From: Saururus chinensis
Lineage: Eukaryota > Streptophyta > Magnoliopsida > Piperales > Saururaceae
Direction of reading: 5' to 3'
Assembly: GCA_035235625.1 (NCBI GenBank)
Contig: CP141144.1
Coordinates: 25,479,014-25,543,013 of the forward strand
Length of the DNA stretch: 64,000 bases
Shown here one piece after another: positions 1-64,000 of this stretch (its first letter is position 1; every line of letters starts with the position of its first letter). The position numbers were made by a program, and so were the translations under genes. The notes under the pieces are model-generated. The model worked only from the letters and a program-made list of their open reading frames with translations, was not told the DNA's origin and searched no databases.

Positions 1-149
1 TGGACTGGTCTTCCTCCCAGAGGTGCTCTGGTAGCATGTTGAAACTCATCCGACTGCCTTCTGCCAAGCGGAAAAGCTTCATTTCTTCCACCAGGAGTTG
101 AAACACATCCAACTGCCTTCCGCCAAGCAAAAATGCTACATTTCTTCTG

Positions 150-720
150 CCAGGTGCTATTGGACGGAATTTCCAACAGACGGTGCCAAAAACTGATGTA
201 GAACAGTTGAAGACACTTTGATTTCTAAATGGAACGAGAGATTACTAGCTTGAACCCACAAGCTCCGTTCAAATCCACCAAGATTTTTAACAAGAAATTG
301 GAGCTGAATCCACAGCCCAAGCTCAAATCCATGAGCAAAACTCAAAACAGAGATTTCTGGAAAGACATTTTGAAATTCAAATTTGACTGCATTTCCCTTC
401 CCTCCACCACTATTTATAGCCTCTAGGCTGTAACTGACTCTGACAGTACCTAACTGACTTACAGAAAATGACAATAGTACCCTCGTAACAAACTGAATTA
501 CAGATTGACAGAAATACCCTTGTAACTAACTGAGTTACAAAAAGTGACAATAATACCCTCTTCAGAATGATCTAATGACTGGACTAACTTAAAAAGGAAA
601 AGGACAGAATTACCCTTGTTCCAACTGACAGACTAAGCACTATGAACAGCATGTGAGCAATGTAGGAACTGACTAACCTCATAGAAAATTGACTGAATTA
701 GCCTCCTGCACCACACAACC
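150..720 (+). repeat. old dispersed repeat, copy A
   Basis: The stretch from about 230 to 400 can be aligned by eye with 5,660-5,830 in the same orientation. Shared words include cttgaacccaca/cttgaatccaca, ttcaaatccacc/ttcaaatccatg, tccatgagcaaaa and atttctgga. Downstream of both copies lies sequence rich in gtaactgac/gtaactnac motifs. The texture resembles part of an LTR, but no ends or target duplication were found, so the family is not assigned. The short reading frames on both strands here do not look like host genes. Confidence 0.4.
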
Positions 721-1967
721 AGGTGGGGCCCAACTGTCGTAGGCGAGCTCTAAAAGCTTTGCTGCATGACCCACATGCTTGAGCCAGGAGGCCCTCAAAG
801 TAGAGCCTGACCTGGCATGGCCTCCATTTTCTTCCAGAATGCAGGCAAGCAGAAGTGCCACACCCACACCCTCGCCACCTACAATGCCATCACTTGCTAC
901 CTCAAGCGCAGTCACTACCATTGTTCTATGATTAGAATATTTTTTAGCTGTGATTTCCATATGTTTTGGCATGAGAAAAACCATCTGGTAGCAGCGATGA
1001 TAGAGGACAGGGGGGTTTGAAGGGGGAAGTGATGAAAGCTTTGATCTATGAGTCTAATTTGAGCAGTAATTCCGATTTCTGGACAAATAATGCCCTTGTT
1101 GAAGCTTCCAGATCACTTCCATATATTCTCTAGACACAACTCTAGGTGGATTTCGATCCATAGCATTTCTTCTAGCTCTGTTTCTGTCAGAGCTTCCGGT
1201 CTCTATTTCAGCAGAAAGCTTGTAGAAATGGGAGGTGTTTGAAGGGTCAAGGTGAGTGAATTGTCTGGGTTTTTGGTTTTCCGCCTAATTTTGTTAGTTT
1301 CAGGGGCAGAGTTTGTTTCTTGCGGGATTTAGGCGATGCTTTGGGGGTGATTTTTGCATGGAGAGGGAAAAGTGACTACATTTCAGTTCACTTTTCTTTT
1401 TTGGGCTTTTGGATACCATTTTTTTGTGTGTTGACTGATCCTTCTCAATAAAAAGTTTTGGCTTCTATGTGATTTTGAAGTGAAGATGAAAGGAAAGGAG
1501 ATGCCCAGCGGCGATAGTAGCTGCCATGATCGTGTCCAATTCCACATTGATGACTGCCCCACAAGTGCCAGGGTCAAGCCTCCGAGCTTCAGGGCTGCAG
1601 CCATGGCAAGCAAGCCCTATCAACAGGTTCTCCAGAAGGCGTGAGAGAGAGGCAGTAGGCAGTAGGCAGTAGTAAGGAAGATGTTGGAAGGAGAGGGGTC
1701 AGAACCCACGGCAAAGGCATGCGGATCCCATCTCGGGTTCATTGGCAAAGTGAGTGCTGAGGTGCAAGAATTTGAATTTGGTAAATATAACTCCTTTAGA
1801 CATTCACTTAGTAGCCATCCGAGCATGTCTAACAAACCACAAAGCGCACCACAACTTCTTAAGTTGCGGCACATTCAGGGGAGGAAATTCTCCCTAGTTT
1901 TAGCCTTTAGGGGAACAAATATACTTTACTTCATGAGTATTGTATACTTGAATAGAATCAGAATAGT
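721..1967. other. no recognised gene
   Basis: Short frames exist on both strands (for example around 1,383-1,613 and 1,681-2,016), but none shows a domain I recognise or a convincing splice pattern. If the HASPP28 gene on the minus strand is intact, this is the inside of its last intron. Confidence 0.3.
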
Positions 1968-2429
1968 ACCAGCTACATATGTGGGCGATATCAATTGCCA
2001 TAACAAATATCACTAAAATGCGACACAATACAAACATGCAAATAGAAGAAGGCATGGTCTAATTCATCTGATTTGGTAAGCATAGGGAAGCAGGAAAATG
2101 TGATAGTCACACCAGCACAACCCAATCCCGTAGGACACCTCACTTCATACATAAGTTAGAAGGAATAACCAACCATGTGAACCAGAAAGTTGATATAGCC
2201 CCTGCTCCATATGTGGGCGATTATCAATCTCCATATAGAAATTTACAAAAATGCGGAACAAAAAAGGCACGCAAATAGAAAAAGGCAATGGTATGATTCA
2301 TCTGATTTGGTAAGCACAAAGAAGCAGGAAAATGTGATAGCCACACTAGCACAATTCAATCCCAGAGGATATCTCACTTTATACACATGTTAAAAGGAAT
2401 AACCAACCATGTAAACCAGAAAATCAGAA
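1968..2429. repeat. tandem duplication, unit about 235 bp
   Basis: Two adjacent diverged copies start near 1,968 and 2,204. Both carry catatgtgggcgat near the start, then attcatctgatttggtaagca, gaagcaggaaaatgtgatag and ggaataaccaaccatgt in the same order and spacing. The array lies in the presumed last intron of HASPP28. Confidence 0.75.
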
Positions 2430-2687
2430 CACAGCTACATTTATTTACTCATGCAACATATTACATGCAAAAGATGCACAAGACAGAGAACATAGCAAAG
2501 GATCCCATATCAGAATCAAAGCACATGACAAAAGATCAGACAAAGCTCCAATGATTCAGCAGAGAGAAAAATATTAGTTATTTGCCACAAAGTTTTAAGC
2601 AGCATAATAGATTAGTCAGCAGTAAGTTAACGTACAAGTAAAATAAAAATCTTAAATATAATTATTTATGACAACTAGAAAACTTAC

Positions 2688-5600
2688 ATCTACGTCTTTG
2701 GCCTTCAGATTCTTTGTCTTCACCAAATTAGGATTCTGTATCTCAATAACACCTTGTGTGCCTTTCCTTTTCTGTAATTTTTTAGACAGGAAAACAAGCA
2801 AATGCACATGAATAAGTATACATTGGTTTTGGAGACATGTTCATTCAACATGCAACCAAGGAGTTCCCGATATCTCTGTTCAACCCACTTGTCAAGACAG
2901 AGATCTTCTGAAATCCTTGCTTGCATGTTGATGGACATGTTGTGACAGAATGTCAAGAAAATCCTCTCCATATTCTCTCTCATCATATTTTCTTTTTCTA
3001 AACTATCCTTAACTAAGATCTATAATATATACATATAGAAAACACGTATTTTCATAAATATATGCACTTATAAAAACATATAAATGGCAATGTTTAAAAA
3101 TTGGACTGGACCAGACAGTTCAACCTATTCACTATGAAGAGCTATTCACTATGAAGAGACCCTTCTACGGCCTAATACAGCATCTTAATGTGACAAGCTA
3201 AAGACCAGATATGAACTGGACTGTTTTAAAGAACCACCAGTTTCACAGAACCAGAATATTGAACTGGTCAGTGCTTGTGTAGCTATTCACTATGAAGAGA
3301 CCCTTCTACGGCCTAATACAGCATCTTAATGTGACAAGCTAAAGACCAGATATGAACTGGACTGTTTTAAAGAACCACCAGTTTCACAGAACCAGAATAT
3401 TGAACTGGTCAGTGCTTGTGTATTAAAGTCGTACTCTAACATTTTACCCAACAAGTCACTCTCTTCTTCCTCGTCATAGCCCTGACTCCCCATCACTCCC
3501 AGTAGAAGAAAATAAATTAAAAGCAAAAAAGAAAGCTACATCGTTGCACAATCTGATGTAGCCAAATTGAAAGAGTGTTTTGAAAAACACCCTGGGCCAA
3601 TAAAATGTCAGCCAGCAATCCACAGTCCAGCCAGTGGTGATGGAAGCGCCACTGTCCTCCTATCATTACCAGGTAAAAACTGGACTGTTTTTTAAGAACC
3701 ACCAGTTTCACAGAACCAGAATATTGAACTGGTCAGTGCTTGTGTATAAAAGTTGTACTCTGACATTTTACTCAACAAGCCACTCACTTCTTCCTCATCA
3801 AAGCCCTATCTCCCCATCATTCCCAGTAGAAGAAAATAAATTAAAAGCAAAAAAGAAAGCTATATTGTCGCACATCCGAGCATAGCCAAGTTGAAAGAGG
3901 ACTGTTTGGAAAAGCACCCTGGGCCAATAAAATGTTCGCCAGCAATCGACAGTCCAGCCAGTAGCGATGGCAGCACCACTGTCTGTCTATCATTACCCAC
4001 CCCCCAACCAACTCTCCTGCATATGAAATCTGTACAAGTGAATGTGATTTTAATGCATTATGATTTAATGAAACACTTGATAAAGACATTGCTTTTTTCT
4101 ATAAAGATGGATGTTTTGCCATTTGTTCTCCTATTGGTCATGGCGGCCAAGATGTAACTTCTTATTCTTAATGTGTCTCATCAAATCAAAATCGTCTTTC
4201 TGTCTTTGGAAGAACATTTCCATGCAAAATCATCTTCGCTCTGACAGAGAAACCTGATGGTTGTAAGTATTGTTGTGATGCTAAATTTAACTTAATTACA
4301 TTCTCCAAGACTAGTTTAAGACTTTGAAAGCACTCTGATCATGATTCCAATGACTTGGAAAGGCAGACCCTATTTTTCCCTTTTGTTTTAAAAGATGTGA
4401 AAATTCATTTAACTAGTTGAACCGGTAGTTGAACTGCGCATACTGCAAACTAATCACCAAGTCATTCCTACAACCTGAGCCTATAGTCAGATGAAAAGCC
4501 TACTCACTTTTCCAGTTTTACAACACTCCTACATGGTATACAATATAGAATAAATTATGCAAAACTTGCATATTTGGCATGTATTAGGTACTTATCATAC
4601 TACTATATAAAGCAAATTAAGTGACAATAGAATTTTTCCAAACTTCCCATATTGCCCTCACATTTTCCTATAATGCACTTTCATACAAGTTTGTGTTGGT
4701 ATGTGATATGAGGGTATTTTAGTAAAACTATTTACTTTAATTTTTTTAGATGGCTGCCACATGTTAACCTAATACTGGTTGCTAATATGACACAAGCCCT
4801 ACTTTTTATGTTATGTTAATTTTTACTGTGTAAGGTTATATCTTGCATTCCGGAACAAGGATTAGAGTGTTCTTAGTATCATTGGAAAACTCTCGACGAG
4901 CTCTATCAAATGAGATCCCATATGAGTATGTGCATACAACACACTTTATGATAATAGTTTTTTGCATTTTTACCTATATTACACACGTTGGGATTCGCGT
5001 ATTTTTTATGCCACTAGAAGACTCTCAACGAGTTCTATCAAATGTGACCTACTGCCAAACTGTCTTGAATATGAATGACACACTCCACGGTACAAAGTTT
5101 GTCAACATCATTATCTTCACCAACCTGTGACCTAATATTAAGCCTATAAGATTTGCAACAATTGCCTATTATAAGTGTATATGGGTTAGTATAATGCTTA
5201 CGTAATTTATTATCATTATGATCCTAAAAGGATGTATTATAACTATAGTAAGCGAGGGAGACCTTTGTTCAATACATACTTTATTTCTAATTTGTTTTAT
5301 TTTGGCTAATCCGATCTGTATTTACTCACGTAATGTGTGTGCATTCTTTCTAGGAAAATATAAGTGAAGTTAGGTGCCAAATATTTTGGAAATGGTAATT
5401 TATATAAACATTTAAAAGTTCTTGTGAAGCTCCCTACCACCATCACCCCACCCCAAATCTAACTAAGATCACCAAGATCTGAGATGGCCAACGTCCCCTG
5501 TAGGTATGCCCCCTGGTCGAGTTTGGGTCAGGTTTGATCCTGTACCATTTTTTATAGATAAATGAAGAAACAGTAATGTAGAAACACGAAACCAACAGAA

Positions 5601-8246
5601 GATTGAATTTGAACTGTGAAAACAGGAAATGGAGGAAGAAGAGAAGTGATCTCTATTAATTTTCTGAATGAACAGTGCCTTATAAGCTTGAATCCACACG
5701 TTGATCTGCCTTCAAATCCATGAAGGTTTACAAAGAAGAAAAATAGAACTAAATCCACAGTTCGTAGCTCAGGTCCATGAGCAAAAGGGAAAGAAATTTC
5801 TGGAATACATTCAAAAATTAACAAGTTCTCTGCCTTTCTCCCTTTTTCCCCCACAACTTATCCCCTCTGATGTAACCGTACTGACAGTGTAATAAACTGT
5901 GACCAAAATTACAAGACTACCCTCCCCACTTACACTAGCTGGGGTCTGCCTAAAGACCTGGACAGAAATGCCCCTTTCGACCTTGTGAAGGAGTGAGCAG
6001 CTGGAACATGCTGTTATTTGGCAAAGACAGTATTTAAGTATACTAATCTGTGACAGGCTGAAAGGAATGGAATACCCCTCTACATCAATTTTGAAAAGCC
6101 CAAACCCAACGATGGACACCACCTGACCAGGCCTAAGCCCGGACCTGATCTGATCTGATTGAGTCTACAAAAGCTCATTTTTTCTTTTTTTAGTAAAATA
6201 AATAGTACCACACAATTATTATAGAAAAGACAAGGTTTTAATAGTAATTTGGTCTAAACAACAATTGCCTCTCGCCCACCAAAAAAAAACATATAAGATT
6301 ATCATAAAAGAAAAAGAAAAATACAAGGGTCTTTTGTAATAGCCTAAAACGGGTCAGGGTGGTTCAGGTCAGCTAAAACCCGGACCCGACTCAACCGATT
6401 ATTCAGTTCCAAATCCCAAACCTAACTCTAGACCACTAAGGTTGGGTCGGGTGACTTGTGTGGCATCACGAGTCCCATGAAATTCACTTATCATTCAGAA
6501 ATTGCCATGGGTCAGATGTGAGATAGCCCAACCTTCCATGAAACTTACATTTAATTCCAAAACTGTTGTACCATTGATATTCTTCAAATAAAAATTGAAC
6601 CAATCAAAGTGTGAGAGAAATCAAGAACTGAAAAATAGCTACCTCCCCAGTTTCCTCTTCAGATTCTTCTCCTGATTCTTCAGATTCTTCTTCTTCCTTA
6701 TCTTCAACTTCTTCCTATAGCAATGATATACATAGTTAAGCTGGCAGGGAGAAGAAAAGGTAAAACTATTTTTGGTAGCAATTTGAACAGGAACAACAAC
6801 CACAGTTACACATGACAGAACAAAATAAAAGTGGATAAGTAATTATATTATGAAACAGGAAAATGTTTACAATAACAGATAAAAAATGCACCTGACAGAT
6901 CAAAAGTCATTTCCAATATGAACAATTAGGTGGAAAATGATCTATTAAAGGTCAAAGTTAACTAACCCTCTGGTTTGACTATGTAAGGGCATACCACCCT
7001 ACTGAAATTTGTCAGAACCAACAGGGTTAACAGTAAATTCACAATTTCACACTATGGTCCAACGAAAACACTAAATCACCTAAAACCACTTTCACCTATA
7101 CTCACTACCTCATTTTTTCCTTTAGTGTTAATTAACCACTTTCCCTAAAATCCCAAGCAATTAGATAAGGGATAGCCTTTTATTTTAAACGCAACCAAGC
7201 AATTAATCATTTAGGTACAGGACAATAGCCCACTCTGAAAAAAGAAACTTGATATGCATGGAAATGCAAACTCAAGTGCAATGCATAAAAAACAGCAAAA
7301 GATGAACAAATAAGTCTAAATACGCGACATTTCCATAAATTGCATAACCACTTGCCTGCCTAAAAGATCGAGGACGAGTCGATGAACCTGCGCCTGAAAT
7401 TATCCAAAAACATAAAAATAAAATTGTGAACACTTTACAATTGTTAGCCAGGAAGGAAACATGCAGATGAAGAAATTCTAAAAAACGCAACTGATCTAAT
7501 CTAAATTCTCACAGGATGAAAAATAACAGCTTTGCATGCTCAGTTGAGCCACATTTTTTTGTTTGACGCTGCTAAACTTCTTTCGGCGTGTAACCATTAA
7601 CTTAAAAATTTCCATAAGTGATGTCGAAGTATTAAAACTTTCCAAAGATCATTAACAGCACAAATCGGTAAATGCTTAATGTCACATTGCATTTCCGATA
7701 CAAGCCACTGTATAGCAACATTTTGTCAACTCTGTAAAATGATTACACCAAGCAAGGAAATTACACTTGCCTTGAAATATGAACTCTGCGAGCTAGTAAG
7801 GTCGTGTCTAACCTTTTTTAACATGCTAAAAATTAGGTTAAGTTGCCTATCTTCTACAACCGCTGCAAAACATAGGCACCCTACAGATTCTACAACCGCT
7901 GCAAATGAAAAAAGCGTGCCTACAATTTTTATAACCTAGAAACGCTAAAAAACATGCCCTCAATCCTTTTGTTGCCTAACCAATTCAAATAACACTAACA
8001 AAAGCAACACGCTCGACTTCATCGCGCATGGCAAACACACAAGCAACACATGCCCCCAATCCAGATCCAGTTCAATAACAGCGATGCACATACAAATTAA
8101 AACTCAATGAAAACGCAAAAAGAAAACGATTCAAACGAGCAACCAAATTAAAAGAAATGGACGGGGAAATCGTCATTACGCATCTCCTCAGGGGTGGAAA
8201 AATTCCGTCGTCCAGTGGGCTTGCCCTTGAACTTTCCTCTCCCCAT
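2688..8246 (-). CDS. HASPP28: HASPP28/PDAP1-like phosphoprotein, 5' four exons (partial)
   Basis: Plant member of the 28 kDa heat- and acid-stable phosphoprotein (PDGFA-associated protein 1) family, a small, charged, disordered protein. Exons on the minus strand are 8246-8180 (starts MGRGKFKGKPTGRRNFSTPE), 7393-7356 (AGSSTRPRSFRQ), 6714-6643 (an acidic Glu/Ser run) and 2771-2688 (KGTQGVIEIQNPNL then KTKNLKAKDVD). Phases join cleanly: 67 nt, 38 nt, 72 nt and 84 nt give 87 codons. All introns end in AG. Intron 2 uses a GC donor (CAG|GCAAGT); the others use GT. The conserved C-terminal part (the usual SRRERE...ERYM..L.EQGKTEQA region) is not found between 1 and 2,687, so the last exon is probably off the left edge, or lost. 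Intron 3 is about 3.9 kb and full of repeats. The start codon is fixed by the family-typical N-terminus. Confidence 0.85.
3141..4010. repeat. nested tandem duplications (141 bp and about 320 bp)
   Basis: A 141-bp unit is repeated head to tail at 3,141-3,281 and 3,282-3,422 with no difference seen by eye. The last 68 bp of this unit (aactggactgtttt to gtgcttgtgta) occurs a third time at 3,678-3,746. This is part of a larger, diverged duplication of about 320 bp (3,355-3,676 and 3,678-4,000) sharing the words cccagtagaagaaaataaat and caccctgggccaataaaatg. The identical 141-bp pair is much younger than the larger duplication. Confidence 0.8.
4011..5559. other. no gene; weak internal repeat
   Basis: AT-rich intron sequence. 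Two diverged copies of about 60 bp, ending in ctcgacgagctctatcaaat (near 4,890) and ctcaacgagttctatcaaat (near 5,023), suggest an old local duplication. The stretch tcatactactatataaagc near 4,596 has the texture of a Helitron 5' end, but no matching CTRR hairpin end was found, so no element is called. Confidence 0.3.
5560..6117 (+). repeat. old dispersed repeat, copy B
   Basis: Diverged relative of the 150-720 stretch in the same orientation (see shared words there). It lies inside intron 3 of HASPP28. Ends are not resolved. Confidence 0.4.
6121..6465. mobile_element. small hAT-like non-autonomous element (tentative)
   Basis: Starts with ctgaccaggcctaagcccgg and ends in a stretch rich in acccggacccgac and gggtcgggtg. 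The two ends are inversely related GGGTC/CCGG-rich sequence around an AT-rich core. This is the texture of deleted plant hAT elements. No clean 8-bp target duplication was seen. Confidence 0.3.
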
Positions 8247-8525
8247 TTTTTGCTACTCTACGGGTCTTCGCCTTTCTCCCCCTCTTGGTCTTTCTGCTTC
8301 AGCTACCGCTTGAGGAGCTTGTGCAAACTGCTAACCCTACCGTCAGGTCTGGCCTACGGGCCTCGGGGATAGGCGGAGCGGCCTTAAAGTTTAAACCCAC
8401 TTGCTATAAATCTGCAGGGCTCTCAATGTCTCACAACCGTTCATTTCTAGGGCCCACCGTGTAAAAGCACGGTGAAGTATGGGCATCTTTAAAATCTAGA
8501 AGAATTTATTTAGACACATTACACT
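8247..8525 (-). promoter_or_regulatory. HASPP28 promoter and 5' UTR
   Basis: Reading the minus strand towards the ATG: a GTGGGCCC site II/TCP-type motif near 8,450, a TATA-like TTTATAGC near 8,405, then a telo-box-like TAGGGTTAG near 8,330-8,340 close to the coding start. Site II plus telo-box is a known signature of plant housekeeping and translation-linked promoters. The motifs are seen; their use is inferred. The upstream edge is cut by the MULE insertion. Confidence 0.55.
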
Positions 8526-8536
8526 TAAATTATAAA
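8526..8536. repeat. MULE target site duplication, left
   Basis: TAAATTATAAA, identical to 15,150-15,160. Eleven bases fits the 8-11 bp range of Mutator-like elements. The site is AT-rich, so chance cannot be fully excluded, but it sits exactly at both ends of the inverted repeats. Confidence 0.7.
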
Positions 8537-8890
8537 GATAATTATTAAAATAATAATAAAAAAGATAATTATTAAAATATATTATTTTGAGAAATATTTT
8601 TTAAAGTGGTGTTTATTTTAGCCACGTAGGTACCAGCTAAGTAGCTAGCGCCAGCGTAATTTTTTTATTATTTTTTAAGTTCATTTCGTCATTTAGAACG
8701 ACAAAATTGGTTTTAATATGATTTTGTCGTTCTAAACGATAAAACCTTTTATTATTTGACCCGGTTTCGTCGTTCTGAACAATGAAACTACCACACTTGG
8801 CTAATTTTGGCCTTCGATAGCGGAACAACACTAATTTTGTCGTTCTGATCGACGAAATCAGCTTAAGTTGATTTCGTCGTTCATCGTAGT
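8537..8890 (+). repeat. MULE left terminal inverted repeat
   Basis: Matches the reverse complement of 14,715-15,149 nearly throughout: the AT-rich outer part, gagaaatatttt..aaagtggtgtt, a gtagctagcgccagcg segment, then a series of hairpins of the form TTTCGTCGTTCtGAACGACGAAA. About five hairpin units are seen here, several imperfect. Confidence 0.85.
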
Positions 8891-9588
8891 TTTAATCACG
8901 ACTCCGCTCCGCCTCCAGTCGTGTTCTAGTACACTTTTTCGCTCCGTCGCCTCTGCCGACGACTTCCAGTCTGCTCCACCGCTTCTACCGACGTCCGGAC
9001 GCCGCCATTCCCGCCACCGACATCCAGCCCGCCGCTGCCCACATCGAGCCCGCTCCCGTTTCATTTTTCTAGTGCGTGTCCTTCTATATTTTTTTTTTAC
9101 CTCTTTTTTAATCATTGTAATACATCTTTTATACGTTACATTGAAGAAATTTATCTTTTGTATACTACATTGAAAAAATTTGAAGTTTTGATTGTCTCGT
9201 CATTGAGCCCTAGTTTTAGAAGTATTGTTCTCAGTTATTTTATGTGTTTTTTTTGTTTAAGATTATTGAATTGAGATGGATTTTGAGTTTTTGTTTTTTA
9301 AGATGACAAGCCTCTCAAATTTTGGAAAATGAGGAGGATTTGAGTTTTTGAACATGTTTTTATATGGTTTGTGACATTGCATGCGTTATTGCATTAATTG
9401 TGTAATTCTATTGATTAGGAAATTTGCTCATTAATATAAAGTATTCATGATATGCTTATATACTTAGTAAATCTATTAATTTCTATGCGTATATATTTTA
9501 AAAATATATTGGTTAGGGTAAATATTAGTATTAGTTTGCTTAATCTAATATTAATTTAATTTATTGTTTATAAATTAATTGAATAGAA
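8891..9588 (+). other. MULE 5' region, no gene
   Basis: A C-rich stretch (about 8,900-9,060) followed by T-rich sequence up to the transposase start. This is probably promoter and leader of the transposase. The overlapping opposite frames at 8,858-9,173 look like composition artefacts. Confidence 0.4.
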
Positions 9589-12433
9589 ATGGCAGAAGAA
9601 ATTGTTAGTTTTTTAATTAACTACGACGGACGCATAGAAGGATTATTAATTAAGAAACCGTCTACATTTGATGAATTTGAGATGCACGTAGCAAGCAAGG
9701 TTGGGTTAGATCGAAGAAGATGGAAAATTACTATCAAATGTAATATTCCATCATATGGATCGAGAATGATACTAATGTGCATAAATGATGATACATTAAT
9801 GGCTTTTATGTTTCACCACTCATGTGACAAAATTTCTTTCTAGTTATTTCTCGAAAAAGAGGCCTGAGTGACTAGTGAAAGGCGAAGTAGTTCACGTAGG
9901 AGCTCTCACAGAAGCTCACACAGGAGCTCGGATAGAAATGTGAACAATGAAAGTCATATACAAGTGCCGGTGGACGACAAAGAAGAAGGAAATTTATCTA
10001 TGACAGTAGCTTCAAATGAACGTCATAGGTCGTGTGCCCCTATTTACGATGGAAGTGGACCTACTTGGAGGTAAGGGTTGATTTAGTTGTGAATACATTT
10101 TCAATCTTATTATCCTTTAATGACAATACGTTTAGCTAAATTTTGAGATTTTGTGTGTAATATGGAAGGTCCACGACGCATGCACACGAGCCATTTAGCG
10201 TTCAAATGTCTCAAGGCGGTGCATGGTATGAAACTCAAAGTTCGATGGGCCTTCATTACCCCTACACGTATGTTGGTCATACCGATGTTGGACCATCTAA
10301 TCAGAGGTGAAATATATATTTATACATGAATTCAACTTTTTTAGGCTTACGAAATTTAATACATATGCGATGTTTATATGTAGGGGGGATATGTCTACGG
10401 TGAAGATATTGATGAGAATGAGGATAATGAAGGTGAAGATAATATTGACGAAGTAAGTGGAGAAGATTCTGATATGAATGTAGAAGGGGTTAGAGGTGAA
10501 GAAAGTGCTCAACAGATGGTTGATGGCGAGGGGGATGATGCGGTAGACAATGTCATTGCTGGGAATGATATGAATGTAGATGATGAAGAGCCGCCGTACT
10601 GTGAAGTGGAGCCACTTTATGCACACATCACAGATGAGGAGATAGATGCGGCAGTGAATTCTACAATGGATTTGGACCAACAAAATGAAGATGAGTTATA
10701 CGTTGGCCGCATCTTTGATAATAAAGAAGCATTCGTTACAGCCTTGCAGGAGTTTTTTATTCAAAATCATGTCGAATACAAGGTCGTACGAACAAATACG
10801 GCAGAGTATACAGTGAAGTGCATTGATAGCACTTGCCCTTGGAGAGTGCATGGCTCAATCAAAAGGGGTGGTGGGTCCTTTAAATTGAAGACGTACAAAG
10901 GTGACCACACATGTCGGAATGCCCAACTTAGCATAGATCATAGGCAGTGCAGTGCCTCCTTTATTTCGAAGGTCATAATGCCCGCTATCCAAGCTGAATT
11001 AACTCTCACACCAGGGGATATTATTCAAAGAATGAAGGAGAAGTATCATTTTGACATATCATATAAGAAAGCATGGGCAACAAGGAATATGACGATCAAG
11101 GCCATTTATGGAGATTGGGTAGAATCATATAAATTGTTGCCAATGTACCTAAGGGCAGTGCAAGAAGTCAATCCTGACTCCTACTACCGCTTAGAGGATG
11201 ATGTAGTACCTCGTGCAGATGGTGGCACTTGTAGGAGATTTAAATGGTTGTTTTGGGCGTTTGGGCCGTCTATAGCTGGGTTTCGACATTGCATCCCTGT
11301 GATTGGCGTTGATGCCACTCACTTGTATGGAAGATATCCTGGTGCTCTTATAGCTGCAACGACTACAAATGGAAATAATGGGTTATTTCCTCTTGCATTC
11401 GGGCTTGTCGGGAAGGAAGATGGAAACAATTGGAAATGGTTTCTAATGGAATTGAGGGATCATGTACTGATGGGCATGATGAACATCGTCATTATTTCAG
11501 ATCGACATAAGGGGCTTCAGAAGGCGGTGCCTGAGGTTCTTCTAGAGCCGGATTACTACCATCGTTATTGCACCCGTCACATAAAAGCAAATTTTAAGGA
11601 GTTCAAAAATAATACACTGACGGACTTGATTGGGGCAGCAGCTTGTGCACTCACAGTAGAAAAGTTTGATGCTAAAATGGACTTGATTGGTCAAGAGAGT
11701 CCTAGGGCAAAACATCTCCTCTTAGGAGGAGAATTGCATCCTGCACAATGGTCCCTTCCACACAGTGGTTTTATGACATTTGGCATGATGACTACAAATA
11801 TGGCTGAAAGTTTAAATAGCGTCTTGAAGGGGGCACGAGGGTTACCTATGCAGGCTTTAGTGTCAACTATCTTTTATCGGCTCATAAAATTTTTTGTTAA
11901 ACGATTTTCTGCCTCCTCTGCCATGGCCACCCCATATACTCCTAGAGTGGAAGCCATATTGAGAGAGCAAACAAGAAAAATTGGGGAGTATATAGTTAAT
12001 AGGATCAACAGGAGTCGATTTAAGTGACATCAATTCGTGCCCGCAAGGTTATGGTAAATGCTGCGATGCATACTTGTACATACAACATCCCTCAGGTTTA
12101 TGGTTATCCTTGCTCGCACCTTATCGCCGTGTGGGCAAAGCAGCGGGAGCCAATCAATGCATCATTGTTTTACACATCTTATACTTATAAAATGTGTACT
12201 CCGCAGAATTTTATTCTCCTCGTGGTCGGGAGTATTGGGAGAGGGATATACCGTTTGTGTTATACCCACCGATAGCAATAAGGCAACCCGGTAGCCCACA
12301 GTCTGTTCGCATTAGGAATACTATGGACCGCAGAACAATGGAAAGAGATGGTAGAGGAGGATATAAATGCGGGAGGTATAAACAAAGTGGGCATAATAGT
12401 AAATCATGTAGAAACCCTCCTGTTGATTGGTAA
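9589..12433 (+). pseudogene. mudrA-type MULE transposase, decayed
   Basis: Parts in order: an N-terminal ubiquitin-like/PB1-like segment (9,589-9,843); a Ser/Arg-rich linker (to 10,070); a likely exon 10,169-10,306; an acidic stretch; and the main frame 10,384-12,027. The main frame has the MuDR N-terminal zinc region (CIDSTCPWRVHG) and the transposase core (VIGVDATHLYGRYPG, ATTTNGNNGLFPLAFGLV, IISDRHKGLQKAV, YCTRHIKANF). The SWIM finger (YNIPQVYGYPCSHLIAVW) lies in another frame from 12,024, and the C-terminal knuckle (CGRYKQSGHNSKSC) in a third, up to 12,433. Lesions: in-frame stops at 9,841 and 9,865, frame changes near 12,020 and 12,190, and Tyr in place of the second Cys in both zinc motifs. 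By eye the phase also fails at the 10,306/10,384 junction. The encoded enzyme would cut and join the element ends. Confidence 0.85.
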
Positions 12434-12529
12434 ATATATAATCAACCTTTGTATTTATTATATTTTTTTAGTTACGTACGCATGTATTCCTTACGATTAA
12501 TGATATGATCTTCATCTTCCACAGATCAT

Positions 12530-14490
12530 ATGGATCATGCAGAGCCTTGTTACGAGCCAAGCCCGAGTGACACTTCTTTACTCGTAGAGTAGGAGTCACA
12601 TAGGTCTGCTGCTATTTGGAGAGGAGAGGTATGATAACTTTTTTAAAATTTGTTTTATTTGTTTTGGTTGATATAGTACGACATGTTATAATTTTAAAAT
12701 TTATTATAGGACCCCGGGTGCCTTGAGTGCACCGAATATTTTAAATATCTCCGCCATTGGCCTATAGATGAGCGTATATTACCTTATATCGAGCGAGTGG
12801 GATTCAGCCATTTCATTCATCTACAGTATGTTCGTCTCGATCGGCCTCTATTGACAGCTCTTGTTGAGAGATGGAGGAGGGAGACACAGACGTTTCATTT
12901 GTCATATGGAGAGATGTCCATCACGCTCATGGATGTGGCAGTTCTATTAGGACTCCGTATTGATGGATGTCCGGTGACAGGCACAACAAGAGGAGCTCAT
13001 ATGGATATATTAGTTAGACTTCTTGGTAGAGCTCCTCCTACTACAGTGATGTGTGGTAGCCGAGTGAGCCTACGATGGCTCTTACATGAGTTTCGTGAGC
13101 TCCCAGCCGATGCTACAGAGATAGTTATTGAGCAGCATGCACGAGCCTATATATTGCATTTACTTGGAGCCACCATATTTGCGGATACCACGAGCAACCA
13201 CGTGCATGTTTCGTATCTCTCTCTCCTTGCCGACTTTGACATGGCTGGCACTTATTCATGGGGCAGTGCTACTTTCGCATTCTTATACCGAGAGTTAGGA
13301 AAGGCATGTCAGGCCATGACCTCGGGGATTGGGGGCTGTCTGACTCTTCTTCAGGTAAATAATTGTATAATTTTACTTGGTGTTTTAGTCACGTATAATT
13401 TTTTAATTCTAATATTTGTTATCGCTATTTTATGACATAGTTATGGTCGTGGGAGCACTTACACGTCGGCCGACTAACTGCTGAGATGGGTTGCTTGGTC
13501 GAGGGTGCTCCATTAGGGGTGAGGTAGGTTGTATTTATGTTTACCACATTACTTTTTAAGCAACGTTTTATGTACATATGCTGAACTCATTTCTTAAATT
13601 TAACTCCTTAAGGTGGAATGTTCGGAAGAAGAGAACCGAAAATCAACAAGGACTCCTCCGTTTGTATAGAGGGGAGTTAGACCACCAGCTGCCATACTAG
13701 GTAATTTTATTACCGTGTTGAACTTTTTTATGTAATGAGTTTAAAAAATTTTGTCGTTATTTAAACTAACTTATCTTTATATATTGTATAGATTATTTGG
13801 CAGCCATACTCGGAGGACTTGTTGGCTGTGATACCTCCACTCTGCACTGACGGTCGAGAGATGTGGCTTTCTCGAACCCCTCTCATATGTTATGAGATTA
13901 TAGAGATGTATGTGCCAGATCGTGTAATGCTCCAGTTTAACCTGGAGCAAGGGGTCCCACCTTCTACTGTCGAGTTTGTCCATCACATCACTCGACAGGG
14001 CCGCCATATTACCGACTGGGCTATATATCATGCGTATTTGAGTGATGCACTTGTCACCTGTACTTCACGCGAGGACTTAGCAGCAGCATGTGAGTCGGTG
14101 ATTAGAGCGTCTAATGATGTCCTTCGTAGCTTGCCACTACTTCATTCGGTGATCACGGATGTTCATCGAGATTATCCTGTCGACGAGGCCGCTCAGACGC
14201 AGCCGATGCACTCTTCATGCCCTGATATTCCATCATCATCAGCAGCATATAGCTCTCCTCCAGGTTCATCATTTCCAGACACTACACATGTCACTCATCC
14301 AGATCAGATTTTATATTATAGACGACATTGGCCAGCTCGTATTATACCATTTATTACTTATGCTGAGCCGGAGCCCGAGTAGGAGCCTGACATGGAGTCG
14401 CAGCCCGAGCCCCAGTCGGAGCCAGAGCCAAAGCCACAGCCAGAGGTAGATCATGAGGAGCTCGTACACCACCGTCGAGGACGAGGTTGA
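12530..14490 (+). pseudogene. plant mobile domain (PMD, MAIN-like) gene, decayed
   Basis: Five exons joined in phase: 12530-12628, 12710-13354, 13441-13523, 13613-13700 and 13792-14490, all with GT-AG introns. Residues match the PMD family (MAIN/MAIL1, 'PP7 long form homolog'): LTALVERWRRETQTFHL, ITLMDVAVLLGL, GCPVTG, GSRVSLRWLLHEF, YSWGSATFAFLYREL, then LWSWEHL at the next exon and WQPYSEDL and LIPLICYEIIEMY-like sequence in the last. The C-terminus is a Pro/Glu repeat ending in Arg/Gly. Three in-frame TAG codons are seen: in exon 1, at the end of exon 4 and near the C-terminus (14,380). At least the exon 4 one fits a CAG-to-TAG change. In hosts PMD proteins act in the nucleus in silencing and genome stability; what they do for a transposon is not settled. 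Confidence 0.85.
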
Positions 14491-14714
14491 GGACGAGGAT
14501 GAGGACGTAGGAGATTATGATATTACTTGTGATGTATTGTATATGATGTACTTTACTTATATTTGTTATGGTGATATTCGTGATAGTGATATTTATTATG
14601 GTGATATTTGTTATGGGTGGAATGAATGAAGTTGTACATATACATCTATGTTTTGAATGAATGAATAGGGACAGGTGATAAAATTAGTTTTAAATAGTAA
14701 TTTTAAAAAAAATT

Positions 14715-15149
14715 TAATTTGATTTTGTCGTTCAGAACGATGAAATCAACTTAAGCTGATTTCGTCGTTCAGAACGACGAAATCAGTGTTGTTCCGCCAC
14801 CGAAGGGCAAAATTAGCCAAGTGTGGTGGTTTCGTCGTTCAGAACGACGAAATCAACTTAAGTTGATTTCGTCGTTCTGAACGACAAAACCGGGTCAAGT
14901 AATTAAAGGTTTCGTCATTTAGAACGACGAAATCGTATTAAAACCAATTTCGTCATTTAGAACGACGAAATCGTATTAAAACCAATTTCGTCGTTTTAAA
15001 TGACGAAATCAATTTAAAACAAAAAAAAAGCCACGCTAGCGCCAACTACTTGGTTGGCGCCTGCGTGGCAAAAACGAACACCACTTTGGGAAATATTTCT
15101 CAAAGTGATATATTTTGGTAATTTTTTTTATTATTTTAATAATTTTTTC
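14715..15149 (+). repeat. MULE right terminal inverted repeat
   Basis: Inverse partner of the left TIR. It contains about seven hairpins of the type TTTCGTCGTTCaGAACGACGAAA between 14,721 and 15,010, several perfect, so it has more units than the left end. The stretch 14,491-14,714 between the PMD stop and this repeat is simple tgatattngttatggtgata sequence with no gene. Confidence 0.85.
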
Positions 15150-15160
15150 TAAATTATAAA
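15150..15160. repeat. MULE target site duplication, right
   Basis: TAAATTATAAA, identical to the copy at 8,526-8,536. It marks the right end of the element. Confidence 0.7.
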
Positions 15161-15515
15161 TAAATAATTAAATAAATAATATTAAAAATATATTTCAGAA
15201 AATGTCGGAGAGAAAAAATTAACTTTTAGAATAGTGTTATAACAGCCTCCTCCCTCCAACCAACATGGTGTACGATGCACATGTAACTTGAGTTTCATGT
15301 TTTCTCCCACCAAATATATTTCGTAGGCTGCATGGATCTCATGCAATCCTTAGCCTGGGCATCTAGCCGTGCGTGTGACGACGGGTGGAGAGGAAGAAGC
15401 GATTTGTGGTGGAGGTGTCCCGGAGAAACAAAGCAACAGTGGGAGAGAAGTGATATGCGACATAGGAGCCGGGAGTAGGGGTGGAATCTGGAGGCATGGG
15501 GGGATAGCAGGGAGG
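15161..15515. other. right flank of MULE, no gene
   Basis: AT-rich sequence then a G-rich stretch. Before the MULE inserted, this should have been directly upstream of the HASPP28 promoter. Short overlapping frames have no recognisable domain. Confidence 0.4.
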
Positions 15516-16231
15516 GGGCGGCCTTGGGCAAGCAGGACAGGGCAGAGGTAGGTGTCTGGCCACGGTGAGGAGGCAGGCAAAGACAACGGTAACAGCGGCC
15601 GGCCATATCTCTTCTTCTTCTTCTTCATGTCTTGGTTTTTTCACTAGAAAACCACAATCTGAAGTGTACGTCTTGAGTGTTGGTGGCTGATGGTGTCTGT
15701 GCAAATGTGAAAAGGGAGCGAGTACAGGCAGAAACATAATCGAAGAGATAGCCAGTGACGAAGGGCTGCATATTTTTTAGGGGAGGATGAGGGCCCATCC
15801 TGTTCTCTCACTGACTGGTGGGTAGAGACCTTAAGAGATCCTTGCCCTGAGTGGTGATGAGAAGGTGCAAATTGGTAGGTGGTGGAGGTCGGCCAACGTG
15901 AAGAGTACTCTCCGGCCACGTACTTGTATTGAGCCAGGTGTGTTGGGTCAGTGGGATCATACCCACAAAACCGGAGCACAGAGAGAGTGAGCCGGTTTGA
16001 GAGAGTGACATGAGAGGGGAAGAAGTTAGGTGACCCACCTAGGTGGGACGCGAATCTGTTGGGGAGGGTATTTTGCTCAGCACCGATTGGCCACCAATGG
16101 GTGCCTTCCACGTCACAAGGACTAGCAGATTCACAGAGACGCTCAAATTGGATGGCATTTGGGTTCACAGCGACACGGAACCGGGAATTGGTTCAAGTTC
16201 ACGGAACTGGGATTTGGGTCATGTTTAAATT
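15516..16231 (-). repeat. 716-bp duplicated segment, copy 1
   Basis: About 99% identical by eye to 17,618-18,336 (about five substitutions and a 3-bp indel). A minus-strand frame of 174 codons is open in both copies, but I see no known domain, start context or splice signals, so I do not call a gene. Parts of it recur in inverted orientation at 18,740-18,870 and 19,150-19,285 (words gtgacgtggaag, attggtggc, cagattcgcgtc). Confidence 0.85.
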
Positions 16232-17617
16232 TTTATATGCCTTTTTACCTTATTTGCTAGTATAGATTAGGTTAATTTAGAGTTAATTATGGTTTATTTA
16301 GATTAAGATAGATATTAGTATTTTAGTTTAATTATGAATAATTTTGTAGTTATTAGTTGTTTAGACATGTATTTATATCAAGATGGAATTTTAGTTACTT
16401 TATACATGTCTAAAATATGGTATTTTATGTTTTGTAGGTAAAGTGCGCTTATCGAAGTACTTGGACGATGTTTGAAATGCTTGAAAATAGTCTTCACATG
16501 CTTTAAAGTGATTTGGACAACTTTTCGGAGTTATGAACAAGTTAGAAATTAATATGGACACGAAGGAAAGCTTAATGAACAGAGTCCAGGAAAACAGAAA
16601 CACTGTAGCCGATCGATCGGGCATGCATGGCGATCGATCGGGATAACGTGAAATCAGATGAAAATACAGTGTAAGCGATCGATCGGGCATGTAGGGCGAT
16701 CGATCGGCATAACGTGCAGTTTCCTTGTTTGACCCAAATTCCAATCCTTTTCATATTGGACTTCTTCCTACGGATCTTATGCCTATAAAAAGACATATTT
16801 GGCTTAGAATTGGGGGATTCCAGTAGATTTTCTTCAGAGAAAAAGGAAGAAGAAGATGGAAGAGAACTCAAAGCTTTCAATGGAGATTCAAGTGCTTTCT
16901 TCTACCATGGAAGGCTAGACTTTTCTTTTACTTAGGAGTTGATGAAGCTATAGATAAGTTTCAGTTTCTTTTCTTTTTAATTTAGATCTCAGTTGTGAAT
17001 GATGACAATTGTATGATATGGATTTCCTTTTTAATGGAAGAGCTTTTCATGTTTATTCAAATCTATATTGATTTATTGTCTTGTAGATGATAGATTGATA
17101 TGGTTTTGATATTTGCATCGATTCTAATTTCTGTGATTTAGATGAGATGGTCATACAATAGTTTTAATGTTCAGATAATTAATGACTTGGATGAGTTATA
17201 CTAAGATTAGACGGGTCATGCCTATAGTTAGTTTAGTGTAGATGATTCGTGCTATTGTCGAAGATAGTTCATGCCATGGAAGTTAATTAATGATTCTTTT
17301 TGAAGTAATTCTAGCTTGTAGCTGAGAATACTTGTTCATGTTCACACTAGATTTAGATTAAGAGTTAAGGAATTGTTATGGTTCTATAGTGGATTCAATT
17401 TCCTAAGTAAATTCCATCATATTAATCTCTTACTTTTAAACTAGTTGATTTCTTTCTTTTGCTTAATTTAAGTTTAAGTTTGTTTTAGTTTTTAATCAGC
17501 AAATTCCTTTTTAGATTTAGTGATAATCCATCCGTCCCTGAGGTTCGACAACCCTTAAATACTTATCCTAGTACAATTACCTTGTACACTTGCAAAGGGT
17601 TTAATTATAAACGATCA
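16232..17617 (+). mobile_element. LTR-like segment between the 716-bp copies
   Basis: 1.39 kb with the texture of a plant LTR: a downstream stretch gtccctgaggttcgacaacc, then cttgtacacttgc, as in R/U5 ends of gypsy or related LTRs. No gag-pol is present. It carries two tandem 68-bp units, each with paired CGATCGATCG motifs (16,610-16,715). The ends do not show a clear target duplication; its right edge abuts the second 716-bp copy and may be truncated. Confidence 0.4.
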
Positions 17618-18336
17618 GGGCGGCCTTGGGCAAGCAGGACAAGGCAGAGGTAGGTGTCTGGCCACGGTGAGGAGGCAGGCAAAGACAACGGTAACAGCGG
17701 CCGGCCATATCTCTTCTTCTTCTTCTTCATGTCTTGGTTTTTTCACTAGAAAACCACAATCTGAAGTGTACGTCTTGAGTGTTGGTGGCTGATGGTGTCT
17801 GTGCAAATGTGAAAAGGGAGCGAGTACAGGCAGAAACATAATCGAAGAGATAGCCAGTGACGAAGGGCTGCACATTTTTTAGGGGAGGATGAGGGCCCAT
17901 CCTGTTCTCTCCTCACTGACTGGTGGGTAGAGACCTTAAGAGATCCTTGCCCTGAGTGGTGATGAGAAGGTGCAGATTGGTAGGTGGTGGAGGTCGGCCA
18001 ACGTGAAGAGTACTCTCCGGCCACGTACTTGTATTGAGCCAGGTGTGTTGGGTCAGTGGGATCATACCCACAAAACCGGAGCACAGAGAGAGTGAGCCGG
18101 TTTGAGAGAGTGACATGAGAGGGGAAGAAGTTAGGTGACCCACCTAGGTGGGACGCGAATCTGTTGGGGAGGGTATTTTGCTCAGCACCGATTGGCCACC
18201 AATGGGTGCCTTCGACGTCACAAGGACTAGCAGATTCACAGAGACGCTCAAATTGGATGGCATTTGGGTTCACGGCGACACGGAACCGGGAATTGGTTCA
18301 AGTTCACGGAACTGGGATTTGGGTCATGTTTAAATT
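17618..18336 (-). repeat. 716-bp duplicated segment, copy 2
   Basis: Second copy of 15,516-16,231, 719 bp because of a ctc insertion. It joins the LTR-like segment on its left at gggcggcc and runs into the fold-back region on its right. High identity means a recent event. Confidence 0.85.
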
Positions 18337-19290
18337 AATAGACACAGAACTGGGAACCCGGTTTTCTAACCAAGATAGAACCAGGTTATGAAAACCCGCC
18401 TCTCATACAGAAGACGCGAATCAAGAAGCTCAGAAAATGCCCGATTTTTTTTCCCGCCTCTGGTACTTGCTCCCTTCGAGTCAACTGTCGCCACCGGAAC
18501 TATCCACTGCAGCGCCTCCCTCTTGATTGCCACCGAAACTGTCAACTGCAGCACCTCCCTTTCGATCGCCACCGGAACTGTCTCTTGCAGCGCCTCCCTT
18601 TTGATTGCCACTGGAACTGTCCCTTGCAGCGCCTCCCTCCTTGTCCACTACATAGACTCGACCTTGACCAAATCCCCGCCGAAAAACTAGTTAAAAGAAC
18701 ACAGGAGAGAAGATCGGGAGAAAAAGCCCAAACTTTTTGATACCGTGACCCAAATCCCATCTCCGTTACTTTCAGCGAGAAGGGAGGATAGTGACGTGGA
18801 AGCGGTTCATTGGTGGCTAATGGGTGCTGAGCGAGAAGCCCTCCCCAGCAGATTCGCGTCAAGGAGGGAGGCGCTGCAGTGGACAATTCCGGTGGCGATC
18901 AAGAGGGAGGTGCTGCAGTTGACAGTTCTGGTGGCGACCATCGACTAGGAAGGAGCAGGTAGGAACTCCTATGGACAGTTCCGGTGGCGACCGTCGACTA
19001 GGAAGGAGCAGGCAAAAAAAAAGTCAGGGCTTTTTCTGGACTTTTTTCTCTCCCGTCTTCTTTTAACACTGGGTTTTCTCTGTTAGTTTCAGAGAGACGG
19101 ACCCGGTTCTGTCTCTGTTAGAAGAATCGGGTTCCGTCTCTATTAATTTGATACCGTGACCCAAATCCCATCTCCGTTACTTTCAGCGAGAAGGGAGGAT
19201 TGTGACGTGGAAGCGGTTCATTGGTGGCTAATGGGTGCTGAGCGAGAAGCCCTCCCCAGCAGATTCGCGTCCACCTAGGTGACGTGCAAG
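18150..19290. repeat. fold-back region with 39-bp minisatellite
   Basis: The left arm (about 18,150-18,360) is inversely repeated at about 19,110-19,290; the word gatttgggtca..ttaaattaatag is matched by its reverse complement around 19,140-19,165. A further same-orientation relative of the right arm lies at 18,740-18,870. Between the arms, 18,487-18,643 holds four units of about 39 bp (gccaccggaactgtc..tgcagcgcctccct), and inverted copies of the unit lie at 18,866-18,990. The result is a large imperfect palindrome. No transposase is present. Confidence 0.7.
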
Positions 19291-20008
19291 GTGTAGTGGG
19301 AGATTTCAGTTGTACGTGAGTGGGAGACAAATTATCCCACATCGACCCATATACTCATCTCTTACATGAAAGGCAAAAAATACAGAAGGTGATATTGGCA
19401 TAAATTTTCTCCCTCTCCAACGAGAACAAGTGAAGCAAGCCGTTTTTCTCCTTGCTTTTGGTGCATGGTGATCAAAGTAAAAATGATGCTTTTCTTAAGG
19501 CTTTACACTCAATCTCTCTTATATTCTATTAAGTTTTTATTTTCCTTGGAGCCTTATCTTTAGCTAATTTTCCACTAAAGTGGCTAAAGAAAGAAGGGCT
19601 TTCTCTTGGATTTAAGAGAAATGATACATCAAAGAGGTAATTTTGATTTCTCTTATTTATAATTAAAAAAAAATATGTTTAATATTGAGTGATTGGTCAC
19701 ATCATTGGGGCTCAGTCCCTAAAGGTCAAATAGTTCTTAATTCATGTTTTAATTATTATTAATCTTGAAGTTTTAAATTAATATACTGCATATATGCATG
19801 TTCTTATTTTGAATGTATGTAAATTAATTATGAGGGACATAAAGGTTCAATTTTTATGTATCCACACGTCGGACTCATTATCAAGCTTCCTCTACTGTCA
19901 CCCAACAAGGTGAACCTCATAGACGTCCATCGAGTTATGGCCAAAAGACTAGAAGGATGGCGAGAGGAGTTGAAGCAGCTCTTGAAGCTGATTCTCACAT
20001 GGCTATAA
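19291..20008. other. unassigned flank of copia element
   Basis: Contains tatcccacatcgaccc near 19,335, a word common at plant LTR R/U5 regions. At 19,866-20,003 there is a coding-like frame (RRPSSYGQKTRRMARGVEA), which I do not recognise and which could be a fragment of a host or element gene. Confidence 0.3.
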
Positions 20009-20285
20009 TGTTAAAAGTGGGTCATAGGTCAAAGGATATTTTGTAATTTTCATAACTTTCCTGGGTAGTTTGCTTATATAATGTCACATTGTATGCTTAA
20101 GGGTTTTGTTATTGCTACAGTAAACATCCGGCTGAGTGAGAAGTGAGCCGTCATTGCAAAACAGTAAAAAATAGAGTGTCATCTTCTTTGTGTTGTCCAT
20201 CTTCTCACCAATACCTCCCTTTGATTTACCCTATTAAAAACCATATTCATTATATTTCTTTCTCTTTCTCTCATCCTCTCCAACA
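20009..20285 (+). repeat. copia 5' LTR
   Basis: Starts TGTTAAAAGTGGGTCATAGG and ends in ctctccaaca just before the primer-binding remnant. It contains a tttaccctattaaaa-type AT-rich stretch. Length about 277 bp. Confidence 0.75.
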
Positions 20286-23200
20286 AATTTGGTAGCTGAG
20301 GGCAAATATCAAATCTATTAGATTTCCCAAAATCACCATAGCCTCATGTTCAAGTTCTTCATCAGAGGAGCTTCTATTGTCGATGTTCGACAGGGAAAGC
20401 TACAATTTTTTGTGCATATAAATGAGGACTCTCTTCATATCTAAAATTCTATGGGAGTATGTTGAAAAAGGTTATAAAGAACCAAAAAATGGAGAAAACC
20501 TAGCCACTTGGGATGAAGAGAAGAAGAAGACATACAAGAGAACAAGAAGCAAGATGCAAAAATCTTATTTTACATACGACAAGCGGTAAGCAAAGCAATT
20601 TTTCTAAGAATCATGGCTTCCACAAAATCTAAAGAAACATGAGAAATTTTGAAGAATGAATTTTAATAAGGGACTAAAAAGGTAATTACTATCAAGCTTA
20701 AAATTTTATGGAGAGATTTTGATAATTTGGTAATGAAAGATAGTGAGAATGTTCAAGATTTTAATTCTAGAGTTGCTACCATTGTTAATCAAATTAGAAG
20801 CTATGAAAATAGTATTCCGAATAAGAAGATTGTGCAAAAAGTGTTAAGAAGCTTGCCCACTAAATTTGAGCATGTTGTGGCCACTATTGAAGAAGAGAGA
20901 GATTTATCAAAATTAAATATGCATAAGTTGATGAGTTCTCTTGAAACTCATGAAATAGAAATGAAGAAGTTTACTCCTTCCTCCATGAAGCAAACTTTCA
21001 ATCGAAATTGACTTTCAAAGAGAAAAAGGAACATGGAGGAAAGAAAAATTTTCAAAATAATTCATTTCAAGGTAGAGGAAAGGGAAACCAAGGAAATGGA
21101 AGAGGTTATGGAAAAAGAAATGCAAATAGAAAAAGTAAATATGAAAAGCAAAACAATGGTTATTTTATTTACAATAAAATAAATCATGTTGCTGATTATT
21201 ATTATTTTAGATGCAAGCACCACACTCATGCTCCAAAGGATTACAAATTTCAAAACAAGGACCAATAACATTTCACCAAAAAAGAGAAGACAAACAAAGT
21301 CATTTGTTCTACTCTTGCATTAACACACAAGAAGAAAGAAATGATATTTGGTACTTAGATAGTGGTTATAGTAACTACATGACACACAATTGGAAAAGCA
21401 TTGTGAAGCTTGAACAAAATAAAAACTCTCAAGTAATAGGAGATAGAAAAATGTAAAAAGTTGAGGTCAAAGGAATCAAGCTGTCCAAACAAAGAAAGGT
21501 GAGTTAAACTCATTTATGATGTTCTTTATGTTCCCGGTTAACACAAAATTTGCTTAGTGTTGGGCAACTTATGCAAAGAGGATATAAAGTGTATTTTGAC
21601 AAAGATGAATGTATTATAATTGATAAAAGCATGCGGCAAGTGATAGCAAAGGTCAAAATGATGCCAAACAAGGTATTTCCATTAGTTATGTCTATTTGTG
21701 CAAGGTATAGAATGAAGGCTATTTATATAGATAACTCTCTATTATGACACTTAAGGTTTGGACATTTGAACTATAGGAATCTCGCTTTGCTCAACAAAAA
21801 GAACATGGTCTTTGGACTTCCAACAATCAACCAAGAAAAAAATATTTGTGAGGGGTGCATATATGGAAAATAACACAGACTACCATTTTCGGAGTCAACT
21901 TGGAGATCAAAAGAACCACTTGAGCTTGTTCATACCGACATATGTGGATCAATAAACACACCATTATTCAATAAGAAAATGTATTTTCTACTCTTTGTAG
22001 ATGATTTTACAAGAATGATGTGGGTTTATTTAATAGATGTCAAATCGGATACATTTTCCATATTTGTGCAATTCAAGATACTTGTAGAAAATCAAAGTGA
22101 AAATAAATTGAAAACTTTGAGGACCGATCGTGGTGGTGAGTTTACATCAAGAGATTTTTGTAATTTTTGCAAAGAATATAACATCAAGAGGGACCTAACA
22201 ACTAGCACACACCTCAACAAAATGGTGTAGTAGAGAAAAGAAATAGAACCATTGTGGAGATGACAAGAAGCATGCTCAAAGGGAAGAATCTTCCAAACCA
22301 ATTTTGGGCGAAAGCCATTAATACGGCCACCTACATCATTAATTGGTCTCCAATAAAGGTAGTTTGAAATATGACACCATATGAGGCATAGCATAAGAGA
22401 AAACCATAAGTAAGTTACTTCAAAAAATTTAGATATATTGCTTATGCTCATATTCCTACACAAAAGAGAAACAAGTTTGATGAGAAAGAATACAAATGCA
22501 TCTTCATTAGATATAGTGAAAAATCCAAGGCCTATAGGCTTTTCAATCTTAAAATTAAAGAATTTGTGATTTCAAAAGATGTAATCTTTGATGAAGAATG
22601 CTCATGGGACTTTGAAGAAAGCAATAGTGGATTTTCAAAAGTGTATGTAGAAGAAGAAAAAGAATCAAACATCAAATGGTTCACAATCACAAGAGCATGA
22701 AACTCCTCTTACACATTATGACCCAAGGCAAGATTCAAATATATGACAAATTAATCCAAATAATGTGGATAGTGATTTACCTCTAAGAAATGTATGTTCA
22801 TTTCAATAAATTAATGATGAATGTGATGTTACATTTTTTTCTTGTGATCCAACAAATTTTGAAGATACTTCAAGAGAAGAAGTTTAGATAGAAGTAATGA
22901 ATAATGAAATGAATGTGATTGGAAAAATAAGACATAGGAGTTAGTTGATAAACCTTAAGAAAAAGATGTGATTGGCTTGAAATGAGTGTTCAAAATAAAG
23001 TTCAATAAAGATGGCTTAATTTAAAAACACAAAGCAAGGCTAATTGCAAAAGGGTAATCATAACAACTCGGCATTGACTTCAATGAAACTTATGCTCCCG
23101 TTGCAAGAATGAAAACTATAAGAATTGTTCTTGCACTTTTAAATGTAGAGCTTAAAAAGAGGTCTATGTTGAGCAACCACAAAGATACAAAGTCAAAGGA

Positions 23201-24289
23201 AATAAAGGGAAAGTCTACAAACTCTATAAAGCCTTGTATGGACTCAAACAAGCTCTAAAGATTGACAAGTATTTTAAACAAAATGGATTCCAAAGAAACC
23301 CAAGTGAGTCATCTCTCTATGCAAAGAAAGAATATGTATGATTTTATCATTGTTTGCCTTTATATTGATGATTTGATTTACACTAGCAATAGTCTAAGGA
23401 TGATAAAATAATTCAAGTACACTATGAAAAAAGAATATGAGATGACCGATTTAGGACTCATGACATACTTTATTGGGATTCAAGTGAAACAAAAAGATGA
23501 TAAAATATTCTTATCTCAAGAAAAGTATATTGATGATTTGTTGAAAAAGTTTAATTTGACTAATTATAAAGAAATTGTTACTCCTATGACTATGAATGTG
23601 AAATTGTAAAAATATGATAGATGCAAATTGGTGGATGAATCCTCTTATAAAATTCTTGTTGGTTCATTGATTTACTTGACAAACACAAGACCCGATATTG
23701 TGCATAGTGCGCGCATTGTTGCTAGGTACATGATCAAATTAAGTAAAACTCATCATGAGGTGGTAAAGAGAATTTTGAGGTATGTGACAGGAGCAAAGAA
23801 TTTTGGGCTGAAATATGAGTGTTAAAAAGAGAATGAATTGATTGGCTATTCCGATAGTGATTGGGCCGGTAGCATTGATGATAGAAGAAGCACTTACGAC
23901 TACATATTTACATTGGTCATCAAAGAAGCAAGACATTGTTACTCTCGCATCTGCCAAAGCCAAGTATATTTCATCTTCAAGTGCATCATGTGAAGTGGTT
24001 TAGTTAAGGAGAATTCTCAAAGATCTTAAGTGTGAGCAAGCATATCTAACAACATTTTTTTGTGACAACATGTTGGCCATTGCAATAACTAAAAACCCAA
24101 TTTTTCATAGAAGGACAAAACACATTGAGTTGAGACATCATTGCATAAGAGAACTAGTGAAGAAAGGTGAAATTGAGTTGAAGTTTATTAAGACCAATGA
24201 TCAATTAGCCGATGTGTTTACCAAAACGGTGACAATTGAAAATTTTATACATTTTAGAAACCTTATGAAAATTACAAATTAAGAAAATG

Positions 24290-24393
24290 TGTTAAAAGCA
24301 GGTCAAAAGCCAAAGGCTATTTTGAAATTTTCATGACTTTCTTGGGTAGTTTGCTTATGTAATGTCATATTATATGCTTAAGGGTTTTGTTAT
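24290..24393 (+). repeat. copia 3' LTR, shortened
   Basis: Starts TGTTAAAAGCAGGTCAAAAG and follows the 5' LTR to gggttttgttatt, after which homology stops. Only the first 104 bp or so remain. Confidence 0.75.
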
Positions 24394-26744
24394 TAGACCC
24401 CTAAAAACCCCTCAGTACCCCGTTATGGAGAAAAAATTGCCTAATTTCCTATTTTTCTTGTATCCCATCTATCCCTAAGAAATTTCCATGTCATTACCCC
24501 TCAATTTATAGAAAATGCCATAGCGTATCATCTCCCACACATCTCCTATGCCGGCGGCCATCCTCCCTAAGTTCCTGCCAGCGAGCTTTGAAAAGCAACC
24601 ATTTTTGGTATCGTCGATCGCTTCACTCGGTGTTGTTTGGGTTTGACTGTTAATGACATTCAAGTGGGTGTTGGGGCTTTGTTTCGAATGTTGTACTTCA
24701 ATGGGAGAACCTAGATGTAGTGTGATTGTGAAAGATTTGATCCACCGGGGAAGAAGAAGGGCTTAGCATAGACCAGCATCAGAGTAAGCAGGGGACGACC
24801 AACCATTTTTTAAGAGACAAATAGGTTTTAATCTACTATTTTTCATTTTTGTTTCTGTTTATTGCTACATGTATGCATGGTGGTTTCTTGATATTTTATT
24901 ACTAATTTACTGTCTAAAAGTTCTTTGCCTCCACCCTTTATATTCTTCGTGTTTCTCCCCTCTTCTGCTTGCTTGGTTAGTTAATCTAAACCATATTATG
25001 AGATACCCAGTTAATATTAGATAAAATTATTGAGTTGATCTATATTAAATAAAATTTTCCAACTACAATACTGAGTATTCATGAGCCATTACCCTTCAAG
25101 TTTTGATCATTAGGATTTTGTCATTCGTGGTAAAAAGCAATTGCCCTTATATAGGTAGATTTGCTATTTATTCTTCAACAACAATTTTAACTGATTAAAT
25201 AAGATATGATGTGTTTATGATGGTGTGACTCAGTGCTACAACAAAGTTGTTGATGCTCATGCTCCCTCAGCAATTGTTGTCACTAGTAGTTCAGCCTTAT
25301 TTGTTGAACTGTGTTGTTACGTCTGGACTAAGACTATGAAGAAGTCAAATTTATATTTATTTTACTTGTCAATTGTAGTAGACAAGGGAAAGCCTTGTTC
25401 AACAAAGAAAATTATTATGAAAAATATAAGAAGAAAGAAAAATTAAGAAAGAAAGAGTATAAAAGTATTAAGGCAATAAAGAGTTAAGAAATCAAGAAAA
25501 GAAAACACTAAGGCATTAAAGGTCATTGCAACATCTAATGATGTTCTTCATGTGTTATGTTATCTCAGTTAGAATCAAATGAAAATTCTATCTAATCAGA
25601 AGATATGAACATTAAAATTAAAAATAAAGATAGTTTAGATAGATGAAGGATAAAAATAGTTGTTTCTTCAATAGTTCTATGTATCCAAATAACAAAAGAT
25701 TAAAAAGGAGAGCCTTCAAGCGTCTTATGTATCCAAATCACAAAGAAATAAGAAGAAGAACAATATTAAATAAATATCACTTTAAATAACTAATACGTAT
25801 TTAAAAACATTAATGAAACATGAATAAAACTTCATTACATTGTTACAAATCACCTCTAGCCTTAGCTTTAAAGCTTAGAAAGTCATTACAATAAAAATAT
25901 AAATATAAATATAGATACAAAAGAAGGGAAGAAAAATAGGAGAATAGAGCTCCAAAGATGAGGGGATGATGCATCTATCACATCCACCCCTCTATTTATA
26001 GGAATAGAAGAGGTTGCTTCAAAGAGGAAAGCCCAATCATATCTCTAGATTGCATCCTAATTTATTGCCTGATTGGTTGCTTATTTGGCAATAATTAAAT
26101 TATAAATCAATCAAATAAATCAATAATTTATTTAACAAATAAGTATCCTTAAATCTTCCTTTAGTTATCCAATCAGCCTCATTGTCTTTCTTTATGTGTA
26201 TCAATCATAACCAATGAAAATATTCTTCATGTACTAGCCTCAGGCTAGTTTACTAGCTGTCCATTTTCATACCAGATTTGACTCATACAGATTCAGAATT
26301 ATGAATTTCTTCCTAAAATGGACATTGTAGCTACGGAAGTCTTCTTTCCAATGCCATCAGAATCGTATCAATCCGAATTATACATAAAAAAATATAGTCA
26401 AAATACCAAGGTTGTGTCAATCTGTCCAAATCAGCTTCTTCCCAAATTTAGTTCTCTTAATGCAAATCTGAAATCCAATGGGTCCATAAGGTTGTGTTCG
26501 ACCATTCCATGTATGTTTAGACCATTAAGAGCCCATTCTTGACTTTTAAATAACTTTAGGTAGTTGGGCTTCACTTCCTCTTCTAGTTGGATCCTATTAA
26601 AGCCTGTTTAGACATGTAAACTTAATTAAGGTCTAACTAGCTTATTCTAAACATAAATAGCCTAAATAAGTAATAAATTAACACAAAATAAGATTGTAAT
26701 TTAAAATGTGAGAATATTTAATAAAACATTATTGCAGTGCATCA
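24394..26744. other. 2.3 kb without a recognised gene
   Basis: A plus-strand frame at 25,225-25,446 looks coding at its start (VVDAHAPSAIVVTSSSAL), faintly like the Cms1/DEAD-related family, but I cannot support a call. 26,230-26,530 has the texture of a decayed LTR. The rest is AT-rich. Confidence 0.3.
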
Positions 26745-27240
26745 AACTACGTGGTGGAGACATGTCATGGGCTACCTTCTTAGACAAAGTGAAAATTTCA
26801 AGTATGCAAATTCATTAGAATGTTTGCTTTGGTCTTTTTTATCTTTTTCTTGAATTTTATGATAATATTTTAACATGATATGCATCTGAATATAATGGTG
26901 TGATAAACTATGATAACTTCTTGTATGCCATCAAATGAAACTTTTGGATCTCTACCAAAAGGTCTATAGGACACAGAGGGAAATAAATAAAACTAGTACT
27001 TTGTTTTTCATATATTCTGGAAATTTATGAGCAATCCAAGGAAATTAATGGATATATGCTTTTCCTATCATTTGAAATTGAAAAATATCATATTTGAAAT
27101 CTTTCTTTTAACAGTTAATGGTTTATGAAAATGATCCTAGCAAAAGAAGCAATGTAATAGGATCTATAGTTGAATGTGTCATCCCTTCCGCAAAGATGCC
27201 AATTTCTAATGGTCAATATGGAAGGATAAAGTAATTTTGG
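26745..27240 (+). other. two exon-like segments of an unknown gene
   Basis: At 26,745-26,812, a CAG-preceded open stretch (IKLRGGDMSWATFLDK) is followed by AA|GTATGC. At 27,115-27,234, after ttttaacag, an open stretch reads VYENDPSKRSNVIGSIVECV and then stops. Amino-acid composition and splice-like borders suggest remains of host exons. I do not recognise the family. Confidence 0.25.
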
Positions 27241-27626
27241 AGGTTACTTTTTGTATCCTTTCTAGTGTAACATGAGATTTTGATCAACTCAAATAGAGAT
27301 AATAAAAGGAAAAAAAACAAAGGTATAAGATTGTGATGTTTAAGGCAGAGATAGGATGTAAATTGTGACATGAAGGCCATTAATAATATACATTATGTAA
27401 CTATGGATATATTGCAGGTGTACATATTAGTTTGAGTTGTTTTCATATTTTGTTTAATTCAAGAAAAAAATTAGCACTTAGATATGTTTTGTTTAATTCT
27501 AGCAGATAAACAAAATAGCATCCACAAAACTCTACAATAAACTAGCTTTGGAAGGTTATTTTTAGATTAGTGAATGATCATATATCATTTCCACAATTAC
27601 ATCCCTTGAATCCAATAGGGAAATTG

Positions 27627-28032
27627 AACATGTGATCCTTTTAAATTTTCTCACTCTAGTGGACTTCTTTTATTTGAGTGTAACTAAACCTTCATTAAAT
27701 ATGGATAGATTTTCTAAGAAATTATAAAGACTCAAAACTGTAATACAAATTCTTGAAAGAAATTGAGAATTGAAGTTTCATGTATAAATCAGAAGTTACT
27801 CCTCCAAAAAATACACAAAGGTTGAAACATACAATGCACATGTTATCCTTTTAAATTATTTCGTACAAGTGAACTTCTTTTATTGTGAATGTAACTGGAC
27901 CTGAAATTGAGCCTTCATTAAATATGGATCGATTTTCCTAAGAAAGTGTAATAATTCAAAACTCTAACACAGACTGTTAAAAGCAATTGAAAAATGAAGT
28001 TTTGTGCACAATTCAGAAGTGACTCCTTCAAA
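27627..28032. repeat. diverged tandem duplication, unit about 210 bp
   Basis: Two neighbouring copies share the order acatgtgatccttttaaatt / gcacatgttatccttttaaa, then gaacttcttttatt, ccttcattaaatatggat, gattttctaagaaa and atcagaagttactcct. The second copy carries small insertions. No coding content is seen. Confidence 0.65.
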
Positions 28033-28810
28033 GATTACATGCAGAACAAAAACCTTAAATAGGCTTAGCATCATGGCTAAACAATATAAAAGTCTTTCAG
28101 AAGCTTTGGAAGGCATGAACAAGCCTCTAAGTAGTTGACCTTCAAAGATGTAAGGTACAAGCTCCAAAGATAAAGTGCAAAACTAATTTTAGTTAGTCTA
28201 TCTACAAGGATGACATGTATGCAAAAGAAAATGGAAACATTCAATATCAAAGGCTCCAATCTGAAAATGATTGTCATATATAAGCACAAGCATGCTAAAG
28301 AAAATGTCAAATTTTCTAAAGGATAAAAAATAATTTACTAAGAACTCTAAAAAGAGAGGCATATATAATCAAAAGTGACACCTTATCAACAAATTCTACG
28401 TCTTCTTGTTAGTCCTCACATGGAGAGTTAGAAACGCTTTCTAAATTATTTATGCTTGATTTTTGCCATTCATTTATATACACTAGCAGAAAAATGAAAA
28501 TGATTTATGAATTACTATAAGAACAATAAGTATTTCATGTAAAGAGACCCGACTTCTGAATATGCTAATTTCAATGTTACATAAAATCTCGCAACAACCT
28601 TTTTCAGTGCCCAATACGCTACTATTGTAGTGTTCTATCTACTAGTATGTGGATTCTATAATGGACATAGGATAAACCTAGGTGGTCGAAAAGAACAATA
28701 ACATTTCTAATCAAATTAAGATTTCCAGAAAGGCAATCATGGAAGGAAAAAATACAAATAAGAATATCAGAGAATATCTTCATACTTCAAATCACTGATT
28801 CTCAAGTTAC
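28033..28810. other. no recognised gene
   Basis: AT-rich sequence. It was searched by eye for the exons that should follow the DnaJ exon on the minus strand (the LFGSELFE-type region); none was seen. Confidence 0.4.
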
Positions 28811-28893
28811 CTTGGTACACAATATTTTCCATTCCCATCATAGGCCTTTCTACGCACTGGATCACTTAAAACTTGATAAGCTTCCCCTAGTAC
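28811..28893 (-). pseudogene. isolated exon of a DnaJ10-like chaperone gene
   Basis: The 83-nt minus-strand stretch reads VLGEAYQVLSDPVRRKAYDG then NGKYCVPR, the end of a J-domain as in plant chaperone protein dnaJ 10-like (DUF3444-free, X-domain type) proteins, where the same residues form one exon. It ends at a good donor (CCAAG|GTAACT). The upstream border has CAT where the family has an AG acceptor, and neither the HPD-containing first exon nor the downstream X-domain exons were found within several kb. It is therefore most likely a gene fragment, although very long introns cannot be excluded. Confidence 0.65.
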
Positions 28894-29017
28894 ATGCCAA
28901 AAGTATTTAAATAAGAAAACTAAGACCTTTTACAAAGAGCAAATATCAAGAAAATAGAAATGCAAGCTTTTCACCTATACTAAGAGGTGGTGGACATTCT
29001 CAGAAGAAGAAAAAATA
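28894..29017. other. no gene seen
   Basis: A-rich spacer between the DnaJ exon and the next fragment. The first J-domain exon (with HPD) is not here. Confidence 0.4.
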
Positions 29018-29570
29018 GTGAATTGGAAAAACAAAAGTGAAAAGGTGTACATCTTATTATGTAACAACAATTACAAAACTGTTGCAAAATATTATGGGAG
29101 AATTGCAATTTCACACAGTATTTGCTTTAATGAGAAAGTCAGTGTAAGTAACTTGTGTAAATTAATTTTAGATTGTGAACAAAGTGGACATAATATCGGC
29201 ATATGTAATCTACCTTCAATATTGTTAAGCTGGTTTTGCTCTTTGCTCAATAGCAGCATGAAAATCTTACACCAATTTTTGTCCTGTCCAACATAATAAG
29301 CAAATCCTCAATTTTTGATGTTCAGGCATCCTCAATTGAAGTGGTCTTTCCTAGATTGAAGAACATGCTTTGCTTATGGCATATTTATATGGGGGTAATG
29401 AAGAATTGTATACGGATGCACCTGTGCCTCCTATTTACACTGCTTGGAGGAGATATTACTTATCGAAAGCTGATACATGGGAGAAGTTATATAAAGATAG
29501 AGTGATTGATATGAGTCCATGTGGTAGTTTACCATTGTCGGCAATTTCTATTGTAGACATAACAGAGTAG
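29018..29570 (+). pseudogene. zinc-knuckle fragment, possibly transposase tail
   Basis: Plus-strand frames include LDCEQSGHNIGICNL (near 29,170-29,210), which resembles the CCHC knuckle at the C-terminus of MULE transposases (CxxCxxSGHNxxxC). A second frame (29,370-29,570) reads PVPPIYTAWRRYYLSKADTW and ends in a stop. The two are separated by stops. The family assignment is a guess from one motif; a FAR1- or MULE-derived remnant is the leading idea. Confidence 0.3.
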
Positions 29571-29815
29571 TTGATGGCTGTTTTTGCGAAGGGATACATT
29601 ATTTGAAACTTCATGTTTTGATAAGATTAATTGTATTTTGATTTTTTTGATGAGATACATGTATATGGATGAATGGATGTGAACCTAGGTTTTGGTGAAG
29701 ATGTATATGACAAAGTTACATTAGATTTTTGTGATGAATTTTAGCTCAATGTTTTGATTAGATCAAATTAAGTGTTTATATTGTGGATACGTTCAAATAT
29801 TATTCATATTATATT

Positions 29816-30790
29816 CTGGAATTGCTCTCACAGTGGGCGCCCACTGACAGATTACATGGAAGAATACAGTGGGTGCCCACCAAGAGAGCAAATGGTTTTA
29901 TTTGAGCCTCGACATTGTTTCTGGAATTGCTCTCTCTGTGGGTGCCCACCAACAGATTTACATAGAAGAATATGGTGGGTGCCCATCGAGAGAGTAGATG
30001 GTTTTATTAGAGTCCTGGTATCATTTCTGGAATTGCTCTCATGGTGGGTGCTCCCCAACAGATTACATGGAAGAATATGGTGGGTGCCCCCAGAGAACAT
30101 ATGGTTTTCATTGGAGGCCCCGACAATGTTTTTGAAATTGCTCTCAAGGTGGGTGCCCCCCAACATATTACATGGAATCATATGGTGGGTGCCCACTGAG
30201 AGAACATATATTTTTTATTGGAGCCCCGATAATGTTTCTGGAATTGCTCTCATGGTAGGTGCCCCCAACAGATTACATGGAATCATACAGTGGGTGCCCA
30301 CTAAGAGAGCATATGGTTTACATTTGAGCCCCGACAATGTTTCTGGAATTGCTCTCATGGTGGGTACCCACTAGGAGATGAGTTGTTTTTCATTTGAGCC
30401 CGACAATGTTTCTGGAATTGCTCTCACAGTGGGGGCCCATCGCTAGATTACATGGAATCATACAATGGGTGCCCACCGGGAGATCAGCTATTTTTCATTG
30501 AAGGCCGGACATTGTCTGGAATTGCTCTCATGGTGTGGGGCCCCCGATAGGTCACATAGAAGCATACGGTGGGTGCCCACTAAGAGAGCATATAGTTTTC
30601 ATTGGACCGATAATGTTTCTGAAACAGAACTCACAATGGGTGCCCCATGATAGATTACATGGAAGCGTACGGTGGGTGCCCCATGACATATTACATAGAA
30701 GCATACGGCGGGCACCCACCAAGAGAACATATATTTTTGATTGGAGGTAATGGACCCCGGCAATGTTTCATTGGAGCCCCGTATAATTTG
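29816..30790 (+). repeat. tandem array, about nine units of roughly 100 bp
   Basis: The word ctggaattgctctc (or a close variant) recurs at about 29,816, 29,931, 30,029, 30,131, 30,238, 30,341, 30,411, 30,516 and 30,618. Each unit also has one or two near-palindromic ggtgggtgcccac motifs, agattacatgga and agagcatatggtttt. Period is 98-115 bp, except one short unit of 70 bp. A 200-codon plus-strand frame crosses several units but is explained by the repeats. Confidence 0.85.
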
Positions 30791-31439
30791 CTAGTTCATC
30801 TTCTAGAATGAGTTTGTATTATTACGCTTAAAACCAAGGAAATTTTAAACAGATTGCTCGAGCTAGAAAATTTTGCCGTCAAAATTCATAACATTTGTTT
30901 CAAAATCTTACAACTCAATGTTTACGAAGAAGAAGAGAGGAGGACGAGGAACAATGTACGTCACTTACTGTCTCTAAAATAAAAGATTATCAATTCTTTG
31001 TAAGAATAAATAATGCAAATCAATTGAGGAAAATGAACGTTATGAAAATGAACTACTCGTAAAATTAAGTATGAAGTAAAAAAACTGCATTGCCTATTTG
31101 AGTAGACCAGAGTAGGCAAGCATCAGTTACTTGATCCACGTAATAGTAAACTGAAAAACAACATTGAATCCAATTCTAACCCCTTAAATGCTGATTCACT
31201 TGAATTGCATCTTTAGAACCTGGTGTTGCCCCTACTCTATTTCTAAGAGTATACAACAGAGAATAGAGGAACCTAATCAAAACGAATTGCATAATTAATA
31301 ACAAAGATGGAAGAAAGTTGAAATTGAACCAAGAAGCTAGACTGGAATTAAGGGGAGCAGAAAAAATAGAGAATGCCCGCAAGCTAAGAGAGAGAAGGAT
31401 GCTGATGGGCAAATAGATCAGGAGTAAAACAAATCTCAC
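30791..31439. other. no recognised gene
   Basis: If the exon at 31,440-31,584 is real, this is its first intron on the minus strand. An open minus stretch near 31,180-31,245 (VGATPGSKDAIQVNQHLRG) could be a further exon but lacks a matching frame. Confidence 0.3.
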
Positions 31440-31584
31440 CAAAATAGTCCACGATTGAGTTGTGTACAATCAGGGGGCAGGATCTCCGGGAGGAGACGGA
31501 GGAAGGGGCAGGGGACAGGGAGGGCGATTTTGAAGGAAGTAAGGTCTTTTGGAAGACGGAGGAGGAGCTCATGGCCAGAGTCAT
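31440..31584 (-). CDS. candidate first exon, plastid-type N-terminus (unknown protein)
   Basis: Minus-strand ATG at 31,584 opens a 48-codon exon that starts MTLAMSSSSVFQKTLLPSKS, continues Ser/Pro/Arg-rich, and ends IVHNSIVDYF before a good donor (TTTTG|GTGAG). The Ser-rich, acid-poor composition fits a chloroplast transit peptide. Upstream on the minus strand are a C-rich leader, a TAAAATAAAACCCT stretch and a hAT-like element at the promoter position. An alternative start is the second Met (31,572). No downstream exon could be joined with confidence, so product and reality of the gene remain open. Confidence 0.3.
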
Positions 31585-31796
31585 TGTTGGAGTGAGACTG
31601 ACTAGAACGAGGTGTCGGGGATGAAAAAGGAGGTTTTGTAGGAGGGGTAGACAAAGCAGAGAAGGCTGAAGACGGAAGCAGCGACTCCTAGAGTTAGGGT
31701 AAGGTTGAAATAAGGTGAATAATGGCGAGGTGAAGCTATGAATGGTTGTAACAAAACAATACGAAACGATGAACAACTGTAAAGGGTTTTATTTTA

Positions 31797-31970
31797 TGGG
31801 CCGGGCCAGGCTTTTCTCTTTTTTTTGGCCTAGGCCCGAGCCCGGCCCTTAATTCTTCACGCTCTTAAATGTGAGGCCCAGCCCGACCCGATGCAAATGA
31901 TTTTCAGCCCAAGCCCGAATATTTACGGCCGGGCCGTGCTAACGGGCTGGCCCGTATATTTGCAGCCCTA
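31797..31970. mobile_element. short hAT-like element
   Basis: Ends are gggccgggccaggc on the left and cgggctggcccgtatatttgcagccct on the right; reversed, the right end reads agggctgcaaatatacgggc. Repeated GGGCC/CGGGC motifs through its length are typical of common small plant hAT derivatives. A clear 8-bp target duplication was not seen. It lies just upstream of the candidate exon at 31,440-31,584. Confidence 0.45.
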
Positions 31971-32647
31971 TTCACCGGCTATGAAGAGCGGGTTCCACTC
32001 ATCAATATTTGCCTTAAATATACTAATCTCATTCTCCTATGATTTTCCACTCATCCCCTTTAGTCCCATACACCCATTTGATGGTGGCCTACCAATATGG
32101 AGCCTCTAAAAAATCAACCTCAGATAGAGTTTGTCAAGTTGAATTGATACTACCACCTCTCATATATATGAGTTTGTGTCACAAAAACAACTATCAAATG
32201 TAGGTATGGGATCAAAGGGATGCATGAAAACTCATATGGACATGAGATTAGTACATTTTGGACCAATTTTGATAAGTGAGACCCACTCACCAAGGCTAGA
32301 AAAAGTTACAACCCCAAATTAATGGCTTAAATTTGATGCAGTTAATATAAATCTGCCCTATATATTTAAATAACCTCAAATTTAGTAAAACCTCATATTC
32401 AAATGAGATTATTAAATCTTAATTGGTTTTGCACTATCTTACAGCTCTAAATACCCAAATTAGAAAATGTAATCTCAACCATTGATTTGATTGTGAGATT
32501 AAAGTCCTATGATAAAAGGGGCCCATGTGTCCAAATGAGCCCAAAATTTTGGGCACCTTATTTTTTATGATAGTCTTTTTAATTTCCTTGGTCTCACTCT
32601 CAACAAATATTGGTAAAATCTATATTTTTAAAATCAACCTGTATGTA

Positions 32648-32720
<73 letters not shown>

Positions 32721-33082
32721 GTTGACATTATTCCAATATTTCCAATACCATATTGAAGGATTGACAATTACTATTTTATGCATTTTGGTTGTATATGGGT
32801 TGTTTCTATGACAACCGTGATTTCTATGTATAATTATTGTGCATTATATTTATTATTTCTATTCGTGGCATTCTCTTGATCTTTGAGTTTTCTGGGCTTC
32901 GTGTTGAACAAGTCGATGAACTCCTTTAATGGAGATAATATTATTGAGTAATAAACTCAAGAAAATTGCAATAATGATAAATATAAACTTTATTTTATCA
33001 TTTTATAAGAAAGAAAATTATGTCGGTAGACATCGACATGTTCATGACCCTATCGATGAAACTATGAATCATTGTCTTGGCC
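31971..33082. other. no gene; microsatellite inside
   Basis: AT-rich intergenic sequence. A (TG)n(TA)n microsatellite runs from about 32,649 to 32,718. Confidence 0.5.
32649..32718. repeat. (TG)n(TA)n microsatellite
   Basis: About 15 TG units followed by a tcta break and about 17 TA units. Likely to vary in length between individuals. Confidence 0.95.
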
Positions 33083-33295
33083 TATAGGCCTTAGGGATAG
33101 GTGGAGCGACCTTTTAACCCACTTGCTATAAATTTGAAGCGCTGCATACCTGTTGTATCTCACTATATGCATCACAACTGTTCATTTGTGGGGCCCACCA
33201 TGTTAAAGCCGACGAAGCATACTGTGCGTATGTTATGTGGGCATTTTGAAAATCTAAAAGAAATTTTTTAGATAAATTAGCCTCAAAATTAGAAA
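33083..33295 (-). repeat. diverged copy of the HASPP28 promoter
   Basis: Aligns with 8,355-8,536 in the same orientation: ggccttagggataggtggag / ggcctcggggataggcggag, acccacttgctataaat, ctgttcattt, gggcccacc, gtgggcatttt / atgggcatctt, and aaaatctaraagaa. Both the TATA-like and the site II motif are kept. The coding exon and telo-box are not. Homology fades at aaattagaaat, the position where the MULE entered the original. Confidence 0.75.
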
Positions 33296-33989
33296 TACTT
33301 TCTCATCTTTCAAAAATTATATTTATACCCCATAAATCTTTTGTAGAACATTAACACACCTCCACTTTAATTATAAACTAGTGTTTTTCCTAAACCATGA
33401 AGTTTTTGAAATGATGAAAATTATTTTATTATTTTTCACCCATTTTTTCTTCAATTTTTTTATGTCAAATGGATGGGTACTTCACATAAGCTTTTTCATC
33501 ATCTTTATGAGGATAATTTCATTCTCTAAAAAAAGATTAAAGTACATAAGACTTATAAATATTGAAGTACATTACATCTAATTTTCTTTTCTTTGAATTC
33601 TAAATAAAAATCTAAATAAAGATCCTCTAATTTGATCACCTTGACTTTATTAAAATCTAAACACCGAAGTCAACTTATGTTTAAGAATTCTCTCTTAATA
33701 TTCAATTTTAAAAGTGACTTAAGTCTTAACATGAGGTGTGCAAGTATTAAAAACATAGAATTGCAACATCTAAGTAAAAGAAAATTAAATTGATCTTCAC
33801 TATCCTTGGTGTATCATTCTCTTAGTTAATATATATTTGACCACTAATCATGTTACTTTTTATCTTAAAAGAAATTTAATTTCAAAATATCTCAAGAGCT
33901 GAACTTTATCAAAAACAAAAAACAAAGCTAATTGCAAAATCAAGCAAAAATTATACTATTTTTTTGTATTTTTTTTATCATATTCTATT
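33296..33989. other. no recognised gene
   Basis: AT-rich sequence with a hydrophobic plus-strand frame (33,381-33,581) that looks like T-rich composition rather than a gene. Confidence 0.4.
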
Positions 33990-36900
33990 TTTTAAGGCAA
34001 AACTTATGAATAAAAAAGCATGAAAACAATACAAAATGTGATAAAACCTAAAACATGTGTGTTCAAAAGATTAGGCTCTTTCACACTTTCTTTTGCCTTC
34101 AAAAATATAGTAGGTTTTGCTAATGCGGTAGACAAATAATTCCTAAAAGCTAAACCCTTTTTTTTACCTATGTTAAACATAGTCTCCAACTTCTTCTTCC
34201 CACTTTTGAACTTATCTAATTTCTCTTTAGGGGACATGAGTTCTCTATTAAGAGCTTTAAATTTTTGTCTCATACTTTCTAGGTCTTGTTTAAAGTCATT
34301 CACTTCTCTTTCTAGTTTGTTATTCAACTTCACTAACCTATTAGCCTCTTAAGAAGACGTAATTCATCCACTTTCTTCTTCAACTCTCTTTTAAGACTTT
34401 TGGTTCTATTAATCAAAACTAAGAGTTACTAGAGGAATCCTTTAAACTCATCCGAATCAACTTCAGACTCTAAGTCCTCTTATAAAGAAGCGGATTCATG
34501 AGAATCTTTTTCTAAATTAACACCCTTCATACTTGCACGGAAGACAATATAGTTGCATAGTGCTTCAAAAGAGCTCTCATCAGAGTATCTTGCTTAAAGC
34601 ACTTTTCTCTTTTTCTTATAATCAAACCCCTTTTTCTTTTTGAGTTTCTTATCAAAAGAATTGTCAGAATTCAAGTTAGCATAATCAACAACAAAGTAAC
34701 CTAAATTTCTGCATTCAAAGTATTTCAAATTCTTCTTATCTTGTTTTGTTGGCCTCTCATCTCTCTTTTCCCCTTGTTTCTTCCTAGAATTTTGTCCCTT
34801 ATTCCCAAACCTAAAGTTTTGAGTTTTCATGAATTTCTTAATGTTCTTTGCTAATAAAAGCATTAATTTTTCATTATTTTCACATTTTTCATATTCATCT
34901 AAGGTGTTTAAGACTTTATTTTCCCTCAAAGTTCTTCTAGATGCTTATAGGGCATTTTTCTTCTCTTGGACTTTTCAATCATTTTTTTATTCTCATAAGA
35001 CATTTTGCATCTCAAAGGTTCCAAACGAACTTCTCTATGTCTTCATTAATAGTAACCACCTTAATTTTAAATTTTGAGGATAAAGACCTTAAAAGTTTTC
35101 TCATAGCATGGTATTTAGGAATAGGTTCTCCTAGTTGATTACACATGTTGTTTAGCAAAATATTTAGAAATTATTTCTTCTTTACTCATTATTATGTTCA
35201 AATTTTAGAGAACATTTGAAGCCTAGACACCTTCATAGCCTAAGTTCCCTCACTATGTTTTATCAATTTCTCCCAAGAACTTTGCCTGACACACAATTAG
35301 AGATTAACTTATATTGTGATTTTCCTATAACATTGAATAAAACACTCAGAGCTTTACTATTTTGATTAGCAAGTCTTGTCTCATTTTTATCCCAATCAAC
35401 TTCATCTTTTAGAATCGAGTTTACATCTTCATCTTTTGTCATTAGAGGACTCCAGCCTTTAACAACTGCTTTCCACGCATTCCCATCAAATGCTTATATA
35501 AATGCTCTCATCCTATTCTTCCAATATAAGAAATTTTGTCCATCAAACAAATGAGGTGTATTCATAGGACTTCCCAAGTCCCCGTATTGATTCATTGAAT
35601 TGTTTAAACCAGCCAGTGAATTTAATTAACATAAATCAACCCAAGCACCACCAAAAATTGAGCACTTAAATCTAGGAAAATTAAAAGAAGAATAACTACC
35701 AATCTATGGCACATAAATAAGCAAGTTCTAGTCAAGTATTTCTAAAAGTAAACAGGTAGACTTGAGAACAAATCAGAATTTTAAACCTAGCACAATAAAT
35801 CTAGCACCAACAATTAAACTATGAAACTTTAAGCAAGTTTCTAAAGCAATATCATGACAAATTTGATTGATAACAAGTAGCGAACAAATTTTTCAATAAA
35901 AATTTAATTCTCAGCTAATAATTGGGAGTTAATATCCGTTTAATCGACCTAGTGGATCACTAGATTGCTCTTAAAACTAGTACTTTCAACAAGTAAGAAT
36001 TAAGAGTTCTAACCTATTTGCGCAAAAAAAATTTATTAAGCAAAAATAATTAAAACTTAATTATTCACTTACTCCCACTCTTGAATTATCAATCAATCAT
36101 CCATCAATCAATCCACACAGACATAATAATTTACATGGAAAACCCCAACTAGGGTAAAAAACTATGGCATACTCAGACTTTACATGGACACAAGCAAACC
36201 ACCAACCTTGTTTAGACTCTAACATAAGCACCTCTTGTTTAGATCATTATTCCCGGCCTTTAAGTCTTCTCTAAGAATTTGAAGCTTTCTCCTTTTTGCC
36301 TTATCTATGTCTGCTTTTAGTCATTAACAATCTCTTCTTGTTGTATTGACTTTGGCCTTTTGGAAATCTCCAATCTCCTATTGAAGACATATTGTAACTC
36401 CTCTTTAAATACTCTATGTATCAACTCGTTTAGTTGTGGATTGTCTTCTTCAATTCATTATAAATCTTCAATTCAAAGCTCAAGTGAATTCTCCTTTAGA
36501 AAACAATAATCAAAGGTGTAAACCCTCTTTTCTCTTCTAGGTTTTCCTCTTTCCAATTTTGTGATTTCATAACTATTATATAGCTCAATAAGTCGGTTTA
36601 GGACTTCTACTTAAATAAGGAATAAAATGGAAATCAGATAGTCTTAATTTATGTAAACTATTCTTGATATGATCGATAGATCAATGTTTCTAATGTGCAC
36701 AATTTTTCAATTGATCGATTGATTGCAAGAGCGATTGATTGAAAACTCTCAGCTTCATTTTGCATAGGGCTGAATCATCACGCAATCAATCATTTTGACC
36801 TTCTCATTTTGCAGCTATTGATCATTTTCCCTATTTTTGATAATTTTGCCCTTTTCAATTTAAATCCTTATGAAATCTATGTAATCATTTCTTAATATTT

Positions 36901-37154
36901 TTTGAGTGATTTATGCATGCTAATGTGATCTGGATATGCTTCAAAACCCTTCACATTCTTTAGTTTTTTACCTTGATCAACAAGAATACATCTACTCCTA
37001 TTTCTCAAGTCTATTAATTTCAAATTCGACTTGACCACAACAACCTCAAATCAAACTCTAAGACTTCTAACATACATATAGTTTCTTGACATAATTTTGA
37101 CAAAAAAATTAGCCAATAAACTAGACATATAACTTATATGTTCTCACATTAACA
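33990..37154 (-). mobile_element. Ty1/copia fragment, gag end and 5' region
   Basis: On the minus strand: a possible LTR/leader (from about 37,154 down), then a UBN2/DUF4219-type gag (35,600-35,180, with HLFDGQNFLYWK-like sequence), a basic region with a degraded knuckle (34,930-34,600), and a coiled-coil with the ALAKPTIFLKAKE tail known from plant copia gag (34,333-34,000). Protease, integrase and reverse transcriptase were not found. It has several breaks and is a fossil fragment. The leader contains gatcgattgattg motifs near 36,670-36,750. Confidence 0.7.
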
Positions 37155-37779
37155 TCTTTCACTCCTACATCATGCAATAGGATAATCACATAACACCAAA
37201 AACATTAAATAGTACAATCCTAGCATACTGCTAAACATTTAAAGCATGCTATCATGAAATTAGAAGTTCAACATCCCTACCTCATAATCCATGAATTTTG
37301 ATGGTGAGCACACAACGGTGGTGGCGTCGGTGGCAGAGTTGGCGGCTAAAAGCATCGCCTAACTAAAATGGATGCTATCCCGAGGTTTAGAAGTGCCAGA
37401 AGTAATCACGGCAAGATGGAGTGACAGAGGTACATGTGGCAAAATTTGTGATCCACAACAATGCACTGGGGCGGCTGGGAGAAAGGTCATGCCAACAAGG
37501 AGTGGCAGGTGTGACTGGAAGTCGAGATGGACTAACTGAAGATTAGCTTACAACTATGAAGTACAATATAGACCGCAAGACATCAAAATCAGCCACATAT
37601 AGCACCCAACAACAATGATTTTGCTTCGACTATGGACCACAAAAGTGGCGGAGGGCATATGTATGTGCTTGTGGACAGAGGAGGGGTGGAGAACTTTGGT
37701 GGTTAAATTAATAAGTGATAGAGACATTTGACGGTCTAGCGGTGCAAAAATGGCACCTATACCCTGAACCGCATGCATG
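37155..37779. other. unassigned, between LTR elements
   Basis: No supported gene. The minus-strand frame at 37,554-37,859 runs into LTR sequence and is not called. Confidence 0.3.
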
Positions 37780-38469
37780 GCCACTTGCACATGCAGGTTT
37801 TGAAAATTAAACACGTGGAAAATAGACCCATTGAACTTATTAGTAAAATAACTTCTCAATAGATAGAATTTATGGCTGAAATCTATGTGGTTAGAAAGTG
37901 GACAGAAAGAGTTTCAAAATGCCACCAAGAATTCATGAATAAGAGTTCGGATGAGGGAATTATGACCTTTCAAAGTTGAACATATCGTACAAGGTCCGTT
38001 TCCCCGATTTAAACAAGTATTTGGGCCATTTAAAATGTCTTGTTGGCCCCGTTATTTAGAGTGATAGAAAGTATTAAAATATAGCCCAAGTGGTCTACCT
38101 TGGACCAATTTCTAAGGGGATTAGGGTTCCTAATCCCTATGATTGTAAAAAGGCTACATAGGGCTTATTTGGGGGAAGAGAGGAAAAAAAGAATGAGCCA
38201 CTAGAGGAGCTTTCTTGCAAGCCCGGCTAGTGATGGAGGTGGAGAGGAGCTTGTGTGAAGGCCAGAGGACAAAGAGGTAGGATTGCCATCTTAGTCCTTG
38301 AGTCAAAATAATTAAATGTTTTGTAGATTGCCTATGTGTGTAATTTATTGAATTGTTGTTGTAATTTTGAAACTTTGAAAGGGGGAGATTTGGGTGCATA
38401 TGGTAGCGGCCGGATGGCCATCGGGTGGCTTCTAGCTGGCCATTCGGCGGCCACCGGATGGCCAGACAA
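37780..38469 (+). mobile_element. gypsy-type LTR part, family also at 60.4-60.7 kb
   Basis: From aaacacgtggaaaat to acatagggcttattt (37,806-38,170) it aligns in inverse orientation with about 60,330-60,710. Shared words: agatagaatttatg, ggttagaaagt, gacagaaagag, agagttcggatgaggga and ttaaaatatagc. A TATA-like stretch and a G-rich leader follow. It is cut on the right by the next LTR. Confidence 0.55.
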
Positions 38470-41400
38470 TGTGTAAGGACTCTCAACTTAAACTGGTCTA
38501 CGTTTAATTTTATTTATTATTTAACGGTCATCGTGTAGTTTAAGCTTTTTTTTATTAAATTCGGTGTTTTTTGAAAATAATTGAGGTTTCTAAATGTTTT
38601 GATCAAAATTAATTTCATATTTATGAGTTTTAAGTGATTTTGGGTCAATTCCTTTTTGGGAATTTTTAGAAATTTTGCGTATTTTTCAAAAGTTAGGGTT
38701 TGGCGGGACCCCCTGTGGGCCCACCGGCGAATTTAGGGTTTTTGGTCCAAAATTCCCTTGACATCAAAGGAAGTTACTATAAAAAATTTTAAAATTTTTA
38801 TAGCTCTAATTAGAGATTAAATTTCAAAATTTCTTAAATTTAGTCAAAAATTATGTTTACACCCCAAGTTTTATTTAGGTTTACCCCAACCCTTCCCATA
38901 AAAGGAATGGGTTGAGTCATTTCCAAATTAGGAATAGGCTGTGCAAGGGTGTTTTGGGCCTAATCTTCATTTAGGCTCAAAGAGGAAACGATTAGAGGTA
39001 TGTTCTTCCCTAATCTAAGCTTAATCATTAGGATTTTTCCTAATCCCCTCTTAAATCTACTTTCCATCATGGATTTAATCCATTTTGAAAGCATCTAATT
39101 ATTATTGTACTTCTCTTTTCCAAACCCTAACCTTCAAAAACTCATTTTTATGCTTCCAAAGCTCTAGATATAAGATTTGCTTTATGATTTTCAAGTCTAA
39201 ATCAAGGTTAGGTGTGTTTTAACATAAAAATCTTGCTTTTTGAAGGTTTCAAAGGTGATCGAAAGATTAATCCGACACAAATCAAGTGAAGAGGTAATGT
39301 GTTTTTAAAATCTCAGCCTTATTGTGGTAAAAATCTTAATTTTTATGGTTTTACTTGAATGGGTTTGCTTGATTAGGGTTTTAATGGTAGGTTTATTAAA
39401 TGTTAATCTCTTACTTCGATTACTTAGGGTTTTACCTTAGAATGGGTTAAATTAGTGTTCTGGAATGTTTGATTGAGTTTTGATGGTGTATGAGTCTTGG
39501 GATGATGATTTTGAGGTTCTTCAATGGTGTTTCAGTTTTGAATTTCGAAAGGAAGAAGAAAGCTCGAACTGTGTGTTAGCGATCAATTGGGCCATTTGAA
39601 CAGCCTGCTAGGCCGATCGATTGGCCACACAACATATCTTCCAATTTTCAGGCTAACTAATCGAAAGGCCTTCTAGGCCGATCGATCGGCCACACAACAG
39701 TTTTGCCCTTTGTTGATTTGTATGCTCATTTCGGTGTTTTACTTCAATTGATAATTCCAATAGTTATGAGAAGTGTTTTATGTTGGAAATAAGCTACTGG
39801 AATGGTGTGGAATTAATGATGGAGACTTATGAAATATGCTTAAGTATTCGTCATGTGGTGTTATATGTTGATGATTATACATGTTAACATTTCATTACCT
39901 TAAATATTTGAATGTTGGAATTCTTATTATTATAGCATATTTTCGCAGGGACATTACATGGTAAATGATGAGACATGTCATCTTATAATGAGAATGGTTT
40001 GTGGGTAATTGATGTTATCATGCTATGGCTTCATGTGTAGAATAATCATGCTTGTAGGAGTTGAGCATTTGATTTCACATGAATGGATTTAAGCTTTATG
40101 GTAGATTTCACCTTGGTTTTAGTTAGTAATGGTGTTTTGAATGTGTCTAAGCATGCATATATTGCCTTGTGAGCTTATGTTAAGCATTTGTCATGTGATT
40201 AGGATATGCATGAACACACGCACATATGGGGAATCTACTATGAAATCGTAGTTAAATTATGAATTATTTATGATGCATGAGGGGACTGAAGGGAGCATGT
40301 TCAATGTCTTGGAACCCACGTAGATCTTGCTCACAGATGTATCATAATATCATGCATCATGGATCAGACTTCATGAATGAGGTTTTACCGAGGTTTAACC
40401 AGAATTGATCAATTTTATGCAATGATGTGAGATTGTGTGCCGGATTAATCGATCAGTGAATTAAGTTCCTGTGTGGAACATGTATACTCCCCGGGTTGAG
40501 ACTAGTTAGATTGAGTTATGTAGGAATGAGTTATGTACTTGTCTTGCAGGAGATGTCCTTGGGCAAACACACCTGCTCTAGGTGTTATTCCTTGGGCAAA
40601 CACACCTGCTCTAGGTGCTATGTGTGAGAATCGGATGTCCTTGGCCAGGATCGTCCTGGGCAAGCAGCTTTAGGGACTGACCACCCCAATCTTTTAGATT
40701 TCCTGTGTGGGAATTGGACCACGTCTTGCCTTCGTGGCCTTGACTGTGTCCCGCTTGTGTGGCAATGTTTGTAATTACACTCCTTGATGGAGGCATTCAC
40801 CATTTATGTTGATGCATGTGTATTAAGAATGTTATGCATGATTGTGTATCATGTGTTTGACATGCTTGTCATGCATGGTGAATGAGAACATGATAAGAAT
40901 GCATGATCTGAAATCGTGTGAATGAGACACTATTATGCAGGTTTATGTGATATGGTTGCATGATCAGAAAGTGTGTGAATGACACTTCTCATGCAATTTA
41001 TAGTGTTATCATGCTTGATTTGATTAGATATGAATTATTACCTATGCAGTATGGATGCCAGGTGATAACTCGATCATTTATGTCTTAACTTAGATGTGTG
41101 TCATATGCATACTAGCTCTTATGTCTGTGGATAAATAAGGGTTTAGTTAGGGAATGATCAGAAAATGGTATATCATGTCAATTATGGATCTAAATTGCTA
41201 TATTGTCATGTCATTATGTTTCCTGATTATTGCCATTGTATTCAAACCATTATTGAGTTTTTATACTCACCCCACTTTCTTTGTTTTGTTTTGGGGCTGC
41301 ATGGCGTGACACGCAGACGTGCATGATATATTATATGAGGATCGATATGACTTCTCATGAGATTAGTTTTTGACATGTCCTGATGACATTTTATTTCCTT

Positions 41401-41756
41401 ATTTTCATCTATTTAGACCTTAAGAACTCTATTCGATGGATCATGTTTGTCACTAGAGCTTATTTGTTGTGGCTAGATGGCTCTAACCTTTTTAGAATTT
41501 AAGCCATGTTTAGGCTTCAAAAATATTTATGTGGGATTTGTATTGTGATAAGGATAACTATGTCATTTATTTCTATCCTCTTTTATTCTTATTTACTTTT
41601 GCTCAAAGGTTATATAGTGCGTGACTCCACCAGTTAAACTGCTTGTAGTAAGGACATAAATCTTTCGCTATTCATCCATCATTTTCAATTCTATCGCCCC
41701 CGTGTGCTTGATTGGCCCTTGGACCGGATTTTGTCTCGGGTCGGGCAGTGCCGAGG
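38470..41756 (+). mobile_element. long gypsy LTR (Tekay/Del-like), solo or truncated
   Basis: Begins tgtgtaaggactctcaac and ends ttgtctcgggtcgggcagtg ccgagg, followed by tgtaaca. The 3.3 kb length, the ccctgtgggcccaccggcg word and the duplicated ttgggcaaacacacctgctc block near 40,560-40,620 fit long chromoviral LTRs. No primer-binding site follows, so it is a solo or cut LTR. The last 7 bp (tgtaaca) overlap the start of the next LTR, so the border is uncertain. Paired cgatcgatcgg motifs occur at 39,580-39,700. Confidence 0.6.
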
Positions 41757-41933
41757 TGTAACACCCCGCTTTTCTAATCACGTTCAGCCTACGGGGTTAG
41801 AGGTAATTAGATAACATTTCATTGAGTTTTAGAGGGTTTCAAAGGTTGAAACCTACATATATGAGTAGAGCTCTAAGAAACAAGCGTAACAAATCAAAGA
41901 ATGGGTGAAACGGAGGTCGGGACTGGAAGTTAT

Positions 41934-44010
41934 TGTAACACCCCGACCCGCACCACCTGACCCGAACCGGGGGTTAGATCGGAAGACACAATCGGAGTGT
42001 CAAAAATTAGCGGAAAAATTAAAACCGACTGACCAGGAGCTGCAGACGCTGAGTGCGAGAGTCGTAACGTTCATATGCGCACTATGGAGCTTTAACGTTC
42101 CATTGTGCGTAGATCAGAATAAATCTAATTTTATAACTAATTTGGATCGGGCCAACGTTATTTTATCGTTGGTTGCCTACGTACATATTGGATACCATCT
42201 CTGACGTTATTCCAATACGATCGGATCCGAACGTAGTTCTGCCTAATGGCTAATACATTTACCAAACATCAGAAAATCATATACAATAAAATACGTATAC
42301 GTTATATCTGAATGATTCGTTCGGAATCCAACGGAAATCTTATCAGTCATCGGAGTTAAATGAAAGCCAATATATCAGAAAACACACATCTCACGTAGGT
42401 GAGAAGAATACTAACAAAACACACATCCCATTCTATCATAGAGCAGAGCAGAACACACTACAGAACCTGTTGGATCATATCAGATTTTATCCGACCACAC
42501 TGGTCATATCAGATCAGAGTATGTTACGTCATAGTAGAGAGCATTTAAGATCACAACAGAATAAATCAAGATGTGCAGTCATATAAAGCATATTAAACTA
42601 GAAGGTCAAGAAAGCGTACTCCCCTCCAATTTCGAAAGTGGCAATGTTCGGAGTTGCTTGTTTCCTCGGAGCGTCTGCCCTTTTTGATCCAGAGACTGTG
42701 GCCAGAACCTTCTGTAACTTTGGATTACTTTACCCTCACAGTGCCCGTAGGCAGCGGACAGAACCTCCCCTTACACGGAGACATTTTTACCCTCACAGTG
42801 CCCGTAGGCAGCGGACAGAACCTCCCCTTGTCCGAAGACACTTTTCCCTTCCCGTGCCCGTAGGTAACGGGCAGAACCTCCCCTTACCCTTGGGATGTTT
42901 CTCTCACCTAACATTGATAATTCGAGGAGTGGATACTTTCATTGCGTTGCTCACCCTCGAATTAGCTAGGGAGGCCTCTTGAATGACTCTAATCGGACTT
43001 AAAATGAGTAAGAAATGAAGAACGGAAGATTAGAAAACGTGGGAGAATTTCCCTTACCCGGAGATATTTTACCCTTTTCGCGCCCGTAGGCGGCGGACAT
43101 AACCTCCCCTTGGCCCGGGACGTTTCCCCTATATAGAGTTGCTAACTTGAAAAATTGACGCTTCCATTGCGTAGAGCACCCTCGATTTAGCTAGGAACGC
43201 ATTTTGAACGGAAGAAAACGGACGCAGAATGACTCCAGAAACTTTCCCGGAATACTGAACGGAATGAACTATTTATAAGAGATGGGCGTGCGAGCGGACG
43301 GAAGAAAGGGAATACGCGCGCACAGACGCGTGCCACGTGTCACACGGTGAGTGGACTGAAAAAGTGGTCGGCGCACGTGACGCGCGCGTCACGCGCGCGC
43401 CGTCACGGCAGGTGCGGCGAGCGCTGCCGCGCCGCGCGTCTGACGCGCGACGCGCGCGTCCGCCACGCGTCCCGCGCGCGCGTCGCGCGGTCAGCCGCGC
43501 GATCGCGCGGGACCCGCGTCGCGCGGACGGCCGCGATCGCGCGGCGCCGCGTGACCCGCGGCTCTGCGGCTCGGCTCTGACGCGGCTCGGCTCCGGCTCG
43601 ACTCGGCTGGATGACGTCAGCTATTCTGTCTTTTTCTGAATATTTTATTATTATTTTAATTAAACACAATTCCAACTTCAAAACGCGATAACTTTTTATC
43701 CCGAAGTCGGAATCGTACGTTCTTAGTACCGATGGACTCGTATTGACGAGCCCTTCAAAACTAGACCCGACATGGGTAGGTTATCTCGCACTTTTAAAGT
43801 GGGTCCCGCCCATGTGGCACATTTCCCGAGGTCGTAACTTTCGTTCCCGACCTCCGTTTTGAGTGTTCTTGGGTGTGTTGTGCTCGTTACTTCGAGCTCT
43901 ACCTAGATACAGAGATTTCACCTAATGAAACCCCGTAACCCTGATATTAAATTACCAAATTACCCTTAACCCCCCCCGGGTTAAGCATAACCGGAAGACG
44001 GGTTGTTACA
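41934..44010 (-). repeat. LARD 3' LTR
   Basis: Runs from tgtaacaccccgacccgcac to ggttgttaca on the plus strand. It contains a duplicated gtgcccgtaggcagcggaca block (42,740-42,900) and a CpG-dense tract (43,310-43,610). Overlapping frames in it are not genes. Confidence 0.9.
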
Positions 44011-45797
44011 TTCAGAAACATAATCTGACAACTTATGATTAGGATAAAATTCAACTATTTGAAATGCAGATAACTCACATCAGAATGGATTTATAACATC
44101 GGATAAGTAATTTTTCGGAAATAGAGCGAATCAAATCATTACAGATAAATCAATCTAGACTTTGGCAGAATTAAATTACCCGATAAATCACACAATCAAA
44201 ATCTTATAATTTATATCAGATAATAGAAAGTGAATAGTAGCTTCAAAGTCAGATAATTTTTCAAGATCATAAAAGAACAAACAGATTAAATAGAATGGAC
44301 GGGTTTGTCAGATCAAATAAACAGATCAGATCAGACAGAATATACATATCAGACACATCTGGCAAAACAAATGGAACGGATAGAAAAGACATAATAGATT
44401 GATCAGAACAGATAGATTATATAGATTAAACCGAATTGACAAAACTGATAGATCAGACATAACTGACATATCAGACAGAATAGACATAACTGACATATTA
44501 GACAAATAGAACGGATAGATAAGACATATTAGAAACTTCAGACAGATCAACTAGATCAGACCGAACAAAATGATTGGATAGAATAGATGGATCAAATAGA
44601 TCGGATATATAGCAGATAAAACAAACAAATAGGACATAACTGATAGATCAGTCAAACAGAACAAACTGAATAAAATGGACAAAACAACAGATCAGACAAA
44701 ACATACATAATAGACAAAACGAACATAATGAACATAGCAGTCATAACAAACAAAACGGATAGATCAGATATATCAGACAGAACATATAGATTACACAAAA
44801 CGGAATAAATAGACAAATCCGATATATTAAACAGAACGGACAGATCAGATCAAACAAATTGGACAGATCAGATCAAACAAATTAGACAGAATTGACAGAA
44901 TTGACAGAACATACAGATTAGAACGAACAGATCAGACAGAACAAACAGGTCAAACAGATTTGAACAGATCGAACAGAATAAACAAATCAAAAAGATAGAT
45001 CAGGTAGAACAGAGCCGTGATACCGAACGGCGTTCCCCTCGACACTCATGGGGTAGCGAGAGGCTCAGAAGGATAGGAGCTTTTCCATGATGCTCCACTC
45101 CTATATGCATGCACCAGAACCGATTTTTTTTTCGGTGGGTATCCAGACAGAGAGTGCACTGATACTTTCAGGTTTTACCCTAAAACTACCCAGAAAGTGC
45201 ACATATTCAAAACATAATGCAGTATGTACAAATTATTTCTCCAATATCATATTTTCCTAAAAATATGTGTAAGAAGCATAAATTTAGAATTTAAAACCCC
45301 CTACACTGTGGGTTGAGTTAAAATCTAAAATAATGCTAAGCAAAAATATATGAAAATGATTATAATCTTTTTCAGAAAATCATTTATCAGAAAAGACTCA
45401 TTCAGAAACAATTTTGCTGCAGAAACAGATGCACAATTTGTCGGTTCGTCCGAGTGACGAGAAAACCAGAGCCGTGATACCAAACGGCGTTCCCCTTGTA
45501 CTCATGGGGTAGCAAGGAGCTCAGAAAGTGAGGAGCTTTCCCATGATGCTCCACACCTGTGTGCATGCCAGAACCGATTATTTTTCTCGGTGGGTATCCA
45601 GAGAGTGCAAGCACTCGCGTATCAGTATACGCATCAGAGCAGAAATTTTTATCAGAAGTAGTTGTTACTCAGAATCTTTTCTCGGAATCATTCAGAATTG
45701 AAAATATCAGACGGAAAATACATCAGACATCATTCGGACTCTTTTCATAGAGTTCTTTTATATATTAATAAAAAAAAAATCAAGTTATCTGACAGAA

Positions 45798-45846
<49 letters not shown>

Positions 45847-47698
45847 GGTATTTCATCAGATATCAAAACGTATGACAGTAAACAAATTTTGCACATTTAA
45901 ATCAGAACATATAATCTCGGTTAACATGGTACTCAGAACAAAATTCCAAATCAAACTTGAAGTTAAAAAAAAATTGTCTCTATACACTAACCCCAATTTC
46001 CATATCACGGGTGTTTGATGATTAATCATTGGTAATTCTATTATCATAAATTTGACAGACTATTTGAAATTTAAGTTACTAAAACAATTATGTAATATAT
46101 TTTTAGAACAGATATTTTTGATTTATTAAAATTTATAAAAATCAAGATTCAGATAAAGTCCGATACTATATGGACAAAATAAAATTTCAAGTCATCAGAA
46201 TTCACAAATTTGGATTCCCTTGGAATTTTGTTGTAACATATGTAAGAAGAGGATTTTAAAACATATTAATACAACTGATTTTAGAATAAAATTGTTAAAC
46301 CATTCTCAACAGAATTAAAATTTATAACTTTGTAGTTCGTATTAAATCTAATGTATAGACCAGACAAAAAGTTCAAACCCGGAATTCGTAAAATCAGAGT
46401 TCAATTCAAATCAGATACCACACATACAAAACATAATTTCAATTTATAAATCAGAATAAAATCGTAGTCCATTGGGAATCTAACGCAACGCACGCACACA
46501 TAATTCCCCATCAAATTCGATCTAGCAGAAGGTTTGTATTATATTCAATTGCAGATATATCAAACAGAAAGTTCAAATATCGGAAGTCGTATTAAATCAA
46601 GTATCACAGTTGAAATAAAATTTCAAATTAATTCCTATCGAATATTGAAATCTATTTCAAACCAATATTTAGAACAATAATTTTAAATAATAACAATTCA
46701 GATGCGAAATTCGTAATATCAATTTGCTACAATACAAATCGAACGGAAATTCTAAATTACTTATAAGTAAATGAATCATATTTTAAAGTTGAGAGCAATT
46801 CCGATGTCTCACATTCCTAAATAAAAATTACGAATCAAAACCTGATACAATTTATTCGATGTAAAATTTTCAAATCATTGGAGATTCAGAATTAAACTTT
46901 TGATAAAAAGCATTGGCGCACCAAATCCTTATGTAACAACTTCAGACATTCAAATTATTTCTGATTTGAAATCAAACTTCATAAAATTGTCGTTAGCAGC
47001 AATTACTTGCAAGATAGAAATTTAAAATTATTTCTAATTCAAAGTCGGAAGTCGAAAAATCAAAGTTTGTATAAAATCGAATAAAACATTTGGAGAACAC
47101 AGAAACTCATAATCAGAATTTATCTTGAGTCTGATATAACACATGCAGAAGTTCAAAAATTGGAATCCACAAATCCCGTATCACAGATAAATAATAAAAG
47201 GTTCACAATCGGGATTTTTCTTGAATCCGATATAATATATGTGTAACATAAAATTCAAAAATGAGAGTTGGCATTAAATATGATGTCACACGTATGAAAT
47301 AAAATTCAATATCAGAGTAAGCATTAAATCTGAAATAAGTCGTAGAGAATGGAGGTTCACGATCGGAGTTATCCTTAATTCCAATGTCACATACGCAAGA
47401 CTAACATTTAGGATTTTTTTTTTTTTCGTTAACATGCAGGTGGAATGGTAAAAACATAATCAGAGGTTATTTTAATTCCAATATCATAAATGCAGAACAA
47501 CACATTCAAAATAACAGTTTGTCATAAAGCCGATGACATATGTGCAAAACGGCAAAAATCACAGTCGAACTTTATATTAAATCCAAAAATACATTCGTTA
47601 CAAAAAAATTCCAATTTAAAAATTGGAATTTGAAACACCTCAAAATATATTTTAAAATATTTTTCTCTCGCAGACAGAGTAATGCTCCGATACCATTC
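44011..47698 (-). other. LARD internal region, non-coding
   Basis: 44,190-45,010 is low-complexity cagatcagacagaa-type sequence. A 150-bp block (gccgtgataccnaacggcgt ...) occurs twice, at 45,011-45,175 and 45,469-45,625. A (TA)n tract lies at 45,800-45,842. The half next to the primer-binding site (46,000-47,680) is degenerate repeats of about 60-80 bp with words such as aaatccgata and acatgcag. No retroviral-type protein domain is seen. Confidence 0.75.
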
Positions 47699-49737
47699 TG
47701 TAACACCCCGACCCGCACCACCTGACCCGAACCGGGGGTTAGATTGGAAGACACAATCGGAGTGTCGAAAATTAGCGGAAAAATTAAAACCGACTGACCA
47801 AGAGCTGCAGACGCTGAGTGCGAGAGTCGTAACGTTCATATGCGCACTATGGAGCTTTAACGTTCCATTGTGCGTAGATCAGAATAAATCTAATTTTATA
47901 ACTAATTTGGATCGGGCCAACGTTATTTTATCGTTGGTTGCCTACGTACATATTGGATACCATCTCTGACGTTATTCCAATACGATCGGATCCGAACGTA
48001 GTTCTGCCTAATGGCTAATACATTTACCAAATATCAGAAAATCATATACAATAAAATACGTATACGTTATATCTGAATGATTCGTTCGGAATCCAACGGA
48101 AATCTTATCAGTCATCGGAGTTAAATGAAAGCCAATATATCAGAAAACACACATCTCACGTAGGTGAGAAGAATACTAACAAAACACACATCCCATTCTA
48201 TCATAGAGCAGAGCAGAACACACTACAGAACCTGTTGGATCATATCAGATTTTATCCGACCACACTGGTCATATCAGATCAGAGTATGTTACGTCATAGT
48301 AGAGAGCATTTAAGATCACAACAGAATAAATCAAGATGTACAGTCATATAAAGCATATTAAACTAGAAGGTCAAGAAAGCGTACTCCCCTCCAATTTCGA
48401 AAGTGGCAATGTTCGGAGTTGCTTGTTTCCTCGGAGCGTCTGCCCTTTTTGATCCAGAGATTGTGGCCAGAACCTTCTGTAACTTTGGATTACTTTACCC
48501 TCACAGTGCCCGTAGGCAGCGGACAGAACCTCCCCTTACACGGAGACATTTTTACCCTCACAGTGCCCGTAGGCAGCGGACAGAACCTCCCCTTGTCCGA
48601 AGACACTTTTCCCTTCCCGTGCCCGTAGGTAACAGGCGTAACCTCCCCTTACCCTTGGGATGTTTCTCTCACCTAACATTGATAATTCGAGGAGTGGATA
48701 CTTTCATTGCGTTGCTCACCCTCGAATTAGCTAGGGAGGCCTCTTGAATGACTCTAATCGGACTTAAAATGAGTAAGAAATGAAGAACGGAAGATTAGAA
48801 AACGTGGGAGAATTTCCCTTACCCGGAGATATTTTACCCTTTTCGCGCCCGTAGGCGGCGGACATAACCTCCCCTTGGCCCGGGACGTTTCCCCTATATA
48901 GAGTTGCTAACTTGAAAAATTGACGCTTCCATTGCGTAGAGCACCCTCGATTTAGCTAGGAACGCATTTTGAACGGAAGAAAACGGACGCAGAATGACTC
49001 CAGAAACTTTCCCGGAAAACTGAACGGAATGAACTATTTATAAGAGATGGGCGTGCGAGCGGACGGAAGAAAGGGAATACGCGCGCACAGACGCGTGCCA
49101 CGTGTCACACGGTGAGTGGACTGAAAAAGTGGTCGGCGCACGTGACGCGCGCGTCACACGCGCGCCGTCACGGCAGGTGCGGCGAGCGCTGCCGCGCCGC
49201 GCGTCTGACGCGCGACGCGCGCGTCGCGCGGTCGGCCGCGCGATCGCGCGGGACCCGCGTCGCGCGGACGGCCGCGATCGCGCGGCGCCGCGCGACCCGC
49301 GGCTCTGACGCGGCTCGGCTCCGGCTCGACTCGGCTGGATGACGTCAGCTATTCTGTCTTTTTCTGAATATTTTATTATTATTTTAATTAAACACAATTC
49401 CAACTTCAAAACGCGATAACTTTTTATCCCGAAGTCGGAATCGTACGTTCTTAGTACCGATGGACTCGTATTGACGAGCCCTTCAAAACTAGACCCCACA
49501 TGGGTAGGTTATCTCGCACTTTTAAAGTGGGTCCCGCCCATGTGGCACATTTCCCGAGGTCGTAACTTTCGTTCCCGACCTCCGTTTTGAGTGTTCTTGG
49601 GTGCGTTGTGCTCGTTACTTCGAGCTCTACCCAGATACAGAGATTTCACCTAATGAAACCCCGTAACCCTGATATTAAATTACCAAATTACCCTTAACCC
49701 CCCCGGGTTAAGCATAACCGGAAGACGGGTTGTTACA
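47699..49737 (-). repeat. LARD 5' LTR
   Basis: Partner of 41,934-44,010, about 99% identical. It is shorter mainly by a deletion of about 30 bp within the CpG-dense tract. The primer-binding site is directly inside. Confidence 0.9.
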
Positions 49738-51425
49738 GTTATGACCTTGGAGAAGCGTAGAAAATAGGCAGGACCCACTTGGGAAGAGCACAATATATTG
49801 ATTTAAGTGGGTTATTATTGAAGGGCTATCGATACGAGTCCAATTGTACCAAGAACGCACGAATATGAATCCGGGGAAGGAAGTTATGAGCGTTTGAAGA
49901 TTTGGTTTATATAAAAAAATATAAAAGAAAAAGGAAAAAAAGCTGGTGTGCGGCGCGCGACTGGTACGCGCCCGTGTTGCCGCGGGCACTGCAAAAAAAT
50001 GGTGCAGTGGGTGCTCCAGTTCCTGTGCAAGCAGCGCATTAGAGCGGCGCCGCAGTTTCGGCGGCTCGGGGGGCCTATTTATACCCCTCCTCTACCAATT
50101 TTTCAGTTAGATCTTCTTCTCCCCCGTTCAAGAGGCGTTCTTAAGTAAATCAAGCGTGCTCTACATAATGGAGTGGTCCTTTCTTCGAGTTGGAGACCGT
50201 ATAAGGAGGAAATGCCCTAAGCGAAGGAGAGGTCCTACCCGTTGTCCTCGGGCACCGATAATCTTCTTTTTCTCTATTTCTGATCATCCTAGCTCCGATT
50301 TAGTTCATCCAAGAGGCGTTCTTGACTAAATTAAGTATGCTCTTTTGTGATGGAGGGGTCCATTTTCTGAGTTGGCAATTCGTATGAGGAGGAAATGCCC
50401 CGAAACAAGGAAAGGCCCAGCTGGTCGTCCTCGAGCACTAGAGTAAGAAAATGGGGCCAGGAGCAAGACAAGGTTCTGTCCAAAGTTGTCGGGCCACAAC
50501 CAGAGAAGCAATACATAGTAGGGGAGGCTTTGTCTTCCACGAAGAGCCACGATGTGTGAGGAACATCCCCAAGTAGGGGAGGTTCTATTCGCCGCCTACT
50601 AGCAAGGGGAACGTTTGTACGTAGTCTTTCAGTGCAAGATGAGGAACATATAGAGGCTAGAGGAAGCTCCGTCTACTGCCTTACGAGCAACTCCAAATAC
50701 CGTTACCTTACGAGACATGAGGGGAGCAAGTATTTCTGACATCCGATTTAAATTATAGAGCTGCTTGTGCTAAACTAGGATGTGTGTTATGCTATGATCC
50801 TTTATGCTCTAATCTGCTTTGCTTTGATGTGATACATTTATGTTCCATCTTACTATAGGGTAGAGCAAGACGAGTAGTGTGTGTGTGTGTGCGCGCGTTC
50901 GGTCTCGGCTCAGTGATAGAGCGAGATGTGTGTATGTGGTTTTGATCCCGCTCTATGGTAGAGCGAGATGTACGATTTCGTTGACTTATTAACTTCCGTT
51001 TGACTCCGATATATGGCAAGTTTTTGTATAACTCCGATTAAATATCAGTATATACGTATTTTAACATATATAATTTTGTGATGCTTGTTGTATGCATTAG
51101 CCGTTTGGTAGAACTACATTCGAATCTGATCGTGTTGGACTAATATCCAATATGTACGTAGGCAACCAACGACAAGGTAACATTGGCCATATCCAAATTA
51201 ATTATAAATATATGTTTTATTCCGTTTTACACGTGATGAACTATGAAGCTTTGTTGTGTGTATGTGTCTGTTACAACCTAAGTCTATGTATGGGGAAGTC
51301 TTGAAGCTCCGTAGTGCGTAGACAAATGTTGTTCCTCTCGCACACAGACGATGATTCCTGGCTTAAGGAAAGATCAAATTTTCTATTATTGATTTTGTGG
51401 GCCTGTCTCGGGTCGGGTCGTTACA

Positions 51426-52240
51426 AATGGTATCACGGCATTGATCTGTCTACAAGAGTGTAATATTTTATTAATAAGAATTTAAATTTTAAGTTTGAAA
51501 TAATTGAAATTTTCTGTTTTGAATGTGTTCTGATTATTTTGAAATGAATTGTGATTTTTAATTTGAAGTAAATTTCTCTTCTAAACATGTTGTCGTGGAT
51601 TTCAAATTAAATTCCGATTTTCATCTTTTGGTGATGCCCGTGTGTTATCGAGTTTAACACAAACTCTAATTTTGAATTTAATATGGACTTCTATTTTATG
51701 AATTTCAATTCTCATGTGTCTTTATAATTGACATCTTTGTTTGCATGTGGCATCGTAGATTCGATACAAAGATTAATTTTATGAATTTCGATCCTAAATA
51801 ATGAATGATTTGAATATGTAGTTATGAATAAGTGTTATAGGATTTGTCTTTTAATTCTGTCCTGTTGGTGTGATATTAAAATTATATCAAACTCTCAAGT
51901 TGATAAATTCTAATTTATTTAATTAGAAGTAATTTTTATTTTTATCCTATGAAAGTGTATTTGATTGATGGCAAGCTTAGACTTTATAGATGTCAATTTT
52001 AAATTAGAATTGATTTGAAATTTTTGCTTTGAATATGTTGCGTCTGATTTAATATGAGATTTAATCGAAGAAATATTTGAGATTTTTATCCGCCATGTGT
52101 TGCATGAGTTTTGATGAAAACATCAATTTGATAATTTTTATTTTTTAATTAAAAATTATTTATAGTTTAAGTTTGAATGTATTGTATTATGTTTAATTTT
52201 TTTATGAACTTTGCGAGAACATGTTTAATGAGTAGCTCTT
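51426..52240 (+). other. leader remnant of split gypsy element
   Basis: After the primer-binding site, AT-rich degenerate repeats (gaatttcgat, catgtgttg, gtgatattaaa and similar words every 60-80 bp) run to about 52,200. No gag-pol follows, so the element is cut here. Confidence 0.5.
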
Positions 52241-52786
52241 AAGCAATCAAAGTTATGGTGAAAACAAGCTCAGAGGAGGTCTCTTCAAAGTTTATACAGA
52301 GCTCGCTTTTTGCCAGAACTTATATGCTTGAAGCAAACAGAGAAACGAATTCAAACATTGGCAACCACAGACTCAACCACGGACGGCGGTAAAATAAAAT
52401 GCACTGTATTGGATATAGTAAATTATTTGTCAATGCTAGCATTCAGAAACTAAAAATAAAATACACTTTGGTTACAAGACTTAAAACAATTGTAATAATT
52501 ACAAACAAAAGTTTTATTTATTGCTTGAAGTTTAATTACAAAATTGGTTCTCTGAGAAAAAAAATATTGACATTAAAATGATTATGCTTATCTTTCACAT
52601 ATATTAAATTATTTGGTTTTTCAAAATGAATTAAAATAAGTTTTTTTTGAAATACCAAATGAAGCTATTAACGTGGAACAAAAGGAGTAAAGGAGTAGAG
52701 TATAAACTATCATGAGTTATGACCTAAATGATTTATGTTTATGTTGTTGTTTGTTTTGTATAAACATAGATATGTAAAGATCAAAG
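52241..52786 (-). other. 3' flank of the MADS-like gene, no gene
   Basis: AT-rich sequence downstream of the minus-strand gene. A polyadenylation site is likely but cannot be pinned. Confidence 0.4.
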
Positions 52787-54049
52787 TCAGGCCCAAAAGG
52801 TGAGAGGAGACGGATCATGTAGCTGATAGTGTGTGAGCTCTGTTCCCGACCATTCTGATGAGAAGTCTTCCTCTGTATAAAACAAGCCCAGATCCATATA
52901 GTTAGTACAAATATTGTCTGTCAATGAATCCTCTTCAATTTCTTCAGAAGTCTTTTTCTGATCCTCAGCTTTGTCATCCAAATCATTCATCAGCAAGAAA
53001 CCCACATCAGAACAATCGCAGAGGGAATCAATCAAAGCCTCCCTTCCCAAAGTCATTGCCTGATCATGAACTCTCTCCTCAGAATCACCCATCAAGTCCC
53101 CAATTTCTATGTAACCTATTTTAGGAATATCATCACAGAAGGAGGTATTCAGATAAGCCATCTCTGTCTGCACAGCTATTTCTCCCTCATTCTGATCATC
53201 CACTTCAAAATCTTGAACAAAATCCCCATCTTCCAGAAAACCCACGTCCATGAACTCACGGGCCGATTCTCTCAAACAACCCTTCTCTAACTCAGCTGTG
53301 TTCTCCAAGCCCTTATCAAAACCACATCCATGACAGTCCGCATGTACAACATCCGCAGTGATAGCACTCGGAGCTAAAGATGAGTTGATGATTTCTTCAT
53401 AATCAAGAATATCGCCGCTTTCAGGTTCTATTGGGGCCGAAGATGAGTAGATGATTTCTTCAAAATCAAGAACACAACTTCCAGTTTCTTGCAGCTCAAT
53501 CAAGCTCTCCGGATGAAGATTTGACCTCTTCTGCAACAGCTCAATTACTTTTCTCACCCCACCCAGCTCGGAATCAATTCGACCCATCACCTTCTCCAGA
53601 TCCCCCAAGCCCAACCCATCTAAACCGACCTCGCCACATACCAACCGAAGCAGACGAGCCAATCGGCTCTCCTGGTCGTGTTCTTGAAACCCCTTCAAGT
53701 AGGACTTGTATCTGGTGACCTTGTTCTTGAGAAGGATCGAAACCCCCTCGTGCTTCGCCTTCTGGTTCCCACATTCTTGGCAATCTCTGAACTTCCGGAC
53801 CAGGGCGAGGCAGGATTCTCTGTCCTCCGGCCAATGCGCCTGCAACCCAAGGGAAGGGGAGTCGCAGATCAAGAACCCATATGTGCCGTTGAGAATGCAG
53901 AGCTCTCCCAGCTTCTTTTTCATAGCGGCGACCTGTTTCTCGACCCAGGCCAGCCCCCAGCCTCCATCGCCGGTCGTCTTCCGCCTCTTGAATCTGGAAG
54001 TAGAGGCCTCGGACGGACCCTCCTGCAAGCCCCTCGCCATGAAGCCCAT
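52787..54049 (-). CDS. divergent type I MADS-box-like protein, 420 aa
   Basis: Single-exon frame of 420 codons. I start it at the ATG at 54,049 (context GTCGCCATGG) rather than at the upstream in-frame ATG at 54,163, because the extra 38 residues look like translated CT-rich leader. Residues 19-90 resemble a type I MADS domain: RFKRRKTT (19-26), KKKLGELCILNG (44-55), then FLICDSP and HWPEDRE (72-78), as in AGL-type Mα/Mγ proteins. A stretch of about nine residues (27-35, GDGGWGLAW) seems inserted in the DNA-contacting part. Then come a charged helical region, two DFEEII/DYEEII repeats and a long acidic tail suggestive of an activation region. Such proteins are nuclear transcription factors, often of gametophyte or endosperm. 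The family call is mine from motifs; an unrelated plant protein remains possible. Confidence 0.55.
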   Translation of the reverse strand: MGFMARGLQEGPSEASTSRFKRRKTTGDGGWGLAWVEKQVAAMKKKLGELCILNGTYGFLICDSPSLGLQAHWPEDRESCLALVRKFRDCQECGNQKAKHEGVSILLKNKVTRYKSYLKGFQEHDQESRLARLLRLVCGEVGLDGLGLGDLEKVMGRIDSELGGVRKVIELLQKRSNLHPESLIELQETGSCVLDFEEIIYSSSAPIEPESGDILDYEEIINSSLAPSAITADVVHADCHGCGFDKGLENTAELEKGCLRESAREFMDVGFLEDGDFVQDFEVDDQNEGEIAVQTEMAYLNTSFCDDIPKIGYIEIGDLMGDSEERVHDQAMTLGREALIDSLCDCSDVGFLLMNDLDDKAEDQKKTSEEIEEDSLTDNICTNYMDLGLFYTEEDFSSEWSGTELTHYQLHDPSPLTFWA

Positions 54050-54200
54050 GGCGACGGACGAGACTGAATGAGAATCGCAAAGAGAACGTAAGTGGAGTTG
54101 AGACGGAGAGAGATGAACAAGGAAAAAATGAGAGAAGAGAAAGAGCACGGAGGGGAGAAACATGGGGCGGGTTTTATTTAAGTTCGGTGCGCGAAGTAGC
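54050..54200 (-). promoter_or_regulatory. core promoter and leader of the MADS-like gene
   Basis: On the minus strand a TATA-like TTAAATAAAA (about 54,174-54,183) is followed by a CT-rich leader (ctttctcttctctcat) up to the ATG at 54,049. The spacing of about 130 bp is normal for a plant 5' UTR plus TATA. Confidence 0.45.
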
Positions 54201-54224
54201 CGTTGTGTAGGGGTGTATTAACAA

Positions 54225-55390
54225 TTAAATCTTAAATTAACACTTGGTAAAATAATTTAGAAAAATTATTTAAATAATAATTAAAAAAATTATTTATTAA
54301 TTTAAATTATTTTAAAAAATATTTTTTAAAGTGATATTATTATTTTTTATTCAAGTACCAACTTTGCATAGTTTTTTTTTAAAATTTTATATAATTTTAT
54401 TTTTAAAAAAATAAAATTATATTTAAATTAATTTTACCATTTTAAAGGGCACAATTAGTTTATCGTCAGCTACTTAGTGAATAATTATTAGGTATATAAT
54501 CTATATTTCTTTTGTTTCTTCTACTGTAAAACCTCATTTGAAAGATATAATTAATTTATATTAATTCCTAACTGTTGCATCTTTTATTAATCTAAGGAGC
54601 TGCTAGCTTCTTTAATTTTTAATATTTCGTACCTTTGTTTTTTATGAGCAATCATAAACATTGCCCAAATTATAAGCTACCCTAAATTTTAAACCACAAG
54701 TGGAGTACAAGCAATGCCCATAACCATCCTTGCAAAATAAGATTCGATGCATTTATTTTACTTTTATGTAGTACCTCTATCTTATATTAATTTTTTATAT
54801 TTAAAAATTATTCTTTCTAATTTTATATTAATAGTTATGTTTTAAAAAATAGTAATTTTATTAGATGATGAAACTCAAGCACATTTAAAAGAAGAGAAAA
54901 TACGCTTATAAAGTTATGATACTCTTTTTAAAGTACCCAACCACTTAAATTAAACAAACTTAAATTATTAATATATAAAAAAATTTAAAAATTATTTAAA
55001 TAATAATTAAAAATTTTATTTAATTAATTTAAATTATTCTTAAAAATAGTGTTATTTTTTGCCATATAAATATTTTTTTTAATTTTTATATAATTTTATT
55101 TTTTAAAAAGATAAAATCAGATTTAAGTTCTAGAAATCCCCGGGCCTTCCGAATGAACTCTTCGTGAGTATTTGACACCTCGTGACTCGTCATGCATTTA
55201 TTCTACTTTTATGTAGTACCTCCATTTTATATTAATTGTCTATATTTAAAAATTATTCTTTCTAATTTTATATTAATAATTATATTTAAAAACATAATGA
55301 TTTTATCAGACGATGAAACTCATGCACATTTAAAAGAAAAGAAAATACGCTTATTCTAACCACTTAAATTAAACAAACTTAAACTGCTGT
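54225..55390. repeat. AT-rich tandem duplication with MULE-TIR-like hairpin
   Basis: 54,225-54,460 is repeated, diverged, at 54,950-55,130; 54,745-54,900 is repeated at 55,190-55,345 (words cttttatgtagtacctc and gatgaaactcatgcacattt). The first block also resembles the outer TIR of the MULE at 8,537: attattt.aataataa, aaatattttttaaagtg, then gtaccaactttgcatag (MULE: gtaccagctaagtag) and a hairpin ataattttattt/aaataaaattat where the MULE has its first hairpin. It is probably a remnant of a related non-autonomous element. Confidence 0.5.
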
Positions 55391-55999
55391 GCACTAAAGA
55401 ACCACTATGGATTATGCCTTAAAGATGATTATGGTATGCTTGAGTACCTGGACGGAGACAATTCTATACCGTCATGTGCCCGATAAGTACGTAGTGTTCA
55501 TGCAGCAAGCTGCTGCACTTTGATGATTGCATAGGTGTTTTACTGCATTGGATAACTATCACGCGGACAAGGGAGATGTTGAAAGAGTAAAGGATCTTAC
55601 ATCAATGGAGTTTCAACATCAGAATGATGGGCACAAACCGGTTCACATTAATGGACTGGCAGAGACATAGCCTGCTAGAAGTACTTGGACTATTGACTCC
55701 CTATTAGGCAAATATGGTGCATATAGGCTTTCTCAAAGGAGCCTACATCGTATGCTGCAACACTTATTTCAATTTTAGTTAGAATTAGCAAGTAATAGCA
55801 TGAATAGATGCAAGTATAACTTATAAAACCGGTTTAAATAAGGTAGGGATGGGTAATTTTGTTTGGGAAAAATCTTGAACATAAGAACATACCATCGTTT
55901 TCTCAGTTTCAGCAGGCGGGAGGTTGAAGATGAGTGCCATGTTTTTTGGACCGGATTATTTAATCTAGTTTGGTCAAGGAAAAGAAAAGGATCAAAGTG
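55391..55999. other. unassigned, faint coding-like stretch
   Basis: 55,405-55,760 on the plus strand reads in pieces such as LKDDYGMLEYLDGDNSIPS and KGDVERVKDLTSMEFQHQND with stops between. It may be a decayed host or transposon gene; I cannot name it. Confidence 0.25.
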
Positions 56000-58548
56000 C
56001 ATCTGACCCGTTTCACCTACATAAAAATATTAATAAAATTCTAGAAATTTATAGAATTCCTAGAGTTATAATGAACGTCACCACCAATTTTTAGAGTAAA
56101 CTAAAATCTACATGAAGGTATACAATGATAGTTTTATCCTTATAAGTTTAACCACAACAAGCTTACTGAACCATGTTCGGTTCAATGGGTAATAGTATAA
56201 ATCAAAATTTACAAATTTTACTATAGTGTTGTGACTTTTTGAAAAGTTTATATTTAAAATTTTAGATTTAACGAAGTTGTCAATAAATTATAAAATTTTT
56301 GAGAGTGACATTAGGTTTGAACCAATCTAGTTATATGTATGATTTTTTGTTCAACGCTTAAATAACTTTAATAGAACATGTTTAGAAATTATTGACTCTA
56401 ATAGATGAGTACTTAGAGGTTTTAAAGAATATGAATTGACTAAAATGCCTTTAAAAAAATTAAGGTTAAAATGTAGACTTTCTAATTAATGAGCATAAAA
56501 AGAAAAACTAAGCAAACGAAGACGATTTTGAGAATTTATAAACAAGGGTTAAGGGCTCAAGGGCACTAGATCTTTGGAAACTGATGTTATTCTTTTCTAA
56601 TTGTAATGACGAAGTTATGCTTATGATTTGGATCATGAATATGTATTGAATTAAGATAGCATTAAATCTTTGTGAATATGAGTTCATATTTAATATTAAA
56701 AGTTATATAGATGATAGTCATTTTATATGATGAATGTACAATAATATACTTGATCGAAGTTGTATAGAGGATGCTTTATGTATACATGTTGTACCCTTGA
56801 GATTAGTTTTGGACCCATTAGGGTTTAGGGAAGCCCTGAATAAAATGACATAAATACCCTTATGAGCGGACCGGCTAGTATTCATGTGAATGAAATTAAT
56901 GGACCAATTTGATACGAGAACCTCTTGAGAGGTCAAGAACTTACCCATAATAGAGACGACCATGTCCAATGTAGGATAATTATCTGAAAACCCTTATGTT
57001 CATGATGACCCGTTTTCATAAAAGTTTAATCAACTAATCCAAAGAGGGTTAGGGCACTAGAGCACGAACATTTCTAATATCGTTTTTAGTTTGGTTCTTG
57101 ATATTACAATATGCTTGAACCTGTGAAAGGGTCTATATTGTTTATTATTTTAATTTTGATATTAATGTTGTGATAGTAATTTATCACTAGCTTAAGATTA
57201 ATGAAAAATTAATCAATGGGGTTAGATAGTTTTGGATTGGGCAGAGACACCTAATCAAGATAAAAACTAAAATAACCTCAAAGGGGTCTAGTACCAATTC
57301 ATAGAGTAAACAAGGTCTTTGACTTGACGATTTATCTTAGTTAATAAACCAATGACAATTTTGAGTTTTAACCCTAGTCTAAATGAGACTGATAGGGTTT
57401 GGGATAGTCATTTGGAATTCAAATTTGTTGACAAACAAGATAGGGTTCAAACAAGTTTTTTAGAGTCTTAGCCCTATTGAGGAGCTGTTGATTTGACCGT
57501 GAAGTTGTACCTCCCAATTTGAGGGAGCTTTACGTGAGCTGGGCTCACCACCAATCTATTGAGGATCGTTTAGTGTACACATATTTAGATAAACTGACAT
57601 CCTACTTGGTTGGCTTCTCCCGCCACTTATGTTCATGTGCAGTTGTGGGTCATGCCCTCTACTCCGGTCAAGTCCTTATGGGCTAGGTTGGGTGATAGTA
57701 CTTCCTCGTGGATTCCAGGGTCGCACTATGGATGGTTCGTTTTGGAGATAGGTCCATGGTGGTTGTATCATTTGTCACTTAGGTTGACATTTGATGAGTC
57801 TATCTGTCTTTGGGATTATACGGATATATTAATTATTGAGCAATGGTTCAAGAGATAATTAATAATATTATTTGATATTTCTTATTTAATTATAACAAAT
57901 GGAGTGATTAAAAAACGTGCATAAAATGTAGGTTGGTGGAAAATACTTAAGCATTGCATGTGTGATGCTATGTTTCTTAAGATACTATAGTTTTTAGGCA
58001 TAACTACGTCTAGATCTAATCTTGTTGGAAAGATTAGAGATGTTGTCTGATGAGGACATAGGTAACTAACATCGGGTGATGTTGGCCTGATTTAAAAAAT
58101 ATTAAATAATACTTTTGTTCTTCTGGAAATGCTCCTCCAAGGGGAGGAGATGCTTGGTTGTTGTTTGGTCTTATTTGGTTGCAGATTCTTTAGATGAAGA
58201 CATTGCAAGATCAGGACATTGGTGTGGGATTGAGACGACATTGCACTAGTAAGATCTAGTTTCTTACTTCTACAATTTTGTAAATAATTGTAATTACTAG
58301 CGTGAAAGCTAACTTTGCTTGGTTATTTACTTTCAGATAGATGACAAACTTGTACTTAGAGGGTTAACATACTATTTATTGAATTTTAATACGTGTAATA
58401 ATATCTTATATTTTGATATTCTTGTGAACCCCAATTATTATGACCTGGATATTTTATCAGATGATTTGTTTGTACTTAAGAAAGAAAATTATGATTTATT
58501 GTGTGTCCTTTATTTAAAAGGGTTTAAAAATCTCGGTCGTGACATCCT
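56000..58548 (+). mobile_element. probable gypsy LTR, left end unclear
   Basis: Ends in aatctcggtcgtgaca at 58,548, a typical plant gypsy LTR 3' end. The stretch 57,480-57,860 (gtacttcctcgtggattcca, gggtcgcactatggatgg) has the texture of chromoviral LTRs. No primer-binding site or coding region follows. The left end is not resolved. Confidence 0.4.
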
Positions 58549-58690
58549 CGGTACCACTACTGGAGGTTTGTAGAGCTTTTCCAGTACCAATGCTTGAGGT
58601 CTGGCAGAGATCCTTAGTACCACTAATGGAGGTCTGATGGAGCTCCCTGGTACCACTATCGAAGGCCCAAGGGTGGTGCCAAGACCATCT
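58549..58690 (+). repeat. minisatellite, about three units of 48 bp
   Basis: Units of the form cctnggtaccactantggaggtctg..gagctc. An inverted relative, gagctc..cagacctc and gtggtaccgaggagctctg, lies at 60,745-60,815. Confidence 0.6.
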
Positions 58691-58739
58691 TCAAGGGGAG
58701 CACAAGTGTATAAATAACAAATTTAAGGATAAATTTTTA

Positions 58740-58852
58740 TTAAAAGGAGGGGCATAGTTATAAATTAATACCTATTAAGGAGATTTCCATATTGTTGAGA
58801 GGGGCATTTGCCCCTCTAACCTAATACGTGGCTCCGCCCCTGCGGAGGCTAA
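58740..58852 (-). mobile_element. terminal piece of a hAT-like element
   Basis: On the minus strand it begins caggggcggagccacgta, a well-known plant hAT-family end, followed by ggggcaaatgcccctc. The opposite end was not found. Confidence 0.5.
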
Positions 58853-60760
58853 CAGAGGTCTATGTCACCATTGCTAAAGGTTTCAACACCATTGCTAGGG
58901 TTCAACGAAGCTCCACTGTACTGCCACTAGAGTTCCCACATATTGCCCTATAGCTCTCCCCATCCACTTTTGTTAATTTTTGGTCACCAAAGCATCAATA
59001 GAACATTGTGGAAATACACATATAGAACGTCGATGGAGCCGAAGAAAATCAGGGCCTGCACCGAGATCACATGCCATTTATTGTGATGTCTCTGATTTTT
59101 TTGTAATTTTTTTCCTTTTCCCATTGGGAAATTTGACACTATGACATATTTTATTATCTTATTTTTACCTAATATTTGGATTAATAGAGTCGGGTGTGAG
59201 GCTCAGTTGCATATCCTAGGCCTTGGTACACCTCGAGAGTTGTTGGCATGAAAAAGAAAATAAAATAAAAGTGGATAAAAACAAAACAAAAGGATTGGGC
59301 TCAGTTGAGCCATTCTAGAATGTTTCAGAATCCCCCTTCTTTGCATTTTGGCTGAATCAGAGGCAACGCCACCCGCTAGCCACCTCCTTAGCGCTGTCCT
59401 AGCTAATTCACTGGCCCCCAATCGGCTATGTTCCCAACCATTTCACCTCCGCTAGATCTGCCCTTGCCCTATGTTTTGGGTTCTACCGCTGTAGATATGG
59501 GCCGACAGTGACCAGATGACCGTCATGGGCTCTGCCCCAAACTGGTGACCGCTAGGGCCGACCTAGTTTCTCTTATGCCGATGTCCTTTTGCCCTCCCCT
59601 ATTTCTGTTTGTGTTAGAAATTTGAGGCGACGCCAATGAGAGCTAGCCTCTAGTTGGCCAGTCTTGGCCTAGTGACAGTAAGGTCGTCATCTCAGCCATG
59701 CCCCATTGGCCCCCAACTCGATTTAGCCTCTGCCATTCTAGAACCTCTTAGAAACCCCCTTCTCTATTTTGATTCTCCGATGTGATACCACTGGCAATAA
59801 TTGCCGTTTGTCACCAGGGTTGGCTCCGCCCAGCCACCATGGTGATTGTGATGTCAGCTAGAGTGGCTAGTACCCCTCCTTGCTCACTCCCTGTGTCCCG
59901 CAATCCTTCTCTATGTTCTGCTTATTTTGTCATTTTGGATCACTATAGCATCATTGGACACTAGACGGCCTCGAGACCACCCTTGTCTGACCGGTCTCTA
60001 CCTAGAGGTAGCTGGGTCGACGCCCTAGTGCAATACCGCCCCTCTTTTCTAGCATGAGCCAGACACTCCCACTTTGTTTGGGTTTTGGGCAACTCGAACA
60101 TAGCTGCTATCACCTTTATAAACCACCATCGCTGACCCCTCGCAGGGGTGGATCATTCTGCATATATTTCTTTTGTGTTGTGAAAGGGATTTCACCAAAC
60201 AAAGCGTTGAAAGAGGTTGCTTGCTGGGAATCTTGTCGTTGGAGTGAAGGAACTCTTAACGTGGGGTGATAAAGGATCGGAGAAGAAGAAAGCTCGCGAG
60301 TATGCGGCCTCTCAAAACCTCCTCAAAATGAGCCCTATGTGGCCTATTTATAAATATGGGGATTAAGAAATTTAATCCGTTGTTAATCCACTTAGAAATT
60401 GGGCCAACGCGGAATAATTGTGCTATATTTTAATAATTCTCATTACTCTAGATAATCGGGCTAGCAAAACTACTAAAATAACCCAAATACATATCTAAAT
60501 TGGGTAAATAGGCCATGAACAATATGTTCAAGTTCAAATAGTTGTAACTCCCTCATCCGAACTCTGATTCACGCATTCTTTATAGCGTTTTAAAGCTCTT
60601 TCTGTCTACTTTCTAACCCCATTAGTCTCAGTCATAAATTCTATCTAATGGAAAAGTTATTCTACTAAGAAAGTCAATAGGTCAATTACCCAATTTTCCA
60701 CGTGTTTAATTTTTAAAATCTAGAAAAATCCGAGATATTATAGAGGAGCTCCGCCAAACT
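58853..60760 (-). mobile_element. gypsy-type LTR and leader, minus orientation
   Basis: 60,330-60,735 is the inverse relative of 37,800-38,170. On the minus strand it runs from atatctcggatttttctaga through a TATA-like tttataaatag to C-rich leader sequence. 59,300-59,900 shows two diverged CG-rich blocks with similar words (aaacccccttctctattttg / aatcccccttctttgcattttg). No element proteins are seen. Short frames here are not called. Confidence 0.4.
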
Positions 60761-61191
60761 TCCAGTTGTGGTACCGAGGAGCTCTGTCAGACCTCTAAAT
60801 GAACTCAAATAGTTATACAACGAAATTGTAGAGCCCGCCCTGCAATGCTTTGGTGACTGTATGATACATTGCTATGATGGTGATGTTAATTAGTGAAAGA
60901 GTAAACTTGACAAAAGCTTATGTGAGGGTATTTTCGTTTAATTACATTAATAAAAAGAACCTTGTCATTTTTAACAATTTAGCACTTATTTATGTTGTGA
61001 TCAACAAAATGCCCTTTCAATAATTCATGCTGCGTAGATGTTTACATAAACATAAAGTTATTTTATGTATTATGTGAAAATAATAGAGGAGATTTTTTGT
61101 ATAATGAGTTACATCATAGGACTATATACAAAATCCTTGTCACTGTACATGAAATTATGGGAGAATCCTTGGAGTCGTGGGAGGATTTGAA
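60761..61191. other. no gene seen
   Basis: AT-rich spacer; begins with the inverted minisatellite motif. Confidence 0.5.
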
Positions 61192-62367
61192 AGGGTGCTA
61201 ACGAGCCGAGTCAAACCGAATTTTGAAGTTTTTTGACTCGAGCTCGATTTCTAAAAACTTGGCTCAAGCTTCGAGCTCGATTTCTAAAAACTCGGCTCAA
61301 GCTTCGAGCTCAATTGAATATTTAGATGCCTAACTTGAGCTCAGTTGGGCCTAGGAACTCAAAACTCGAATCAAGCTCAAGCTCAAAAATATATTATAGC
61401 AGTTTGAACCTATGTTCTAATTGAGCTTGAATCCCATGTACAACCCAAACTATTTTCTTCCGTAAAAGAACATATTAATTTAAAGAATCACATTAACATT
61501 ACAAAAATAAAAAAATTATAACAAACACAATTATATTCTATTAAAGTTGTAAATATTACTTTAAAATTTATGATTAAAATAAGAGTAAATAAATTACCCT
61601 GTAAAAAACTTTCACTAGTCATAAAAAATTTAACTAATGTTATTCAAATCTTTCATATAATAAGCTACCAAAAACTGAACTAGCATCGAAGCCATGACAA
61701 CTCCTATTCATAGATTTCATATTTGATTATTTTAGTGACCACAAAAGAGTTCAAGATGAGAGAACTATCTAGACCTCAGTAGTAACATATTTAAGTGCGT
61801 GTGGATTGCCTAAAAAATAAAAATCAATATAAGTAAACTTCAGTAGTAAAATTTAGATTTAGTTAATTGTATATATTATAGGCAAAATCTAAATATAATT
61901 TACTAGATCTCTAATTCTAAACCAATTTGATTGGATAATTAAAAATATTTATTATATAAGTAGAATTACATATTTAGATTTGTTAAAATTAGAATGACTA
62001 AAGGTATCATTTAAAATTAAATAGTATTATATAGATGAATAATGGTAGAATATAAATAAAATAATTTATCATACATACATTCTCAATTTTATTAGTAATA
62101 TGATTTATATTTATTTAAAATATAATAACATAATTATATTATATATTATATTATATATCATGTATTAATGTATATGTAATATATATAATTTTATAAAAAG
62201 AAAAAAATTTAAAATTTATATAATATAAATATAATTTTGGCGTTGTTTAATATCGGCTGATTTACTTTTAAGTTTAAATTAAGGTCAAATCAATCTCCCT
62301 TATTCGACACAAACCGAGCTTAACTTGTTTAATCCGACGAGCTGGCTCGACTAAGTGAAACAGCCCT
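61192..62367. mobile_element. hAT-like non-autonomous element
   Basis: The left end agggtgctaacgagccgagt and the right end, reversed, agggctgtttcacttagtcg are related. Subterminal gagctcgatttctaaaaact repeats (61,240-61,310) and GAGCT/AGCTC-rich sequence occur at both sides around a very AT-rich core. No transposase frame. A clean 8-bp target duplication was not seen. Confidence 0.45.
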
Positions 62368-63016
62368 GGACTCGGTCTCGGTGCGGTTAAGGGTCCATTT
62401 GATTCAGACCAAACAATGGACCCTAAAACTTAAAACAAGCCGACTCTGATTCTTCAAATAAACCGGGCCAAGACCAGAAATCTGGCCGTCTGTCGCAGTG
62501 TCAGGTGTTGCCGTGATGGAGTGAAGAGCCGACAGTGCCTCGGCCCACCCCTAATGAACGCCTAAGGCCATCTGCTCTCTCTTTCGGTTTTCCCCTAAAT
62601 CCGCCATGGACGCCGACGCTTAGAGTGCCGGCAGCGTCGACGGAGACAACCGCGAGGTGCAATTTATCCCATTTCTTCGTTCACTGGTGCGAGCTCCTTC
62701 ACTCCTGCCGTTTGTTCTTTCTCCTTATTCTCTTTTCGAACGGAAACTTACTTTAACCATGCTTTAGCAAAAGTTTACTAGTAGAACTGTACAAGTAATC
62801 CTTTTGTTTATCAAAAGAAATGAACTTACGATGGTGACTATGGAGGCTAATATTGTTTCCTAATTTCTCTGTTTTGTTTATTATCCCTCCTTGGTGCAGT
62901 TCAATATGTTTGGCCTATTTCGTTTGCAACGGCTTCAGCCTTCAAATGCTTTTTTATGGTGCAAACTTTTAGAAGTGATTATTTACTCTATCGTTCTTTG
63001 TGAGTGAGAGAAACAG
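62368..63016 (+). other. possible 5' region of a gene
   Basis: 62,520-62,660 is CG-rich and unlike its surroundings, with a potential donor at accgcgag|gtgcaa (near 62,656). It could be a 5' UTR exon for the frame at 63,017. This is inference from composition only. Confidence 0.25.
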
Positions 63017-63252
63017 ATGAGCGGGATTCGTAGGATGGTAGCGTTTGATTTTCCCAAGCCCGTCTCTCCCCTCAAGTCCTCCCTCCGCCCTATCTCTCGG
63101 CCGATTGCTTGCCTTGCTTCCTCCGCCGACGCCCTCTTTTCCCGGCCGGCTGATCTCTGCCAGTTCCTCTCTATCCTGCCTTTCACCCCCCCCTCCTTGC
63201 TGTCCTCCCCGCCTCTCTCCTCTTTGAAGATCTTTTCTACTGCCATTTTCGG
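63017..63252 (+). CDS. candidate first exon, organelle-type N-terminus (unknown protein)
   Basis: ATG at 63,017 opens MSGIRRMVAFDFPKPVSPLK and continues Ser/Pro/Arg-rich with few acidic residues for 78 codons to FSTAIF, where a donor-like GG|GTAATT occurs. Without splicing, the frame stops two bases later, giving a 79-residue peptide. Composition fits a mitochondrial or plastid presequence. Codon GC content is clearly above the surroundings. The rest of the gene would lie beyond the intron, off the window's right side or past the MITE. An opposite-strand frame (62,983-63,246) is explained as its shadow. Confidence 0.35.
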
Positions 63253-63425
63253 GTAATTTTCTCCTTGTTTTCTTTTTGTTATTTAGTTGAGACGGGTTCT
63301 TGGAAGTTTAATTCTTCTTACCGAATGCTCCGTTTATTTGTGGTTTGAAGATCAAACTGTGCCTTCTGTTTATCTTGCTTTTTTTTTTTTATCCGTATTG
63401 GGCTCTTTTAATTAGTAGAAAATTA

Positions 63426-63808
63426 GGTGTAGTTTGGCAACACATTTGAAGGTGAATAAAATGACATTTTGCTTCAAATGCCTTTGTACATAAATGAGCC
63501 ATTAATGTACCTCGAAATCTCTGAGGGGCCATCATGAGGATTTGTGAGTCATTTGTGTAGAAAGGTTCTCCTGAGGAACTTTTCTACAAATGAACTTCAT
63601 GGCTCTTTTTAACACAAGTTCAGATTTCGAGGTCATTTATTTTGAATTTGTGGGAAAATGATTAATGTGGGTTGCCAAACAAGAATCATTTACCAATATT
63701 TATTGGGAAAAGTAATTTCACATGAAGTATGACATCCAAACAAGATTAACGGGAAAGTGGGCACAAATGGGCCACACATGAAGGGGAAAATGGTTGCCAA
63801 ATCACACC
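63426..63808. mobile_element. Tourist-like MITE (PIF/Harbinger)
   Basis: The 383-bp element has 16-bp terminal inverted repeats, GGTGTAGTTTGGCAAC and GGTGTGATTTGGCAAC (two mismatches), and a perfect TTA target duplication at 63,423-63,425 and 63,809-63,811. Internal parts are also inverse repeats (acctcgaaatct / agatttcgaggt, and a central gtagaaaggttct / aggaacttttctac), so nearly the whole element can fold on itself. No coding capacity. It lies in the putative intron after the 63,017 exon. Confidence 0.85.
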
Positions 63809-64000
63809 TTAAGTTTTTTTTTGCCTGCAGTTAAGTACGCATTGTCCCACTTAAGTCAGTTGTTGCAGCCCTGTTTTACAGGCAAGGAAAAGAAAAAAAT
63901 CTATTGATGGGAAAATATTTAAAACCAACATGCCCTTAGTGGAACATACTTTTAAAGTCATATAATTTTTGGTTATTCAACATTTGGGCATCCTACTTAA

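Follow-up and report, generated by a model that had tools for sequence, protein, structure and literature searches.

A dead copy of an abundant MULE family in Saururus chinensis carries mudrA followed by a PMD gene maintained by purifying selection in the lineages that multiplied

The window, i.e., the whole stretch of 64,000 nucleotides analysed here, contains a dead copy of an abundant two-gene family of Mutator-like elements (MULEs; positions 8535 to 15149, + strand), delimited by comparing its termini with related copies and by a flanking 9-bp duplication. The order mudrA then PMD (a Plant Mobile Domain gene) is a trait of this family, and in the lineages that multiplied, purifying selection has acted on PMD with about the same strength as on mudrA. 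The PMD domain, biochemically uncharacterised, occurs in host silencing proteins and in transposons. According to the reading that we prefer, to which we assign a probability of about 0.5, the PMD of this family would relieve repression via the MAIN/MAIL1-PP7L complex, acting as a counter-silencing partner. Plant MULEs with PMD are already described in sections of Ikeda 2017 (PMC5418596) and Dupeyron 2019 (PMC6446971); new here are the selection test, the two-gene architecture, and palindromic motifs arrayed exclusively at the element's ends.

The element is bounded by long terminal inverted repeats (TIRs) of 348 bp (5' TIR, 8535 to 8882, + strand) and 418 bp (3' TIR, 14732 to 15149, - strand), as expected of a MULE, and the two are identical in 298 of 335 aligned columns, gaps aside (89%). 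Five TIR places were retrieved for comparison, two of which were chosen with prior knowledge of a nearby PMD. The target site duplication, TAAATTATA, lies at 8526 to 8534 and at 15150 to 15158 (strand not applicable); it was recognised by eye through the comparison of related copies and, with 9 bp, falls within the 8-11 bp known for MULEs. In the same comparison, CCC was found at the end of all five related copies and GGG at the start of two, with exact 9-bp duplications in three of the five (AATTTTGAA, TTTTAAATT, and TTTCTATTT); thus, among the six copies examined by eye, the duplication is exact in four (the window copy, C1_22.9, C9_9.7, and C4_6.2) and was not found at C5_5.9 and d_C10_36.9. 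An earlier note on this DNA had described a TIR pair and an 11-bp duplication enclosing both genes. The TIRs, the position of both genes between them, their common orientation, and their separate exons are confirmed. The 11-bp length is rejected; it came from the altered outer bases of the window copy (GGG to AAG, and CCC to TTC) together with two further bases that match by coincidence. Likewise, the start moves from 8537 to 8535 when related copies are considered.

The mudrA gene (9589 to 12433, + strand) is pseudogenised. Its N-terminal exons, from 9589 (+ strand), were delimited solely from ORFs and GT/AG, and are followed by a large last exon (about 10385 to 12433, + strand) in which the frame changes between 12018 and about 12200: a stop at 12027 precedes two other frames up to 12433. 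The MULE transposase domain PF10551 was retrieved with E=4e-18 and 66 bits (Pfam cut-off 27.6), DBD_Tnp_Mut (PF03108) with E=5e-11 and 42.5 bits (cut-off 25), and PF00872 also scored above its cut-off. For the SWIM/CCHC zinc finger expected at a MULE transposase C-terminus, the SWIM profile reached 17.3 bits versus a cut-off of 19.6, a score obtained on a fragment broken by the frameshifts. The PF10551 search gave at least 150 matches in the genome.

The PMD gene starts 96 bp downstream of mudrA, in the same orientation, and consists of six exons, all on the + strand. Exon 1 (12530 to 12628) is interrupted in the window copy by a stop at codon 21. Exon 2 (12710 to 13354) holds the domain core (PF10536, E=5.4e-49, 167.7 bits), and exons 5-6 add a second match of 41.3 bits (cut-off 34.9), which identifies the product as a PMD protein. 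Exons 3 (13441 to 13523) and 4 (13613 to 13700) have splice sites conserved in sister copies. Comparison with these copies also revealed that exon 5 (13792 to 14033) is truncated by a deletion of about 300 bp, comprising the exon 5 end, intron 5, and the exon 6 start, all present in sister copies; the remainder of exon 6 (14034 to 14510, end approximate) encodes a Glu/Pro repeat and an Arg-Gly tail. The family PMD protein has about 600 aa and its own start codon. A single-sequence AlphaFold prediction of exon 2 gave a pLDDT of 39, and a PDB sequence search returned no relative, the two matches being at chance level (E 1.7 and 1.8). A search of the genome for host MAIN/MAIL genes did not identify them: L011-like PMDs turned out to belong to another repeat family, and several of L087-L096 to be further, unplaced PMD copies.

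With mudrA frameshifted and PMD carrying stops and the deletion of about 300 bp, the "complete-plan" element of the earlier note does not describe the window copy, which is dead. An intact copy was sought among 27 aligned copies, from which four loci with internal deletions (L025, L026, L028, L034) and L011 (the other family) had been excluded, as from all counts on this alignment; none of the 27, with one locus of group A entered twice (L023 = L042), has both genes open over the aligned stretch. PMD is broken in 26 of them, the window included; the remaining one (L015) has an open PMD frame of 624 codons and a stop in its mudrA part.

The gene order was evaluated, within this one genome, by systematically sampling 38 mudrA loci, i.e., every fourth of the 150 copies most similar to the window copy, chosen ignoring PMD; these 150 are the best of 1741 candidates, with an identity of 88-94% (100% for the window itself). 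PMD lies directly downstream of mudrA in 33 of the 38 loci (29/34 newly retrieved plus four already in a set chosen by PMD), including one with the spacer deleted (L057) and one whose PMD is reduced to 76 residues from the start of exon 2 (L082). The other five include a PMD behind an insert (L067), a PMD 3' part (L053), and a stub (L061). Conversely, mudrA sequence is present upstream in 27 of the 29 family loci chosen by PMD; a 30th locus, L011, represents another repeat family and stands outside this count. Since an identical order recurs across the genome, it goes beyond chance. Copies missing genes also exist: L041 is devoid of both, and L018 and L026 of mudrA. The existence of copies missing PMD or both genes implies, in turn, that neither gene is needed in cis. 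Moreover, mudrA and PMD do not have one shared history everywhere, given that L014 and L016 are placed differently by the two trees and that the between-subfamily dS is lower for mudrA (0.26) than for PMD (0.43), with the same locus counted twice. A second, different MULE-like repeat of the genome (L083) contains both a PMD and a MULE domain, which suggests that another MULE family of this genome may carry PMD.

The variants of PMD exons 1-5 were divided into those occurring in one copy and those shared (27 copies): the ratio of nonsynonymous to synonymous changes per site (N/S) is 1.02 for the former, which look neutral, and 0.25 for the latter, which show purifying selection (Fisher p=5e-14), keeping in mind that some neutral variants can count as shared owing to recurrent C>T changes. 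The mudrA C-part behaves similarly (0.81 and 0.28, respectively). For PMD exon 2 (56 copies), N/S falls from 1.18 for variants in one copy to 0.52 in two to four copies and 0.12 in five or more. These counts omit codons with two or three changes compared to the majority codon, and the 27-copy count also omits sparsely filled columns. L042 was left out of the N/S and exon 2 counts, as well as those on start and stop codons and splice sites; the truncated L018 was left out of the 27-copy N/S, start/stop, and splice counts and kept in the 56-copy exon 2 count. Between subfamilies, the pairwise omega is 0.30 for PMD and 0.26 for mudrA, again with the duplicated locus. Constraint is weak in exon 6 (0.70, p=0.24) and not detectable in exon 1 (1.14). 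The order found in 33/38 loci and the constraint on shared variants make PMD a stable, selected second gene, in agreement with the earlier note, which had preferred this view to a one-off capture. The note had named two outcomes that would refute it, absence of PMD from the other family copies and no selective constraint on PMD between copies, and neither was borne out.

A CG-rich array of palindromic half-sites (TTTCGTCGTTC / GAACGACGAAA; strand not applicable) is embedded at both ends of the element, with six matches (at most one mismatch) at 8696 to 8882 and 11 at 14723 to 14996. The 64-kb window contains 18 matches, 17 of which are within the MULE, compared to a chance expectation of 0.58; five copies have 14-22 matches each, none mid-element. 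The array is a natural candidate for docking by the transposase, by PMD, or by a partner of PMD.

MAIN/MAIL1 silence transposable elements and bind PP7L (parts of PMC5418596 and PMC7156037), and an anti-silencing role for transposon PMDs has already been proposed, as speculation, in passages of PMC5418596 and PMC8616336. In the scenario that we prefer, the selected PMD protein would aid the propagation of the element, or of its siblings in trans. Belonging to the same domain family, it might enter or mimic the MAIN/MAIL1 complex with the phosphatase PP7L, and the repression of the element's own genes would thereby be relieved, a counter-silencing role similar to that of VANC in VANDALs. A spacer this short might point, as a guess, to a common promoter or transcript for mudrA and PMD. 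A stricter version, which we consider unlikely, would have PMD specialised in anti-silencing: it would bind, directly or via a partner, to the TTTCGTCGTTC/GAACGACGAAA arrays and hijack MAIN/MAIL1-PP7L, with mudrA and PMD expressed from one compact transcription unit; if true, transposon and host would employ one and the same domain for opposite ends.

The alternatives differ in how well they fit these data. A PMD captured once and then carried by linkage without function would be in line with the frequent capture of host sequences by MULEs (parts of PMC5418596 and PMC6446971) and with the PMD broken in the window copy and in 25 others of the 27; however, the N/S contrast between shared and one-copy variants, down to 0.12 for those in at least five of the 56 copies, rejects a passenger, and across subfamilies, at a synonymous divergence of about 0.43, PMD has preserved its start codon, its frame, and its splice sites, so that this possibility is hardly credible. 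Very doubtful, too, is a single transposase-PMD protein obtained by splicing across the spacer (12434 to 12529, + strand), as for the MULE PMDs of grasses and Amborella, although fusions of this kind are on record in Ikeda 2017 (PMC5418596, in part) and a GT at 12430 and an AG at 12524 occur in 26/27 and 21/27 copies, respectively. Joining them, the one obvious splice pair and the only one examined, gives an immediate TGA; the AG is lost in six of 27 copies, versus 7/135 cases for the five PMD acceptors (and 2/135 for the donors); the mudrA TAA is kept in 26/27 copies and the PMD ATG in 27/27; and the aligned copies of different subfamilies vary in spacer length by 3 and 4 bp, i.e., by frame-breaking indels. 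A simple fusion is therefore rejected; the 96-bp spacer is apparently non-coding, as its length differences suggest, and PMD is apparently a separate ORF with no in-frame fusion to mudrA.

Transposition, target choice, or nuclear import could equally be what PMD is selected for. A transposition accessory of this type, a role also suggested for mudrB in maize MuDR, would serve end binding, insertion, or nuclear entry, with no silencing role. Such a function would be compatible with the orientation, order, and similar constraint shared with mudrA, with a terminal array that could be a joint transposase/PMD site, and with the existence of other two-gene MULEs, maize mudrB being apparently needed for integration (part of PMC6446971). 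We regard it as somewhat unlikely, however: known PMD proteins act in the silencing or expression of host loci and not in recombination, according to parts of PMC5418596 and PMC7156037, and several MULE groups among the rows considered from the table of PMC6446971 list no PMD, so that it is no general need of MULE transposases. Self-limiting factors occur in other transposons. PMD might act for the host or limit copy number, as a repressor with which the element restrains itself, and host PMD proteins do repress transposons (parts of PMC5418596 and PMC7156037); yet the family is abundant (at least 150 mudrA places at 88-94% identity, the best 150 of 1741 candidates) and no observation in the present data points to repression by PMD, which makes self-restraint quite unlikely.

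An abundant family (at least 150 places), a fixed order, and a measured purifying selection on PMD indicate a dependence of the element on its PMD protein. This dependence justifies functional tests, for which the family offers a deep set of copies and, in the terminal array, a candidate DNA target.

Among the known systems, the maize MuDR (mudrA/mudrB) and Abermu are two-gene MULEs, like the family described here; maize mudrB is not known to be related to PMD. Abermu also shares the GGG...CCC ends and 9-bp AT-rich duplications (part of PMC9168764), the window family having GGG/CCC and 9 bp as well, whereas its ORFR lies in antisense orientation; PMD was not retrieved by a word search of PMC9168764. 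VANDAL elements likewise join a second gene to a MULE, with short motifs in non-coding parts (parts of PMC6446971 and PMC8616336); their second gene is VANC, whereas here it is PMD, for which anti-silencing is a proposal only. In the grass and Amborella elements of Ikeda 2017 (PMC5418596, in part), a MULE is likewise combined with PMD and anti-silencing is proposed; those are fusion proteins derived from two captures of host PMD-C genes, whereas the present genes are apparently separate ORFs with conserved stop, spacer, and start. Groups 42 and 45-50 of Dupeyron 2019 (PMC6446971, in part; e.g., MULE-Monocots, MDR, MUDRAVI2, and MUDR) also have a MULE transposase and PMD in one element, with 9-bp duplications in several table rows and long TIRs in several, as here; their PMD is sense or often antisense, whereas in our aligned copies it follows mudrA closely and in sense orientation. 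Finally, Pack-MULEs similarly enclose a gene of possible host origin between MULE ends, but they hold gene fragments and no transposase; with mudrA upstream in 27 of the 29 PMD loci, the window family is not a Pack-MULE and combines a transposase with a whole constrained gene.

The MULE at window positions 8535-15149 is bounded by terminal inverted repeats (TIRs) of 348 and 418 bp, which are 89% identical across 335 aligned columns, gaps aside. The earlier note placed mudrA and the PMD gene inside a single TIR pair, in the same orientation, and this was borne out by the TIR alignment and by Pfam, which retrieved the domains MULE (PF10551), DBD_Tnp_Mut (PF03108) and PMD (PF10536), the last scoring 168 bits for exon 2 and 41 for exons 5-6 (cut-off 35). 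DUF1985, a plant domain known from other transposon-linked genes, gave a weak match to PMD exon 2 (12710-13354; E=0.0019, below the DUF1985 cut-off). The target duplication, previously described as 11 bp, is actually 9 bp (TAAATTATA), two additional bases matching outside it. Judged by eye, an exact 9-bp duplication is present in four of six copies (window included) and none in the other two; among five related copies, likewise by eye, all end in CCC and two start with GGG. The termini of the window MULE have decayed and now read AAG...TTC.

The search of the genome (516 Mb, 11 contigs) gave 1724 first-look candidates for the 5' TIR region, 2740 for PF10536 and 4662 for mudrA, none of these being confirmed copies; the best 40, 117 and 83, respectively, were scored. 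All but one (L011, another repeat) of the 30 loci cut out from the PF10536 search belong to the window MULE family, and in 27 of these 29, all except L018 and L026, mudrA sequence is found upstream and oriented like PMD. Furthermore, a sample blind to PMD was obtained by taking every fourth of 150 mudrA places listed (38 loci, 34 newly taken and four from the earlier set), which reaches only copies resembling the window, with 88-94% identity at the protein level. PMD exon 2 sequence lies directly 3' of mudrA in 33 of the 38 (29/34 and 4/4), so that the gene order proposed from the window alone holds in other copies; these 33 include L057, where the spacer and the mudrA end are deleted before PMD, and L082, where exon 2 is limited to its first 76 residues. 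Among the remaining five, L067 (C9:14413306) has a 1.4-kb insert between the two genes, L053 a deletion with the 3' part of PMD retained, L061 breaks off within PMD exon 1, and both L051 and L076 break off within mudrA. Five places besides the window were chosen by TIR, two of them with PMD known nearby: L040, L042 and L043 carry both genes, the break in L039 lies within PMD intron 1, and L041 (C10:36935042-36944041) consists of ends only, without mudrA and PMD. L026 (C9:28250297-28253854) retains PMD and the 5' TIR without mudrA; it and L041 are internal-deletion derivatives.

The PMD gene comprises six exons and has its start codon at 12530 (ATG, kept in 27/27 aligned copies); of 135 cases each, splice acceptors (five per gene) are lost in 7 and donors (likewise five) in 2. 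In one copy a PMD frame of 624 codons is open, and the protein ends C-terminally with a Glu/Pro-rich stretch followed by an Arg-Gly tail. The mudrA stop (TAA, 12431-12433) is present in 26/27 copies. The spacer between the genes is 96 bp, and its length varies by 3 and 4 bp among subfamilies; therefore, no common frame runs through it. The one splice fusion examined, joining GT 12430 to AG 12524, was rejected, as it reads immediately into a stop and the AG is lost in 6/27 copies. For these reasons mudrA and PMD are best read as two ORFs, possibly on a shared transcript.

The window copy is dead. Its mudrA main frame (10474-12027) hits a stop and continues in two other frames to 12433; in its PMD, codon 21 is a stop and some 300 bp found in sister copies are missing. 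Twenty PMD stops are common to at least two copies; they look recurrent, since 18 of them fall at CAG, CGA or TGG and most are shared by copies lying apart in the tree. The stop at codon 604 marks one whole subfamily. C>T and G>A changes together account for 45% of the 740 variants found in one copy, a share that would fit methylated, decaying copies.

Selection was analyzed by counting codon variants on 27 distinct copies according to the number of copies carrying each. One-copy variants should mostly postdate insertion, and this class serves as an internal control with an identical mutation spectrum. Their N/S per site is 1.02 for PMD (exons 1-5) and 0.81 for the mudrA C-part, versus 0.25 and 0.28 for variants in at least two copies (Fisher p 5e-14 and 5e-7, respectively), in agreement with the idea that PMD is a stable second gene of the lineage. 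Broken down by exon, the ratio for shared variants is 0.14 for exon 2, 0.34 for exons 3-5, 0.70 for exon 6 (p=0.24) and 1.14 for exon 1, where sites are few; when exon 2 alone is examined in 56 copies, it is 1.18 for variants in one copy, 0.52 for those in 2-4 copies and 0.12 for those in 5 or more. Pairwise omega between subfamilies A and B, with one locus counted twice, is 0.30 for PMD (dS 0.43) and 0.26 for mudrA (dS 0.26), and within the window's subfamily 0.56 for both genes; a codon model fitted to the entire PMD exon 1-5 tree yields 0.44, terminal decay included. Constraint on shared variants beside a near-neutral control argues that the lineages that spread required the PMD protein, whether supplied in cis or in trans.

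A single inherited mudrA-PMD unit is probably too simple a picture: L014 and L016 are placed differently in the mudrA and PMD trees, which points to exchange between subfamilies. The sequences suggest recombination or conversion near the mudrA 3' end. The regions compared for mosaicism were 11304-12300 and 12500-14500, in L014, L016, L013, L020 and L027; L016 differs from the last three by 1-2% in the mudrA part (first 200-column window) versus 14-23% in the PMD-part windows, where it joins the window's subfamily.

Five copies, that of the window among them, each contain 14-22 instances of an 11-bp half-site (TTTCGTCGTTC), frequently paired head to head; in all five the half-sites are confined to the outer 500 bp, with none in the middle. 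In the window, 17 of 18 matches lie inside the MULE, 0.58 being expected across the whole 64 kb. Each perfect half-site contains two CG dinucleotides. The array is a candidate binding site for the transposase, PMD or a partner.

A different PMD-bearing repeat family is represented by L083 (C2:58992500-59001500) and L084 (C5:4432500-4441500), 95% identical over 4.4 kb; L011 was listed with them. Their PMD shares about 40% identity with that of the window MULE, matches DUF1985 weakly (E=2e-4 and 4e-4, both below cut-off) and is followed by minisatellite-like arrays. About 2 kb behind PMD, on the opposite strand, L083 has an ORF in which Pfam recognizes a MULE transposase domain (PF10551, 85.6 bits). 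A 167-bp block of this ORF has a 98% match in L084, in an equal relative place at the edge of the stretch examined, so PMD and transposase may form one tail-to-tail element; no Pfam family was found in the matching L084 piece, and no ends were found for the repeat. Such an arrangement resembles the antisense PMDs in a table of Dupeyron 2019 (PMC6446971).

Elsewhere in the window, a minisatellite of about 105 bp with GGTGGGTGCCCACC-type units at 29814-30712 is reminiscent of the arrays beside the L083/L084 PMD. A 57-bp tandem array with a single consensus occurs at 42729-42887 and again, 5.8 kb away and with unchanged orientation, at 48494-48652; the two arrays may lie in the LTR pair of a retrotransposon. 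An open frame of 458 aa at 52787-54163 (minus strand) has no Pfam match at E 0.01.

Gene order, architecture, constraint and the terminal array are established here for the window MULE family, and we infer that the PMD protein promotes the element's propagation. As to how, MAIN and MAIL1, two PMD proteins of the host, take part in silencing transposons and bind to PP7L (PMC5418596, PMC7156037); for this reason we favor, at about one in two, counter-silencing, in which the MULE PMD would mimic or capture the MAIN/MAIL1-PP7L complex. The main rival, that PMD is a transposition-accessory protein, seems to us rather unlikely.

The counter-silencing idea is already in print: Ikeda 2017 (PMC5418596) places MULE PMDs in the PMD-C clade, reports fusions in grasses and Amborella and suggests an anti-silencing use, an idea taken up again in a 2021 review (PMC8616336). 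Dupeyron 2019 (PMC6446971) records PMD, in either sense or antisense orientation, 'in most' members of several groups of plant MULEs. A selection test on a MULE-encoded PMD was not found in the literature searched (preprints outside, subscription papers barely covered). PMD-bearing MULEs were thus already known, and the evidence of selection on their PMD is apparently new within that literature.
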